Shown here: positions 1-64,000 of the stretch, piece by piece
Position numbering within the stretch: position 1 is the stretch's first letter
How the letters are laid out: every line of letters starts with the position of its first letter
From: Chitinophagaceae bacterium
Lineage (GTDB): Bacteria; Bacteroidota; Bacteroidia; Chitinophagales; Chitinophagaceae
Assembly: GCA_014879565.1 (NCBI GenBank)
Contig: JACSRW010000040.1
Location: 1-64,000 of the forward strand
Direction of reading: 5' to 3'
Length of the DNA stretch: 64,000 bases
Translations under genes and position numbers: made by a program
The notes under the pieces: generated by a model
The model's input: the letters and a program-made list of their open reading frames with translations, nothing else
Told to the model about the DNA's origin: nothing
Database searches by the model: none

Positions 1-181
1 CAATTTACCCCCCTCCCCCCTTTTCTCCAATGATTGCGCCCTCATTTTTTTACTTTATGGCAGATCTGCTATATTTCATCTGAAATGTTTTTTGCGACGG
101 GCTTACGGAAAGCTATACACGCCCGCAATGAAGCGGCCGTTATTTCGTTTTATGTGAGCGGGTTAACCCGTTCGGGCAGAC

Positions 182-697
182 ATGATAAAACAACCAGTCT
201 TTTCCCCTTTCTTTTTTCCGCGGGCCCTGCGCTGCTTTTTCGTTCTGCTCCTGCTTTCCTGTTCGCAGGAACAAACCATCCTGCTGAAAGCCAGGGTGAC
301 CGGAGTGAAAGACGGGGATACCATTGAACTGCTGCGGGAGCATAAAACCTTCACCGTGCGCCTGGCCCATATTGACTGCCCGGAAAAAAACCAGCCCTTC
401 GGCACACGGGCCAGACAGTTTACCTCGGCGCTCTGCTTCGGACAAACCGTACAGATCCTGCCCACCGGCGAAAAAGACCGCTGGGGAAGAATGATCGCGG
501 AAATCATCAACGAAAAAGGAGATACCATAAACCGGGAACTGGTAAAAGCCGGCCTGGCCTGGTTCTTCTCCCGGTACTCATCCAATCCGTCCTACGCCGC
601 TCTCGAAAAAACCGCCCGCTTACAAAAAACCGGCCTCTGGTCCCAACCGGATCCCGTGGCGCCCTGGGAATGGAGAAATAAAAAACGGAGACAATAA
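182..697 (+). CDS. Thermonuclease-family (SNase-like) lipoprotein
   Basis: Signal/lipobox-like N-terminus (FVLLLLSCSQ); SNase core VKDGDTIELL...RLAHIDCPE...GRMIAEI...LVKAGLAWFF. Confidence 0.9.
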   Translation: MIKQPVFSPFFFPRALRCFFVLLLLSCSQEQTILLKARVTGVKDGDTIELLREHKTFTVRLAHIDCPEKNQPFGTRARQFTSALCFGQTVQILPTGEKDRWGRMIAEIINEKGDTINRELVKAGLAWFFSRYSSNPSYAALEKTARLQKTGLWSQPDPVAPWEWRNKKRRQ

Positions 698-918
698 AAG
701 AAGACAAGCCAGGAAGTCGCAGTAATGTTAAACCATACGCTGTTCGCCCGCTTAGCTCAGTCCGGACCCGGACAATAACCAGGTTAAGACCCATTGGTTT
801 ACATGTATTTGATATTCAATATTTTAGTTTGTAAAACTGTGTCCAACGACTTGTCTGATCCCAAAATTTATATTAATTATTGGAATATATTCCGTAAATT
901 CATATAAAATTAAGGATT

Positions 919-2049
919 ATGATCCGCAGAATGATAGAAAGTGTGATCCGGGAAAAGTTGTTCGGCGGCAAAGTCATTATTATTTCCGGACCCCGGCAGG
1001 TGGGCAAAACCACATTACTGAAAAAAATACAGGAAGAAGCCGGTCTTAAATCCCTTTGGCTGAATTGTGATGAACCAGATATCCGTTCCTTCCTGGAAGA
1101 AGCAACTTCCACAGAACTGAAAAAGTTTACAGGCGATCATAAAATGATCTTCATTGATGAAGCACAGCGGGTAAAAAATATCGGGATTACCTTAAAACTC
1201 TTCGTGGATAATTTTCCGGATATCCAGGTGATCGCTACCGGTTCCTCCGCGCTGGAACTCGCCAACACCATTAATGAACCGCTGACAGGCCGTAAATGGG
1301 AGTTTCAGCTCTATCCCTTCTCTACCGGTGAACTGGTATTACATACCTCAGAGACAGAAGAAAGCCGCCTGCTGGAACAACGACTTATCTACGGACTCTA
1401 CCCGGAAATCGTTAACCACCCATCCCGGGCTGCTGAAACCATCGCCGTACTGGCAGACAGTTATCTCTACAAAGACCTGCTCTCCCAGGCCGCTGTACGC
1501 AAACCAGCCCTGCTCGACCGTATCCTTACAGCCCTGGCCCTGCAGCTTGGCCAGGAGGTTTCCTTCAACGAACTTGGACAGATAACAGGCGCCGATTCAA
1601 AAACAGTGGAACAGTATATCCAGCTGCTGGAAAAATCATATATCCTTTTTCAGCTGCCTGCATTCAGCCGCAATCTCCGCAATGAGATCAAAAAAGGCAG
1701 GAAAATCTATTTCTGTGACAATGGTATCCGCAACGCGATTATAAAAAATTTTAATCCCCTGGCCCTGCGGCAGGATACCGGCGCCCTATGGGAAAACTGG
1801 CTGGTAAGCGAGCGAAAGAAGTTTAATGCCTATTCCGGGAAAACCGTGAACAGTTACTTCTGGCGAACCCATGCCCAACAGGAAATTGACTATGTGGAAG
1901 AAGGCGGGGGCCGGATAGCCGCTATTGAATTTAAATGGAACGAACAGCATAAAGCCAAATTGCCGGAAGCCTTTTCAAAAGCCTACCCGGATACTCAGTT
2001 TACTACCATTAACCGGAAAAATTATATGCCCTTCCTTACAGAAGGATAG
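919..2049 (+). CDS. AAA ATPase with C-terminal DUF4143
   Basis: Walker A GPRQVGKTTLLKK, Walker B KMIFIDEAQ, C-terminal DUF4143 region (ALWENWLVSE...YFWRTHAQQEIDYVEE). Confidence 0.9.
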   Translation: MIRRMIESVIREKLFGGKVIIISGPRQVGKTTLLKKIQEEAGLKSLWLNCDEPDIRSFLEEATSTELKKFTGDHKMIFIDEAQRVKNIGITLKLFVDNFPDIQVIATGSSALELANTINEPLTGRKWEFQLYPFSTGELVLHTSETEESRLLEQRLIYGLYPEIVNHPSRAAETIAVLADSYLYKDLLSQAAVRKPALLDRILTALALQLGQEVSFNELGQITGADSKTVEQYIQLLEKSYILFQLPAFSRNLRNEIKKGRKIYFCDNGIRNAIIKNFNPLALRQDTGALWENWLVSERKKFNAYSGKTVNSYFWRTHAQQEIDYVEEGGGRIAAIEFKWNEQHKAKLPEAFSKAYPDTQFTTINRKNYMPFLTEG

Positions 2050-2153
2050 CCATTACTAGTTGAAGCCCCGGGGCAGAACAATAGTACTGGGCCTTTACAA
2101 AAAAGTAAAGTCCCGTCCTAATTTCCGACATTTAACCAACTCAACATCATTGC

Positions 2154-2909
2154 ATGAAACCCTCCCCCGCCTACAAATACCTGAATATCGTCTTCTTCGG
2201 ACTGGCCCTCTTTGTCAACTACCTCAGCGTGGTCTACGAACTGGGCGGCAATACCATCCGGGAACTTTCCGATAAATACGATAACCTCTTTACCCCGGCC
2301 CCGCAAACCTTCGCGATCTGGAGCCTGATCTACCTGCTGCTGACCGTCTTTCTCGTGCTGCAGTTTGTGACCCGCTACCGCGACAGCTTCCTTACCCGCA
2401 GCCCCCTCTTCCTGCTGAGCTGTATCTTCAACTTCAGCTGGATCCTGGCCTGGCAATATGAATACCTCTGGCTCTCCCTGCTGATCATGCTGGCCCTGCT
2501 CACCAGCCTTACCCTGATCAACCGGCAGCTGCAAAATGAAAATCACCTTATTTTCCGCCTCACTTTCGGTATCTACCTGGGCTGGATCTGTATCGCCACG
2601 ATCGCCAACGCCACTGCCGTACTGGTGGGCAGCGGCATCAACCCGGCCATTGGCCTGCGAGAAAATATCACCGTTGCTATGCTGGCCATTGGCGCGGCCC
2701 TGGTTGCCCTGATCATGCGGCAACTCAAAAACCCCTTCCTCGCCATCGCCGTTTGCTGGGCCTTCTATGGGATCTATACCAAGAGAGCAAATGATCACCC
2801 GGTGATTGCGTGGGCCGCATTGGCTGCTTTGTTCGCGGTTACAATTTGGGCGATTTTTCTTTGTTATACTATGGAGGGAAAGAGGGCCGGAAAACGACAG
2901 TCACCCTGA
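2154..2909 (+). CDS. TspO/MBR-like multi-TM membrane protein
   Basis: Multiple hydrophobic helices and a TspO-like pattern (FTPAPQTFAIWSLIYLLL, FNFSWILAWQYEYLW). Confidence 0.6.
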   Translation: MKPSPAYKYLNIVFFGLALFVNYLSVVYELGGNTIRELSDKYDNLFTPAPQTFAIWSLIYLLLTVFLVLQFVTRYRDSFLTRSPLFLLSCIFNFSWILAWQYEYLWLSLLIMLALLTSLTLINRQLQNENHLIFRLTFGIYLGWICIATIANATAVLVGSGINPAIGLRENITVAMLAIGAALVALIMRQLKNPFLAIAVCWAFYGIYTKRANDHPVIAWAALAALFAVTIWAIFLCYTMEGKRAGKRQSP

Positions 2910-2926
2910 GTGTGTTAAAGAGTGAA
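2899..2926. repeat. Degenerate half-copy of the dispersed palindromic repeat
   Basis: gtcaccctgagtgtgttaaagagtgaac resembles TGTCACCCTGAGCGTGTCGAAGGGTGAA. Confidence 0.6.
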
Positions 2927-2930
2927 CGGC

Positions 2931-3009
2931 TGTCACTCTGAGCGTGTCGAAGAGTGAAGTCGCGGAGATGGTATTCCGTTCGCCATGCTTCGGCACGCTC
3001 AGCATGACA
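2931..3009. repeat. 79-nt dispersed palindromic repeat, full unit
   Basis: TGTCACTCTGAGCGTGTCGAAGAGTGA ... CATGCTTCGGCACGCTCAGCATGACA; same length as the copies at 11998 and 12536. Confidence 0.9.
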
Positions 3010-3051
3010 TCGAAACACCTCTTTTGAAGAAAACCATATCAATGGGGATGT

Positions 3052-3555
3052 TTACCTCAGCCTGCCCGATCGTCTGAAGGATTCAATGATTGCCGGATGA
3101 TTGCGTTTATCCAGGCTGGCCAGTTCCGCATTGCCCTGTATATGTATAAACCGGAGCGGCAGTTCATAATCCCCGGAAAGTAACGGGTCAATCGTGGCCA
3201 CCCCGATTACCGTGGAACTGAGATAGGCGGGATGAAACTTTCCGTAATAAACAGGCGTACCATTAAGGGTAACCGCAAAGGCCTTTTCCGGACCAAATGC
3301 GGCAATAACCGGTTTTATCTCGGAATACAGTTGAAAGCTGGTGCTGCTGTGATCATAGGTTTTTATCTCCGGGTCCGAAACCAGGGGCCGGTCTTCCAAA
3401 ACCGCATTACTGATCGTCAGCAGCCCGGGATTCGTGGTCGTGTTAATCTCCTGTGTCCATGACTTAAGCAAATAAATATCCACCCGGTCATAGTCTTGTT
3501 TTTTGCAGCCGGTAAAAACCAGGGCAGCGAGCAATAAAAGGAGAATCTGTTTCAT
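3052..3555 (-). CDS. Small hypothetical lipoprotein
   Basis: Lipobox-like LLAALVFTGCKK; complete ORF; no family recognised. Confidence 0.6.
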   Translation of the reverse strand: MKQILLLLLAALVFTGCKKQDYDRVDIYLLKSWTQEINTTTNPGLLTISNAVLEDRPLVSDPEIKTYDHSSTSFQLYSEIKPVIAAFGPEKAFAVTLNGTPVYYGKFHPAYLSSTVIGVATIDPLLSGDYELPLRFIHIQGNAELASLDKRNHPAIIESFRRSGRLR

Positions 3556-3735
3556 ACCTGTCTTTATTCAACGACCGGTAAAACGAATTATTGCCATTTT
3601 CCTCCTTAATACTCCCGATCCGGCAGCGTTCGTTGTGCCGGGATATATCAGCCAGCCGGAGACCGTACTTCGTAACCCGTACTTCCTGCTTATTCCCTTT
3701 TTGTTTACAAAACATAGCGGGAGCACCATCCCTCA

Positions 3736-5583
3736 TTAGTAACACTCCTCACATGCCAGCTCCCCGGTATAAAAAGCAAACAATCCCGATGACCCGAAAC
3801 GCGGATCGTATTTTTCACTGCAGCCGGCTACCACGAAGCGCCCGTGACAGGAAATCATCGGACGGGCCGTACTGCCCGCCGTGGTTTGGGTGATGGGAAT
3901 AATCCGGCCGGTGCCGGTATGCTGCATGATAATATTCCCTTTGGGCACCCCCATATTGGAAGCCGTAGTATTATACGTAATCCAGCGGCCATCATAACTG
4001 ATCCCGATCCGTTCTCCCTGTGCAATGGGACTGTCTCCGTTCGCCTCCGAAGAAACTCCGGGCACACTGATACGTTTTACCTGGCGGGTGGATACATTAT
4101 AAATATAAATATCCTGGAACCCGTTCAGATCGGCCGGATCCAGTCCGTCGGCCGTGGTGGCATATACAATATAATTCCCATCGCCGGATATAGAGGGCCA
4201 TACCACCCGGCTGGCACTCTCATTCCCCTGTTTTCTGTCCGCGCCATTGGAGGCTACCGAAATTCTTTGCAAACCGCTTACCCCGTTTTCCCAGAGAAAA
4301 ATATCCCATAATCCGTTATTGTCATTCGGCACCAGGCGGTAACTGTACGCACAAAAAGCAATCCTGTTTCCATCCTCCGATATACTGGGGGCATAGCCGC
4401 CGGCAGCCTTGCCTGTCTCATAGTCGCGGCTGATACAGGCCGTGGTACCGGAAGCAAGACTGGTGATATAGACATTGGGGGTATTAAACACCGGCTCCAG
4501 TTTTACAATATCACTGGCCGCCGAGGTATACGCCACTACATTCCCATCTCCGGAAATCACCGGCTCATAACTTTCCCCGTTACCGGGCAGCCCGCCGGCT
4601 GTTTTGCTGACCAGTTGCAGGGAACCGCTTCCGGCCTTCCATACAAATACATCCCTTGCCCCGTTTATATCTCCTTCCGCCAGATTGCTGGCATAGGTTT
4701 CAAAAGCCACGGTCATTCCATCGGCAGAAATCGCAGGCACCGCGCAGTTTCCGTTTCCCTCCTGACCCGCAGCCGTTTTGCTGACCAGCCGGGTGATCCC
4801 CGCCTTCCGGTCCCGCCAGAATACCTGCCGGTAATTGCCCGAAGAACCATCCACCCCCTTTCCATACATGGTAAATGCGACATACCGGCCTTCATCTACC
4901 CCGCGGCCACCCGCCACCGGGGTCCAGCTTTCATAATAGGTGCTGAGTATTTTATTATCACTGCTGCGGGAAATCAGATCCGTTTTTTGTTTCGGGGGCT
5001 GAAAGGGTTCGGTTGGTTTCCGGCAATCGGCTATCACAATGATCCCGCTGTCGGGCACCACTCCGGTATGCAGCGACATTTTTGCCGCTCTCGGTCCCTC
5101 TCTTTGTTCTATCCGGTAATCATCCCCCAGGGGATAACCGCCCAGGTTGAGAGTAGTAGAGAATGGTACGGTATAGGTTCTCCCGTAATTATCGGCAAAT
5201 TTGAAGACCTCCCCCTGTTCGATCCCCGTCACTTTCATTTTAAAAATCGTAAGCGGGGGATTACCTCCTTCCAGGGTCAGAAGGAGTTCTCCGGCCGGCA
5301 TTACCCCGTTTGGGGATTGCTGGAAACGGATGGCCCTTGGACCCGCCGTCTGTACAACTGTATAGGACTGGCCCGCTTCCAGAGTTACCGGAAAATAGGC
5401 GATCACCTGCGCGGGCTCCAGCCTGAGCCGGTGCGTGCCATTGAGCAAAAACTCAAAACTTTCTTTATTGGAACGCAGACTGCTGGACCAGCTGACCCCG
5501 ATTTTATAGGGGCCGGTTTCCTGGGCAAGAATGGTTTTGTCAATAAGGATCAGCAGGAAAAAGGGCAGAAATTTTTTCACCAT
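3736..5583 (-). CDS. Secreted TolB/PD40-type beta-propeller protein
   Basis: Start trimmed to MVKKFLPFFLLIL signal peptide; repeated AISADGMTVAFETYASNL / VISGDGNVVAYTSAASD / SISEDGNRIAFCAYS / SISGDGNYIVYATTADG. Confidence 0.75.
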   Translation of the reverse strand: MVKKFLPFFLLILIDKTILAQETGPYKIGVSWSSSLRSNKESFEFLLNGTHRLRLEPAQVIAYFPVTLEAGQSYTVVQTAGPRAIRFQQSPNGVMPAGELLLTLEGGNPPLTIFKMKVTGIEQGEVFKFADNYGRTYTVPFSTTLNLGGYPLGDDYRIEQREGPRAAKMSLHTGVVPDSGIIVIADCRKPTEPFQPPKQKTDLISRSSDNKILSTYYESWTPVAGGRGVDEGRYVAFTMYGKGVDGSSGNYRQVFWRDRKAGITRLVSKTAAGQEGNGNCAVPAISADGMTVAFETYASNLAEGDINGARDVFVWKAGSGSLQLVSKTAGGLPGNGESYEPVISGDGNVVAYTSAASDIVKLEPVFNTPNVYITSLASGTTACISRDYETGKAAGGYAPSISEDGNRIAFCAYSYRLVPNDNNGLWDIFLWENGVSGLQRISVASNGADRKQGNESASRVVWPSISGDGNYIVYATTADGLDPADLNGFQDIYIYNVSTRQVKRISVPGVSSEANGDSPIAQGERIGISYDGRWITYNTTASNMGVPKGNIIMQHTGTGRIIPITQTTAGSTARPMISCHGRFVVAGCSEKYDPRFGSSGLFAFYTGELACEECY

Positions 5584-5696
5584 GCACAATTTTAATGAAA
5601 CAAATAAGGGTTCCCGTTGCGGGTGTAACCTACCATCTGTTACATAAAAATGCACTCCCGGAAACAGGGGAATTTTGAAAGAAAGACGGGAGACTA

Positions 5697-5851
5697 GAGT
5701 CGGGAGACAGGAGTTTGGAGTTAGTAGTCCCTTCTATGAAACATTGAGGTTTAACGGATGAAGGTGACTTCGGATTTCACTCTGAGCGTGTCGAAGAGTG
5801 AAAATAGGAGTCGGGAGACAGGTGTTCGGAGTTAGTAGTCCCTGTTGTGAA
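5697..5851. repeat. Imperfect direct repeat pair in an intergenic region
   Basis: gagtcgggagacaggagtttggagttagtagtccc (5697) and gagtcgggagacaggtgttcggagttagtagtccc (5808). Confidence 0.7.
5775..5802. repeat. Half-copy of the dispersed palindromic repeat
   Basis: TTTCACTCTGAGCGTGTCGAAGAGTGAA hairpin. Confidence 0.85.
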
Positions 5852-5921
5852 GAGCATGTCTCCATCATGGTCCAGCTCATCCGGTGACCGTACTTCGTAG
5901 TTCGTAACTCGTACTTATTTA

Positions 5922-8207
5922 CTACATCCCGTATTCACTTAGAAACTTAATGCGCATTATTTTAAGCTGCTCCCAGTTAAAATTAAACTCCGCCAGTTCC
6001 TCCAGCGCCACCGCGAGTGAGGAAGTCTGGCAGCCCTTGAAATATTCCATGATTTCCTCCTGGTCATTTTCGTCCAGCATTTCATCAATGGCATAATCCA
6101 GGTTGAGCCGGGTGCCGCTGGCCGCGATGGTTTCCATCTCTTCAAGCATTTCATCCATGCGCCAGCCCTTGTTTTTGGCAATGGTTTCGAGCGAAACCTT
6201 TTTATCGGTATTCTGAATAATGTACACTTTATTCCCGCTCTTGTTCACCACACTCTTCATCACAAAATCATCAGGGCGTTCAATATTGTTTTCCTCCACG
6301 TATTTCGCGATCAGGGCCACAAAGGGTTTGCCGTACTTGAGGGCCTTGCCCTTGCTTACGCCCTGGCATTTTTCGAGTCCCTCGAGGGTAATGGGATAAA
6401 ACGTGGCCATATCCTGCAGCGAAGATTCCAGGAAGATCACAAAGGGAGGTAATCCCTTTTTCTTCGCCTCCTGCTGCCGCAGTTCCTTCAGCATCTCAAA
6501 CAGTTTCTCATCGGCAGCGGCGCCCGGGGTGGCTTCGGTGGCTTCCTCATCATCGGCATTGGCTTCCTCGTAGAGATTGTTGAGTACAATCTTAAAAGAT
6601 TTGGGCTTTTTAAGGAAGGCCTCGGCTTTTTTGGTGAACTTGAGTACCCCGTATTCTTCTATATCCTTCGAGAGCAGTCCCTCCAGAATCATCTGGCGGA
6701 TCAGCGAATTCCAGAAATGCGGATCGCGGTCATTACCGCTGGCAAAAGCGTTCAGTCCCTCGTGGCGGAACATCTGGATCTGCGGCGTGTGTTTACCGGT
6801 GATGATCTGCACCACATAATCAGTGGCAAAGCGCTCATCAAGATCGCGGATGGCTTTGAGTACCAGTACCGCTTCGTCTTTGGCTTCAATTCTTTCCTTG
6901 GGATGTTTGCAGTTATCGCAGTGACCGCAGTTTTCCTGTTCAAACTCTTCCCCGAAATAACTCATAAGAATCTTCCGGCGGCAGACACCCGTTTCGGCAA
7001 ATGCCACGGTTTCGTTGATCAGCTGGGCGCCGACTTCCCGTTCGCTGAGGGGTTTGTCGCGCATCAGGTGTTCCAGCTTGCTGACATCCTTATGGGAATA
7101 ATATAAAACACATTTTCCTTCCAGTCCGTCGCGGCCCGCGCGGCCGGTTTCCTGGTAATAATTTTCAATACTCTTGGGAATATTATAGTGAATCACAAAG
7201 CGGATATCGGGTTTGTCAATCCCCATCCCGAAAGCGATGGTGGCACAGATCACCTGTACATCTTCTCCGAGAAACTGATCCTGTCTTTCGGCCCGCAGTT
7301 TACTGTCGAGCCCTGCATGATAAGCCACCGCTTTAATGCCGTTGGCCACGAGGATATCGGCCAGCTCTTCCGTTGTCTTGCGGTTGAGGGTATAAATTAT
7401 TCCGCTTTTACCCTTCATGCCCATGATAAAACGCACGATATTTTCATCGGTCTGCGCTTTTTTGATCTTGGGCAGCACCTCATAATAGAGATTGGGGCGG
7501 TTAAAAGAGGAAATAAAAACATTGGGATCGCGCAGGTCCAGGTTTTTGATGATATCACTCTGCACTTTCGGGGTGGCCGTGGCCGTTAGGGCGATCACGG
7601 GCACATCCGGGTTTATCTGGATCATCATTTCGCGGAGACGGCGGTACTCAGGACGGAAATCATGTCCCCATTCGGAAATACAATGCGCCTCATCCACAGC
7701 AAAAAAGGAAATGGTCAGATCGGAAAAGAATTCCAGGTTTTCCTGTTTGGTGAGGGTTTCGGGTGCTACATAGAGCATTTTCGTGCGACCGGTCAGCAGG
7801 TCATCATGCACTTCCTTGATCTCTTTTTTAGACAGGGTGGAGTTGAGAAAATGCGCCACTTCATCGTTGCTGCTGTAGCCCCTTACCAGGTCCACCTGGT
7901 TTTTCATCAGTGCAATCAGGGGGGATACAATGATCGCTACCCCTTCACTGACCAGGGCGGGCAGCTGGTAACAGAGGCTTTTGCCACCGCCGGTAGGCAT
8001 AATCACAAATGTGTCTTTGCCGGCGAGCAGGGATTCGATGGCTTTTTCCTGGGTGCCTTTGAATTTATCAAAGCCGAAATATTCCTGCAGGGCCTGGTGC
8101 AGGTCAAAACGTTTTTTTCTGGCGGGGGTATTTTCGGTAACCTTCGCTTCTTTCTTCTTCGTCGTTGTCTTCTTCGCGGCGGGCGCTTTCTTTACGGTTG
8201 TTCCCAT
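5922..8207 (-). CDS. recQ: ATP-dependent DNA helicase RecQ
   Basis: MPTGGGKSLCYQLPAL, DEAHCISEWGHDFRPEYRRL, TGRAGRDG, zinc site CRRKILMSYFGEEFEQENCGHCDNC, C-terminal HRDC and HTH region. Confidence 0.97.
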   Translation of the reverse strand: MGTTVKKAPAAKKTTTKKKEAKVTENTPARKKRFDLHQALQEYFGFDKFKGTQEKAIESLLAGKDTFVIMPTGGGKSLCYQLPALVSEGVAIIVSPLIALMKNQVDLVRGYSSNDEVAHFLNSTLSKKEIKEVHDDLLTGRTKMLYVAPETLTKQENLEFFSDLTISFFAVDEAHCISEWGHDFRPEYRRLREMMIQINPDVPVIALTATATPKVQSDIIKNLDLRDPNVFISSFNRPNLYYEVLPKIKKAQTDENIVRFIMGMKGKSGIIYTLNRKTTEELADILVANGIKAVAYHAGLDSKLRAERQDQFLGEDVQVICATIAFGMGIDKPDIRFVIHYNIPKSIENYYQETGRAGRDGLEGKCVLYYSHKDVSKLEHLMRDKPLSEREVGAQLINETVAFAETGVCRRKILMSYFGEEFEQENCGHCDNCKHPKERIEAKDEAVLVLKAIRDLDERFATDYVVQIITGKHTPQIQMFRHEGLNAFASGNDRDPHFWNSLIRQMILEGLLSKDIEEYGVLKFTKKAEAFLKKPKSFKIVLNNLYEEANADDEEATEATPGAAADEKLFEMLKELRQQEAKKKGLPPFVIFLESSLQDMATFYPITLEGLEKCQGVSKGKALKYGKPFVALIAKYVEENNIERPDDFVMKSVVNKSGNKVYIIQNTDKKVSLETIAKNKGWRMDEMLEEMETIAASGTRLNLDYAIDEMLDENDQEEIMEYFKGCQTSSLAVALEELAEFNFNWEQLKIMRIKFLSEYGM

Positions 8208-8527
8208 TTCTTCAGTTTTTCATCACAGGAGTCCAAAAGGACAGTCCGGTAAATACCGGTTTTTTAAGATACTCATTTTTAACCGAATATTCGGCTTAAT
8301 TTTTTCAATGGCAACCTTTTGCGGGGGCCGTTATTGTTTCGCGGGATAAGCTGGGAAGGCCGTTGGGCCCGGACTGGTTCACGAAGCGGGCAGGATTTAC
8401 TGTCCAGAGGCTGGTCCCCGTTTTAGGGACAGCGAATTTACGACTCTTTCCCCTCTTTTCTTACAGGAGAACGTTAAAATAAATGCCGTGTCTGTCCCCT
8501 TAATTATCTATAATTTTGGCCCCAATT

Positions 8528-9487
8528 ATGGCATCTATCAGACAGGTGGCCCTGCAAACCATTGAGTTGGAAGCCAGTTCCGTGGCAGGCCTGGCCGCAT
8601 TTATCAATGAGGATTTTGAAAAAGCCGTGCAGGCCATTTTTGCCGGAAAGGGCCGGCTCGTGGTCAGCGGCATCGGCAAAAGCGCCATTATCGCGCAGAA
8701 AATCGTGGCCACCTTCAATTCCACCGGTACCCCTTCGCTCTTTATGCACGCGGCCGATGCCATTCATGGTGACCTGGGTATGGTGCAGCAAAACGATGTG
8801 GTGATGGTTATCAGCAAAAGCGGGGAAAGTCCCGAGATTAAAGTGCTGGTTCCGCTCATAAAAAATTTCGGCAATACCCTGATTGCCATGGTGGGTAATC
8901 CGCAGTCCTATTTAGCCCGCAACGCCTCCATTATTCTCAACACCAGTGTGGCGCAGGAAGCCTGCCCGAATAACCTGGCCCCTACCAGCAGCACCACGGC
9001 GCAACTGGTGATGGGTGATGCCCTGGCCATCTGCCTGATGGAGCTGAACGGTTTTCAGTCCACAGACTTTGCCAAATTCCACCCCGGCGGCTCGCTCGGG
9101 AAAAAACTCTATCTCCGCGTGTCGGATCTTTTTGCCGATAATGAAAAGCCGCGGGTGCTGCCGCATCAGTCGCTCAAGGAAGTGATTGTGGAAATGACCG
9201 GGAAAAGACTGGGTATTACCGCGGTGGTGGATCAGGAGGAAAACCTGCTGGGCATTATCACCGATGGTGACCTGCGCCGGATGCTGGAAAAATACAAGGA
9301 TATTGAGGCCGTTACAGCCGGAGATATCATGACCAAAAACCCGAAAAGTATTGAAGCCGGTGAACTGGCCGTCAGTGCGCTCGATGTCTTGCGCAAATAT
9401 GAAATCTCCCAGCTCGCCGTAACGGAAGGCAGCCGGTACCTGGGGATTGTGCATTTGCATGATCTGATACGGGAAGGGCTGATTTGA
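8528..9487 (+). CDS. kdsD: KpsF/GutQ family arabinose-5-phosphate isomerase (SIS + CBS pair)
   Basis: GKGRLVVSGIGKSAIIAQKIVATFNSTGTPSLFMHAADAIHGDLGM; two CBS domains; ORF-track start at 8516 is TTG, ATG at 8528 preferred. Confidence 0.93.
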   Translation: MASIRQVALQTIELEASSVAGLAAFINEDFEKAVQAIFAGKGRLVVSGIGKSAIIAQKIVATFNSTGTPSLFMHAADAIHGDLGMVQQNDVVMVISKSGESPEIKVLVPLIKNFGNTLIAMVGNPQSYLARNASIILNTSVAQEACPNNLAPTSSTTAQLVMGDALAICLMELNGFQSTDFAKFHPGGSLGKKLYLRVSDLFADNEKPRVLPHQSLKEVIVEMTGKRLGITAVVDQEENLLGIITDGDLRRMLEKYKDIEAVTAGDIMTKNPKSIEAGELAVSALDVLRKYEISQLAVTEGSRYLGIVHLHDLIREGLI

Positions 9488-9573
9488 GAGAGGTTTGGAG
9501 GTTGGGGTTCGGGATGCTGAGAATCCGAATAATCAAAGAACAAGCTGTTACTATAAATTGATTAAAACGAATA

Positions 9574-10656
9574 ATGAACAAGCACCACTACGTAGCCATC
9601 ATGGCCGGGGGGATCGGTAGCCGTTTCTGGCCAATGAGCCGGACCAATTATCCCAAGCAGTTCCTGGATATTCTCGGAACAGGCAAAACCCTGATCCAGC
9701 AGACCTTTGACCGGTACACGAAACTGATTCCGAAGGAAAATATTTTTGTGATTACCTCGGAAGAATACGTGGGTATTGTAAAAAAACAACTGGCCGATAT
9801 TCCGGAAGAAAATATCATTGCCGAACCCTCCCGGAAAAACACCGCGGCCTGTATCGCCTATATCGCGTTCAAGCTTTACCAGAAAGACCATAAGGCCCTG
9901 ATGATCGCCGCACCTTCCGATCACCTGATTATTGACACGGAAGAATTCCTCACCACCGCGAAAAGGGCTTTTGATTTTGTGGACCATATCAATGCCCTCG
10001 TTACCATCGGGATTAAACCCAGCTACCCCAATACAGGTTATGGTTATATCCAGCATGATGCCGGGGAGGCCGCTCCCGATGTGTACAAAGTGAAAACCTT
10101 TACGGAAAAGCCCAACCTGGACCTGGCCAAAGCCTTTATTGCCAGCGGTGATTTTCTCTGGAACGCGGGGATCTTTACCTGGAAAGTGAAAAATATCCTG
10201 GCCGCTTTTGAAAAACACCTGCCGGAGGTTTACGAGGTCTTTGCGGCTGAAAAAGATCATTTCAATACCAAAAAGGAAAGGGCTGCGGTGGAAAGGATCT
10301 ATCCCCAGTGCACCAATATCTCGATTGATTTTGGGGTGATGGAAAAAGCCGATAATGTATATGTGATCCCGGCGAGTTTCTCCTGGAGTGACCTGGGTAC
10401 CTGGCACAGCGCCTGGGAAAACATGGAAAAAGATTACTGGAGCAACGCAGTGGTGGGCAAAAAAGTGATGGTGATGGACGCCAAGAACTGTATGGTGCAT
10501 GTTCCCGATAATAAACTGGTGCTGCTGCAGGGACTGGAAGACTATATCATCGTGGACACCAAAGACGTGCTGCTCATCTGCAAAATGGAAAAAGAACAGG
10601 AGATCCGGGAATATGTGGCGGAGGTGAAAAGGAATATGGGGGATAAGTTTCTCTAG
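9574..10656 (+). CDS. Mannose-1-phosphate guanylyltransferase
   Basis: AGGIGSRFWPMSRTNYPKQFLDILGTGKTLIQQTFDR; FSWSDLGTWHSAW. Confidence 0.93.
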   Translation: MNKHHYVAIMAGGIGSRFWPMSRTNYPKQFLDILGTGKTLIQQTFDRYTKLIPKENIFVITSEEYVGIVKKQLADIPEENIIAEPSRKNTAACIAYIAFKLYQKDHKALMIAAPSDHLIIDTEEFLTTAKRAFDFVDHINALVTIGIKPSYPNTGYGYIQHDAGEAAPDVYKVKTFTEKPNLDLAKAFIASGDFLWNAGIFTWKVKNILAAFEKHLPEVYEVFAAEKDHFNTKKERAAVERIYPQCTNISIDFGVMEKADNVYVIPASFSWSDLGTWHSAWENMEKDYWSNAVVGKKVMVMDAKNCMVHVPDNKLVLLQGLEDYIIVDTKDVLLICKMEKEQEIREYVAEVKRNMGDKFL

Positions 10657-10680
10657 CGAAATTTTGTGTGACTTTTTTTA

Positions 10681-10710
10681 AGCCCCGGTATATTGCCGGG
10701 GTTTTCTTTT
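10681..10710 (+). terminator. Rho-independent terminator after the guanylyltransferase
   Basis: CCCCGG-tatattg-CCGGGG followed by TTTTCTTTT. Confidence 0.85.
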
Positions 10711-10843
10711 GGGTTGACGGGTTAACAGGGAGCTAAGCCGGGAAGTGGATAAACGAAGTACCGGAAAAAGAAATAAATTCAATTTCTTTACTACCTTTTC
10801 TAAGAATGACCTTATCAACCTATCAACCTTTCAACTTTAATTC

Positions 10844-11554
10844 ATGTTCCCGTTCAACAACATCCTCTTCCTCGACATTGAAACCGTTCCGCAAAGTCCT
10901 TCTTTTGAAGACCTGCCGGAAGAATGGCGCGCGCTCTGGGAGCTGAAGGCACAGAGCCTGCTGCGGAGCCGGGAGGAGGAAACGGTTGCCACGATTTATC
11001 CGCGGGCGGGTATCTATGCAGAGTTCGGAAAAATTGTCTGTATCAGTTGTGGTTTTCTGACCGGTGCCGGAGAGGCCAAAAAAATAACCCTGAAATCTTT
11101 CGCGGGTGACAATGAAAAAGAACTGCTGCTGGCCTTTAATGAAATGCTGGGTAAATGGGGCGGAACCGGCCGGCTGCTTTGCGCACATAACGGAAAGGAA
11201 TTTGATTTTCCTTATCTCTGCCGGCGCATGATCATCCACAGTATCGCTATTCCCGGTCTGCTGCATATCGCGGGCAAAAAACCCTGGGAAGTCCCTCATC
11301 TTGATACGATGGAACTCTGGAAATTCGGGGATTTTAAAAGTTATACTTCGCTGAATCTGCTGGCGCGCAGTCTGGGTATCCCCACGCCCAAAGATGATAT
11401 TGACGGAAGCAGGGTCTGGGAAGTGTACTGGAAGGAAAAAAATCTGGACCGCATTGTGACCTATTGTCAGAAAGATGTGGTGACGGTGGCGCAGATCCTG
11501 TTACGGATGGGGGGAGAGTCGCTCGTTAAAGAAGAAAATATTCAAATCAGATAA
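10844..11554 (+). CDS. Predicted 3'-5' exonuclease (PolB exonuclease-like)
   Basis: ILFLDIETVPQSP, LLCAHNGKEFDFPYLCRRM, YCQKDVVTVAQILLR. Confidence 0.85.
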   Translation: MFPFNNILFLDIETVPQSPSFEDLPEEWRALWELKAQSLLRSREEETVATIYPRAGIYAEFGKIVCISCGFLTGAGEAKKITLKSFAGDNEKELLLAFNEMLGKWGGTGRLLCAHNGKEFDFPYLCRRMIIHSIAIPGLLHIAGKKPWEVPHLDTMELWKFGDFKSYTSLNLLARSLGIPTPKDDIDGSRVWEVYWKEKNLDRIVTYCQKDVVTVAQILLRMGGESLVKEENIQIR

Positions 11555-11556
11555 GT

Positions 11557-11943
11557 ATGGAAAGAACCTATTATGCATCGGGAGCGAAATGGGAAGAAAT
11601 CGTGGGGTACAGTCGTGCCGTGAAAGTGGGCCATACCGTGGAAGTAACGGGTACCGTGGCGGTGAACGAAAAAAATGAAGTGGTGGGCCGGGGAAATGCG
11701 TATGCGCAGACCCGTTATATCCTGGAAAAAATTGAAGGGGTGCTGCACCGGGCCGGTGCCCGGCTGGAAGATGTGGTGCGCACCCGTATGTTTGTCACCG
11801 ATATTTCGCGCTGGGAAGAATATGGCCGTGCACACGGTGAATTTTTCCGCGACATCCGCCCCTGTACCACGATGGTGGAGGTCAAGGGCCTTATTGACCC
11901 CGAATTCCTGATCGAAATCGAAGCAACGGCTATTATTTCATAA
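11557..11943 (+). CDS. RidA/YjgF family protein
   Basis: VTGTVAVNEKNEVVGRGNAYAQTRYILEKIEGVLHRAGARLEDVVRTRMFVTDISRWEEYGRAHGEFF. Confidence 0.9.
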   Translation: MERTYYASGAKWEEIVGYSRAVKVGHTVEVTGTVAVNEKNEVVGRGNAYAQTRYILEKIEGVLHRAGARLEDVVRTRMFVTDISRWEEYGRAHGEFFRDIRPCTTMVEVKGLIDPEFLIEIEATAIIS

Positions 11944-11997
11944 TCCTTTTTTGTTAGTATTGGCACACGGAAGCGGGAAAAAGAGGGCATAAACGAC

Positions 11998-12136
11998 TGT
12001 CACCCTGAGCGTGTCGAAGGGTGAACTGGTGGAAACAGCTTTTCGTTTATCATGCTTCGGCACGCTCAGCATGACATCTTGTGCCGTCTCGCGAACAAAA
12101 CCAGTGTCAACCCGCTTCGGCACACAGCATGACATC
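11998..12136. repeat. 139-bp direct repeat, left copy (79-nt palindromic unit + 60 bp)
   Basis: Aligns without net gaps to 12536-12674, about 9-10 mismatches by eye. Confidence 0.92.
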
Positions 12137-12180
12137 AAACCTTCTCTGACGAGGGAGAACGTGTTGAGGGAAGAAACGGG

Positions 12181-12209
12181 TGTCACCCTGAGCGTGTCGA
12201 AGGGTGAAC
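12181..12209. repeat. Half-copy of the dispersed palindromic repeat just upstream of the GIY-YIG gene
   Basis: TGTCACCCTGAGCGTGTCGAAGGGTGAAC. Confidence 0.9.
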
Positions 12210-12231
12210 TAAAAAAAACTAAACCTTAATT

Positions 12232-12531
12232 ATGAAAAACGGACACAACTATTATGTCTACATTGTAAAATGCGCAGACGGTTTTTATTACACCGGTGTA
12301 ACTAACGATCTTGAACGAAGGCTATGGGAGCACAATACCGGCTTTAAAATTAATTGTTTCACCTTCAAACGTAGACCAGTCGTCTTAATGTATGAAGAAC
12401 ATTTTACAGACATTAATAATGCAATTGCCTGGGAAAAACAGGTAAAAGGCTGGTCAAGAAAGAAAAAAGAAGCCCTGTTTAAACGGGACTGGAAACAAAT
12501 CAGTGAATTAGCTAAAAACAGGATGGCATAA
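12232..12531 (+). CDS. GIY-YIG nuclease superfamily protein (stand-alone domain)
   Basis: YVYIVKCADGFYYTGVTNDLERRLWEHNTG...AWEKQVKGWSRKKKEAL. Confidence 0.95.
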   Translation: MKNGHNYYVYIVKCADGFYYTGVTNDLERRLWEHNTGFKINCFTFKRRPVVLMYEEHFTDINNAIAWEKQVKGWSRKKKEALFKRDWKQISELAKNRMA

Positions 12532-12535
12532 CTAA

Positions 12536-12674
12536 TGTCACCCTGAGCGTGTCGAAGGGTGAATTGGTGGAAACAGCTTTCCGTTTATCATGCTTCGGCA
12601 CGCTCAGCATGACATCATGTGCCGTGTCGCAAACAAAACCAATGTCAACCCGCTTCGGCACGCAGCATGATATT
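12536..12674. repeat. 139-bp direct repeat, right copy
   Basis: See 11998-12136. Confidence 0.92.
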
Positions 12675-12774
12675 ATGTGCCGCTTCCAACATCATTCATC
12701 TCCATGACAAGAAACATCGCTCCTTTCTCCGTTCAATTCTCGCCGGAAAACTATCTTTACCAAAACATTTCCCC

Positions 12775-13917
12775 GTGACGATTTCTTCGAAACTCCCGAA
12801 TGTAGGCACCACTATTTTTACGGTTATGAGCGGACTGGCCACCGAATACGGGGCTGTGAACCTGGGACAGGGCTTTCCCGATTTCCCGATGGACGCGGCA
12901 CTCACCAAACTGGTGAACAAGGCCATGCAGGATAACTATAACCAGTACGCCCCCATGCCCGGCTGGATGCCCCTGCGCGAAGCGATCGCCGAAAAAGTCA
13001 GTTTTCTCTACGGAACCAGTATCAATCCCGATACAGAAATCACCATCACACCCGGCGGCACTTACGCGATCTATTCCGCTTTCACCGCGATCCTGCAGGC
13101 GGGGGATGAGGTCATCGTCTTTGAACCGGCCTACGACAGTTATATCCCGAATATTGAAGTCAATGGCGCCAAAGCCGTCACCATCCCCCTGGTTTACCCG
13201 GATTACCATATCAACTGGGAAGCCGTGCGCGCGGCCATCAACCCGAAAACCCGGGCGATTATTATCAACTCCCCGCATAATCCCACCGGAGCGGTGATCA
13301 GCGAAAAAGATATTGAGGCGCTCCGGGAGATCACAGAAGGAACAGACATCTTTATTATCAGCGATGAAGTATATGAACACCTGATCTTTGATCAGATTCC
13401 TCACCAGAGTATTCTCCGGTACCCCGACCTGCTGCAACGGAGTTTTGTCTGTTTTTCCTTTGGCAAAGTCTATAACTGTACCGGCTGGAAACTGGGTTAT
13501 TGCATTGCCCCGGCCCCGCTGACCAAAGAGTTCCGGAAAATTCACCAGTTCAACTGCTTTAGTTGTTTTACCCCCACCCAGGTAGCCCTGGCGGAATTCC
13601 TGAAAAACCGGGAAGCCTATCTCGGGCTGCCCGCTTTTATGCAGCAGAAAAGAGACTATTTCAGCCGCCTGATGGCATCCACCCGTTTTGAACTGCTGAG
13701 CAGTCACGGCAGTTATTTTATCTGTGCCCGCTATCACAAAATCAGTGAGGAGGCTGATCGCGATTTTGCGATCCGGCTTACCAAAGAGGCCGGCGTAGCT
13801 ACAATACCGGTTTCGGCCTTCTACCGCGACGGTAAAGACGACCATGTGCTGCGTTTCTGCTTCTCCAAAAAAGAAGAAACACTGGAAAAAGCAGTGGAAA
13901 AACTGGCGGCCTGCTGA
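12775..13917 (+). CDS. PLP-dependent aminotransferase class I/II (methionine aminotransferase-like)
   Basis: NLGQGFPDFPMD, INSPHNPTGAVI, FIISDEVYEHLIFD, SFGKVYNCTGWKLGY; GTG start at 12775 preferred because the ORF-track start lies inside repeat sequence. Confidence 0.9.
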   Translation: MTISSKLPNVGTTIFTVMSGLATEYGAVNLGQGFPDFPMDAALTKLVNKAMQDNYNQYAPMPGWMPLREAIAEKVSFLYGTSINPDTEITITPGGTYAIYSAFTAILQAGDEVIVFEPAYDSYIPNIEVNGAKAVTIPLVYPDYHINWEAVRAAINPKTRAIIINSPHNPTGAVISEKDIEALREITEGTDIFIISDEVYEHLIFDQIPHQSILRYPDLLQRSFVCFSFGKVYNCTGWKLGYCIAPAPLTKEFRKIHQFNCFSCFTPTQVALAEFLKNREAYLGLPAFMQQKRDYFSRLMASTRFELLSSHGSYFICARYHKISEEADRDFAIRLTKEAGVATIPVSAFYRDGKDDHVLRFCFSKKEETLEKAVEKLAAC

Positions 13918-14843
13918 TGTGGAGCGATCCCCGATACAAAGGCATATTTTTTATGCTGCTCGCGGCTCTTGGCTTCTCCGTCATGGGCGGCGCGGCCAAA
14001 GCACTCAAAGAAAGTTTCAGCGCGGGTCAGCTCGTATTCTACCGCAATGCCATCGGCCTTGTTTTTCTCTTACCCGGTCTGTTGCTGCAGCCGCCGGTGC
14101 AGCCGGGCGGGAAACCTCTGCGGCTGGCTTTCCGGGGACTGATGGGTACCCTCGCGCTCTACACTTTATTATATTGTATCCTCCATATTCCCCTGGGCAC
14201 GGCAATGAGTTATAATCTAACATCCGCCCTGTTTATTGCCCTGTTTTCCTATTTTCTCTTTGGCGAATACCATGGTAAAAAAGTGGCTTTCGCCGTACTG
14301 ATGGGATTTGCCGGTATGCTGCTTATCTACAAACCGGTCATGCACCTGCCCTGGTATTATCACCTGGCGGGACTGATCTCGGGTATCACTTCCGCCATCG
14401 CGTATATGACCGTGAACCGGCTCGCCGCTTACTATGATCCGCGCGTAATTGTGCTTTCCTTCCTCAGCAGCGGATTCCTGGTACCCCTGATCACGATGTT
14501 GCTGCATTATACCTTGGGTCTGCAGACCGACGGACTTTTCATCATTGATTTCCGCTGGCCGGCGGGAGCGGAGTGGGGCTGGTTGCTGCTTATGGGACTG
14601 GCCGCCCTCTTCGGACAATACTTCGTCACCCGCTCCTTTGGCTCCGATAAAGCGGGTATTGTCTCCGTTTTCGGTTACGCCAATATCATCTACTCCGTTT
14701 TTATCGGTATGCTGCTGGGAGATGCTTTTCCCGACTGGATAAGCTGGGCCGGAATTTTCTGTATTATTGGCAGCGGCGTGATCATCACCCTGGTGAAGCG
14801 GAAAAAAAACAGCCTCCCCGCCCGCGGCCCGGCCCCCCGCTGA
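13917..14843 (+). CDS. DMT-superfamily (EamA) transporter
   Basis: About 10 hydrophobic helices; duplicated EamA-like halves. Confidence 0.85.
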   Translation: MWSDPRYKGIFFMLLAALGFSVMGGAAKALKESFSAGQLVFYRNAIGLVFLLPGLLLQPPVQPGGKPLRLAFRGLMGTLALYTLLYCILHIPLGTAMSYNLTSALFIALFSYFLFGEYHGKKVAFAVLMGFAGMLLIYKPVMHLPWYYHLAGLISGITSAIAYMTVNRLAAYYDPRVIVLSFLSSGFLVPLITMLLHYTLGLQTDGLFIIDFRWPAGAEWGWLLLMGLAALFGQYFVTRSFGSDKAGIVSVFGYANIIYSVFIGMLLGDAFPDWISWAGIFCIIGSGVIITLVKRKKNSLPARGPAPR

Positions 14844-14875
14844 GTAATACCGCGTAGCGGCCGAAAAAAAAATTT

Positions 14876-14912
14876 TTGGTGACTTCAATCACTTTATCGT
14901 ATATTTGCGATA
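14876..14912 (+). promoter_or_regulatory. Candidate ars operon promoter with overlapping inverted-repeat operator
   Basis: TTG (14876-14878), 21-nt spacer, TATATTTG (14900-14907) matches Bacteroidota TAnnTTTG; flanked by TATCG (14895-14899) and CGATA (14908-14912). Confidence 0.6.
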
Positions 14913-14920
14913 TACATTTT

Positions 14921-15538
14921 ATGAACCGGAAAGAACACTGGGAAAAAGTCTACCAAAACAAGCAGCTCAACGAAGTCAGCTGGTACCAGCCTACCCCGCA
15001 GGTATCACTTGATTTTATCCGGGACCTGCACATTGACCGTCATGCCGCCATTATTGATATCGGCGGGGGTGACAGTTTCCTGACCGACCATTTGCTTGAA
15101 GCAGGTTTTACCAACCTGACCGTTCTGGATATTTCAGCCTCCGCTATTGAACGGGCGAAAAAAAGACTGGGCGAAAAAGCCGGCCAGGTAAAATGGATTG
15201 TGTCAGATATTACCCGTTTCAACCCGGAAACCCGGTATGATTTCTGGCACGACCGGGCCACTTTCCATTTCCTGACCACAGAAGAAGAAATTGAACAATA
15301 CCTGCGTATCTCCCAAAGTGCGTTAAACAACGGCGGTAAAATACTGATCGGCACCTTCTCAACCGACGGACCGGAAAAATGCAGCGGCCTGCCGGTAAAA
15401 CAATACAGCGAGGAAAGCCTGGGAGCCCTGATCCGGAACTGGTACGAAAAGATAAAATGTATCTATACGGATCACCTCACACCCTTTAATACCCTCCAGC
15501 ATTTTCTGTTCTGCAGTTTTAAAAAAAATTATACCTGA
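14921..15538 (+). CDS. Class I SAM-dependent methyltransferase, first gene of the ars cluster
   Basis: IIDIGGGDSFLTDHLLEAGFTNLTVLDIS; ATG at 14921. Confidence 0.85.
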   Translation: MNRKEHWEKVYQNKQLNEVSWYQPTPQVSLDFIRDLHIDRHAAIIDIGGGDSFLTDHLLEAGFTNLTVLDISASAIERAKKRLGEKAGQVKWIVSDITRFNPETRYDFWHDRATFHFLTTEEEIEQYLRISQSALNNGGKILIGTFSTDGPEKCSGLPVKQYSEESLGALIRNWYEKIKCIYTDHLTPFNTLQHFLFCSFKKNYT

Positions 15539-15541
15539 CCT

Positions 15542-15877
15542 ATGGCCTTTCATAAAAAAGAAGAATTCACCCGGAAAGAACAGGACCTTGCGGCTTTTGC
15601 CAAAGCCCTCAGTCATCCCGCCCGGATCGCCATCCTGAAAGTGCTGGCCGAACGGAACGAATGTATCTGCGGGGATATCGTGAATGTCCTGCCCCTGGCA
15701 CAAAGCACCGTATCGCAGCACCTGAAAGAATTAAAGAATGCGGGACTGATCAACGGAACCGTGGAAGGCCCGCGGAGCTGCTACTGTATCAACTGGAAAG
15801 CCTTTGAAAAATTCAATACTGAATTCAACAGCCTCTTTGATCACCTGAAAGTGAAAAATGAAAAAGCTTGTTGCTAA
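15542..15877 (+). CDS. arsR: ArsR-family winged-helix repressor
   Basis: FAKALSHPARIAILKVLAERNECICGDIVNVLPLAQSTVSQHLKELKNAGLI: ArsR fold with CxC in ECICGD. Confidence 0.93.
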   Translation: MAFHKKEEFTRKEQDLAAFAKALSHPARIAILKVLAERNECICGDIVNVLPLAQSTVSQHLKELKNAGLINGTVEGPRSCYCINWKAFEKFNTEFNSLFDHLKVKNEKACC

Positions 15878-15907
15878 ATAACCATTTTAACATTTAAAAC
15901 CTTTTTT

Positions 15908-16747
15908 ATGCAGACCGATGAACAACTCAAGGAAATTGTCAGACAGAAATACAGTGAAATTGCCCTGCAGGACAAAGAAACCAATATGTCTTCCTGCTGC
16001 GGCTCGGGCTGCTGTTCTACCGAAGTGTATAATATCATGAGCGATGATTACAGTACCCTTGAAGGGTATAACCCCGATGCCGACCTGGGACTGGGCTGCG
16101 GACTGCCGACGGAATTCGCGAAAATAAAAAAAGGGGATACCGTTATTGACCTGGGCAGCGGCGCCGGTAATGATTGTTTTGTGGCCCGCGCCGAAACCGG
16201 CGAAACCGGTAAAGTGATCGGAATTGATTTTACCCCGGCCATGATTGACAAAGCCCGGACCAATGCCGAAAAAAGGGGGTTCAATAACGTGGAATTCCGC
16301 CAGGGAGATATTGAGAAAATGCCGGTGACCGCCAACGTGGCCGACGTAATCGTGAGCAACTGTGTACTGAACCTGGTACCCAATAAGGACGGGGTATTCC
16401 GGGAAATTTTCCGGGTGCTGAAACCGGGCGGCCATTTCAGTATTTCAGACGTGGTACTGCTGGGCGAACTGCCGGAGGCTCTCCAAAAAGACGCTGAAAT
16501 GTACGCGGGCTGTGTGGCCGGCGCGATTCAAAAAAAGGAATACCTGGAACTGATTGTAAAAAACGGGTTTAAAAATATCGCTGTGCAGAAAGAAAAAGCG
16601 ATCCTGATCCCGGATGATATCCTGAAAAATTACCTGGACGAACCCGCGCTGAACGATTTTAAATCGGGAAAAACCGGCATATTCTCCATAACGGTCTATG
16701 CAGAAAAACCCGCGGCCTGCTGTGAACCGGGAAGCGGATGCTGTTAA
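15908..16747 (+). CDS. arsM: Arsenite S-adenosylmethionine methyltransferase
   Basis: SSCCGSGCCSTEVYN, VIDLGSGAGNDCFVARAETGETGKVIGIDFTPAMIDKA, VIVSNCVLNLVPNK; C-terminal CCEPGSGCC. Confidence 0.94.
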   Translation: MQTDEQLKEIVRQKYSEIALQDKETNMSSCCGSGCCSTEVYNIMSDDYSTLEGYNPDADLGLGCGLPTEFAKIKKGDTVIDLGSGAGNDCFVARAETGETGKVIGIDFTPAMIDKARTNAEKRGFNNVEFRQGDIEKMPVTANVADVIVSNCVLNLVPNKDGVFREIFRVLKPGGHFSISDVVLLGELPEALQKDAEMYAGCVAGAIQKKEYLELIVKNGFKNIAVQKEKAILIPDDILKNYLDEPALNDFKSGKTGIFSITVYAEKPAACCEPGSGCC

Positions 16748-16813
16748 TAAAAGGAGTGTGATAAGCGGGCGCGATCTCAGATCTTGTTTTTTTTCACTTT
16801 AAATAGTAAAGCC

Positions 16814-16873
16814 ATGAACAAACAATCAATCCTCCCCGGAGACGGGGGTTGCTGCGGCACCGGGTGCTGCTAA
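16814..16873 (+). CDS. Putative 19-aa Cys-rich microprotein [19 protein letters not shown]
   Basis: ATG at 16814 to TAA at 16871-16873; CCGTGCC echoes CCGSGCC of ArsM; located between arsM and acr3. Confidence 0.55.
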
Positions 16874-16881
16874 AACAGAAC

Positions 16882-16907
16882 AGGGGGAGCCTTCTCCCCC
16901 TCTTTTT
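16882..16907 (+). terminator. Intrinsic terminator/attenuator between the microprotein ORF and acr3
   Basis: AGGGGGAG-CCTT-CTCCCCCT then CTTTTT; perfect 8-bp stem. Confidence 0.85.
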
Positions 16908-16922
16908 AAACCAATACTGACT

Positions 16923-17963
16923 ATGCAAAAAAAACTCTCCTTTCTTGACCGCTACCTGACACTCTGGATTTTTCTGGCCATGGCCATCGGGGTGGGTATC
17001 GGCTACTTTATCCCTTCAGCGGAATCATTTATCAATTCATTTCAGTCGGGCAGTACCAATATCCCGATTGCCATCGGCCTGATCCTGATGATGTACCCGC
17101 CGCTGGCCAAAGTACGGTATGAAGAATTGCCCAAGGTATTCGCGAATAAAAAAATTCTCGGCCTCTCCCTGCTGCAAAACTGGATCGTAGGGCCGGTACT
17201 GATGTTTGTGCTGGCCATTGTTTTCCTCCGCGATCAGCCGGGCTATATGACGGGCCTGATCCTGATCGGTATCGCGCGCTGTATCGCCATGGTGATTGTA
17301 TGGAATGACCTGGCCGGGGGTGACCGCCTGTATGCCGCGGGACTGGTAGCATTTAACAGCATCTTCCAGGTTTTCTTTTACAGCTTTTATGCCTGGGTTT
17401 TTATCACCAAACTGCCACCCTTGCTTGGCCTGAAAGGCTATGAAGTAAATATTACGATCGGAGAGGTGGCACAAAGCGTCTTTATTTACCTCGGTATTCC
17501 TTTCCTGGCCGGAATGCTTTCCCGTTACCTGCTGATCCGGATGAAAGGAGAAGAGTGGTTCAGCCGGAAATATCTGCCCGCCATCAGCCCTGTTACGCTC
17601 GTAGCCCTGCTTTTTACCATTGTGGTAATGTTCAGTCTGAAGGGCAAACTGATTGTACAGATTCCCGGAGATGTACTGCGGATCGCGCTGCCGCTTACCA
17701 TTTATTTTATCATTATGTTTTTTTCCGCTTTTTTCCTGTCCCAAAAAGCGGGTGCAGATTATCCGAAATCCGTCTCCCTGGCCTTTACAGCAGCCGGAAA
17801 CAATTTTGAACTGGGAATCGCCGTGGCCATCGCGGTATTTGGTATCAATTCTGCCGCCGCTTTCGCCGCGGTTATCGGACCACTGATTGAAGTGCCTGTT
17901 CTGATCTTGCTGGTCCGCTACGCGCTGGCCCGGCAAAAAAAATTCAAACCCGTCAACGAATGA
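16923..17963 (+). CDS. acr3: ACR3-family arsenite efflux permease
   Basis: [67 protein letters not shown]. Confidence 0.96.
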
Positions 17964-18358
17964 AAAAGAAACTTCTCTTTGTCTGTATTGAAAACAGCAA
18001 CCGCAGCCAGATGAGCCAGGCTTTCGCCATTATGCTCGGCGGTGAGGGTGTGGAAGCGTATAGCGCCGGATCCAAACCCTCCGGTATCGTAAACCCGAAA
18101 GCCATCGCGGCTATGAAGGAGCTGGGATATGACCTCAGCACTCATGACAGCAAAAGTCTGGATGAGGTAAAAGCCTTTGCGCCTTTTGATGCGGTGGTGA
18201 CCATGGGCTGCGGTGATGCCTGTCCCTGGATGCCCGCGAAACGTTTTATCGACTGGCAGATCCCCGATCCGAAACATATGGAACCGGAAGAATTCAATAA
18301 GGTAAGGGATTTTATCCGCGATAAAATAAAGGGGCTGCTGACAGAATTGGGGGTATAA
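17960..18358 (+). CDS. arsC: Arsenate reductase (LMW-PTP fold)
   Basis: [44 protein letters not shown] overlap with acr3. Confidence 0.94.
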
Positions 18359-18373
18359 CCCATTCTGTTTATT

Positions 18374-20041
18374 TTGCAGAAAGACCCGGCCTTGACAAAC
18401 GTTCTTCTCAGCCGAAACCAGTATATTTTTCTTTTTTCCCTGCTGACGATGGTAGCGGGGGCCGGACTTTATGTGCCGCTGATGGATAACGACTCCGCCC
18501 ATCATGCCAATATCGCCCTGCATATGTATCTCACGGGCGATTATGTAAACCTGGTGGATAATGGCCGGGATTATCTGGACAAACCCCACCTGCATTTCTG
18601 GCTGAGCGCGCTGAGTTATCAGCTCTTTGGCCTCACCGGGTTCGCGTATAAGTTTCCCTCTTTTTTATTCAGCTTACTCGCCGTGTATGCCGTTTACCGG
18701 GCAGGCTCCCTGTTCTATAACCGGGATACCGGCCGGTTGTCTGCTCTTTTACTGGCCTCCTCCCTGGCTTTTTTACTCGCCCTGAATGATGTACGGATGG
18801 AAATCATTCTCACCGCGGGAATCTGCCTGGCCGGCTGGCAACTGGGCGCGCTGATTCTTCAGCCAAATGGGGTGAATATCGCAGGGGCAGCCCTCGGACT
18901 GGCCATCGGTTTTTCCACCAAGGGGTTGATCGGTGTCTTTGTTCCCGCTCTGGCGGCGCTTTTGCTGATCAGTCAATACCGGAAATGGAGATTCCTGCTT
19001 TCAGGCCGGTTTTTTCTTTTACTCATTTTCTTTTTTTTTCTGATCAGCCCCGTACTTTATTGCTACTATCTGCAGTTTAACCTGCACCCGGAAAAAATGA
19101 TCCGGGGCCGCGATCATATCAACGGCGTATCGTTTATTCTTTTTGGCCAGAGTGTGGAACGTTATACCGGCGGCATGGGTGATACCCTGAAAAACGATTA
19201 TTTTTTTTTCCTGCATAGCTTTTTGTGGGTCTTTGTTCCATGGTCCGTGGCAGCGCTGTTCGCCATCGCCAATAAATTCAGGAGCAGTCTGAAAACAGAA
19301 AAAGAATGGATGAGTACAGGCGTATTCCTGCTGATGATTCTCCTGCTGAGTTTTTCCGGCTTCAAACTCCCGCATTACCTGGTTATGCTGCTGCCGTTCG
19401 CGGCGTTGTTTACGGCTGACTGGTTTATCGGGCAGCAAAACCAGCGAAAATCACTGACGCTTATTTACCGCATACAGCTTTTTATTTCTTTCCTGCTTCT
19501 GCTGGTTGCCTTGCTGCTGAATTTCTGGGCCTTCCCGGTATCAAACGGATGGATTATGGCCGGGCTGGTTTTTTTGCTGGCTGTATTCCTGCACGGCATC
19601 CGGTCCATGATTATTCAACCCGGGCAAAAAATAATTTTTCTGCCGGTAACAGCCACGGCTTTATTGTTTTTCCTGCTGAATACAAACTTTTATCCCCGGT
19701 TGCTGCATTACCAGGGAGGAAGTGAACTGGTTTTCCGGTACAGAGAAAATTTTGACCGCAAGGCCGTCTATAGCTGGAAAGAGGATATCAGCGCATCCTT
19801 CCAGTTTTATACGGGCACCCTGCGAAAGCAATTCCCTGTAAATAGGAGTGAAGCCGAAAAGCCCGGCTGGCTGCTCTATTATAAAGAAAGTGAAGCGGAA
19901 GTACTGAAGAGTGGTCTGCGTTTTGGCCGTATTTTCCGGGCCGCCGATTACGAAATAACCCGGCTCGATGCCGCCTTCCTCAACCCGGATAAAAGAGAGC
20001 GCCAGTGCACCGAACTGATCCTGGCGGAAATACTTCCCTGA
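18374..20041 (+). CDS. ArnT/GT39-like membrane glycosyltransferase
   Basis: MDNDSAHHANIALHMYLTGDYVNLVDNGRDYLDKPHLHFWLSALSYQLFG plus many TM helices; TTG start. Confidence 0.8.
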   Translation: MQKDPALTNVLLSRNQYIFLFSLLTMVAGAGLYVPLMDNDSAHHANIALHMYLTGDYVNLVDNGRDYLDKPHLHFWLSALSYQLFGLTGFAYKFPSFLFSLLAVYAVYRAGSLFYNRDTGRLSALLLASSLAFLLALNDVRMEIILTAGICLAGWQLGALILQPNGVNIAGAALGLAIGFSTKGLIGVFVPALAALLLISQYRKWRFLLSGRFFLLLIFFFFLISPVLYCYYLQFNLHPEKMIRGRDHINGVSFILFGQSVERYTGGMGDTLKNDYFFFLHSFLWVFVPWSVAALFAIANKFRSSLKTEKEWMSTGVFLLMILLLSFSGFKLPHYLVMLLPFAALFTADWFIGQQNQRKSLTLIYRIQLFISFLLLLVALLLNFWAFPVSNGWIMAGLVFLLAVFLHGIRSMIIQPGQKIIFLPVTATALLFFLLNTNFYPRLLHYQGGSELVFRYRENFDRKAVYSWKEDISASFQFYTGTLRKQFPVNRSEAEKPGWLLYYKESEAEVLKSGLRFGRIFRAADYEITRLDAAFLNPDKRERQCTELILAEILP

Positions 20042-20045
20042 TCCT

Positions 20046-20981
20046 TTAATTCCCGCAATGTTTTTTCAGTAATTCATTCACTTCGGGACCATATTGTTTT
20101 TCAAACTGCAGTTCCTTCGCTCTTTTCAGATCATTACAGGCCTCTGTTCCTTTATTCATGGCCAGGTATACCAGGGCGCGGTTTTTAAAGGCATAGGAGT
20201 TGGCAGGATAGCCTTCAATGGATTTACTGATATCCTCCATCGCTCCTTCCAGGTCGTTGAGTTTATAACGGGCAAATCCCCGGTTATTCAGGGTGACCGG
20301 CTCATCTTTCTCCAGTTGCAGGGCCTTGTCAAAATAAGGGAGGGATTCTTTGTATTTACCCATCAGCGTATACTGAAAACCGATATTGACATAGGGACCC
20401 ATAAAACTGCTGTCAATCCGGATCGCTTTCTGCAGGTAAAGAATGGATTCGTCCCTTCTGCCGAGTTCATCAAGTACAATACCGATATTATTGATGACGG
20501 CAATATTGAGCGTATCGTAGGTATAACAGCGCATAAAATCCTCGTACGCTCCCTGAAAATCCCTTTTTTGCTGTTTGGCGGTTCCGCGGTTGAGAAAAGA
20601 ACCAAAGAGCATTTTGTCATTTGTAGCCCTTTCAATAGCCCGGGTATTATCTATGATGGACTCGTCGCTGTACAGCAGGGATAACATCAGGTTGGCCCGG
20701 TAATGATAAGCCAGTGCGGAATCGGGCTTCAGCTCGGTAGCCCGGGTAAAATCCAGGAAGGACTTTTCAAATTCCTTCATTTCGGCATAAACCGAACCCC
20801 GGCCGGTATAGATTTCATAGAGGGTGGAATCTTTTTTCCAGGCGCTGTTATAGGCATTGAGGGCATCCGGCAGTTTTTTTTCCGTTAATAACAGGTCGCC
20901 CTTTTTTACCCATTCTGCGGCTGTTTGTGAATGGCCGGCAAAACAGGAAAAGAGGAGGAGAGGAAGGATAAGGTATTTCAT
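20046..20981 (-). CDS. TPR-repeat protein with signal peptide
   Basis: Repeated TPR units (LTEKKLPDALNAYNSAWKKD..., GKYKESLPYFDKALQLE...). Confidence 0.9.
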   Translation of the reverse strand: MKYLILPLLLFSCFAGHSQTAAEWVKKGDLLLTEKKLPDALNAYNSAWKKDSTLYEIYTGRGSVYAEMKEFEKSFLDFTRATELKPDSALAYHYRANLMLSLLYSDESIIDNTRAIERATNDKMLFGSFLNRGTAKQQKRDFQGAYEDFMRCYTYDTLNIAVINNIGIVLDELGRRDESILYLQKAIRIDSSFMGPYVNIGFQYTLMGKYKESLPYFDKALQLEKDEPVTLNNRGFARYKLNDLEGAMEDISKSIEGYPANSYAFKNRALVYLAMNKGTEACNDLKRAKELQFEKQYGPEVNELLKKHCGN

Positions 20982-20992
20982 TGAGTTTTTTT

Positions 20993-22003
20993 TCAGATGC
21001 CCGCTTTACTGCTGATCTCCAGCATGCGTTTAATAGGTTTGAGCGCGGCGAGACGAAGGTCTTCTTCCATCGTAATCTCCGGCACTTCGTATTTCATACA
21101 GAGATAGAGTTTTTCCAGGGTATTCAGCTTCATGTGCGGACAATCATTGCAGGCACAGTTATTCTCCGGCGGAGCCGGGATAAATGTCTTTTGCGGGGAA
21201 GCCTTCATCATCTGGTGCAGGATCCCGGTTTCAGTAGCCACGATATATTCGTCAGCGTCATCGGTCTGGGTATACTTCAGCAGTCCGGTGGTAGAACCGA
21301 TATAATCCGCCATTCGCAGAATGGGTTCCTCACATTCGGGGTGCGCGATGAATTTGGCTTTCGGGTGACGGACTTTCAGTTTAGTGATTTTTTCGAGGCT
21401 GAAAATTTCATGTACCATACAGGCCCCGTTCCAGAGCACCATATTCCGGCCGGTGACTTTGTTGATATAGGCTCCCAGGTTTTTATCCGGGGCAAAAATG
21501 ATCGGCTGGTCCTTCGGAAAACTCTCCACAATCAGCCGGGCATTACTGCTGGTTACAATCACATCACTCAGGGCCTTTATGCCAGCGCTGCAGTTGATAT
21601 AACTCACCACGACATGATCCGGATGCTGCTCTTTGAATTTTTTAAACAAGGGCGGGGGACAGCTGTCACTCAGTGAACAACCTGCCTTCAGATCCGGAAT
21701 CACCACTTTTTTCTCCGGGTTCAGTATTTTGGCTGTTTCGGCCATGAAATGCACCCCGGCAAAAACAATCATATCCGCACGGGTCTTCTCCGCTTGCTGG
21801 GCCAGTCCCAGGCTGTCGCCGATGTAATCCGCCACATCCTGGATGTCGGGTTCCTGGTAGTAGTGGGCCAGGAGTACGGCATTTTTTTCCTTTTTTAGTT
21901 TTTCAATCTCCGCGAACAGGTCGAGTGTGGGATCCAGTTCAATATCCAGGAAACCGGTTTTTTCCACGGCGTTCAGGGCTGTATCAGGTATGGGCTGGGT
22001 CAT
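20993..22003 (-). CDS. nadA: Quinolinate synthase A
   Basis: [59 protein letters not shown]. Confidence 0.97.
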
Positions 22004-22080
22004 GACTGAGATTTTTGAGCGTTGATCGGGAGAGCAATATTCCAACAGCAGCGCCGGATTTTCAAATCAATTTTTTTTGC

Positions 22081-22472
22081 CGGAAGTATAAATACAATAA
22101 TAGTATTAATACAATTTTTTAAAAAAGAGTCTATTATTATTACAGCTGTGAATTAGTGGATAAGTCTCCTACCGATGAATAATACAAAAGTACAAAATCA
22201 GGATAATTCACATTTATTTCAGGGTTATGCACATTAAAGATGAAGGACAGAAGCGGATTCTGTGGCGAAATACACAGTCCTGTGAATATCCCGGGCGGGA
22301 TAAGTTTAGCGATCCTTTTTTAAAAACCTGATGTGAATTGTGGTGGAATAAACCGGTATTTCTGTACAGCACCGTAAACCGATCCGGAAAACCGGAGACT
22401 TTATGGCTAATCATCCCCTCCTGCATCCACGTTCCACGAGGGGTTATGCACATTTTTTTGCGGCTATTCACA
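22081..22472. other. Candidate chromosomal replication origin (oriC)
   Basis: AT-rich block 22081-22130; minus strand TTATCCACT-AATTCACA-GCTG-TAATAATAATAG (22163 down to 22131); TTATGCACA at 22225-22233 and 22444-22452; further near-boxes at 22204, 22281 and 22464. Confidence 0.6.
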
Positions 22473-22625
22473 GGTTGAAGGGGATAAATTTCCGGTTCTG
22501 CGTGGTTGTTGTTTAAACATCCTGTTCATTGGTTTTAGATATATATATAATATGTAGGCCGGTTGGATGGGCGGAGAACTGATCAGCAGTGAATGATTTA
22601 CTTTTACAGGACTAAAATTCTATTT

Positions 22626-24794
22626 ATGAGAGCGATTAAACGATTGTTGACGGCATTTTTCCTGTTCCTTGTATTTACCGCAAAAGCAGATGAGGGTATG
22701 TGGCTGCCCCTTTTTCTGCAACAGCTGAATGAAAAACAGATGAAAGCGATGGGTATGAAGATCAGCGCCGCGGATATCTATAATATTAATAAAGGAAGTC
22801 TGAAAGATGCAATTGTCAGTTTTGGTGGTTTCTGCACCGGGGAAGTCATTTCAGAAAAAGGCCTGGTACTTACCAATCACCATTGCGGATTTGATGCGAT
22901 TCAGAATCATTCCACCCTTGAACGTAATTATATAAGAGATGGTTTCTGGGCCAGGTCTAACAGTGAGGAAATTCCCAATCCGGGTTTATTTGTCACGTTT
23001 ATTGTTCGGATAGAAGACGTGAGCAAAGCAGCCCTGGCCGGAGTAAATGAGGAAATGAAAGAAGCGGAAAGGCAATCACGTCTTGATAAAAATATCGCCG
23101 AGATCCGCAGGAACCTGAAAAAAGAAGCCACTCAGGACAGTTATGTACGTTCTTTTTTTGAAGGCAACCAGTATTTTCTTTTTGTTACTGAAACTTACCG
23201 GGATATCCGCCTTGTGGGCGCACCGCCTTCGGCCATTGGCAATTTCGGGAAGGATACCGATAACTGGATGTGGCCCCGTCATACCGGTGATTTTTCCCTG
23301 TTCCGGATCTATGCCGGTAAAGACAATAAACCGGCGGAATACTCCCTGGAGAATGTGCCTTATAAACCCAAAAAAGCCCTGGCTATTTCCATGGCCGGTA
23401 TGAAAGAAGGCGATTTTACCATGGTCTTTGGATTTCCCGGCCGTACTACCCAGTACCTGCATTCAGAAGCGGTGGACCAGATTGTAAAACTGAATGACCC
23501 GGTAAAAATTGCCATCCGCGATAAAGCGCTTTCGGTGATTGACGGATTTATGCGCAAGGATGAGCAGGTTAAAATACAGTATGCTGCCAAATATGCCAGT
23601 ATCAGCAATGCCTGGAAAAAATGGCAGGGTGAAGTGCTGGGACTGAGCAGTACCAAAGCGGTGGAGAAAAAGAAAAATCAGGAAGCAGTTTTCCGGAAAA
23701 GGGTAGAAGCCAACCCGGCATTTAAAGCCGCTTACGGCAGCCTGCTGGATGATTTACAGAATGCTTACCAGGAATTATCCAAATACGGGGTGGCCCGTGA
23801 TTATTTCACGGAAACCATGAGCCGGATAGAGGCCTTTGCCATCGGGTCACAGCTCAATAATCTGAGAAGTATAAAAGAAAAAAACGGGGAACAAGCCTAT
23901 AAAGACGCCGTACCCCGTATCAGTGCGCGGCTGGAAGATTTATATAAAGAATACAATCCGGCGGTTGACAAAAAGCTCTTTGAAGTGCTGCTGGAAAAAT
24001 TCACGAAAGACCAGCCTGAAGAATTCCTGGCCCCCGAACTGCGGCAGCTGGCTATGGATTATAAAAATGATTTCGGCAAAATGGCCGACGATTTCTATAT
24101 AAATGTGGATTTGCTGAATAATGGGGCTAAAGTGCTGGCCAACCTGCAGGCCAATCCCGACCTGGTGCTGGCCGCGAATGATATGAACAGGGCCAACCAG
24201 CTTTTTCAACAGTTGAATACCTTTTACGCAAAAACCGTTACCCCCAAACTGTCTGAGCTACAGGCCCGGGTCAACCGATTACAACGCACCTATATGAAAG
24301 CGCAGATGGAAGTCATGAAAGAAAAGACTTTTTATCCGGATGCCAACAGTACCCTGCGGGTAACCTATGGGAATGTAAAAGGGTATCAGCCCCGCGACGC
24401 GGTGAAATATGATTTTTATACTTATCTCGACGGGGTTATGGATAAATACAAACCGGGGGATTATGAATTTGATGTACCGGAAAAACTGAGGACCCTTTAT
24501 AAAAACAAGGATTTTGGTCCTTATGGTAAAAACGGGAAAATGCCGGTTTGTTTTATCGCCATGAACCATACCACGGGGGGCAACTCGGGCAGTCCCGCCC
24601 TGGATGCCCGGGGTAACCTGGTCGGACTGAATTTTGACCGGGTCTGGGAAGGAACCATGAGTGATATCAACTACGACCCCTCCATTTGCCGGAATATTAT
24701 GGTGGATATTCGTTATGTGTTGTTTATCATTGACAAATATGCCGATGCCGGTCACCTGGTAAAGGAAATGAAACTGGTTTACCCGGGTAAATAA
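22626..24794 (+). CDS. S46-family dipeptidyl peptidase (DPP7/DPP11-like)
   Basis: DEGMWLPLFLQQLNEKQMKAMGMK, ISEKGLVLTNHHCGFDAIQ, TTGGNSGSPALDARGNLVGLNFDRVWEG. Confidence 0.95.
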   Translation: MRAIKRLLTAFFLFLVFTAKADEGMWLPLFLQQLNEKQMKAMGMKISAADIYNINKGSLKDAIVSFGGFCTGEVISEKGLVLTNHHCGFDAIQNHSTLERNYIRDGFWARSNSEEIPNPGLFVTFIVRIEDVSKAALAGVNEEMKEAERQSRLDKNIAEIRRNLKKEATQDSYVRSFFEGNQYFLFVTETYRDIRLVGAPPSAIGNFGKDTDNWMWPRHTGDFSLFRIYAGKDNKPAEYSLENVPYKPKKALAISMAGMKEGDFTMVFGFPGRTTQYLHSEAVDQIVKLNDPVKIAIRDKALSVIDGFMRKDEQVKIQYAAKYASISNAWKKWQGEVLGLSSTKAVEKKKNQEAVFRKRVEANPAFKAAYGSLLDDLQNAYQELSKYGVARDYFTETMSRIEAFAIGSQLNNLRSIKEKNGEQAYKDAVPRISARLEDLYKEYNPAVDKKLFEVLLEKFTKDQPEEFLAPELRQLAMDYKNDFGKMADDFYINVDLLNNGAKVLANLQANPDLVLAANDMNRANQLFQQLNTFYAKTVTPKLSELQARVNRLQRTYMKAQMEVMKEKTFYPDANSTLRVTYGNVKGYQPRDAVKYDFYTYLDGVMDKYKPGDYEFDVPEKLRTLYKNKDFGPYGKNGKMPVCFIAMNHTTGGNSGSPALDARGNLVGLNFDRVWEGTMSDINYDPSICRNIMVDIRYVLFIIDKYADAGHLVKEMKLVYPGK

Positions 24795-24945
24795 GCCCGG
24801 TTTGCCGCAAAAAACCGCCTGTTTTTCTGCCGGAAGCCAAAAAGCGCCGGAAAAGGGAAGAGGCGGCTTTTTTATGCCCGTTCCCGATCGGGCCGGAAAG
24901 CCCGCCAGACCTGCATTTTTTATAGATTTTCCACAGTTTTTCCCC

Positions 24946-24953
24946 TATTTTTG
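24946..24953 (+). promoter_or_regulatory. Candidate -7 promoter element
   Basis: TATTTTTG matches TAnnTTTG, 31 bp upstream of the ATG at 24985. Confidence 0.5.
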
Positions 24954-24984
24954 CCATCCTTAAAAAAATCAGTAATAATATTTT

Positions 24985-27111
24985 ATGTCTATTATCCAGG
25001 ATATCCGAGACAAGTATGCGAAGTTGACCGTGGTCCTGATCGCACTGGCCCTGGTGGGTTTTATTCTGACCGATTATTTTTCCGGCCAATCAAGGGGTAT
25101 GTCGGGTGGTCCCTCCAGTACAATCGGGGTGGTGAACGGTAAAAAAATCAATTTTGATGATTTCAGCCGTAAGGTTACCCAGGCCGAAGAGAGTATGAAA
25201 GCACAGGGTTATCCTGCGCAGATGGCCAGCCAGCAGGCGCTGGAACAAGCCTGGAACCAGGAGATCAGTCAGCTCCTACTCGCTGAAGAGTTTGAAAAAC
25301 TCGGGATCAATGTAGGTAAAAAAGAACTGGGTGATATTCTCTACGGAGCCAATGCCCCGGCAGATATCAAACAACAGTTTACCGATGAAAAAACCGGTCA
25401 GTTCAACGCCAGCCTGGCCAAACAGAACATTGACCAGATCCTGAAAAAAGGAACAGAAGAGCAGAAGGCGAATATCAATGCCTATATCAATCAGCTGGTG
25501 AACCTGCGGATGTCGGATAAATATTTCGCCTTACTGGCTAATACCAGTGTATATCCCCGCTGGCAGATTGAAAAGCAAAATGCCGACAATGCGCTGATGG
25601 CTAAAATTTCATTGGTAAGAGAAAGCTACAGCAGTATTCCTGACAGCTCCGTAAAAGTGGACGACAGCGAGATTGCCGATTATATCAGTAAGAACAAGAG
25701 TTTCTTCAAGCAGAATGAAAGCCGCAGTATCAATTTTGTGACTTTCCGCGCCGCTCCCTCTGCCAAAGACAGTGCGGATGTGAAGAACCAGCTCATGGGC
25801 CAGTACGAGAACTTTAAAAAGGCCGAAAACCTGGAACAATACCTGGCCGGTGAAGGATCCAATTTCTACGGTGGTTATATCAATGGTAAAACCATTCAGA
25901 TCGCAGTAAAGGATTCTATTTTTAAAACACCCGTTGGTGAATTGTATGGTCCTTATCTTGATGGCGGCAGTTATTCCCTGGCCCGTATGCTGGGTGTACG
26001 CCAGATGCCCGATACCGTAAACATCCGTCATATCCTGATCAGCACCCAGAGCCGCGATACCGCTACTGCGTATAAACTGGCCGACAGCCTGAAGACAGCT
26101 ATTGCCGCCGGTTCTTCATTTGACAGCCTGGTAGCCCGATTTTCAGACGATCCGGGCAGCAAGGATAAGGGCGGTAAATATGAAAATGTGCCTTCCGGAC
26201 AAATGGTACCCGCCTTCAATGATTATATTTTCCTGAACCCTGCCGGTTCAAAAGGAATTGTAAAGACCGATTTCGGATACCACTATATTGAAATTCTTTC
26301 TCAGAAAGGAAGCGGTACAGCCTATAAAGTTGCCTATCTCTCCCGCGAGATTATTGCCAGCCAGGAAACAGATAACGCGGCCCTGAATGAAGCCAATATG
26401 TTTGCCGGTGACAGCCGCGATCTGAAATCTTTTGAAGCGAATTTTGAAAAGAACCTCAAGCCCAAAGGTTTCCAGAAAGGCATTGCTACCGATATCACTC
26501 CTTCCGGATCTGATATTCGCGGACTGGGTGTATCCCGTAACCTGGTAAGAGCGATCTATGATGCCAAAAAAGGCGAAGTCCTGCAGCCCGAGCGCGTAGA
26601 TGATAACTACGTAGTGGCGGTGGTTACAGAAGTACTGGAAGAAGGTACCATGAGTCCTGCCCGCGCCCGCCTGGCCGGTGCCGAAGGACCTATCCGCAAC
26701 AAGAAAAAAGCAGAGATCCTGAAAAAGAAAATCGGAACGGTTACTACGCTTGAGGATGCGGTAGCTAAACTGGGTGGCGGCCGCAGCATTGAAACCGCTG
26801 ACAGCATCCGGATCAGTTCTGCAATCAGCGCTTCCCTGGGTTATGAACCCAAAGTAACCGGTGCAGCTTTCAACCCCGCCAATAAGGGCAAGCTTGTTCC
26901 TGAAGTAATTGCCGGCCAGCAGGGAGTATATGTGGTACGGGTAGATAACCAGACCACCACGCCGGTAACCGATGGCGATGTAAACGCCCAGCGTGAAGCC
27001 CGTTACCAGCAGGCCAAACAAAACCTGACCAACCAGTACAGCCCCAATAATCCCATGGGCATCCTGCGGAATGCGGCTGATATCAAGGACAAACGCTCCA
27101 ACAGGTATTAA
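24985..27111 (+). CDS. PpiD/SurA-like membrane-anchored peptidyl-prolyl isomerase
   Basis: N-terminal TM, SurA_N-like region, parvulin domain VNIRHILISTQ...FDSLVARFSDDPGSKDKGGKYENV. Confidence 0.93.
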   Translation: MSIIQDIRDKYAKLTVVLIALALVGFILTDYFSGQSRGMSGGPSSTIGVVNGKKINFDDFSRKVTQAEESMKAQGYPAQMASQQALEQAWNQEISQLLLAEEFEKLGINVGKKELGDILYGANAPADIKQQFTDEKTGQFNASLAKQNIDQILKKGTEEQKANINAYINQLVNLRMSDKYFALLANTSVYPRWQIEKQNADNALMAKISLVRESYSSIPDSSVKVDDSEIADYISKNKSFFKQNESRSINFVTFRAAPSAKDSADVKNQLMGQYENFKKAENLEQYLAGEGSNFYGGYINGKTIQIAVKDSIFKTPVGELYGPYLDGGSYSLARMLGVRQMPDTVNIRHILISTQSRDTATAYKLADSLKTAIAAGSSFDSLVARFSDDPGSKDKGGKYENVPSGQMVPAFNDYIFLNPAGSKGIVKTDFGYHYIEILSQKGSGTAYKVAYLSREIIASQETDNAALNEANMFAGDSRDLKSFEANFEKNLKPKGFQKGIATDITPSGSDIRGLGVSRNLVRAIYDAKKGEVLQPERVDDNYVVAVVTEVLEEGTMSPARARLAGAEGPIRNKKKAEILKKKIGTVTTLEDAVAKLGGGRSIETADSIRISSAISASLGYEPKVTGAAFNPANKGKLVPEVIAGQQGVYVVRVDNQTTTPVTDGDVNAQREARYQQAKQNLTNQYSPNNPMGILRNAADIKDKRSNRY

Positions 27112-27134
27112 TACAGCAGAAAAGAATTCAGCGA

Positions 27135-27163
27135 ACCCCGACCGGAAGCGTCGGGGTTTTTTT
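27135..27163 (+). terminator. Rho-independent terminator
   Basis: CCCCGAC-cggaagc-GTCGGGG followed by TTTTTTT. Confidence 0.88.
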
Positions 27164-27248
27164 ATGCAGGTGAGGGAGAGGGAATTGATTTCCGGAACAC
27201 GCAAACAGGCGGCAGGATTAATTGTTATTTTTACATATCGGAATGCAT

Positions 27249-27767
27249 ATGAGCGAGCCCTTTGTCAATAAAGTTGCGGAAAGCGGTCTGATCACACTCG
27301 ACCTGGAACAGTTCTATCCCCGGGATCCCATCGCGGTGATGGACCTGAAGGAGTATCTCTTTATGGGTTTGATTCTGAAAGAAAAGGATTTCAGGGAGGC
27401 GCTGAAGAATACAGATTGGTCACTCTATCAGGATAAAAACGTTGCAATCATCTGTACGGCCGATGCTATCATTCCGGTTTGGGCCTATATGCTGCTGGCT
27501 TCTTACCTGCAGCCGGTAGCCAAGGAAATTATAATGGGGGATGAAAAAGAATTGTTTAAAACCCTTTTCCTGAAAAATATTGCAGCTGTTAATCCGGCTG
27601 ATTATGCTGATCAGCGTGTGGTCATCAAAGGCTGTGGCGAAACCCCCATTCCGGAATATGTGTATATGGAAATAACCCGTTTACTGCGTCCGGTGGTGAA
27701 GAGTATTATGTACGGGGAACCCTGCAGCACTGTTCCGGTTTATAAAAAACCCGCTAATAAGCCGTAA
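27249..27767 (+). CDS. DUF2480-family protein
   Basis: NKVAESGLITLDLEQFYP...FMGLILKEKDFREALKNTDWS...VIKGCGETPIPEYVYMEITRLL. Confidence 0.8.
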   Translation: MSEPFVNKVAESGLITLDLEQFYPRDPIAVMDLKEYLFMGLILKEKDFREALKNTDWSLYQDKNVAIICTADAIIPVWAYMLLASYLQPVAKEIIMGDEKELFKTLFLKNIAAVNPADYADQRVVIKGCGETPIPEYVYMEITRLLRPVVKSIMYGEPCSTVPVYKKPANKP

Positions 27768-27863
27768 CCATTCTGCAATTTTAACCCCCACCCTCCTTCG
27801 CCAGAGGTTTCGGAGGGCAACGCAACTCCTCAACCCCTCAACCCCTCAACCCCTCAACCTTAT

Positions 27864-28973
27864 TCAAAACCACCCTCTCTTTTTAAACCACATCAGCATG
27901 CCAAGGGGAACGAGGATCATAAAACTCACCGCAAAATAAAAGCCCCATTCATGATGTGAATAGGGAATGATATCAAAGTTCATTCCGAAAATACCCCCGA
28001 TCACCGTAGCCGGGGCCAGCAGACAGGTAACAATCGTCATGACCTTCATCACTTCATTCAGCCGCAGGTTTACATTACTCAGGTAGAGATCCTGCACACT
28101 CATCATGACATCGCGGTAGTTTTCACTCAGGTCAAAAGCCTGTATAATATGATCGTATACGTCTTTAAAGTATTTGGTTGTCCGGTCATCCAGCAACTCA
28201 CTTTCACTGCGGATGATACCCGCCACGAGGTCACGTACGGGTGCGATATTTCTTTTCAGTACAATCAGTTCTTTCCGCAGCTGGTTAATCCGGGCAAGGG
28301 ATCGTTTATTACTTCTCCGTACCACTTCTTCTTCCAGGGCCTCAATCTGTTCTCCCAGCCTTTCCATGATAATAAAATAACTGTCCACCACAAGATCAAT
28401 CATCGAATAAAGCAGGTAGTCGGCCGTGCGCTGGCGCACCTGGCTTTTCTGAATGCGTAAGCGATGGCGGATCGGATCAAATACATCACGGGAGGGATCT
28501 TCCTGGAAACTCATCACAAAATTCTTACCGAGTACCATACTGATCTGCTCGGTTTCCACCGTTTTTTTCTCTTCGTTGAAATACAGCATATTCAGCAGAC
28601 AGTACAAAACACCCTCTACCTCATCCATTTTCGGCCGCTGATCCACGCTCAGGATATCTTCCATGATCAGGGGGTGAATAACGTATTGGTTACAGATAGC
28701 TTCCACATCTGTTTTGCGGATCCCGTCAATATTGATCCAGCTGATCGTTTCGGTTTCTTTATAATGAAATACAGCCTCTACTTTATCGGATCTTTTCTCT
28801 TCAAGATGTTCCGGGGTGTAATCATATACGGAAATAACGGTACTGGCCGCGTCCTCCCGGTGGGTGATTACGGTGGGATTTACCGCAAGAATTTCCCTTG
28901 TCCGTTTGGTGGCAAAGAGATTGGGCAGGTAAAGGTACCGGAGGTATTTCTCCGGTTTCAGTCGAACGTTCAT
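27864..28973 (-). CDS. corA: CorA-type Mg2+/Co2+ transporter
   Basis: C-terminal GGIFGMNFDIIPYSHHEWGFYFAVSFMILVPLGMLMWFKKRGWF with GMN motif. Confidence 0.95.
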   Translation of the reverse strand: MNVRLKPEKYLRYLYLPNLFATKRTREILAVNPTVITHREDAASTVISVYDYTPEHLEEKRSDKVEAVFHYKETETISWINIDGIRKTDVEAICNQYVIHPLIMEDILSVDQRPKMDEVEGVLYCLLNMLYFNEEKKTVETEQISMVLGKNFVMSFQEDPSRDVFDPIRHRLRIQKSQVRQRTADYLLYSMIDLVVDSYFIIMERLGEQIEALEEEVVRRSNKRSLARINQLRKELIVLKRNIAPVRDLVAGIIRSESELLDDRTTKYFKDVYDHIIQAFDLSENYRDVMMSVQDLYLSNVNLRLNEVMKVMTIVTCLLAPATVIGGIFGMNFDIIPYSHHEWGFYFAVSFMILVPLGMLMWFKKRGWF

Positions 28974-29012
28974 AACAGAAAGGTAACAAATCTGTGCTGG
29001 GGAAAAAAGGGT

Positions 29013-29924
29013 TTACCCGGCTGCAAAGGCCACGGCTATTTCAGCCCCCACCCGGGCATTATGCCGGATCAGCGCAATATTGGCTTCCAGGCTTTCTCCC
29101 TTTGTATGATCAGCTATATATTTCAGCAGGAAGGGCGTGACTTCTTTACCACTGATATTTTTTTCCCTGGCAGCATTCAGCGCGATCTGGATATGGATTT
29201 CCATTTCGTCGCTGATGATTTCTCTTTCCGCGGGCACAGGGTTGGCAATTAATACAGACCCTTCCAGTCCCATTTTCCATTTGGCATGCAGCAGGGCGGC
29301 AATTGCTTCCGCACTGTCAAGCCGCAGCGGGGACGGATAGCCGCTCCGGCGGGAATAAAAGCTGGGGAAAGCATCCTGTCCGTATGTAATAACCGGAATA
29401 CCTTTTGTTTCCAGGTATTCAAGGGTAAGTCCGATATCAAGGATGGATTTTACACCGGCCGATACAACTGCTACGGAGGTTTGTCCCATTTCCGTCAGAT
29501 CGGCCGATATATCCATACTGCTTTCAGCTCCGCGGTGCACCCCGCCGATGCCGCCCGTAACAAAAATCCGGATGCCGGCCATTGCCGCAATACGCATGGT
29601 GGCGGCTACGGTAGTGGCCCCGTAAAGGCGCTGACTGATGACATAGGGCATATCCCGCAGGCTGACCTTCCATACATCTTTTGCCTGGCCGAAATACCGG
29701 ATCTGTTCAGCACTCAGTCCTGCATAACATTTCCCGTTGAAGATGGCAATCGTGGCAGGAATGGCACCTGCTTTCCGTACTTCCTCTTCCACCGCCAGGG
29801 CCGTTTCCACATTCTTTGGCCAGGGCATACCATGGGAAATAATGGTAGACTCCAGCGCTACCACCGGTTTCCCTTTTTCAAGGGCCTCTTTTACTTCGGG
29901 ATGTATTTCCAGGAAAGTATTCAT
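29013..29924 (-). CDS. psuG: Pseudouridine-5'-phosphate glycosidase
   Basis: VVALESTIISHGMPWPKN, ARVGAEIAVAFA, FVTGGIGGVHRGAESSMDISADL. Confidence 0.95.
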   Translation of the reverse strand: MNTFLEIHPEVKEALEKGKPVVALESTIISHGMPWPKNVETALAVEEEVRKAGAIPATIAIFNGKCYAGLSAEQIRYFGQAKDVWKVSLRDMPYVISQRLYGATTVAATMRIAAMAGIRIFVTGGIGGVHRGAESSMDISADLTEMGQTSVAVVSAGVKSILDIGLTLEYLETKGIPVITYGQDAFPSFYSRRSGYPSPLRLDSAEAIAALLHAKWKMGLEGSVLIANPVPAEREIISDEMEIHIQIALNAAREKNISGKEVTPFLLKYIADHTKGESLEANIALIRHNARVGAEIAVAFAAG

Positions 29925-30850
29925 CAGGAGGGGTAATATTTTTGAATGAGCCCCAGCAATTTTTCCTGGTTGAGGTGGGTGGCAATAGCGCCGTTTACCT
30001 GCAGTATTTCGGCGGAAAGCGTGTGGGCCAGTTTCAGACAGTCCATATCTTCCATCCCCAGGAATTTGCCGAGTATAAAACCGGAGAGAGAGCCGTCTCC
30101 GGCACCGGTACAGTCAAGCACCTCAATATTGGGCGCATGCAGGGTAATCGTTTTTTCTTTTTTATAAAGGGCTGAACCCATTTTACCATTGTGCAGCCAG
30201 ATATGCTGCACGCCTTTTTCCAGCATTTCCTCAATCTGCATCTGGGTCATGGTGGCCTGTTCGGAACAAAGTACCGGTAACTCGTCTTCATTGGGGGTTA
30301 CCATATAGAGGCCGCCCAGATCCACGTGGCGGAATTTACGTGCGGGGGGTACTGATACCGGTTCCAGTATAAAGGGAATACGGTACTGGTTGCTGAAGCT
30401 GAGCAGCCATTCCGCCGTATCCACCGGAATATTGGCATCGGCCAGGATATAAGAAGCGGAACGCAGGAGTTCACTGTGACCATCCAGGTGTTCGGGTGTA
30501 ATCAGGTGAACGGCTGAATTGGTAAGAAATGCAGAGAAAAGAGATCCGTCCACATCGAGAATCCCGGTGTATTTACCGGTTAGTCCTTCCTTGGTGATCA
30601 GGGCATCAATTTGTACACCGGCCTGCCGGCAGCTTTGTTTGATCCAGTCGCCGTCACTGTCATTTCCCACCACACTGATTAATTGCACCGGTACTCCCAG
30701 CAGGGCCAGCTGGTGCGCGATATTGCGGCTTACCCCACCGGCGGTCTTGGTTACGGTAGCATCATTGGTAGTGGCCATCAGCATTTCTGACCTAGCGTGG
30801 AAGAGTTCATCGACGAGGGCGGCGCCGATACAGATTACGGGCTTTGACAT
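29924..30850 (-). CDS. psuK: PfkB-family carbohydrate kinase, probable pseudouridine kinase
   Basis: GGVSRNIAHQLALLG, VLDCTGAGDGSLSGFILG; abuts psuG. Confidence 0.88.
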   Translation of the reverse strand: MSKPVICIGAALVDELFHARSEMLMATTNDATVTKTAGGVSRNIAHQLALLGVPVQLISVVGNDSDGDWIKQSCRQAGVQIDALITKEGLTGKYTGILDVDGSLFSAFLTNSAVHLITPEHLDGHSELLRSASYILADANIPVDTAEWLLSFSNQYRIPFILEPVSVPPARKFRHVDLGGLYMVTPNEDELPVLCSEQATMTQMQIEEMLEKGVQHIWLHNGKMGSALYKKEKTITLHAPNIEVLDCTGAGDGSLSGFILGKFLGMEDMDCLKLAHTLSAEILQVNGAIATHLNQEKLLGLIQKYYPS

Positions 30851-30872
30851 GCTGCAAATGTACTCGGAAAGC

Positions 30873-31304
30873 TTATTCCTCCTTCTTCCGCGTCACTAAA
30901 AACAGATCATTTTCCAGCGGGCGGATACCGAATTCATAACAATAAAAAAGCGGCTGGCCGTTCCGGTGGCGCGACATGCCGGTTATGTACCGGAACCGGA
31001 AACCGTATTCCATCATTTTTTCCCGGCTGATCCGCACGGATTCTGTTTTTCCGGCCAGCACCGTTTCCAGTACCCGACGGTTTTGCAGTAAGGCATTATT
31101 GACCTGCCTGACGAGCGGATTTTGTCTTTCCCGGTTCCGGCACCCGTTATTATACCGGTTCCGGCACTGGTCGTCACAAAATTTTTTATCAACCCGGCCG
31201 CGTAAGGGATGGCCGCAAACGAGACAGTTTTTCTGTTCAGCGGAGAGCATATTCATAGTACAAGGTTTTAAGGAATTGAAATTACCCGCCATGCCGGGAA
31301 ACAC
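30873..31304 (-). CDS. Hypothetical protein with zinc-ribbon-like motif
   Basis: CLVCGHPLRGRVDKKFCDDQCRNRYNN (CxxC...CxxxC). Confidence 0.7.
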   Translation of the reverse strand: MFPGMAGNFNSLKPCTMNMLSAEQKNCLVCGHPLRGRVDKKFCDDQCRNRYNNGCRNRERQNPLVRQVNNALLQNRRVLETVLAGKTESVRISREKMMEYGFRFRYITGMSRHRNGQPLFYCYEFGIRPLENDLFLVTRKKEE

Positions 31305-31467
31305 AAACGTTTTTTACCCGCTTATTTACGGGAATAAACGGTTATATACCGGATGAAAACCCGTCGCGGTTACAGTTTTGTACCGTCAGCGGCATGACGT
31401 CTGCCTCTGGTTGAAATAATCTTGTTAACCGTTCCGGCGAAATACCCGGGACACAAAATGAAAAACT

Positions 31468-31815
31468 ATGTATGCATTAAGAAACAAAGTGCAGCTGATC
31501 GGGAACCTGGGCAAAGCCCCTGAGATCAAAACCCTGGAAAGCGGGAAAAAAATGGCCCGTTTTACCTTGGCCACCAATGAAAGCTACCGCAATGCGAAGG
31601 GCGAAAAAATTACCGACACTCAATGGCACAACCTGGTGGCATGGGGCAAGGTCGCCGAAATCGCGGAAAAATTCCTTGTAAAAGGCAAAGAGGTAGCCAT
31701 TGAAGGGAAGCTGGTGAGCCGGAGTTATAACGACAAAGAAGGGCAGAAAAAGCAGGTCACTGAAATTCAGGTGAATGAACTGCTGCTCCTGGGTACCCGG
31801 CAAACGGAAGCATAG
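31468..31815 (+). CDS. ssb: Single-stranded DNA-binding protein
   Basis: NKVQLIGNLGKAPEIKTLESGKKMARFTLATNESY...WHNLVAWGKVAEIAEKFLVKGKEVAIEGKL. Confidence 0.95.
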   Translation: MYALRNKVQLIGNLGKAPEIKTLESGKKMARFTLATNESYRNAKGEKITDTQWHNLVAWGKVAEIAEKFLVKGKEVAIEGKLVSRSYNDKEGQKKQVTEIQVNELLLLGTRQTEA

Positions 31816-31961
31816 TTGGGTTAGCCACGAAACACTCCGCCGGCAGCAGGGTGATTTCGTGGCTTTTTTTATCAATAAAAAGAAGGAATATTGAACCAGA
31901 TTTCTATAAGTCAGGTCCCCCGGTTCGGTTACCTGACCCTATCCGGATTAATCCATAACAG

Positions 31962-34499
31962 GTGGCAACATTTACATTCGACAAAGACAATACCGCTTTT
32001 CAGCTGGCAGCTGCACTGGTCACACAGACCCACCGGTCTGTATTCCTGACCGGTAAAGCGGGTACAGGAAAAACCACCTTTCTTCGTTATATCCGGGAAC
32101 ATTGTGCCAAACAAATGGCCATTGTGGCCCCAACCGGTGTGGCCGCTATTAATGCAGGCGGCGTAACCATTCATTCTTTTTTCCAGCTTCCGCTGGCTCC
32201 CTTTATACCGGATAAAGCAGCCTTTAATCCGGCGGTAACAGCGGGAACTGCTTATAACCGTGACAGTCTGCTCAGCCGCCTGCGGCTGAACGCAGAAAAA
32301 CGGAAAATGCTGCAACAGCTGGAATTACTGGTCATAGATGAGATCAGTATGGTACGCTGTGATATACTTGACGCGGTGGATACCATTCTTCGTTCTGTAC
32401 GAAAAAAACCGGCTGAAAAATTCGGGGGTGTACAACTCCTGCTTATCGGAGATTTGTACCAGCTTTCACCGGTTGCCAAAGAAACGGACTGGCAACTCTT
32501 ATCGCCCCATTACCAGAGCCCTTTCTTTTTTGACAGCCTGGTAATCCGGGAATCTCCCCCGCTATGTATCGCTTTTGAAAAAATATACCGGCAGGATGAT
32601 GAGGTGTTTATCCGGGTGTTGAATCAGGTCCGCAATAACGCGATGGATGAGGAGGGGTTCCGCATCCTGGAAACACGCCTGCGCCTGCAGCTAAGCCGGC
32701 AGGAAACCGAAGGATATATCATCCTGACCACGCATAACGAACAGGCCCGGCTTACCAATTTATCCCGGCTGGAAGAAATACAGGCTCCACTGTTTCGCTA
32801 CGAAGCCATCCGGGAAAACGATTTTCCGGAAAACGTACAACCGGCCGATAATCAGCTGGAATTAAAAACCGGAGCTCAGGTGATGTTTATCCGGAATGAC
32901 AGCACAGAGAAAGGAAAACGATTTTTCAATGGCAAAATCGGATGGGTCACCGCTTTACAGGAAGATACCATTACTGTACGCTGTGAAGAGGAAGAGGAGG
33001 AAATAGTAGTGGAAAGGGAAAAATGGGAAAATATCCGCTATACACTTGACCCCAAAAGCCAAACCATGGAGGAAGAAGTGCTGGGTTCTTTTATACAGTT
33101 TCCCCTGCGCCTGGCCTGGGCCATCACCATTCATAAAAGCCAGGGACTGACATTTGAAAAAGCGATTATTGATGCCGGGGAGGCGTTTGCACCGGGACAG
33201 GTCTATGTGGCCCTGAGCCGCTGTATCAGCCTCGAAGGACTGATACTAAAAAGCCGTATCCGGAAAAACAGCCTGTTCACCGATCCCCGGGTGGTGGATT
33301 TTTCCCGTCAGATCAGTGCACCGGAAGAACTGGAATCAGCCCTGGCGGAGGCCAGAAAAGCTTATCTGGAAAAACTGCTGACGGATTTGTTCGGTTTTGA
33401 AGAACTGGTAAAAAGCACGGCGCTATTACAGCAGGAAATAAAAGAAAACAAAAAGAGTCTGCCTGAAGCTGCCGGAAAATGGGGGGATAAACTGGTTCAG
33501 CTTATGCAGAGTCAGCAGGAAACCAGCCGGAAGTTCCAGCAATGGATACGAATGCAGTTCAATACTCCGGATCCGCCGGAACAGAACAGCAGTCTGGCAG
33601 ACAGAATACCCAGGGCCGCGGCACATTATGTCACAGAAACCGGTCAATTACTTTCCCTGCTCAAAGACCCGCCGCTGGTCACCGAAAGTCATCCGCTGGC
33701 CGCCGGTTTACAGGAATTACTGATGGAGATTTTTGAAGCCCTCTCCTTAAAACAGCAGCAACTGACCGGTTTAAACAAATTGCCTTCCCCGGAAGAAATC
33801 CATAACCGGCGTAAACAGTTTAATCGTCCCGCATATTATCCGGTTCTTTATGCAAGGGGTAAAAGCATCCAATCCGACAGCCCTTATCCCGTCTTACATC
33901 AGTCACTGAAAAAAAGAAGGGATCATATTTCCCTGCTAAAAGGGTTGCCCCTGTACCTGGTGGCCTCTGCCCATACACTGGATGAAATGAGCCGTTATCT
34001 GCCACAGACCGAAGAAGAACTGCTGCAGATCAGCGGGATGGGAAAAGCGAAAGTGGACAAATTCGGAGATGAATTCCTGGGTATCATCCGGGCATATTGT
34101 GAGGAAGAAGGTCTTGGTTCCCGTATGCACGATAAGCTCCCCAAAAGGGAAAGGAAACCATCAAAAAATCCGATAAAGCCCAAAGGGAGCAGCCAGGAAG
34201 AAAGCTTTCAGCTGTTCAAACAGGGAAAAGATATTGCCAGCATAGCTGCGGAACGCAAACTCGCCGTATCTACCATTGAGGGTCACCTGATTCCGTATGT
34301 GGAAAAAGGAGCTATTCCGCTGCGGGATTTGTTGACTGAAGATAAAATCCTGCGTATCGAAAAAGTGCTGGTTATGACTGGTACGGTTAACGTTACGGCG
34401 GTTAAACAGGCGCTGGGAGATTCGGTTAGTTATACAGAGATAAGATGGGTGATGGCCGCGTCAAAAAAACCCTCCGGAATCTCAGCGGATCAGGGTTAA
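31962..34499 (+). CDS. Pif1/RecD-like helicase with C-terminal HRDC and HTH modules
   Basis: FLTGKAGTGKTTFLRYI, LLVIDEISMVRCDILDAVD, LAWAITIHKSQGLTFEKAIID; HRDC-like LLQISGMGKAKVDKFGDEFLGIIRAY; C-terminal HTH; GTG start. Confidence 0.92.
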   Translation: MATFTFDKDNTAFQLAAALVTQTHRSVFLTGKAGTGKTTFLRYIREHCAKQMAIVAPTGVAAINAGGVTIHSFFQLPLAPFIPDKAAFNPAVTAGTAYNRDSLLSRLRLNAEKRKMLQQLELLVIDEISMVRCDILDAVDTILRSVRKKPAEKFGGVQLLLIGDLYQLSPVAKETDWQLLSPHYQSPFFFDSLVIRESPPLCIAFEKIYRQDDEVFIRVLNQVRNNAMDEEGFRILETRLRLQLSRQETEGYIILTTHNEQARLTNLSRLEEIQAPLFRYEAIRENDFPENVQPADNQLELKTGAQVMFIRNDSTEKGKRFFNGKIGWVTALQEDTITVRCEEEEEEIVVEREKWENIRYTLDPKSQTMEEEVLGSFIQFPLRLAWAITIHKSQGLTFEKAIIDAGEAFAPGQVYVALSRCISLEGLILKSRIRKNSLFTDPRVVDFSRQISAPEELESALAEARKAYLEKLLTDLFGFEELVKSTALLQQEIKENKKSLPEAAGKWGDKLVQLMQSQQETSRKFQQWIRMQFNTPDPPEQNSSLADRIPRAAAHYVTETGQLLSLLKDPPLVTESHPLAAGLQELLMEIFEALSLKQQQLTGLNKLPSPEEIHNRRKQFNRPAYYPVLYARGKSIQSDSPYPVLHQSLKKRRDHISLLKGLPLYLVASAHTLDEMSRYLPQTEEELLQISGMGKAKVDKFGDEFLGIIRAYCEEEGLGSRMHDKLPKRERKPSKNPIKPKGSSQEESFQLFKQGKDIASIAAERKLAVSTIEGHLIPYVEKGAIPLRDLLTEDKILRIEKVLVMTGTVNVTAVKQALGDSVSYTEIRWVMAASKKPSGISADQG

Positions 34500-35942
34500 G
34501 GTCCCTTTTTTACTTTGCAGGCTTTTTCCCGGAAGCCTGTATTCACAATACCAGGCATAAATACCCGTATCCGGATAAATGCCCCTGATCCGCCCATTCC
34601 ATTTTTCAGCCGGATTCGTGGAATAAAAAACCTGTTCCCCCCAGCGGTTATAAATACGCAGGCGGTAAGCTGTAACAGCGGCGGCCGAACCCAGGGGACC
34701 GAAAAAATCATTCCGTCCGTCTCCATTGGGGGTGAAACCGGAAGGGAATAAAAGATCCCGGCAATTATCATCCAGACTTACGGTGCCCGAAGCCGCTGCG
34801 GCACAAATACCCGAACCTGTTATGGACACATTGTAATTACCCGCGGCAAGTCCGCTGGCCAACGGTCCCTGTTGCGGGGGATTGGTATTCCAGGTATAAG
34901 AAAGAGCTGTGTTACCTGCACCCGTTACCGATACACCGAGAGAGCCGCCGGTATTGGTTTCACAGGAAGCAGGATTGATCTGGGTGACTTCGGCATCTGC
35001 TATGATAATATCCCTTGTTGTGGTGGAGGGAGCATTACCCGGTCCGTCAATGGTAAAGGTGACCGTATAACTTCCCGGTCTCAGATACTGATGCACAGGG
35101 TTCTCCAGGGTGGAGGTGTTACCAAAGGGTGAAAGCGGATCATCAAATTCCCAGCGGAAATTCTGCGGACAGAGCGGGGAGGTATTAAAGAAGCGGATCG
35201 TACGGTTGGTGTCACATTCATACCGGAACGAAGCCTGGTTGGGCGGCGCCTCACCAATCCACACAGAATCTATCGCAAATCCGTCGTAATTATTACAGGT
35301 AGTGCCTGCCCCAAAAACAAAACGGAATATAACCGATGTTTCTCCGGCAAGCATGGGCAACGTTTTACCGGCCAGTACCCATCCCCGGCTGCCATTGCCT
35401 CCCCGGCAGGAGCCGCTGTTCGCCTGCCCGTTGCCCGTCCAGCCCTGGGTATTGGTACCCATCGTTCCCAGGGTACCAATGGCAGCCGTATTGAACCAGT
35501 TCCGGTTCAGACAGTCGGTTCTGTCATTGACCCCGCCTGCTGTACGCCAGCTCAATCCATTGTCAACCGAATATTGTAAGGAAGCACCATCCCATTGGTA
35601 TTCTGTTTCCCAGAATACTTTAAACTGCAGCCAGGGATAGATAAGGTTGCTGAAATCAAAACAGGGGCTTTGCAGGAAGGAGGCTTCCCCGTCATTATAA
35701 TTTGTTCCCGGATTCAGTCCGCCTGCCATCCAGCACCGCTGACCGTCACCCGCAACACTGATGACGCTTTTGGCCGGTACACCCCAGGCCCAGGAGGAGG
35801 CATTGCCTCCGGTTACCCAGCCACCATTGGTTAATTCAAAACTTTCCTGATAGGGAAAACCGCTGATGGGCGCAGCACATTGGGTGAATGCCGGCAGAGG
35901 GTTCAGGTATAAAAGGATCCATATGATAAACGGGTACCGCAA
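34482..35942 (-). CDS. Secreted protein with PKD domain and gliding-motility (CHU_C) C-terminal domain
   Basis: FPSGFTPNGDGRNDFFGPLGSAAAVTAYRLRIYNRWGEQVFYSTNPAEKWNGRIRG...TGIYAWYCEYR; PKD-like HQYLRPGSYTVTFTIDG. Confidence 0.92.
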   Translation of the reverse strand: MRYPFIIWILLYLNPLPAFTQCAAPISGFPYQESFELTNGGWVTGGNASSWAWGVPAKSVISVAGDGQRCWMAGGLNPGTNYNDGEASFLQSPCFDFSNLIYPWLQFKVFWETEYQWDGASLQYSVDNGLSWRTAGGVNDRTDCLNRNWFNTAAIGTLGTMGTNTQGWTGNGQANSGSCRGGNGSRGWVLAGKTLPMLAGETSVIFRFVFGAGTTCNNYDGFAIDSVWIGEAPPNQASFRYECDTNRTIRFFNTSPLCPQNFRWEFDDPLSPFGNTSTLENPVHQYLRPGSYTVTFTIDGPGNAPSTTTRDIIIADAEVTQINPASCETNTGGSLGVSVTGAGNTALSYTWNTNPPQQGPLASGLAAGNYNVSITGSGICAAAASGTVSLDDNCRDLLFPSGFTPNGDGRNDFFGPLGSAAAVTAYRLRIYNRWGEQVFYSTNPAEKWNGRIRGIYPDTGIYAWYCEYRLPGKSLQSKKGTLTLIR

Positions 35943-36069
35943 AAGGACAGTAAAGATAACAAGCCGCGCCGGTTTAGGTTGAACCCGGATTTATTCACAT
36001 TGACGCTGATTAAGCTTGCCGGTTTAAACTTTATCTATAACTTCATTTAATTACTTACCAAACCCATTT

Positions 36070-36576
36070 ATGCATTTGCCTGAAAGCAACGCCTGGACCA
36101 GGCTCAGCCATCATGTAACCGAAGAAGTCCGCCAGCACAAGGAGCATGGACAGAAAGCACTTTTCAGTCTTTGTTCCCGGAAAGCAGGAGATGTCATTGC
36201 TGATTTTTCCGCCGGTACCATTTCTGCAGAACCCACTTACCTGACCGTTCAGCTTGCAGAAGGCAAACACATTACCCTGCAGCCGGAATATCTCCAGTAT
36301 ATCAATCACAGCTGCGAACCCAATGTGTTTTTTGATACCACAGCCATGCAACTGGTAGCCCTGAAAGATATTCAGCCGGAAACGGAGCTGGTCTTTTTTT
36401 ATCCGTCTTCCGAATGGGACATGACCCAATCCTTCCGCTGTTTATGCGGCACGGCCTCCTGCCTCGGTGAAATAAGGGGGGCCGCACACCTGGGCCCCGA
36501 AACACTTGCCTTGTACCGGCTAACAGATTATATCCGGCAGCGTCTCCGCAAAAAATCCGCTAAAAAAGTAGCATGA
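36070..36576 (+). CDS. SET-domain protein (putative protein-lysine methyltransferase)
   Basis: YINHSCEPNVFFD, ELVFFYPSSEWDM, post-SET FRCLCGTASCLGEIRGA. Confidence 0.9.
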   Translation: MHLPESNAWTRLSHHVTEEVRQHKEHGQKALFSLCSRKAGDVIADFSAGTISAEPTYLTVQLAEGKHITLQPEYLQYINHSCEPNVFFDTTAMQLVALKDIQPETELVFFYPSSEWDMTQSFRCLCGTASCLGEIRGAAHLGPETLALYRLTDYIRQRLRKKSAKKVA

Positions 36577-37733
36577 AGACCGCCGACGCGCGCACGCTTT
36601 TACAACCGTATAATATCTGGGTGCTGGCTCCATACCTGGAATCAGCCGACCCGAATATTCAGTACTATTATGATTTCACCCAGAGTATAAAAGAATATAC
36701 TGCCGTATTTGAATGCCTGCAGCTGGCCTGGCATTGGCAACCCGTAACCCTGCAGAATTTCCGGGAGATCATTGCCGGTATACGCGCCGGATCGGATGGC
36801 CTGATTCCCCTGGTGCTGAATCTGTGTGACGGAGATGAGGTGAACGGAACACCCGGGGTTTCGGTCATTAAGGAACTGGAAAAACAGCAACTGATCTATA
36901 CCGGATCGGATATACACTTTTATACAATCACCACTTCCAAGATTCCGATGAAGAAAGCTTTTGATAAAGCCGCCGTGCCCAATGCAGCCTGGCGTGTATT
37001 ATCAGACAAGAAGGGAAGCATCCGGGGAATCTGTAAACGGGTGGGCACCCCGCTGATCCTGAAACCTGCCGTATCGGGGGGAAGTATGGGGGTGTCGGTA
37101 AAAAATGTAGTGGATAATGAGGAACAGCTGGCCGTAAGATTGGAAGAACTGAAAGGCGGATACCGGGGCTGGAACCTGCTGGCGGATGGCATCATTGCAG
37201 AACAATTCATCAGTGGTCCCGAGTACACAACTTTTATTACGGGCTCTGCCGATGATCCGGAGCACTGTATCGTGTACGAACCGGTGGAAAGAGTGTTTCA
37301 TGCATCCCTGCCGGAGAAAGAGAAGTTCCTTTCTTTTGACCGGCTCTGGGAAATTTATGAAGAAGAAACGCCGATGCCCGAACAGGAGAATTTTTATGAA
37401 TACCGCCCGGTTAGCGGTAAACTGGCTGCAGAACTGAAGGAACTGAGTATGCAGGCTTATAGGGCCTGCGGGGGAAAAGGATATACCCGTATTGATATCC
37501 GTCAGGATGCGGCGACAGGAAAATTGTATATGCTGGAAGCCAATGCCCAGTGCGGACTGAGCGAAGATGAAAACTATACCTCCATCGGGGCCGTTCTGAA
37601 AGCGTCATCGGTCAGTTTTACAGAAGTGATTACTGAAATCCTGAAAGATGCCCTGCGCAGAAGTGTAAAAAGAGAATTACTTAATAAACAAAAATCAGCA
37701 GCAAGGAAAAAGAAAGTGGTTTCGGTCCGCTGA
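36573..37733 (+). CDS. ATP-grasp ligase (D-Ala-D-Ala ligase-like)
   Basis: LILKPAVSGGSMGVSVKNVV, IAEQFISGPEYTTFITG, LYMLEANAQCGL; ATGA overlap with the upstream SET gene. Confidence 0.9.
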   Translation: MKTADARTLLQPYNIWVLAPYLESADPNIQYYYDFTQSIKEYTAVFECLQLAWHWQPVTLQNFREIIAGIRAGSDGLIPLVLNLCDGDEVNGTPGVSVIKELEKQQLIYTGSDIHFYTITTSKIPMKKAFDKAAVPNAAWRVLSDKKGSIRGICKRVGTPLILKPAVSGGSMGVSVKNVVDNEEQLAVRLEELKGGYRGWNLLADGIIAEQFISGPEYTTFITGSADDPEHCIVYEPVERVFHASLPEKEKFLSFDRLWEIYEEETPMPEQENFYEYRPVSGKLAAELKELSMQAYRACGGKGYTRIDIRQDAATGKLYMLEANAQCGLSEDENYTSIGAVLKASSVSFTEVITEILKDALRRSVKRELLNKQKSAARKKKVVSVR

Positions 37734-37768
37734 TCCTTCCGCCTTTGGAGCTGTTTAGCCGTAAGAAG

Positions 37769-39196
37769 ATGAAAATTTGTGTACTCCAGCCCGATTATTC
37801 CACCACCGGTGTGGATTATAAAAACTACGATCCGCCCCGCGATCTCAGTGTGCTGCTGCCCGGACATGAAGTGCATACGGTTTTCCTCAACAAACTGACC
37901 ACCTACAGCCAGCTCCGGGAACTGTCAAAATCGGGGTACGATATTTTTGTCAATCTCTGCGAAGGATACCTGGAATGGGAAGTGCCGAGTATTGATGTTA
38001 TCTATACCCTTGAACTTTTAAGCCTGCCGTTTACCGGTCCCACTACCCAGCTTTACGATCCTCCGAAGGAATTGATGAAATACCTCGCGTTCTGCGAAGG
38101 GGTGAAGACCCCGGGTTATGTACTGGTACATGGTCCGGAGGATCTGGACGAAGTAAATAAACAACTGAAGTATCCCTTGTTTGTTAAACCCGCCAAGGCG
38201 GGCGACAGCCTGGGGGTGGACGAACATTCCCTGGTGCAAAACCCGGAAGAACTGCAGCGGCAATGCGCCGGTATACTGGACGAATACGGTCCGCTGCTGG
38301 TGGAAGAATATATTGATGGCCGTGAGTTCACTGTGCTTGTGGCCGCTAATCCCGACGGACAAAACTGTACCGTCTTCCGGCCACTGGAATATGTTTTTCC
38401 GGAAGGAAGAACGTATAAGACCTATGCCCTGAAAACCTCCGAGCTGCACCCTGATTGTAATGTGCCCTGTACAGATCCGGAACTGGACCGGCAGTTGCGC
38501 AGTGCCACAGAAAAGATATTCCGGGGTTTTAACGGTCAGGGTTATGCGCGCCTGGATTTCAGGGTGAATGCGGCAGGCGAAGTTTATTTCCTGGAGATCA
38601 ATTTCACCTGTTCTGTTTTTTATAAAGACGGCTATGAGGGCTCAGCTGATTTTATCCTGAAATACGATGGTATCGGCCAGGCCGGTTTTCTGCAGCATAT
38701 GATCGCGGAAGGCATCGCCCGTCACCGGCGCCGGCAAAAGCCCTATTATTTAAAAGGAAATTCAATTGCCGGTTACGGCATTTACGCAGCAAGGGAAATA
38801 AAAAAAGGAGAATTGGTTTTTAAAGGGGAAGGCCGTGCCCAGCGGATTATCACCCGGCGTTTTGTGGAAACCCACTGGAATGAGGACGAACAACTGCATT
38901 TCCGTCGTTATGCCTACCCCCTGAGTGAAGAGGTTTTTATTCTCTGGGATGATAATCCCTCAGAATGGGCCCCCCAGAACCATTCCTGTGCTCCCAATAC
39001 CGCCTTTGACGGCCTCGACGTATTAGCAATAAAGGATATTTCTAAAAACCAGGAACTCACCCTTGACTATGCAGATTTTTTAGGAGAACACATGGAACCA
39101 TTTGATTGTCAATGTGGTTCAACAAATTGCCGGGGAAAAATAAAGGGACAACCCGGAAATACGCTAAATTTGCGGGAGAAATCCAGACCCCATTAA
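37769..39196 (+). CDS. ATP-grasp (D-Ala-D-Ala ligase-like) fused to a C-terminal SET/post-SET domain
   Basis: LFVKPAKAGDSLGVDEHSLV, LVEEYIDGREFTVLVA, VYFLEINFTCSVF; then GYGIYAAREIKKGELVFKGEG, NHSCAPNTAFDG, ELTLDYADFLG, FDCQCGSTNCRGKIKG. Confidence 0.92.
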   Translation: MKICVLQPDYSTTGVDYKNYDPPRDLSVLLPGHEVHTVFLNKLTTYSQLRELSKSGYDIFVNLCEGYLEWEVPSIDVIYTLELLSLPFTGPTTQLYDPPKELMKYLAFCEGVKTPGYVLVHGPEDLDEVNKQLKYPLFVKPAKAGDSLGVDEHSLVQNPEELQRQCAGILDEYGPLLVEEYIDGREFTVLVAANPDGQNCTVFRPLEYVFPEGRTYKTYALKTSELHPDCNVPCTDPELDRQLRSATEKIFRGFNGQGYARLDFRVNAAGEVYFLEINFTCSVFYKDGYEGSADFILKYDGIGQAGFLQHMIAEGIARHRRRQKPYYLKGNSIAGYGIYAAREIKKGELVFKGEGRAQRIITRRFVETHWNEDEQLHFRRYAYPLSEEVFILWDDNPSEWAPQNHSCAPNTAFDGLDVLAIKDISKNQELTLDYADFLGEHMEPFDCQCGSTNCRGKIKGQPGNTLNLREKSRPH

Positions 39197-39286
39197 ACGA
39201 CTTACTACCCCAATGGTCTGAGTTTATACCCCATTAAGTTTACTGTTGCGTTTTTTTAGTGAGGAATTCATCTAAACAGAGGAATT

Positions 39287-40192
39287 ATGTCCCGTTTTGC
39301 CGTACTCAGAGCAATCATGCTGCAGCACCGTTACCGGCTGGTGCTGACATACATTCTATTTTCCCTGGAAATGCTGGGCAGCTTAATGCGCCCCTTTTTC
39401 CTGGGACTGGCCGTGAACGATCTTATTAAAGGCAGTTACCAGGGACTTATTCTACTGTCCCTGGTTCACCTGGCCTGGCTGATCCTTGGTACAATCCGGC
39501 ACCGGCTGGATACCCGTACCTACACCGCTATTTATACTTCACTGGTTACCCGGCTGCTCGCCCGCAGATATAAAAAAGAAGAAATTTCCCGGCTCAGCGC
39601 GCATTCCACCCTTGCCCGTGAATTTGTAGATTTCCTGGAATTTGACCTGATCTATGTCATAGAAGCCGCCTACAGTATCCTGGGTTCGCTGGTTTTACTT
39701 TTCTTTTATGATACCGCCGTGGTCATGGTTTGCCTGGCCATCCTGCTGCCGGTTACGGGACTCAGTTATCTCTATGGTAAAAAGATGAAAAAGCTCAACC
39801 AGCAGAAAAATGATGAACTGGAAAAGCAGGTGAATATTATATCAACCGGCAACAGCCATCTCGTACGCCAGCATTATGAAAACCTGCGCAAATGGCAGAT
39901 CCGGATCAGCGATCAGGAAGCCTGGAATTTCGGTATCATGGAAATACTGGTAATGATTGTTATTGGTATATCGCTGCTGATCACCAACAAAACAGCTGGT
40001 TCTGGAATAGAAGCCGGCAGCCTGATCGGGATCTACAGTTATATACAGAAATTTGTATCCGGACTGGATACCATACCCTATACCGTACAACGTCTTTCTT
40101 CCCTCAATGATATTACCCGCCGGATTGAGATCCGGGACAGTGATCTCGATCAGCCCGGACCAGCCAGTGAAAAAATCAAAGAAGTGGCCTGA
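39287..40192 (+). CDS. Stand-alone ABC-transporter six-TM domain protein (no ATPase domain)
   Basis: ABC exporter TMD pattern (FLGLAVNDLI...LDTRTYTAIYTSLVTRLL...LAREFVDFLEFDLIYVIEAAYSILGSLVLLFF...); ends without Walker motifs. Confidence 0.8.
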   Translation: MSRFAVLRAIMLQHRYRLVLTYILFSLEMLGSLMRPFFLGLAVNDLIKGSYQGLILLSLVHLAWLILGTIRHRLDTRTYTAIYTSLVTRLLARRYKKEEISRLSAHSTLAREFVDFLEFDLIYVIEAAYSILGSLVLLFFYDTAVVMVCLAILLPVTGLSYLYGKKMKKLNQQKNDELEKQVNIISTGNSHLVRQHYENLRKWQIRISDQEAWNFGIMEILVMIVIGISLLITNKTAGSGIEAGSLIGIYSYIQKFVSGLDTIPYTVQRLSSLNDITRRIEIRDSDLDQPGPASEKIKEVA

Positions 40193-40229
40193 ACCACTTC
40201 TTTTTTAATATTCGGTGATTTTAATTTTC

Positions 40230-43200
40230 TTATTGTTTTACAAACAGGAGCCAGGTCCTTTTCTTTTTCCTGCTTTCCAGAATAACAATATACGTACCGG
40301 CAGAAAGATGTGCTACAGGAAGCTCCACCCGAATGCGCCCACTGATACCCGTTTGCTGAATATATACACCATTACTGCTGAGCAAACGAAGGTTTTCCCA
40401 CTGATCCGCTAACCGCAGGCTGTCAATAACCAGGATCTCATTGGCGGGATTAGGGTAATGCCGGATGCTGAACTGACTGGCTGGCACAGGGTCAATGGCG
40501 GTAACCGGAGATACAGTAAATGTCAGCACATTGCTGTTAACAGTCTGCGGACTGGCACAGGATGCATTACTGGTAAGCATACAGCGGATCTTCACCCCGT
40601 TGGCTGCAGGAGTATAGTTCAGAGTGGAACCGGTAGCCCCGCCGATATTTTGCCATCCGGCCGAAGCGGTACTGTCCTGCCATTGATAGGAAGGAGCACC
40701 GCCCCCGTTTACCATGACGGACACCAGGCTGCTGCTTTGTCCGGCATTCAGTGTGGTTGTTCCGGTTATCAGGATTACCGGTAATACAGCGGGTGTTACA
40801 GACAGACGGTAAATAGTTCCGAACTGGCTGCCATTCACCACACAGCGGTACCGGTAATTATTCCAGGAAGAGGGGATCGCTGAAAGCTGGAGCGTTGATG
40901 TGCCGGCTCCCGAGAAGTTACTGTTATTACTGATATTCGTATAGCCATTTCCGTTATCCTGCTGCCATTGATAGCTGCTGCCCGTAATGCCGGCACTGAG
41001 GCTGGTGCCTCCATTTGCACAGACCGCCACATTGGTAATATCGTAGGCGGGCTGCTTATTCTGCATTATACTGATGCTGTTGGAATAGCCATTGGTCCGG
41101 ATCAGTTCCGGCCGGCCATCCGCATCCATATCACAAACAGCCAGTGCCCCGCCCGGATTGTTCACAAAGAATGAAACCGGCCGGTCAAATGCGATACCCG
41201 TTGCGTCTGAACGGTTGGAAAGTGCGTAAACATAGTTACTGTAAACGTCTGCCAGCAACAGATCCGGTTTGCCATCCCCGCTGATATCAGCAAGCACCGG
41301 ACTTCCCGGGTTTTGAATCGGCAAACGGAGTGTTGTCTCAAGCGAAAAATATCCAGGGAACGACCGGTTCTTTAATACTACCAGCTCACTGGCCGCGGAG
41401 TTAGTTACAACCACTTCCGGTTTTCCGTCATTATCCAGATCTGCGGCCGCTACCTGCCGGGAACTCCAGGGCAGGGTAAGGGCGGATGCCTGGAAGGAGA
41501 TCGAATTTTCTGTACTCGTATTTTTCAGAATGGCGAGTTCCGGGGTATTGCTGCCTCCGGCAATCAGGATATCCGGTTTTCCGTCACCGTCAATATCCGT
41601 GATAAACATATCCGTGGTATAGGTGAATGCCGGGAAAGTCTGACGGGCGCCGAAATTAAAAGCGGTACCCGTTCCGGTATTCCGGAAAACAGATACAGCA
41701 CTGCCGTATTCACTCATCATACATACATCTGTACGGCCATCTTTATCAAAGTCGGCAGCCAGACATTTCCTTAATTCATAGTAACCGGTGAATGCCTGGG
41801 CTGTTCCAAAACTCAGCGGCCCTCCGTTGCTGTTATTGGGCAGCAGTGTGAATTCCAAACCGGTAGAACCGGCGGTTGACAAAATATCCGGTTTGCCATC
41901 ATTGTTGAAATCAGCATATACGGCCGACATCGGTCCGTAAACTGTTTGTACTGTTGACCGCGGTGCAAATGCGATATTCGGAGCCGTCGAGGCATTGGTG
42001 TAAAAAGTAAGATTGGAGAGCAGGGTGGATCCGCTGGGATTACAAACCACTACATCCGGTTTATTATCGAGGTTCAGGTCGCCGATGGCCAGGGCAGAGG
42101 GCCGTTTATACGAACCCGAATCCACGCTGCGGATAAAGGCTGCAGGACTAATGTCAGCTGATCCGTTAAAGGAGGGAATAAAATCTTTAACGGAATAAGC
42201 GGTCCGGCCATTTGTGGTTACTGTCACAGGGGAAAGAGATGCTCCGTAGGGAACGGTTACCGTAAGGCTGCTGCTGCTGGCTGCCGTAACCGTTGCTTTT
42301 GCCGTTCCAAAGAAGACGGTATTTCCGGAAAGACTGCTGCTGAAGTTTTGCCCGGTAATGGTGACAGAGGTTTCCGGGGCAGCACTTACCGGACTGAAAG
42401 AGGTAATAACCGGTGCGCTGGTATAAATAAAACCGGGAAGCGTACTGGTACCAGCCGGCGCCAGTACAGTGACGGTGCCCGAACTGCCGCTGCCAACGGT
42501 CGCTACAATAAGGGTATCCGATACCACAGTAAACCCGGCAGCCACAGTAGCGCCGAAGCGCACTTCTGTAACACCGGTTAATTGCTGGCCGGTAATTGTA
42601 ACCAATGAACCCGTAGTTCCTGTCAGCGGTGATATGGATGAAATGGATGGGACTCCCGGATTCAGGAACGTAAATCCTGAAATATTGCTTGTGGTAACCT
42701 GGTTGGTCACACTGATATTCCCGGATGCGCCAGACCCAACTGTCGCTGCAATTCGGGTGGGCGATTCAATAACAAAACTGCTGGCAGCCACCCCGCCGAA
42801 TTTAACAGCGTTCACACTGCCCATATTATGACCATATATGTACACGCGGTTCCCGGTTGATGCTGATTTTGGAAAGAAGTCTGTAATAATTGCCGGGTTA
42901 TTATACAAAAATCCATCGGCCACAGCTGTGCCTCCGGGACCCGACACTTCCAGTTTGCCGGTATTTCCGTCACCCACCGTGGCAGTAATACTTGTGGCAG
43001 AAGTAATGGTAAAGTTCCAGGCAGCGACACCCCCAAAACGCACGGAAGTTACCCCGGTAAAGCCCGTACCGGTTATGGTTACCGTTGACCCGCTGTTACC
43101 AATCTGCGGACTGAAGGAAGTAATAACAGGAATTTGCAAAAAGGTTATAGTGCCGAGAGAATCAGCTCCTGTGGCAGACACCACTTTTACCAGGCCGTTA

Positions 43201-46200
43201 GCTCCGGATCCGGCTATGGCGGTAATAGAACCGGGGTTATTCACCACAAAGGAGGTGGCTGCTGTATTTCCGAAATAGACCGCTGTGGCCCCGGTAAAAT
43301 TGGCTCCTGTTATTGTAACCGGCGTTCCCGCCGTAACGCTGGTTGGATAGAAAGAAGCGATTACAGGCTTATCTCCATATATAAACCCGGGCAAACTGGC
43401 AATACCGGTATTGCTGTGAACGGTTACAGGTCCCGATGCGCCGGGACCGAGTACCGCTTCAATTATGGAAGAAGAGATTACCGTAAACGAAGCGGCTGAT
43501 ACACCTCCGAAAGTTACATTGCTGATTCCGGTAAAACCTTCTCCGCTGATTGTAACAACGGTACCCGAAAGTCCGCTTACGGGACTAAAACTGTTCAGCC
43601 TCGGACCCGGGCCTCCGTGCTGGTTCCGGAACACGGTGGCAGGTGCTCCACCGCCGAATACAATGATATCAGGCCTTCCGTCACCATCCAGATCTCCGGA
43701 TTCAACACGGAAAGGGTCATTGCCGGTTTCCAGGGTAATTCGGGGGGCAAAGGAAAGGGAGCCGATACTGCTTGTATTGGCAAAAAGAGACAGCGAATCG
43801 GCCAGACTGGGAACAAAAAGATCCGGTTTACCATCCCCGGAGAGATCGTTGATGCCGTTTCCATAAGGCATATCTCCGGCAGGTATCTCGGGAAGGGAAC
43901 TAAAGCTGATATTGCCGGAAGAGCTTCCATTCAAAAACACGGATATGCCATCCGAGCCCACATTGGAAACAAGCGCATCCAGGCGTCCATCGCCGTCGAG
44001 GTCACCTGTGGTGAGATAAGAGGGCCAGTCGTTTGCCGGAAAACTTACTCTCGGGGCCAGGTTGAAATTTCCCGGGGTGCTGAGATTACGGAATACCGAC
44101 AATTCACCGGCCAGCGCAAGGATATCAGGCTTACCGTCATCATCCACATCTGCTGCTTTAATGCCATTTCCATACGTACTTAGCGGGTAATCAAAACGCG
44201 CAGAAAAATTGATAGCGCTGGCAGAGCTGTTATTCTTCAGGATACTGATGATTCTGCCGGAATAATTCGCAATTAATAATTCTGGCTTGCCGTCACCGTC
44301 AATATCACTGGCGGAGAGATAAGCTGAGTTAGAATGACTACCGGTCGGAAAACTGTATATGCCGGAAGCCGCTACATAACCGGGGGTGCTGTTATTCCGG
44401 ACCAGCATTACCTGTGTATTGCTCTGAATAAAGGCAAGATCTTTTTTTCCGTCACCATCAAAATCCTCACTGATCATACCACCGCCGCCTTCCGTTCCGC
44501 TGATTACAGCAGCAGGGGCAAAAGAAATTTGTCCGGGTACACCGGTATTTCTGGCCACAGCAATAGCGGTACTGCTCCAGCTTCCCGCTATATCCAGTTT
44601 GCCATCACCGTCAAAATCCACGAGGCAGCCTGCGGGCATATTGCCGATATCTATCCGGTTGGCAAATGAATGGGCGGTCAGGGTACTGCTTCCATTGGGA
44701 AATGTTGTCAGGAAGGGTTTAGCCGACCAGGCGGTGAGTCGGTTCCGGGTTACGGATACCGGCGCATATACAGATCCTGGCGGTACATAAACGGTGAGGC
44801 TGGTTGCGGTAGCTGTTACGGCTCTTGATTTTACTCCGCCGAAATAAATAATATTGTCTTCAGGAATTGTACTGAAACCGCTGCCGGTAATGGTAACCAG
44901 TGTGCCAACCGTTCCTTTTAGCGGACTAATCGATGTGATGACCGGAGGATAACCATAAACAAAACCATTCAGGGAATCTGCTCCGGTGGAATTGAAGACC
45001 GATACATGTCCGGTGGCACCGCTTCCCACTATGGCTGTGATGGAGGAGGAAGAGTTGACCGTAAAAGAAGCCGCCGCCACGCCGCCAAAGCGAACTGCTG
45101 TTGTGCCGGTAAAATTAGCACCGGAAATGGTAACGCTGGTGCCGTTTTCTCCAATGGTAGGTGTAAATGACTGCACCGATGGTTCTGCTTTTACTTCATT
45201 GCGGAGAACATATACTTTACGCTGTACTTCACAGGAGACAGTTATATCATATTTTCCGTCATTATTGAAGTCAGCAAGGGCTATCTGATTTTCGGTTCCA
45301 TACGCACCGGGGAAATAGTTTTTTTGTGCCAGCATACTGATGTTGCCGGGTGTGGATATGTTCTTGAATACCGTTAGCACATTTTCATATTGCGCCAGCG
45401 CCACATCTGGTTTTCCATCTCCGTCCAGATCGCCCACAATAAGTGAAGCAGGAAGTGATGCGGCGCTGTAGGATACCGGATCGGCAAAGGATATCGTGCT
45501 ACCCGTACCGGTATTGCGCATAATGGAAAGCTGTGATCCGTAATGATCAGCCGATACCACATCCTGTTTGCCGTCACCGTCAATATCTCCCAGGGCAATA
45601 TAAGAATGATTGTAAGGGGGCAGCGAAGCGGACATACTGAAGTTCAGTACACCGGGTGTGGAATTATTTTTCAGCACACCAAAACCCGAGATGACCAACT
45701 CGGGCTTTCGGTCACCGGTCAGATCCATCGGAACAAAATTCCGTTCGAAAATGGTATTATAGATTATCTCTGCTGTGGCGAATTTAATGTCGCCCGGCTC
45801 GCTGGTATTTCGTACCACATACATATTTCCCCCGGAACCAAAGACCAGGTCATTTTTACCATCCATATCCGCATCTGTGATACGTACACGTGCGTTTGCC
45901 AAACCGGTAGTGGTTGTGACTGCGGGCGCAAAGGATACTGTTCCGGGAACGGAGGTATTTATATAGGTCAGCAGATTCGGGGAAGCTGCAATGACGATAT
46001 CTGTTTTGCCATCTCCGTCAATGTCCCCGGTAGCAAAGGATTCATAACCTCCCGGCAGTTCTACTGCTGTGCCAAAACTGATCGCTCCACCCGTACCGGT
46101 ATTGGGATAGATAAGTACACCATGTACAGAACCGGGGTTGTTCAGTTTAAGTATGATGAGTTCAGTTCTTCCGTCACCATCAAAATCGGCTGCACCTGTA

Positions 46201-48533
46201 CCAAATGGCAATACCTCATTTCCGTTAGTGAGCTGGCTTGCCATGGTAAAGGAGGATTGGGTAATGCTGCCGCCTCCCGCAAAAGTCACCAGGAAGGGCT
46301 GGGAAGAGTGACTGGTCAGGTTATTGGCAGATACCGTGATGGGGGTATACCCGGCTCCGTAAGGAACGGTTACCGTGAGGGATGTGGCAGAAGCGGCCGT
46401 GATGACCGCCCTGGTGGCGCCGAAATATACCGTGTTGCCCGCCTGGGTTGTATGAAAGCCCGTTCCGGTTATGGTTACGCTTGTACCCACAGGACCCGAA
46501 AGCGGACTTACAGAATTGATGACTGGTGGGGGTAACCAGGTAAATCCCGGAAGGGAGGAAATTCCTTCCGGTCTGGTGACCTGAACAGCGCCGGATGAAC
46601 CGGGTCCCACAATGGCTGTGATCGTGCTGGAAGAATTTACGGTAAAGGATACAACATTGATTCCACCGACCGAAACAGCGGTTGTCCCGTTGAGGCTGGT
46701 TCCTGTTATCGTCATGATGGTACCATGTGTTCCTTTATCCGGAGTAAAAGAGCTGATCGTGGGTAACGAGGAATAGCCTGTTATAGTTGCGGTACCCCCC
46801 GGCGTGGTTACACTGATGGAACCGGAAGGACCCGAAGGAGCAATGGCAGTTATTTGTGTCGGAGAAATGACCGTATAGGATGCCGGTATGCCACCCATTA
46901 ATACGGTGGTGGTCCCTGTGAAATTTGTTCCGGTAATCGTTACAGTGGTTCCGGCTGCAGCGGAAGCAGGGTTAAAAGTACTGATCGTGGGCGGCGGGAT
47001 AAATGTAAATCCAGGCAGGGAATCCTGGCCGTTTACGGTGAGCACTTTTACAAAACCGCTGGCTCCTGTGGAGACCGTGGCATTGATCGTTGTGGGAGAG
47101 ACAACGGTTACAGAAGCAGCCGGGACATTTCCAAAACGTACCGCTTGCACATTCGTGAAGTTCTGACCGGTTATAGTTATAACCGCTCCGGCGCCGCCTG
47201 TCTGGGGGGTAAAAGAACTTATGGATACGGGGGGCCAGAAATACTGGTGAATGGTGAGGGAATCGGACAGGGTCCCGTTGTTGACCACGAGTTTAATACT
47301 GTCGTGGTTACTGGCCGGATCACGCTGGTAGCTGGCATTATAAGCGGTACTGATCAGTACATTATTCCGGTACCACTTATGACTGTAAGCGGGTTTGGAA
47401 TAGCTGAATAGTTTTACCGTATTGGTATGGTAAAACCCGGACGTGTCAATTTTCCAGTAGGCTTTGGGCAACGGAGTACCGCCGGCATTGGTGGTAATCT
47501 CAAGAAAATCGCGGGCACCCCCCGCCCAGAACTGGTTATTATTAATAAAGAAGAGATCGTAGTGTCCGTAATTCAGGTAACTGAAATTATTATCCCGGGG
47601 AAGGGGTTCCCATACCCTGCCGGAGTCGCTGGTTTTATAGGTATTAAACAGGTATGTTATGGCATAACCGGTGCTGTCATTTATAAATTTCATTTTCTGC
47701 ATGCCGATGGGATTTACGGAGGCAACATTTTTCTTGGTCCAGTTAACCCCTCCGTTGGATGTATAATAGACCAGCAGACTGTCCGTGTTCGGATACACAT
47801 TAATCCATCCTTTATCCGGCGTGATAAAATCAGCTGCATACAGGCGAAAATCAGGGATCGTTACCTGTGTCCAGGTCAGCCCGGCATTAGTTGTTTTAAT
47901 CAGTTTACCCGTAGGAGCGGTTCCGCTTTCGTCATCCGAGAAGGCATAAACGGTAGTATTGTCCAGCGCATCTATTTGGGCAATGGAAAAAGTACTGCCG
48001 GCATACACACGGGTCCAGGTGGTACCCCCGTTGCTGGTTTTATAGATATTAAATCCGTCAGCCGCATAACCCGTCTGATTAGTTTGTGGAAATACGACGT
48101 GAAAAAGGGAACTGAATGTGGTTGGACCAATCTGCTGGTGATGCACCAGCAGGTAACTCAAGCCCCCGTTATCCGATTTCAGAATAGCGGGCACCAGCCC
48201 GTAATCCCCGTAGACGATCAGATTGTTCTGATCAAAAGCGACCACCCCGTTTATACTGAATCCGAAAGTCAGGTTCACTGAATAACCGTTGTAGTCCACA
48301 TTCGCGAGGGTTATTTCTCTTTTTATAAAAGTACGGCCGCTGTCTGCAGTATACCCCACCCAGTCAAAGGAGTTTCCGGTAGAAGCTATATAGCCCTGCG
48401 AAGGACTGTAAAAACTAATTTTTTTGATGATATCATTCGGGGTGCTCAGATTGGAATATATCTGACGCATTTGCGAATAAGAAAGAAAAGACACTAAGGA
48501 TAAGGTCAGGCAAAGAAAAATTTTCCGGAACAT
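40230..48533 (-). CDS. Giant (2767 aa) secreted repeat protein: BNR/YCF48-like N-terminus, 12 IPT/TIG repeats, three FG-GAP/VCBS blocks, T9SS C-terminal sorting domain
   Basis: Repeated PxIxSFxPxxGxxGtxVTITGxxFxG...VxFGG; DxDGDGxxD motifs; C-terminal IRHYPNPANEILVIDS...LSAGTYIVILESRKKKRTWLLFVKQ. Confidence 0.93.
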   Translation of the reverse strand: MFRKIFLCLTLSLVSFLSYSQMRQIYSNLSTPNDIIKKISFYSPSQGYIASTGNSFDWVGYTADSGRTFIKREITLANVDYNGYSVNLTFGFSINGVVAFDQNNLIVYGDYGLVPAILKSDNGGLSYLLVHHQQIGPTTFSSLFHVVFPQTNQTGYAADGFNIYKTSNGGTTWTRVYAGSTFSIAQIDALDNTTVYAFSDDESGTAPTGKLIKTTNAGLTWTQVTIPDFRLYAADFITPDKGWINVYPNTDSLLVYYTSNGGVNWTKKNVASVNPIGMQKMKFINDSTGYAITYLFNTYKTSDSGRVWEPLPRDNNFSYLNYGHYDLFFINNNQFWAGGARDFLEITTNAGGTPLPKAYWKIDTSGFYHTNTVKLFSYSKPAYSHKWYRNNVLISTAYNASYQRDPASNHDSIKLVVNNGTLSDSLTIHQYFWPPVSISSFTPQTGGAGAVITITGQNFTNVQAVRFGNVPAASVTVVSPTTINATVSTGASGFVKVLTVNGQDSLPGFTFIPPPTISTFNPASAAAGTTVTITGTNFTGTTTVLMGGIPASYTVISPTQITAIAPSGPSGSISVTTPGGTATITGYSSLPTISSFTPDKGTHGTIMTITGTSLNGTTAVSVGGINVVSFTVNSSSTITAIVGPGSSGAVQVTRPEGISSLPGFTWLPPPVINSVSPLSGPVGTSVTITGTGFHTTQAGNTVYFGATRAVITAASATSLTVTVPYGAGYTPITVSANNLTSHSSQPFLVTFAGGGSITQSSFTMASQLTNGNEVLPFGTGAADFDGDGRTELIILKLNNPGSVHGVLIYPNTGTGGAISFGTAVELPGGYESFATGDIDGDGKTDIVIAASPNLLTYINTSVPGTVSFAPAVTTTTGLANARVRITDADMDGKNDLVFGSGGNMYVVRNTSEPGDIKFATAEIIYNTIFERNFVPMDLTGDRKPELVISGFGVLKNNSTPGVLNFSMSASLPPYNHSYIALGDIDGDGKQDVVSADHYGSQLSIMRNTGTGSTISFADPVSYSAASLPASLIVGDLDGDGKPDVALAQYENVLTVFKNISTPGNISMLAQKNYFPGAYGTENQIALADFNNDGKYDITVSCEVQRKVYVLRNEVKAEPSVQSFTPTIGENGTSVTISGANFTGTTAVRFGGVAAASFTVNSSSSITAIVGSGATGHVSVFNSTGADSLNGFVYGYPPVITSISPLKGTVGTLVTITGSGFSTIPEDNIIYFGGVKSRAVTATATSLTVYVPPGSVYAPVSVTRNRLTAWSAKPFLTTFPNGSSTLTAHSFANRIDIGNMPAGCLVDFDGDGKLDIAGSWSSTAIAVARNTGVPGQISFAPAAVISGTEGGGGMISEDFDGDGKKDLAFIQSNTQVMLVRNNSTPGYVAASGIYSFPTGSHSNSAYLSASDIDGDGKPELLIANYSGRIISILKNNSSASAINFSARFDYPLSTYGNGIKAADVDDDGKPDILALAGELSVFRNLSTPGNFNLAPRVSFPANDWPSYLTTGDLDGDGRLDALVSNVGSDGISVFLNGSSSGNISFSSLPEIPAGDMPYGNGINDLSGDGKPDLFVPSLADSLSLFANTSSIGSLSFAPRITLETGNDPFRVESGDLDGDGRPDIIVFGGGAPATVFRNQHGGPGPRLNSFSPVSGLSGTVVTISGEGFTGISNVTFGGVSAASFTVISSSIIEAVLGPGASGPVTVHSNTGIASLPGFIYGDKPVIASFYPTSVTAGTPVTITGANFTGATAVYFGNTAATSFVVNNPGSITAIAGSGANGLVKVVSATGADSLGTITFLQIPVITSFSPQIGNSGSTVTITGTGFTGVTSVRFGGVAAWNFTITSATSITATVGDGNTGKLEVSGPGGTAVADGFLYNNPAIITDFFPKSASTGNRVYIYGHNMGSVNAVKFGGVAASSFVIESPTRIAATVGSGASGNISVTNQVTTSNISGFTFLNPGVPSISSISPLTGTTGSLVTITGQQLTGVTEVRFGATVAAGFTVVSDTLIVATVGSGSSGTVTVLAPAGTSTLPGFIYTSAPVITSFSPVSAAPETSVTITGQNFSSSLSGNTVFFGTAKATVTAASSSSLTVTVPYGASLSPVTVTTNGRTAYSVKDFIPSFNGSADISPAAFIRSVDSGSYKRPSALAIGDLNLDNKPDVVVCNPSGSTLLSNLTFYTNASTAPNIAFAPRSTVQTVYGPMSAVYADFNNDGKPDILSTAGSTGLEFTLLPNNSNGGPLSFGTAQAFTGYYELRKCLAADFDKDGRTDVCMMSEYGSAVSVFRNTGTGTAFNFGARQTFPAFTYTTDMFITDIDGDGKPDILIAGGSNTPELAILKNTSTENSISFQASALTLPWSSRQVAAADLDNDGKPEVVVTNSAASELVVLKNRSFPGYFSLETTLRLPIQNPGSPVLADISGDGKPDLLLADVYSNYVYALSNRSDATGIAFDRPVSFFVNNPGGALAVCDMDADGRPELIRTNGYSNSISIMQNKQPAYDITNVAVCANGGTSLSAGITGSSYQWQQDNGNGYTNISNNSNFSGAGTSTLQLSAIPSSWNNYRYRCVVNGSQFGTIYRLSVTPAVLPVILITGTTTLNAGQSSSLVSVMVNGGGAPSYQWQDSTASAGWQNIGGATGSTLNYTPAANGVKIRCMLTSNASCASPQTVNSNVLTFTVSPVTAIDPVPASQFSIRHYPNPANEILVIDSLRLADQWENLRLLSSNGVYIQQTGISGRIRVELPVAHLSAGTYIVILESRKKKRTWLLFVKQ

Positions 48534-48600
48534 GCTGTTTGTTTCAGGTAAGGGATTCCGAAAAATAATAAAATAAAGGGAGGTCTTATATGAAATTAAT

Positions 48601-50463
48601 TTAGCGTCCCATATAGACCATCAGAATCTGAACATCGCTGGGGTTAATACCAGAGATCCGGCTGGCCTGCCCGAGTGTACGGGGTTTTACCCTTGACAGT
48701 TTTTCCCTGGCTTCATTACCGAGGGAACTGATCTTTTTATAGTCGAAGCTTTCCGGGATTTCCAGATCTTCCAGTTGCGACATCCGCTGAACAAGCTCAC
48801 GCTCCTTTTCTATATACACATTATATTTAATTTGTATAGATGCTTGTTCAATACTTTCAGCATCATATTCAGCAAGGGCGGTTTTTAATTTGGGTAAAGC
48901 GTTGGCAAAGGCATCCAGTTCCACGGAGGGGCGAAGCAGTATTTTTTCCGCCTTTACTTTTTCACTGATCAGGGAAGAACCAATGCTTTCAAACCAGGGA
49001 TTAATTTCCGCCGGTTCAACGGACATTTCTTTCAGGACTGTGGCTATTTGTGAAACGGAGTGTTTTTTGGTTTCTACCCTTTTCATTCTTTCTTCCCCTG
49101 CCAGTCCGAGCCGGTAGCTGATTTCTGTAAGCCTTAAATCAGCATTGTCCTGCCGGAGCAGGGTTCTGAACTCTGCCCGTGAGGTAAACATGCGATAAGG
49201 TTCCTGTGTGCCCTTGCTGATGAGATCATCAATCAGTACACCAATATAGGCATCACTCCTTTTTAATACCAGGGGTTCCAGCTCTCTGGATTTCTGGTGT
49301 GCATTGATACCGGCCATCAATCCCTGACAGGCCGCTTCTTCATAGCCGGTGGTACCGTTGATTTGTCCGGCGAAAAAGAGATGACTGATACCTTTTGTTT
49401 CCAGCGAATAGTTCAGCTGGGTGGGCGGGAAGAAATCATATTCGATGGCATACCCCGGGCGGAACATCCGGGCCTGCTCAAAACCAGGTATATTACGAAT
49501 GGCTTCGTATTGTGTTTCTTCCGGCAGAGAAGTGGAGAAGCCGTTCAGGTAAATCTCTACGGTATTCCATCCTTCCGGTTCTACAAAAAGCTGGTGTCTT
49601 TCGCGATCGGCGAAGCGGTTTATTTTATCCTCTATACTGGGACAGTAGCGGGGACCCACGCCATCTATTCGGCCCGCAAACATAGGACTGCGGTCAAAGC
49701 CGGTTTTCAGAATATCGTGTACTTTCTGATTGGTATAGGTAATCCAGCAACTTCTTTGTTCAGCGGGTTTGGGCACATCCAGGAAAGAGAACCCGGTGAT
49801 CAAGCTGTCTCCGGGTTGTTCTTCCATTTTAGAATAATCAAGACTCCGGCCATCAACCCGTGGCGGGGTACCTGTTTTCAGGCGGTCACTTTCAAAGCCC
49901 AGACTAACCAGTTGTTCAGTAATGCCCGTAGCGGCTTTTTCGGCAATACGCCCTCCCCCGAAATGTTTTTCTCCGATATGTACAATGCCGTTCAGGAAGG
50001 TCCCATTGGTAAGCACCACTGCCTTTGCTTTTATCTCATGCCCCATACCGGTAAGAATACCGATACAGCGATTGTCTTTTATAAGGAGGCCATTGACCAT
50101 ATCCTGGTAAAAATCCAGGTTGGGGGTCTGTTCCAGTTTTTCCCGCCATTTAAGATGAAAAAGCATCCGGTCGTTCTGTGCCCTCGGACTCCACATGGCC
50201 GGTCCCTTACTCCGGTTCAGCATTCTGAACTGAATAGTGGAGAGATCGGTCACAATCCCTGAGTAGCCCCCTAGCGCATCTATTTCCCTTACGATTTGTC
50301 CTTTGGCAATGCCACCCATAGCCGGATTGCAGCTCATTTGGGCAATGGTCTGCATATTCATGGTAACCAGCAGGGTTTTGGAACCCATATTGGCCGCAGC
50401 GGCAGCTGCCTCACAACCGGCATGACCGGCACCAACAACTATAACATCGTAGAAAGGAAACAT
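48601..50463 (-). CDS. mnmG: tRNA uridine-5-carboxymethylaminomethyl modification enzyme MnmG (GidA)
   Basis: YDVIVVGAGHAGCEAAAAAANMG, CNPAMGGIAKGQIVREIDALGG, INGTTGYEEAACQGLMAGINA. Confidence 0.97.
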   Translation of the reverse strand: MFPFYDVIVVGAGHAGCEAAAAAANMGSKTLLVTMNMQTIAQMSCNPAMGGIAKGQIVREIDALGGYSGIVTDLSTIQFRMLNRSKGPAMWSPRAQNDRMLFHLKWREKLEQTPNLDFYQDMVNGLLIKDNRCIGILTGMGHEIKAKAVVLTNGTFLNGIVHIGEKHFGGGRIAEKAATGITEQLVSLGFESDRLKTGTPPRVDGRSLDYSKMEEQPGDSLITGFSFLDVPKPAEQRSCWITYTNQKVHDILKTGFDRSPMFAGRIDGVGPRYCPSIEDKINRFADRERHQLFVEPEGWNTVEIYLNGFSTSLPEETQYEAIRNIPGFEQARMFRPGYAIEYDFFPPTQLNYSLETKGISHLFFAGQINGTTGYEEAACQGLMAGINAHQKSRELEPLVLKRSDAYIGVLIDDLISKGTQEPYRMFTSRAEFRTLLRQDNADLRLTEISYRLGLAGEERMKRVETKKHSVSQIATVLKEMSVEPAEINPWFESIGSSLISEKVKAEKILLRPSVELDAFANALPKLKTALAEYDAESIEQASIQIKYNVYIEKERELVQRMSQLEDLEIPESFDYKKISSLGNEAREKLSRVKPRTLGQASRISGINPSDVQILMVYMGR

Positions 50464-50491
50464 GGGGTGCAAAGGTATTTGGTTAGCGGGG

Positions 50492-51106
50492 CTATTTCTC
50501 CAGATTTTTAAGCAAACTGATATCTTTTTTCACTTCTTCCGGGGATTTACCGCTGTTCAGTAATTCAAAGGCATAGGAGGAGAACTCACTAATCGTGTTC
50601 AGATACGCCTGGTTATTCCGGATAAACCCCTCCTGAGCGGCGGTAGCGATCTTTTCTTCCTGTTCAATCTTATTAATCTTATCCAGGTACAACTTACAAA
50701 GAGGATAACCGGTTTGTTCCAGCAGGGAAGAAAAATAGTTTTTAGCAGTGAGGATATCCGGGTGCCCGCCTTTTTCGCCCTCAGGATTAATGTGTTCAAC
50801 CCGGATATTGATGAAATTCCAGCACAGCTTTAAATCCTCTTCATTAAAGCAGTCAAAATAATTCACCGGGATAATATGCCCGAACTGCCAGTTAATCCCA
50901 AAACTAACCCAGCCCTTGCCTTCTGTGAACTGGCTTTCAAACCACTGACGCATTTTTTCATTATCCAGACCAAAGAAAGGAGCATAAGACACACTGGGTG
51001 TTTTTTCCAGCACATAACGCCGGAGGGCGATCTGCCACTTTCTTTTTTCCCTGGACTTAAGCAATTCAGGGGTTTCTTCCTGCGGGGTATGTCTTTTTCT
51101 GGCCAT
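50492..51106 (-). CDS. Hypothetical protein with HNH-like signature
   Basis: GINWQFGHIIPVNYFDCFNEEDLKLCWNFINIRVEHINPEGEKGGHPD resembles HNH DHIIPxxxFD...CxxxxNLxP. Confidence 0.55.
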   Translation of the reverse strand: MARKRHTPQEETPELLKSREKRKWQIALRRYVLEKTPSVSYAPFFGLDNEKMRQWFESQFTEGKGWVSFGINWQFGHIIPVNYFDCFNEEDLKLCWNFINIRVEHINPEGEKGGHPDILTAKNYFSSLLEQTGYPLCKLYLDKINKIEQEEKIATAAQEGFIRNNQAYLNTISEFSSYAFELLNSGKSPEEVKKDISLLKNLEK

Positions 51107-51121
51107 AACTGGATGTTTTCA

Positions 51122-51129
51122 CAAAGATA
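51122..51129 (-). promoter_or_regulatory. Candidate -7 promoter element for the 50492-51106 gene
   Basis: Minus-strand TATCTTTG matches TAnnTTTG. Confidence 0.5.
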
Positions 51130-51132
51130 GGT

Positions 51133-51177
51133 GTTCCACGGGACACTGTTTCACCCCGAAACGGTGTCCCGTGGAAC
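51133..51177. repeat. 20-bp-arm inverted repeat (hairpin/operator candidate)
   Basis: GTTCCACGGGACACTGTTTC-ACCCC-GAAACGGTGTCCCGTGGAAC; one mismatch between arms. Confidence 0.95.
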
Positions 51178-51269
51178 GTTTCTAAAGCATTGATCGTGCT
51201 TCGGTAAGTTGGTTTTGATTCTTTTTAATAGAGAGATTCGTTGTTTATGCTTCGGTTCCCGGAAACAAA

Positions 51270-51406
51270 TGTCACTCTGCCTGCCGACCGAAGTGAAACG
51301 TAGGTGGGAGCGTGCCGAAGGGTGAAGCCAAGAAAACGGCTTTTCGTTTGCCATGCTTCGGCTGGCTCCCGCCTTTGCTGCGCTGCGGCCGGCAGGCAGC
51401 ATGACA
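51270..51406. repeat. Expanded variant of the dispersed palindromic repeat
   Basis: TGTCACTCTGCCTGCCG...GGTGGGAGCGTGCCGAAGGGTGA...CATGCTTCGGCTGGCTCCCGCC...CGGCAGGCAGCATGACA. Confidence 0.85.
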
Positions 51407-51415
51407 GGGAAGATA

Positions 51416-51847
51416 TCAGGAAAAGTATTTCTTCAGCCAGTAATCCTCTCTCCTTCTCATTTCGGCGATCTCTTCTTTCTTTTTATCCCTGTACCCGCAG
51501 AGATGCAGGGCCCCATGAAAGATAACGCGGTGAAGTTCGGACCTGAAAGTAACCCCCAGGTTCCGGGCATTCTCCTTTACCCGGTCAATACTGATATAAA
51601 TTTCTCCGGTGACTGCCTTGTCTGCGGAAAGATCAAAACTGATGATATCCGTATAAAAGTCGTGCTGCAGGTATTGCCGGTTTATCTCCAGCAGTTTTTT
51701 ATCCGTGCAGAAAATATAATTCAGGGAATCCAGGCTTCTCCCTTCTTTGCGGAACAGGGTTTCAATAAATGATTTCAGCTGACTGCGTTGGGTCAGCTTA
51801 AACGGGCGGGTTTCGTAAAAGAAACAAACTTTTGAAGAGGAAGACAT
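51416..51847 (-). CDS. ybeY: Endoribonuclease YbeY (rRNA maturation)
   Basis: ELHRVIFHGALHLCGYRDKKKEE (HxxxHLxGxxD); YLQHDFYTDIISFDL. Confidence 0.93.
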   Translation of the reverse strand: MSSSSKVCFFYETRPFKLTQRSQLKSFIETLFRKEGRSLDSLNYIFCTDKKLLEINRQYLQHDFYTDIISFDLSADKAVTGEIYISIDRVKENARNLGVTFRSELHRVIFHGALHLCGYRDKKKEEIAEMRRREDYWLKKYFS

Positions 51848-51913
51848 AATTTCAAAATTCGTAAAGAAATCCGAGGCAACAAGGATAGCTTTGCAGAATT
51901 AATAATGGGATGA

Positions 51914-52144
51914 ATGATAGCCAGGCTTTCAGATTTAAAACCGGGACAGGAAGGAATAATCAGGGAATTTCAGGATAATGAAATTTTTCTCAAACTAATG
52001 GAAATGGGCTGTGTGCCGGGTGAGCGTATTCTCCTGGAGCAGATCGCCCCCCTGGGCGACCCCATATCCGTAAATGTGGCAGGCTATCACCTGAGCCTCA
52101 GGCTGAATGAAGCCGAACATATTTATGTTGATATAAACGATTGA
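51914..52144 (+). CDS. feoA: FeoA-domain protein
   Basis: ARLSDLKPGQEGIIREF...LMEMGCVPGERILLEQIAPLGDPISVNVAGYHLSLRLNEA. Confidence 0.92.
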   Translation: MIARLSDLKPGQEGIIREFQDNEIFLKLMEMGCVPGERILLEQIAPLGDPISVNVAGYHLSLRLNEAEHIYVDIND

Positions 52145-52159
52145 TAATCAGCGTATTAA

Positions 52160-52732
52160 ATGAAAATTGGTCTTTATTTCGGCTCTTTTAATCCCATTCA
52201 TGTCGGGCATCTGATCATTGCCAGTCACCTCCTGAATGAAACCAATATCGAAAAAATATGGCTGGTTGTATCTCCCCATAACCCGTTTAAACAGGAAAAC
52301 GGGCTGCTGAACGAGTATCACCGGCTCCATCTCGCCAAACTGGCAACAGAAAACGATCCCCGGATCCGGGCCTCCGATATCGAGTTTGCCCTGCCCAAAC
52401 CCTCCTATACCGTGCATACCCTCGCCTGGCTCAGGGAGAAACACCCCGAACATGAGTTTTGCCTGATCATGGGGGCCGACAGTTTCGGCAATCTCCATAA
52501 ATGGAAAAACGCGGACGTAATCATCCGGGATTATGATATCTATGTATATCCCCGGCCGGGATTTGCCGTGGAAAATACAATCAACGCCCGGCTTTTTACC
52601 GTAGAGGCCCCGCTTCTCCAACTATCGGCTACGCATATACGAAAATGTATCACAGCGGGTAAATCGGTCCGGTACATGGTACCGGATGTGGTACTGGAGG
52701 AAATTGAAAAGGGCGGCTACTACAGGAAATAA
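52160..52732 (+). CDS. nadD: Nicotinate-nucleotide adenylyltransferase
   Basis: [22 protein letters not shown]...[20 protein letters not shown]...[24 protein letters not shown]. Confidence 0.96.
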
Positions 52733-53958
52733 CCCAGCGCCAGGCAAATCATCACAATAAAGGGAGGAAGGATGCGCGTAAACTGTAGCAGCAGGATGGT
52801 GCCCGCAATTACCCCGATATTCACCAGGCTGACTGTTTTGGGTTCAATAAAAGAAATATCCCGCACGATATAAAAGGTTGATGCGAGCAGGATACCCACC
52901 ACTACGGCATTGATCCCTTCCAGGGAGCGGTAGACAACGGCATATTTCCGGAGGTTATGCCAGATCGGAAAAAAGAAAAGAACCAGCAGCGCGCTGGGCA
53001 GAAAAATGGCGATCATCCCAATGATACAGCCCAGCACCTGCATCGGAACACCCATATCACTCAGGGCCATGCCACCGGTAAAAGAGGCAATGGAAAAAAC
53101 GGGTCCGGGTACCGCCTGCACAATACCCATACCCGTGTACAGTTTTTCCTGGTCAATCTGGATCGCATTCGGGTTTTTATCTTTTACGGTTTCGGGCCTT
53201 ACACTCCACTGTTCATACATCAGCGGCATCAATACCTGTCCCCCGCCAAAAACCAGGCTGCCCATCCGGTATGTGTTTTCAAAAAGATTAATCGGCTTCC
53301 GCGCTTCCCATTCATTGCTCCGTGCCAGTTCACTGAAAATACCGGCGGCAATAAAAATGAATCCGAATAACCAGAAATTCCACCAGCGGATCTTTCTGGG
53401 TTTTTCCGCCGTTTGCGGGATCCTTTTCTGGCTGAAATTGGTGGCAATACCACCGGCCACTATCAGGGCCGGGATCACCCATGTTTTACCAAACAGCGCA
53501 TAGGTGGCTCCGGCGCTTACCAGCATAATAATCCAGGTGATGGTATTCCGGATGGCATGGGGGAAAATATGCAGGATGGCATAACCGAGAAAACCGGCAG
53601 CCATCGGGGGGATAAATTTGAATATATCCGTGCCGAGTTCTTTTTTATCAATATAACCAAGCAGAAAGGAAAAAGCGCCCATAAGGGTACTTGCCGGTAA
53701 AATCCAGATGATCAGGGTGAGAATGGCCAGCGGCACTCCTCCCCTTTTATACCCGATCAGGGTGAGCGTTTGTGTGGAAGAGGCCCCGGGCAGCAACTGG
53801 CAAAAGGCATTGTATTCCATCAGCTCCTTCTCCGTTACATAGGGGGTCTCTTTGACAAAAGTGCGCATCATCATGCCGATATGCGCCTGGGGTCCGCCGA
53901 AAGCGGTGACACTATGTGTCAGAACAGCCCTCAAAAAAGCAAAATGGCGCAACAGCAT
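52720..53958 (-). CDS. chrA: Chromate transporter (two-domain ChrA type)
   Basis: [75 protein letters not shown]. Confidence 0.93.
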
Positions 53959-54058
53959 TTGGGTTTAAATATAAAAAATTTCGCTTTTACCCGAACCCGC
54001 TTTGCCGGAACATATTGTACTTTCAGGATAAATTCCTTCTTTTCCGAATATCAATGTT

Positions 54059-54925
54059 ATGTTACGTATCCTGTTTTTCTTTTTAATAAGCTTCTCCTTT
54101 TTACCGTTAAGCGCTCAAAAAACAGACCGGAGACTGGAAAAAAACCTGCAGGAAATCATCAGCGGCTATAACGGACAAATTGGTGTTTATATAAAAAACC
54201 TGCGTACCGGAAAAACAGCCATGATAAACGCAGATACCCTTTTCCCAACGGCCAGTATTGTCAAGGTGCCGATTTTTCTCGGCATCATGGACCGGATCAG
54301 CCGGGGCGAACTGGCCTATGATTCCTCTTTTATTTACCGGGATTCACTTTATTATGCCGGATCCGATATACTGGGCTCTTTTAAAAACGGGGAAAAGATA
54401 ACCCTGAAAAAACTCATCATGCTGATGCTGACCACCAGTGATAATACGGCCAGTCTCTGGCTGCAAAGCCTGGCGGGTACCGGTACGCGTATCAATACCC
54501 TGCTCGATAGTTTTGGCCTGCAGCTCACCCGGGTGAATTCGCGTACACCCGGCCGCGAAGAGAACCGGACCCAATACGGCTGGGGACAAACCAGTCCCCG
54601 GGAAATGGGACAACTATTTGAAATGATATACCGGAAAGAAATCTATACACCTGAAATCTGTGACCGGATGCTGCGTTGTCTGGGCCGGAATTTCTGGGAT
54701 GTGGACGAAGCCATCTCCGTAATTCCACCTACCGTGGAAGTTTTCAGTAAAAACGGTTGTGTAAACGCCTCCCGCAGTGAGGTTATGATTGTAAATCTTC
54801 CGGGGAATCCCTTTGTCTTTTCCGTATTTACCAAAAACAATCAGGATACCCGCTGGACACACGACAACGAAGCCTGGACCCTGGCGCGCAAACTGGCCGC
54901 CTTTCTCTATGACTATTATAAATAA
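54059..54925 (+). CDS. Class A beta-lactamase-like serine hydrolase
   Basis: SxxK in TASIVKVPIFLG, SDN in TTSDNTASLWLQ, KNG in FSKNGCVNASRSEV. Confidence 0.82.
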   Translation: MLRILFFFLISFSFLPLSAQKTDRRLEKNLQEIISGYNGQIGVYIKNLRTGKTAMINADTLFPTASIVKVPIFLGIMDRISRGELAYDSSFIYRDSLYYAGSDILGSFKNGEKITLKKLIMLMLTTSDNTASLWLQSLAGTGTRINTLLDSFGLQLTRVNSRTPGREENRTQYGWGQTSPREMGQLFEMIYRKEIYTPEICDRMLRCLGRNFWDVDEAISVIPPTVEVFSKNGCVNASRSEVMIVNLPGNPFVFSVFTKNNQDTRWTHDNEAWTLARKLAAFLYDYYK

Positions 54926-54931
54926 ACGGGA

Positions 54932-57049
54932 TTATTTCAGCAACTGATAAGCCAGTAAACTGAGCAGGTAGGCCAGGGCGGTCATATATACCAGTTGTAT
55001 GGCGGGCCATTTCCAGCTGCGGGTTTCTCTTTTTACAATGGCGAGGGTACTCATACACTGCATTGCGAATACATAAAAAATCATGAGTGAAAGTCCTGTG
55101 GCAAACGTGAACACCGGGCTCCCGTCCGGCCGCACAGCGGCTTTCATTTTTTCCTTAAGCAGCTGACCATCATCGTCACCCTCCCCCACGCTGTACAGGG
55201 TGGCCATTGTACCCACGAACACTTCTCTTGCCGCGAAGGAGGTTACCAGCGCGATACCGATTTTCCAGTCGTAACCCAGCGGGGCGATGGCCGGTTCCAT
55301 ACTCTTGCCGATGATGCCGGCAAAGGAGCTTTCCAGTTTTTCGGTTTGTAAGGCCTTATCCAGCTGCGCGGCATCGGCACCGGGTGCAGCTTTCAGTTGT
55401 TCATATTTGGCCTCCAGGCGCTGCATGGTATTCCCCGGTCCGAATGAACTCAGGGCCCAGAGCAGCAGGCTGATGATCATAATGATTTTACCCGCATCCA
55501 CAATAAAGATCCTCGCCTTGCTGATCATGGTGGTCAGGGCGTTTTTCCAGCGGGGTGAGCGGTACGTAGGCAGCTCCAGGATAAAAAAGCTCTTCTCCTT
55601 AATATTAATAAACCATTTGGCTACCCAGGAAACCATCAGGGCCAGGATTAATCCGAGCAGGTACAGCCCCATCATCACCAGTCCCTGTACACTCAGAAAG
55701 CCGAGCAGGTAGGTATTGGGAATGACCAGCGCAATGAGAATGGTGAAAACCGGCAACCTGGCTGAACAGCTCATCAGCGGCGTAATCAGGATGGTCAGCA
55801 GCCGCTCTTTCCGGTTTTCAATATTACGGGCGCTCATAATGGCGGGTACCGCACAGGCAAAACCGCTGATCATGGGCATCACACTTTTTCCGTTGAGGCC
55901 AACGCTGCGCATCAGCCGGTCAGACAAAAAGCTGATCCGGGCCATATAACCACTGTCTTCCAGTAATGTGATCAGCCCGAAAAGAATCATAATCTGGGGC
56001 ACAAATACAAATATGCCGCCGAGACCGGCCACCACTCCGTTGATCAACAGGTCGGACCAGCGGTTAGCCGGCAGTGAGGCAGATAAAACACTGCTTAGTT
56101 CCGCAAAACCCAGTTCAATCCACTCCATGGGATACTGGGCCAGCCAGAAAATACTCTGGAATAAGAGAAACAGAACACCTAACAGGATGATATACCCCCA
56201 GCGCCGGTGCAGCAGTACGGTATCCAGTTTTTCGGTGAACAGATTTTTTTTCAGCGGGTCAGGTTCTGATACGGCCTGCTGCATTACATACCGGATCCGG
56301 CTGTACCGCTGCAGAATTTCTTCCGCCTGGGTCCTGGTATGGTTGAACTGGTTCCGGGCTTCAATGTTTTCAATCCTTTCCTGTGTTTGCTGGTCAAGGC
56401 CAAACTGCTCATGATTGATCAGGTAATGAATGGCTTTATAATCGCTGAGCTGGGGGAAATAAGACTTTAATTCTTCAATCGGGGCAACGGCCAGGGCTTT
56501 ATTGTCAATAAAGTCGCGCACCGGGGGTTTGTAAGCCTGTTGTACGGTGAGTTCGATCGCTTTTTTCAGTTCAGCGATCCCTTTATTTTTTCGCGGATTT
56601 ACCGCCACCACCGGAACCCCGAGTTCTCTTTCCAGTGCCGCCAGGTCAATTTTGATCCCTTTTTGGCGGGCCAGGTCCATCATGGTCAGCACAATCACCA
56701 CCGGCACTTTCAGGTCAATGATCTGGGTGCAAAAAAGCAGGTTTCTTTTCAGGTTGCTGGCATCCGCCACCGCCACCACCACATCGGCTTTGATATCGGT
56801 ATCTTCCCCCAGCAATACCCGGTAACTCACCCATTCGTCCAGCCTTTTGGGATAAAGACTGTAAGAACCGGGCAGGTCAATGATTTCAGCGCTGATTGAG
56901 CCGATTCGGGCGCTGCCGGTTTTTTTATCAACCGTCACTCCCGGAAAATTACCCACCTGCTGATTCAGTCCTGTAAGACAATTAAACAGGGAGCTTTTCC
57001 CGCTATTGGGGTTACCTACCAGGGCAATATGAAGGTTCTTTTTTTCCAA
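54932..57049 (-). CDS. feoB: Ferrous iron transport protein B
   Basis: ALVGNPNSGKSSLFNCLTGLNQQVGNFPGVTVDKKTG, DLPGSYSLYP, CSARLPVFTILIALV; probable TTG start. Confidence 0.96.
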   Translation of the reverse strand: MEKKNLHIALVGNPNSGKSSLFNCLTGLNQQVGNFPGVTVDKKTGSARIGSISAEIIDLPGSYSLYPKRLDEWVSYRVLLGEDTDIKADVVVAVADASNLKRNLLFCTQIIDLKVPVVIVLTMMDLARQKGIKIDLAALERELGVPVVAVNPRKNKGIAELKKAIELTVQQAYKPPVRDFIDNKALAVAPIEELKSYFPQLSDYKAIHYLINHEQFGLDQQTQERIENIEARNQFNHTRTQAEEILQRYSRIRYVMQQAVSEPDPLKKNLFTEKLDTVLLHRRWGYIILLGVLFLLFQSIFWLAQYPMEWIELGFAELSSVLSASLPANRWSDLLINGVVAGLGGIFVFVPQIMILFGLITLLEDSGYMARISFLSDRLMRSVGLNGKSVMPMISGFACAVPAIMSARNIENRKERLLTILITPLMSCSARLPVFTILIALVIPNTYLLGFLSVQGLVMMGLYLLGLILALMVSWVAKWFINIKEKSFFILELPTYRSPRWKNALTTMISKARIFIVDAGKIIMIISLLLWALSSFGPGNTMQRLEAKYEQLKAAPGADAAQLDKALQTEKLESSFAGIIGKSMEPAIAPLGYDWKIGIALVTSFAAREVFVGTMATLYSVGEGDDDGQLLKEKMKAAVRPDGSPVFTFATGLSLMIFYVFAMQCMSTLAIVKRETRSWKWPAIQLVYMTALAYLLSLLAYQLLK

Positions 57050-57203
57050 ACCGGGGCAAAAGTAGAGCGCGGGAGGCAAACAGCCTTACGAATTGCGATT
57101 TTTAGGAGGGGCAAAGCGGAAAAAGATTGACCGAATTATGGCATTTTAACCCGGGAAAAATGCCGGGGGGTAATACCTTTGCTCTCAAAATAAACAGATC
57201 TGT

Positions 57204-58856
57204 ATGCGTATTGCCTCCCTTCGTTATTCCGTACCGTTTGTCCTCATCCTGGCCGCCTGCTCCCCTTCCGCGAAAATCAGCAAGGAGGAAACCAGGCTGC
57301 TGGCCGGACTGCAATCTCATATTGGTTACCTGGCAGATGATAAACTGGAAGGCCGGCGTACCGGTACGGCCGGCGAAAAGCTGGCCATGGAATATATCAG
57401 CGCCCGTTTCAGCGAGGCCGGGTTGCAGCCCCGGGGAACCAATGGTTTTTACCAGGCATTTGAAATCAATGAAGGCAAACAAACAGATCCCGCCACCCGG
57501 TTCAGTATTAACGGAACGGAACTGCAAAACGGCAGGGATTTTTTTCCCTTTCCTTTCAGTGCCGTAAAACAACTGGAAGCCACTCCTTCCATTGCGGTGC
57601 AGGAAGCGGATATGCCCTGGTTTATTGACCTGAAGGATGGCCTGGAGGAAAATAAAGACAATCCCCATTTTGATCCGGGCACCTATATCTACAATAATTG
57701 TAAGAAAGCAGCGGAAAGAGGCGCTTCCGCCCTGGTATTATATAATACTTCCGCCACCGACGATAAACTGGCTTTTAACGGCAAGGATAAATCTGCCAGC
57801 TTACCCATTCCGGTTCTCTATGTGAAAAAAGAAGCGGCTGCCCGGTTTTTTAAAGATCCCTCCGCTACCATCCAGGTGAAATTGAATGTTTCCCTGAGTG
57901 ATAAAAAAAGAACAGGACATAATGTGGTAGGGTATATTGATAATGGCGCGGCTGCCACCGTGGTGCTGGGCGCCCATTTTGATCATCTCGGTTATGGCGA
58001 AGACGGCAATTCCCGCAACAGCGCCACAGAGCCGGCTATCCACAATGGCGCCGATGATAATGCCAGCGGAACCGCCGCCCTGATCGAACTGGCCAAAACC
58101 CTGAAGAACAGCAAGGCCAAAAACAACAATTACCTTTTTATCGCTTTTTCCGGTGAAGAACTGGGGCTGTATGGCTCCAAACATTTCACCGAAAACCCGA
58201 CCATTGATATAAAGGCAGTGAATTACATGATCAATATGGATATGGTGGGCCGCATGCCCGATTCCAGTCATACGGTTACGATTGGCGGCTATGGCACTTC
58301 TCCCTCCTGGTCATCAGTGATTTCCGCGCAGCTGGATAATCCGCTGCGGGTTAAGATTGATTCCAGCGGCACCGGTCCCAGTGACCATACCTCTTTCTAC
58401 CGCAAAGACATTCCGGTTCTCTTTTATTTCACCGGACTGCACACGGATTATCACAAACCCTCTGATGACGCGGATAAAATCAATTATAACGGCATAACCC
58501 GGATCATCCGCCATGTGCTCATGGTCGTGGAAAAAATGAACATGGAAAAAAAGCTGACCTTCCTTAAAACCCGGGAAGCACAAACCACCACTTCTGCCCG
58601 CTTCAGCGTATCTATGGGTATTATGCCGGATTATACCTGGTCGGGCAATGGCGTAAAGGCTGACGGGGTGACCGAAGGCCGCCCTGCCCAGAAGGCCGGG
58701 ATAAAGGCCGGGGATATTATTCTGCAGATCGGTGATTACCGGATCAGTTCCATGGAGACCTATATGCAGACCCTGGGCAAATTCAAAAAAGGCGACCAGG
58801 CCAAAGTGATTTATTTACGCGGAGAAGCCACCCTCGAAACCACCGTTCAGTTCTGA
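57204..58856 (+). CDS. M28-family metallopeptidase with PDZ domain
   Basis: VVLGAHFDHLGYGEDG, HNGADDNASGTAALIELAKTL, IAFSGEELGLYGS, SGTGPSDHTSFYRKDIPVLFYFTGLHTDYH; C-terminal PDZ EGRPAQKAGIKAGDIILQIG. Confidence 0.95.
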   Translation: MRIASLRYSVPFVLILAACSPSAKISKEETRLLAGLQSHIGYLADDKLEGRRTGTAGEKLAMEYISARFSEAGLQPRGTNGFYQAFEINEGKQTDPATRFSINGTELQNGRDFFPFPFSAVKQLEATPSIAVQEADMPWFIDLKDGLEENKDNPHFDPGTYIYNNCKKAAERGASALVLYNTSATDDKLAFNGKDKSASLPIPVLYVKKEAAARFFKDPSATIQVKLNVSLSDKKRTGHNVVGYIDNGAAATVVLGAHFDHLGYGEDGNSRNSATEPAIHNGADDNASGTAALIELAKTLKNSKAKNNNYLFIAFSGEELGLYGSKHFTENPTIDIKAVNYMINMDMVGRMPDSSHTVTIGGYGTSPSWSSVISAQLDNPLRVKIDSSGTGPSDHTSFYRKDIPVLFYFTGLHTDYHKPSDDADKINYNGITRIIRHVLMVVEKMNMEKKLTFLKTREAQTTTSARFSVSMGIMPDYTWSGNGVKADGVTEGRPAQKAGIKAGDIILQIGDYRISSMETYMQTLGKFKKGDQAKVIYLRGEATLETTVQF

Positions 58857-58872
58857 TTTCGTAAATTGGGGT

Positions 58873-59316
58873 ATGGCCGAAAAGACCAAACTGGTACTGG
58901 ACACCCGGGAACTCACCGAAGGATTCTTTGAAAATACCCGTCTGCTGGGTATCATGGCGCCTATTAAGGACTACCAGTTTTGCTGGCACCTGAATCAGCA
59001 GATCGGGCTCGACTTCCGGCTCAATGACCTGGAAATACGACTGGTTAAAAAAAAGCGGGACTATTTTTTTTCTGTCTATGAATACCGGGTACCCACCGGT
59101 TCGCTGGAGCATTATATCTATAATAATAAGTTTGACGGGGAGTATCTCCTGCCCGAATTCAAGCATATTGACTTTCTCTGGCTGATGAAAGGAGATGAAG
59201 TGGATGATGAAAAAATGCAGGAAACCATCCAGGTAATCAGGAGCATTTCCACGGTACAACTGGTGGCTGAACTGGCAATTGGCCAGATAAGAAATAAAGA
59301 GAATCTTGTTTTCTGA
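58873..59316 (+). CDS. IPExxxVDY-type protein
   Basis: LLGIMAPIKDYQFCWHLNQQIGLDFRLNDLEI...LLPEFKHIDFLWL. Confidence 0.75.
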   Translation: MAEKTKLVLDTRELTEGFFENTRLLGIMAPIKDYQFCWHLNQQIGLDFRLNDLEIRLVKKKRDYFFSVYEYRVPTGSLEHYIYNNKFDGEYLLPEFKHIDFLWLMKGDEVDDEKMQETIQVIRSISTVQLVAELAIGQIRNKENLVF

Positions 59317-59334
59317 ACCTAAAAGCAGCGTTTC

Positions 59335-59565
59335 ATGTGGACGATAACACCTGAATCCATGTACCGGAAATTTCAGTTCCGGGATTTCAGCGAAGCCTTT
59401 GCCTTTATGACCCGGGTGGCTCTGGAGGCGGAAAAAATGAATCATCATCCGCGCTGGACCAATGTGTGGAATACCGTGGAAATCTGGCTCAACACCCATG
59501 ATGCCGGCAACCTGGTCACCGGTAAAGACCACGAACTCGCTGCCCGGATTGATAATCTAATCTGA
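59335..59565 (+). CDS. Pterin-4a-carbinolamine dehydratase
   Basis: [50 protein letters not shown]. Confidence 0.92.
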
Positions 59566-59573
59566 TTGATTGT

Positions 59574-59939
59574 ATGCGCCGATACAAAAACCTGATACCC
59601 GCCCTGGTCCTTTTTTTAGCCTCCTGTAATAATGCCGGGGAAGAGGAGCCCGATGGAGGGCCCTGCAGCTATAAGGAAACTGTTTTTCCGGCCCGGCTGA
59701 TTCAACTGGAACAACGGGACAGCCTTTCCTGGGATGCGCGGTTTGAGGTCAGCCTTCCGGATGGGACGGATAAGAAGGATACGGTTGGTTTCTATCAGCT
59801 CAACAATCAGTATATACCCGACGGAAAAATAAAAAAAGACAGCATTGCAGTGGACTCCCTGTATCAATACGTGGTGATGGATATTGTCAGCGGCCATTGC
59901 AATCCTCAAGTGATCATTGTTCGTTTAGAAAAACCCTGA
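59574..59939 (+). CDS. Small hypothetical lipoprotein
   Basis: Lipobox-like LVLFLASCNN; complete ORF. Confidence 0.65.
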   Translation: MRRYKNLIPALVLFLASCNNAGEEEPDGGPCSYKETVFPARLIQLEQRDSLSWDARFEVSLPDGTDKKDTVGFYQLNNQYIPDGKIKKDSIAVDSLYQYVVMDIVSGHCNPQVIIVRLEKP

Positions 59940-59940
59940 T

Positions 59941-60867
59941 ATGCAGGTTGCTTCTGCCATTCTGATGATACGTCCCGCTGCTTTCGGGTATAACAATGAA
60001 ACGGCAGCTAATAATTTTTTTCAGCATAATCCCGGGCTGAGCAGGGAGCTATTACACAAAAAAGCGCTTGCCGAATTTGATGCCATGGTGAAAAAACTGG
60101 AAACGGAAGAAGTGGAGCTGTTGTTGGTCGAAGATAGTCCGGAGCCCCCTAAACCCGATGCCATTTTTCCCAACAACTGGCTCAGTACCTCTGCTGCCGG
60201 TCAGGTTTTTATTTACCCCATGTTTGCGCCCAGCCGAAGGGCGGAAAAAAGGGATGATATCATTCAGCTGCTGGCCAGAGATTTCACGGTTACCGATGTG
60301 CAGGACTGGAGTGAATATGAAGCAGAGGGCCGCTTTCTGGAAGGTACCGGCAGTATGGTGGTGGATCACGATAACCGGATGATTTATGCGGCCATTTCAG
60401 AGCGAACCAATCTTTCGGTGCTGGAAAAATTTGCCCGCGCCAATGATTTCCAGGCCATCGTATTCCTGGCAACCGATAAAAACAATCAGCCCGTTTATCA
60501 CACCAATGTCGTTATGTCGCTGGGAGAAAAATTTGCCGTCATCTGCGAAGACGCTATTGAAGAGGAATGGGAGCGGATCGCGGTTACCCAGTTGCTGGAA
60601 TCCACCGGACATACCCTGATTCCCATTACCCGGGAACAAATGCATTGTTTCGCCGGGAATATGCTGGAAATAAAAAACAGAAAAGGAGAGTCGCTGATTA
60701 TACTCAGTACAACCGCGCTGGATGCCCTTCGGCCGGAACAACAGCAGGTATTACGCCAATTTGGTAAACTGGTGCCGGTTTCGGTGCCCGTTATTGAACA
60801 GGTGGAAGGCGGCAGTGTACGTTGTATGATTGCCGAAATATTTCTGCCCCGCAAAACTCAGGGCTGA
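59941..60867 (+). CDS. Arginine deiminase/amidinotransferase-related protein (CtlX-like)
   Basis: MIRPAAFGYNNETAANNFFQ, DAIFPNNWLST, LEGTGSMVVDHDNRMIYAAISERTN, YHTNVVMSLGEKFAVIC. Confidence 0.85.
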   Translation: MQVASAILMIRPAAFGYNNETAANNFFQHNPGLSRELLHKKALAEFDAMVKKLETEEVELLLVEDSPEPPKPDAIFPNNWLSTSAAGQVFIYPMFAPSRRAEKRDDIIQLLARDFTVTDVQDWSEYEAEGRFLEGTGSMVVDHDNRMIYAAISERTNLSVLEKFARANDFQAIVFLATDKNNQPVYHTNVVMSLGEKFAVICEDAIEEEWERIAVTQLLESTGHTLIPITREQMHCFAGNMLEIKNRKGESLIILSTTALDALRPEQQQVLRQFGKLVPVSVPVIEQVEGGSVRCMIAEIFLPRKTQG

Positions 60868-61895
60868 ACCATTACTTTTTTATTCTGCGCGGCGATCATT
60901 CTTCCTACCGGTTCACCGAAGAGCACTTTCAGCGGCTCTGCCAGAGAAGCATCGGCACTGATCAGCAATCCCCCGTTTGTCTGCGGATCGGGAAGTAACT
61001 TAAACGCTTCGGCCACCGGTACCCCTTTTTCAAAGCTGACATGTTCTCCATAGCTGCTCCAGTTGCGGGTAGTTCCATCAGGGAAAACGCCCTGCGCGAT
61101 AAAATCCTGCACACCTGGTATGGCGGGAATTTTCTGGTACCAGACTTCGGCAGTAAGACCGCTGCCTCCGGCCATTTCAATCAGGTGGCCCAGGAAGCCG
61201 AAGCCGGTAACATCGGTCATGGCGTGTACGCCCGGCATTTTACCCAGCTCCTCCCCTGCCTTATTCAGCGTGGTCATCTGTTTCACGATCAGGTTTAGCA
61301 TCGCTTCCGGCAGCAACCCTCTTTTTTGGGCGGTGGACAGGGTACCCACACCCAGCGGTTTGGTCAGGAAGAGCAGGTCGCCTTCTCTGGCCGTATTGTT
61401 CTTCTTCAGGTTTTCAACGGGTACAATGCCGGTTACGGCCAGTCCGAATATGGGTTCCGGGGAATCAATACTATGTCCCCCGGCCAACGGAATACCCGCC
61501 TCCTGGCAAATACTCCGGCCTCCTTCGACTACTTTTTGCGCTATATCCGCAGGTATTTTATTAACCGGCCAGCCCAAAACGGCGATCGCCATCAGGGGTT
61601 TGCCTCCCATAGCGTAAATATCACTGATTGAATTAGCCGCAGCGATCCGGCCGAAATCAAAAGGATCATCCACGATCGGCATAAAGAAATCGGTGGTGGA
61701 GATGATGGCCTGGCCATTGCCCAGGTCGTAAACGGCGGCATCGTCGCGGCTATGATTTCCGACCAGAAGTTTATCGTTATCCGGCCAGGCGACCGAGGTT
61801 TTCAGGATTTCATCCAGGACTTTCGGAGCGATTTTGCAGCCACAGCCTGCTCCATGTGAAAATTGGGTGAGGCGAATGGCGGGTGTTTCAGTCAT
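60858..61895 (-). CDS. selD: Selenide, water dikinase (Cys form)
   Basis: LTQFSHGAGCGCKIAPKVL, QAIISTTDFFMPIVDDPFDFGRIAAANSISDIYAMGG, AGGHSIDSPEPIFGLAVTG; ATG at 61895. Confidence 0.96.
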   Translation of the reverse strand: MTETPAIRLTQFSHGAGCGCKIAPKVLDEILKTSVAWPDNDKLLVGNHSRDDAAVYDLGNGQAIISTTDFFMPIVDDPFDFGRIAAANSISDIYAMGGKPLMAIAVLGWPVNKIPADIAQKVVEGGRSICQEAGIPLAGGHSIDSPEPIFGLAVTGIVPVENLKKNNTAREGDLLFLTKPLGVGTLSTAQKRGLLPEAMLNLIVKQMTTLNKAGEELGKMPGVHAMTDVTGFGFLGHLIEMAGGSGLTAEVWYQKIPAIPGVQDFIAQGVFPDGTTRNWSSYGEHVSFEKGVPVAEAFKLLPDPQTNGGLLISADASLAEPLKVLFGEPVGRMIAAQNKKVMVQP

Positions 61896-61974
61896 ATAAA
61901 AAGGTAAAATTGAAAATCCCGGTAAAATTCGGAAGAATCGCCCGAAAGTGAATAAAAATGATGAAAAACGGGCC

Positions 61975-63630
61975 TTAATTGGTGATTTTCCGGCGAAAAA
62001 CGATACCAGCGCTTTTTTGAAAATCCGAGCTGAAACGAAGGTTATAAATATCATTGCCGTCACGGATAACCAGTAAACCGGTATTCGGAGGATATTTACC
62101 CAGGCTTTCGGCAAACATCACAAGGGTAAAGGTTTCGGCTCCGGCCGGAGGGTGAATGGTTTTCCGGATGGCCGAGCTTTTCAGTCCCTGGCTGGGCATA
62201 ACTACTTCCCCGTTAATATATACACTTACTGTATCCCCGTCGATCTCCCCGTTATCATAAAGAGTCAGCACCAGGCTGTCGGAACTGAATACCAGTTCCT
62301 GGCTGAATTCAGATTTCCGGCCGGCGATCACAGCGGATTTCTTCAACGGATCTCCTTCCGTCTTTTTGATGACCAGGGCATCCGGTCCGGGCTGAGGGAT
62401 AGATGGTTTAACAGCGGGAATGGCCGGTTTCTCGGTTTTAGCCATTTCATCGGCCTGTTTTTCCTGTTTCGCAACAGAGCTAACTGCCGGTGATGGGAAT
62501 TCCGTTTTTGCTATGTTTTCGGGCTTTACCGACGGAACGGTTGCTGGCTTTTCAGCAGTTTTGGAGATAGTTTTAGAGGGGTCGCTTGTTTTTCGGTTAT
62601 TTACCGCTGCAGCGGCCACTTCTGTTTTCACGGGCTGAGTGGTTTTCCCTTTTTCAGCTTCCGGAGACGGATTTTCGTCTTTGCGGGACGCTGCTTTTTC
62701 TTCTTCCGTTTTAGGATTAAGGGCTATAAGGGGATTTGCCGGATTTTCGTTTTGGGACTTATTTACTTCATTTTTGGCCAATTTTTCCGGATTTTCTGCT
62801 GTTTTTTCTGCTTTTTCCACCAATTTCTCTTTTTCCGGTTCTTTGTGTTTTTCTGTTTTTTCTGCTGAAGCGGCCGAGCTCATGGCCATGTTATCAGGTA
62901 CAGGCTCTGGAAGGATTGAATCCTGGGTCCGGACCGGTTTTTCCGGAATCACGGTATTCAAAGAGGGCAGTTCAGGTTTCCGGACGGCAATTGCCGTTTC
63001 TTCTTTTTTGATTTCTGGTATTACCGATTCCTGGTTTTTTTCCGGACGGGCCAGCCGTACGGTGACCGGGGCCTCGGTTTGTTCACGGTAAATAGTCAGG
63101 GTATTCGCCTGATTGAGTTCTTCCAGATGGGCGATCAGTTTTGACACCCGCAGGTCTTTTTCCGGCTCCATATTCATTTTCCCGCCAACGGAATAATATT
63201 TCTTTCGGATCGCATTGGTTTTCCAGTGACTGAGGTACCAGCTGTTTTTAACCGGATCGAGCAGAAAAGTACTGGTAACGGAAATGCCTTTTTCCAGTTT
63301 GCCCGGGAAATTATAAGAAATAACTTCTTCGTCGGTCACCTCACAAATATTGCCTTTGATCGTCCCTTTTACTTTTTTGACAATGGTATACAGGGTGTCA
63401 TTTACAATGAATTCGTTCCGGGAGAAGCCGGTGACCTTCCCGTCTTTTTCTGTAAGGGCGATTTCGAATGACTGGTCTTTGCGGACAGATACACTGTCAT
63501 TATGAATGGTGCCGGTCCAGAGTCCGGTTAAGCTCTGTGCCCGGACGAAGAGGGGTAAAAGGAAGAGCAGCAGGCTAAGGCTGCGGCGGATTATAGGGCT
63601 GATTGATTTTTTGGAGGAGGAGATCGGCAT
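61975..63630 (-). CDS. Hypothetical secreted protein with long Lys/Glu/Pro-rich linker
   Basis: Signal peptide (LSLLLFLLPLFVRAQS), lipocalin-like SLTGLWTGTIHND N-terminus, low-complexity middle, globular C-terminus. Confidence 0.7.
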   Translation of the reverse strand: MPISSSKKSISPIIRRSLSLLLFLLPLFVRAQSLTGLWTGTIHNDSVSVRKDQSFEIALTEKDGKVTGFSRNEFIVNDTLYTIVKKVKGTIKGNICEVTDEEVISYNFPGKLEKGISVTSTFLLDPVKNSWYLSHWKTNAIRKKYYSVGGKMNMEPEKDLRVSKLIAHLEELNQANTLTIYREQTEAPVTVRLARPEKNQESVIPEIKKEETAIAVRKPELPSLNTVIPEKPVRTQDSILPEPVPDNMAMSSAASAEKTEKHKEPEKEKLVEKAEKTAENPEKLAKNEVNKSQNENPANPLIALNPKTEEEKAASRKDENPSPEAEKGKTTQPVKTEVAAAAVNNRKTSDPSKTISKTAEKPATVPSVKPENIAKTEFPSPAVSSVAKQEKQADEMAKTEKPAIPAVKPSIPQPGPDALVIKKTEGDPLKKSAVIAGRKSEFSQELVFSSDSLVLTLYDNGEIDGDTVSVYINGEVVMPSQGLKSSAIRKTIHPPAGAETFTLVMFAESLGKYPPNTGLLVIRDGNDIYNLRFSSDFQKSAGIVFRRKITN

Positions 63631-64000
63631 TTTCAGGACAAACGGATTTACAGGTTACCGTATGTAATAACGTTTCCAGCCGCTCCCGATTGTGCAGCGA
63701 CCTGAAATAAAACTTATCGTAGTATTTGAGCAAAATCGAGAAACTTTCCCTGATTTTACCCTCATTTAAGAGAGAAATCGCCGTTTTTGCGTTCAAATGA
63801 CCCAGTTTTTTACTGATCCGTTCAATGGCGTTGATCAGGCGCTCCCTGTCCAGGGCCCCGTATTCGGGTACAATATGATTCAGTCTTTCCTCAAAAGGAA
63901 TATCGAGATAGTAGACCGGTGACTGCCGCATGGTTTTCCAGAGCTCGTTGGGAATATTGACCAGGCCGATGCGCTGGGATTCGTCTTCGAGCCAGACGGG
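63575..64000 (-). CDS. mnmH: tRNA 2-selenouridine synthase MnmH (SelU), 3' part only; truncated by the window edge
   Basis: Frame continues past the ORF-track start: PVWLEDESQRIGLVNIPNELWKTMRQSPVYYLDIPFEERLNHIV. Confidence 0.85.
   Translation of the reverse strand, partial: PVWLEDESQRIGLVNIPNELWKTMRQSPVYYLDIPFEERLNHIVPEYGALDRERLINAIERISKKLGHLNAKTAISLLNEGKIRESFSILLKYYDKFYFRSLHNRERLETLLHTVTCKSVCPENADLLLQKINQPYNPPQP

Follow-up and report, generated by a model that had tools for sequence, protein, structure and literature searches.

Gene organization of the locus

The window, i.e., the whole 64,000-nucleotide stretch of Chitinophagaceae DNA that was analysed, contains four tightly packed genes on one strand, designated SET1, GRASP1, FUS and ABC3 (Table 1). 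SET1 and GRASP1 overlap by the ATGA at 36573-36576, and gaps of 35 nt (GRASP1/FUS) and 90 nt (FUS/ABC3) separate the remaining genes, in agreement with the initial annotation of this DNA. The start of FUS was taken at the ATG that opens MKICVLQPDYS; the longest open reading frame begins with TTG at 37745. Within FUS, the ATP-grasp domain spans residues ∼1-317 and the SET domain residues ∼326-462. The motifs read earlier at the locus were all recovered, namely NHSC and the post-SET CxC...C cluster of the SET domains (CLCGTASCLGEIRG; CQCGSTNCRGKIKG) and the NLC-G (NLCDG/NLCEG) and E(A/I)N (EAN/EIN) motifs of the ligases, and are invariant or nearly so in the respective families. Across all four genes pN/pS is 0.13-0.40, representing purifying selection. 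Since these residues are (nearly) invariant, GRASP1 and FUS recur in 51 of 149 genomes and pN/pS is low, the cassette is not a chance arrangement and its four genes are real.

Table 1. Coordinates and domain assignments of the cassette features in the window.
Feature	Coordinates	Strand	Assignment
SET1	36070..36576	+	Pfam SET, E 1.1e-8, above cut-off; 168 aa, stand-alone, BurB-like
GRASP1	36573..37733	+	Pfam Dala_Dala_lig_C, 8.6e-15 (NCBIfam also searched); 386-aa Ddl-like ATP-grasp ligase
FUS	37769..39196	+	Pfam Dala_Dala_lig_C, 1.2e-21, and SET, 2.6e-10; 475-aa ATP-grasp::SET fusion
SET domain of FUS	38720..39196	+	WAPQNHSC; LTLDY with Tyr434; CQCGSTNC
ABC3	39287..40192	+	Pfam PF13748 ABC_membrane_3, 1.9e-47; exporter transmembrane domain only, no nucleotide-binding domain in the protein; optional member

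Conservation and distribution

GRASP1 and FUS were found in the identical set of 51 related genomes, adjoining in 50 of them, and SET1 was present in 49 of the 51. These three genes form one conserved unit, as had been proposed for the cassette. For the fourth gene the proposed co-conservation failed: ABC3 occurs in 24 of the 149 relatives, nearly always together with FUS (23 of the 24), and is absent from more than half of the cassettes (present in 23/51). Also, no GRASP1 was seen near FUS in one FUS clade.

The cassette is retained in 36 of 42 genomes of the same genus, several of 1.7-2.0 Mb among them, and in many relatives its position next to an mnmG-like gene is fixed. Chitinophagaceae and Chlorobium carry it widely, and at least four further phyla sporadically; FUS was also found in Chlorobium, Chloroflexota, Cyanobacteriota, Gemmatimonadota and Planctomycetota. 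Named strains carrying the cassette include Lacibacter cauensis and Chlorobium ferrooxidans.

SET1 and the SET domain of FUS

In an alignment of 32 SET1 relatives (A4), N79, H80, C82, Y111, C124, C126 and C131 are invariant, residues 79-82 being the NHSC motif. The AF2 model of SET1 has a pLDDT of 94.1. When the A4 profile was compared with solved structures, the best match was BurB (84.6 bits, E 5.5e-23), covering most of the domain, followed at 46 bits by a match to the C-terminal half of the domain. Similarly, Foldseek placed three BurB chains on top (9.8e-10 to 3.4e-9), with ASH1L at 1.2e-6. BurB of Burkholderia thailandensis (PDB 9l4t, 9l4v) is a SET enzyme whose substrate is free methionine, which it S-methylates to S-methylmethionine en route to DMSP (PMC12542666). 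SET1 is thus closer to a SET methyltransferase of free amino acids than to histone enzymes. Because its nearest solved relative by profile and fold is BurB, histone methyltransferases scoring far worse, lysine methylation is doubtful, and the rule that a SET domain means protein-lysine methylation, assumed in the initial annotation, probably does not apply here.

Like SET1, BurB is a stand-alone bacterial SET protein of ∼170 aa that serves a biosynthetic cluster. Both proteins share the HSC core and the active-site Tyr, as well as a post-SET stretch STE...F-x-C-x-C with a GA following it. Identity is only 28%, however, BurB lacks the Asn of NHSC, and the BurB pathway described in PMC12542666 includes no ATP-grasp ligase. 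With respect to SAM binding, for which the earlier note had called for an alignment check, the outcome was divided: N79, H80, C82 and Y111 are invariant, His80 and Tyr111 being the counterparts of the BurB SAM-contact His93 and active-site Tyr124, whereas the BurB SAM contacts Arg42, His72, Arg133 and His138 are replaced in the SET1 family.

The SET domain of FUS is homologous to SET1 (hhalign, 99.5%). Its profile (A5) matched BurB with 58 bits over 60 residues, in the C-terminal part only, and KMT2A with 55 bits over the whole domain. Because it is about equally close to both, this domain could act on a protein lysine.

The ATP-grasp ligases

GRASP1 carries the motifs NLCDGDE, K164-P165, R306xD308xR310 and E322xN324, and its ATP/Mg residues are invariant in an alignment of 21 relatives (A6). 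In the alignment of 33 FUS relatives from several phyla (A3), the catalytic residues of both the ATP-grasp and the SET domain are conserved, His405 being invariant and Tyr434 nearly so; the Lys, Glu, Arg-x-Asp and Glu-x-Asn of the ATP/Mg site are kept in A3 and A6 alike. The structure of the fusion, the prediction of which had been suggested earlier, was modelled by AF2 as a confident two-domain protein (pLDDT 92.2, pTM 0.87), and the nearest folds are D-Ala-D-Ala ligases. The fold (E 4e-20 to 1e-15) and the ATP/Mg residues are shared with the Ddl/Van family. On the other hand, identity to that family is ∼20%, NLC(D/E)G and N-x-x-C stand in place of the Ddl motifs, FUS carries a SET domain in addition, and the scores of FUS (84.3 bits) and GRASP1 (88.9 bits) lie far below the curated Ddl cut-offs (243-246 bits). 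Judged from alignments and model, the cassette ligases likely share the carboxylate-amine ligation chemistry of Ddl.

A graspetide (RiPP) cluster was rejected, as no precursor gene was found: within 900 bp at 21 loci, no conserved small open reading frame was present upstream and only the mnmG-like gene downstream, and the gaps within the cassette measure 35 and 90 nt. Two ATP-grasp matches on rhizobial plasmids, near which no SET gene is annotated, were set aside.

Transport genes

Hydropathy analysis of ABC3 gave four strong membrane segments; the six named in the initial annotation are expected from the Pfam family only. The gene is almost cassette-specific, yet it is optional, and in Chlorobium the cassette contains in its place a full ABC exporter with both transmembrane and nucleotide-binding domains. 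BLASTP showed no similarity between this exporter and ABC3, and common ancestry of the two was rejected on this basis. ABC transmembrane proteins of the SbmA/BacA type likewise lack a nucleotide-binding domain; ABC3, a PF13748 protein, is likened to them by description, both having an exporter-type transmembrane domain without ATPase.

Distant gene neighbourhoods

At the Chlorobium locus, FUS is accompanied by the full ABC exporter and by two separate SET genes, SET1 and a third one. In one cyanobacterium (locus L125) the neighbours are an NRPS (A-MT-T-TE), ectoine synthase, found next to FUS in this genome only, and two GRASP1 copies. Elsewhere FUS lies near a FemAB-like protein (L122), near AdoMet decarboxylase, a cupin and an EamA transporter (L195), or near FGase, MATCAP, a glutathione-synthetase-like ATP-grasp protein and gamma-glutamyltranspeptidase (L086). 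These distant neighbourhoods represent peptide or small-molecule biosynthesis; the informative cyanobacterial ones are single genomes, FUS occurring in 2 of 291 of the class. Inspection by eye of the NRPS A-domain gave no clear answer as to its substrate. The mycosporine pathway combines an ATP-grasp enzyme with A-T-TE. As an explanation of the cyanobacterial NRPS cluster it was rejected, being loosely similar only; the genes identified in L125/L196 did not include its early enzymes.

Among distant SET1 relatives, one on a Sphingomonas plasmid overlaps a gene for a PLP-dependent Orn/DAP-type decarboxylase and another is adjoined by an AsnB-like protein and AdoMet decarboxylase. The neighbours of solo SET1 genes in two genomes (G128 and G063) were uninformative.

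Proposed pathway and alternatives

Taken together, the conserved unit, the conserved residues and the biosynthetic neighbours make a small pathway to a methylated, peptide-like small molecule the best reading, and one that we consider somewhat probable. The earlier proposal of a peptide- or amine-like product that the cassette both makes and methylates is retained in this form, without its assumption of lysine methylation. We infer a small-molecule substrate and one product on which ligation and SET methylation converge. The ATP-grasp domain of FUS, together with GRASP1 where present, would use ATP to activate carboxylates and join amines to them, so that two amide bonds form in succession. 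With SAM as methyl donor, SET1 and the FUS SET domain would methylate an amino-acid moiety within that molecule, before or after ligation, at an amine nitrogen or, as in BurB, at a thioether sulphur. The product may then be moved across the membrane by ABC3 in some lineages and by the full ABC exporter in Chlorobium. ATP-grasp dipeptide and pseudopeptide clusters in general likewise combine one such ligase, or two, with tailoring enzymes and a transporter.

Protein tagging, the other option of the initial annotation, is unlikely, though the strongest of the alternatives. Here, the ATP-grasp domains would ligate an amino acid or peptide onto a protein of the cell, and methylation of that protein or of the tag would fall to the SET domains, in the manner of TTL-family enzymes and histone methyltransferases. 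TTL- and RimK-type ATP-grasp enzymes do modify proteins, and the FUS SET profile fits KMT2A over the whole domain nearly as well as it fits BurB. Against this, SET1 is clearly BurB-like, the ATP-grasp domain is Ddl-like, of a group whose members link small amino acids, the neighbours include NRPS, ectoine synthase, AdoMet decarboxylase and FemAB, and no conserved carrier peptide or small open reading frame was found within 900 bp. A precedent for the domain combination on one chain is human TTLL12; its SET-like and TTL (ATP-grasp) domains both lack critical residues, however, and no activity was found (PMC3520985). In TTLL12 the SET-like domain comes first and the TTL domain last, whereas FUS has ATP-grasp followed by SET, with the catalytic residues intact.

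Slightly less plausible again is a compatible solute or sulfonium pathway, in which SET1 would yield S-methylmethionine or a basic amino acid methylated at nitrogen, and the ligases would turn this into an osmolyte or storage dipeptide with an amide linkage, which stays inside the cell. The reaction of BurB, the ectoine synthase and AdoMet decarboxylase beside FUS relatives at L125 and L195, and the lack of a transporter gene in many cassettes agree with this, as does the Sphingomonas plasmid gene pair, the decarboxylase class of which could act on S-methylmethionine. However, no decarboxylase, aminotransferase or dehydrogenase, the partners expected for S-methylmethionine and DMSP, was seen as a conserved neighbour of the Bacteroidota cassettes, the SAM-contact residues of SET1 are unlike those of BurB, and ectoine synthase is confined to its one genome.

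It is improbable that the SET domains are conventional protein-lysine methyltransferases regulating the ATP-grasp enzymes or other proteins, with the ligases making an unmethylated peptide. The NHSC motif, the catalytic Tyr and the post-SET cysteines are canonical and fit such a role, and one SET1 relative is annotated as a protein-lysine N-methyltransferase, but regulation would be a costly use of the two or three SET domains that each cassette has, with one fused to the ligase, and the closest solved enzyme works on a free amino acid. Finally, an anti-phage defence or toxin cassette, for which the patchy spread across phyla might speak, is highly improbable and was rejected together with a phage origin: PADLOC matched none of SET1, GRASP1, FUS and ABC3, SET1 had no match in 50,697 phage records, and the fixed site beside the mnmG-like gene in many relatives, together with retention in 36 of 42 genomes of the genus, is unlike the behaviour of defence islands.

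Relation to known systems and implications

No report on the activity of any cassette member was found in the literature searched. The search returned no bacterial SET protein associated with ATP-grasp, TTLL12 being the only protein with both domains, and no SET domain acting as a tailoring methyltransferase fused to a ligase; a review of bacterial SET proteins mentions neither ATP-grasp nor ligases. The earlier statement that no characterised pathway has this composition was borne out within that literature; an earlier mention is possible in the 2009 amidoligase survey of Iyer and colleagues, which lay outside the search. Whether the cassette represents a class of biosynthesis not described before, with a methylated metabolite of amide or peptide type produced by an ATP-grasp peptide ligase and SET methyltransferases that are partly fused into one enzyme, appears to us evenly balanced.

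A SET domain is taken almost automatically to mark a protein-lysine methyltransferase. Should the molecule methylated by the cassette be a small one, many of the bacterial SET genes labelled in this way are probably misannotated, and the tailoring of small molecules by SET domains would extend well past BurB; such bacterial enzymes may also bear on the origin of the eukaryotic SET domain. The near-universal presence of the cassette in one genus, its survival in genomes below 2 Mb and its occurrence in named strains point to a new metabolite.

Gene organization and conservation of the cassette

Four genes were found packed on one strand as the initial annotation had described, with an ATGA overlap joining SET1 (stand-alone SET gene) to GRASP1 (Ddl-like ATP-grasp) and gaps of 35 and 90 nt before FUS (ATP-grasp::SET fusion) and ABC3 (NBD-less ABC transmembrane protein), respectively. 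The start codon of FUS is most likely an ATG, since relatives of FUS share this start (Table).

Table. Features of the cassette and of related loci
Feature	Location	Strand	Description
Four-gene cassette	window 36070-40192	+	SET1, GRASP1, FUS, ABC3
SET1	first cassette gene	+	168 aa
GRASP1	second cassette gene	+	386 aa
FUS	third cassette gene, most likely start 37769	+	475 aa, ATP-grasp followed by SET
ABC3	fourth cassette gene	+	301 aa, PF13748
Large protein	window 40230-48533	-	2767 aa; repeated IPT/TIG-like and FG-GAP-like stretches (by eye)
Third, separate SET-like stretch, window's genome	L004 1501-1737 (G000:C28:207791-208027)		160-aa open frame, one TGA inside match
NRPS-like protein, UBA8803	L125 358-4140 (same gene in L196)		A-MT-T-TE, PRMT5-like methyltransferase embedded in A domain
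FUS row, another cyanobacterium	L195 8844-11934		AdoMet decarboxylase, FUS, EutQ-like cupin, EamA transporter
FUS neighbourhood, genome G353	L086 3044-11099		FUS adjoining triad of FGase, MATCAP and glutathione-synthetase-like ATP-grasp, plus gamma-glutamyltranspeptidase
Distant SET1 relative, Sphingomonas paeninsulae plasmid	L199 4809-6547		overlaps PLP Orn/DAP-type decarboxylase gene
Distant SET1 relative, Rhizobium bangladeshense plasmid p7	L200 3871-5783		between AsnB-like protein and AdoMet decarboxylase; annotated hypothetical protein

Co-occurrence was analyzed by querying one set of 149 related genomes with each cassette protein in turn, counting only strong matches for FUS. FUS and GRASP1 occurred in the identical 51 genomes (36 of the 42 congeneric genomes, a further 13 from the family and two from another family of the order) and adjoined each other in 50, lying on separate contigs in G038. 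SET1 was present in 49 of these, mostly immediately upstream; it was absent from G129 and G141, located elsewhere in G063 and downstream of ABC3 in G046, and gave a truncated match in G003. ABC3 was found in 24 genomes, 23 of them with FUS, mostly directly after it. By this occurrence pattern, SET1, GRASP1 and FUS form a unit that is almost obligate, whereas ABC3 is optional yet specific to it; among these genomes, co-conservation holds for the first three genes and not for ABC3 as a fixed member.

The unit is retained in several genomes of the genus of 1.7-2.0 Mb, and pN/pS was 0.13-0.40 across all four genes, with synonymous sites near saturation. The convergent downstream gene resembled mnmG in about half of 21 loci examined, indicating a fixed chromosomal site there. 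In the window, the large minus-strand protein occupies this side, where many relatives carry the mnmG-like gene.

Active sites and relationships of the SET domains

The ATP/Mg residues expected of FUS and GRASP1, and the SET residues expected of FUS and SET1 (N-H-x-C, active-site Tyr and CxC...C), were invariant or nearly so in family sets of 33 FUS, 32 SET1 and 21 GRASP1 sequences. Confident AlphaFold2 models were obtained for FUS (pLDDT 92.2, pTM 0.87), with D-Ala-D-Ala ligases as top fold matches at ~20% identity, and for SET1 (pLDDT 94.1, pTM 0.87).

BurB, the SET-fold methyltransferase of Burkholderia thailandensis, scored 84.6 bits against the SET1 family profile in an alignment spanning most of the domain, whereas the best histone methyltransferase reached 46 bits over the C-terminal half. 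A Foldseek search with the SET1 model placed the three chains of BurB at the top, with ASH1L weaker by about three orders of magnitude. BurB is a methyltransferase that acts on the sulphur of free methionine (PMC12542666). Because its nearest profile and predicted-fold match is a free-methionine enzyme, protein-lysine methylation does not follow automatically for SET1. SET1 is at most a candidate methionine methyltransferase: four SAM-contact side chains of BurB differ in SET1, and partner enzymes of the BurB pathway were not seen in the cassette neighbourhoods. The substrate type of the FUS SET domain is less certain than that of SET1, as BurB and KMT2A are about equally distant by profile.

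Distribution and genomic neighbourhoods

Full-length FUS outside the order, in a phylum-wide sample, included nine genomes of one genus of family f38 and single genomes of three other families. A species-wide scan gave matches in Lacibacter cauensis, Chlorobium ferrooxidans, Brasilonema, Caldilineaceae, Gemmatimonadota, Longimicrobiales, a planctomycete and Desulfomonile. The ATP-grasp tree contained two FUS groups (modest within-group support, bootstrap without convergence): one from Bacteroidota, Gemmatimonadota and Cyanobacteriota, in which GRASP1 is often close by, and one with Chlorobium, Caldilineaceae, Longimicrobiales and others, in whose neighbourhoods no GRASP1 was seen. Anaerolineales relatives lacking the SET domain fall in the second group.

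The Chlorobium locus comprises SET1, FUS, a full ABC exporter and a third SET gene, and that of Brasilonema a two-component system, FUS, SET1, a FemAB-like protein and GRASP1. In cyanobacterium UBA8803, the NRPS gene is accompanied by a FUS homologue without SET, an ectoine synthase whose score exceeds the curated threshold, two copies of GRASP1, and cNMP-binding and HlyD proteins, which looks like an undescribed small-peptide cluster. In this one genome a different methyltransferase occurs where the SET domain is missing, a pattern consistent with tailoring of a small product. The ectoine synthase is solitary. The overlap in Sphingomonas resembles the pairing of BurB with S-methylmethionine decarboxylase. 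Plasmid p7 also bears ribonucleotide reductase and ParB-type genes. Together, the FUS and SET1 neighbourhoods suggest chemistry of amino acids, amines or peptides.

Proposed function

ATP-grasp enzymes form acyl-phosphates and ligate amides. The ATP-grasp domains of FUS and GRASP1 would do likewise, SET1 and the FUS SET domain would methylate an amino-acid part of the product, and ABC3 or an ABC exporter, where present, would transport it. With the unit, its intact active sites, the kinship of SET1 to BurB and the biosynthetic neighbours observed, the initial proposal is retained as probable ligation and methylation of a small amino-acid-derived product, the ABC partner being restricted to genomes that have one. 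Tagging of a protein by ligation and methylation, the other option raised, did not gain support: no conserved small ORF that could serve as precursor or carrier peptide was found in the loci examined around the cassettes.

In line with the initial annotation, no characterised pathway of this composition came up in the literature searched. No paper describing a bacterial ATP-grasp with SET was found there, although earlier notice in a 2009 amidoligase survey is possible; a review on SET proteins in bacteria refers to SET genes of Chlorobium and to no ligase. The sole ATP-grasp/SET protein found was human TTLL12 (SET-like and TTL domains), which differs from FUS in its opposite domain order and in lacking critical residues in its domains. 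The cassette probably represents a form of peptide or amide biosynthesis by ATP-grasp enzymes in which the methyltransferase is of an unusual kind.
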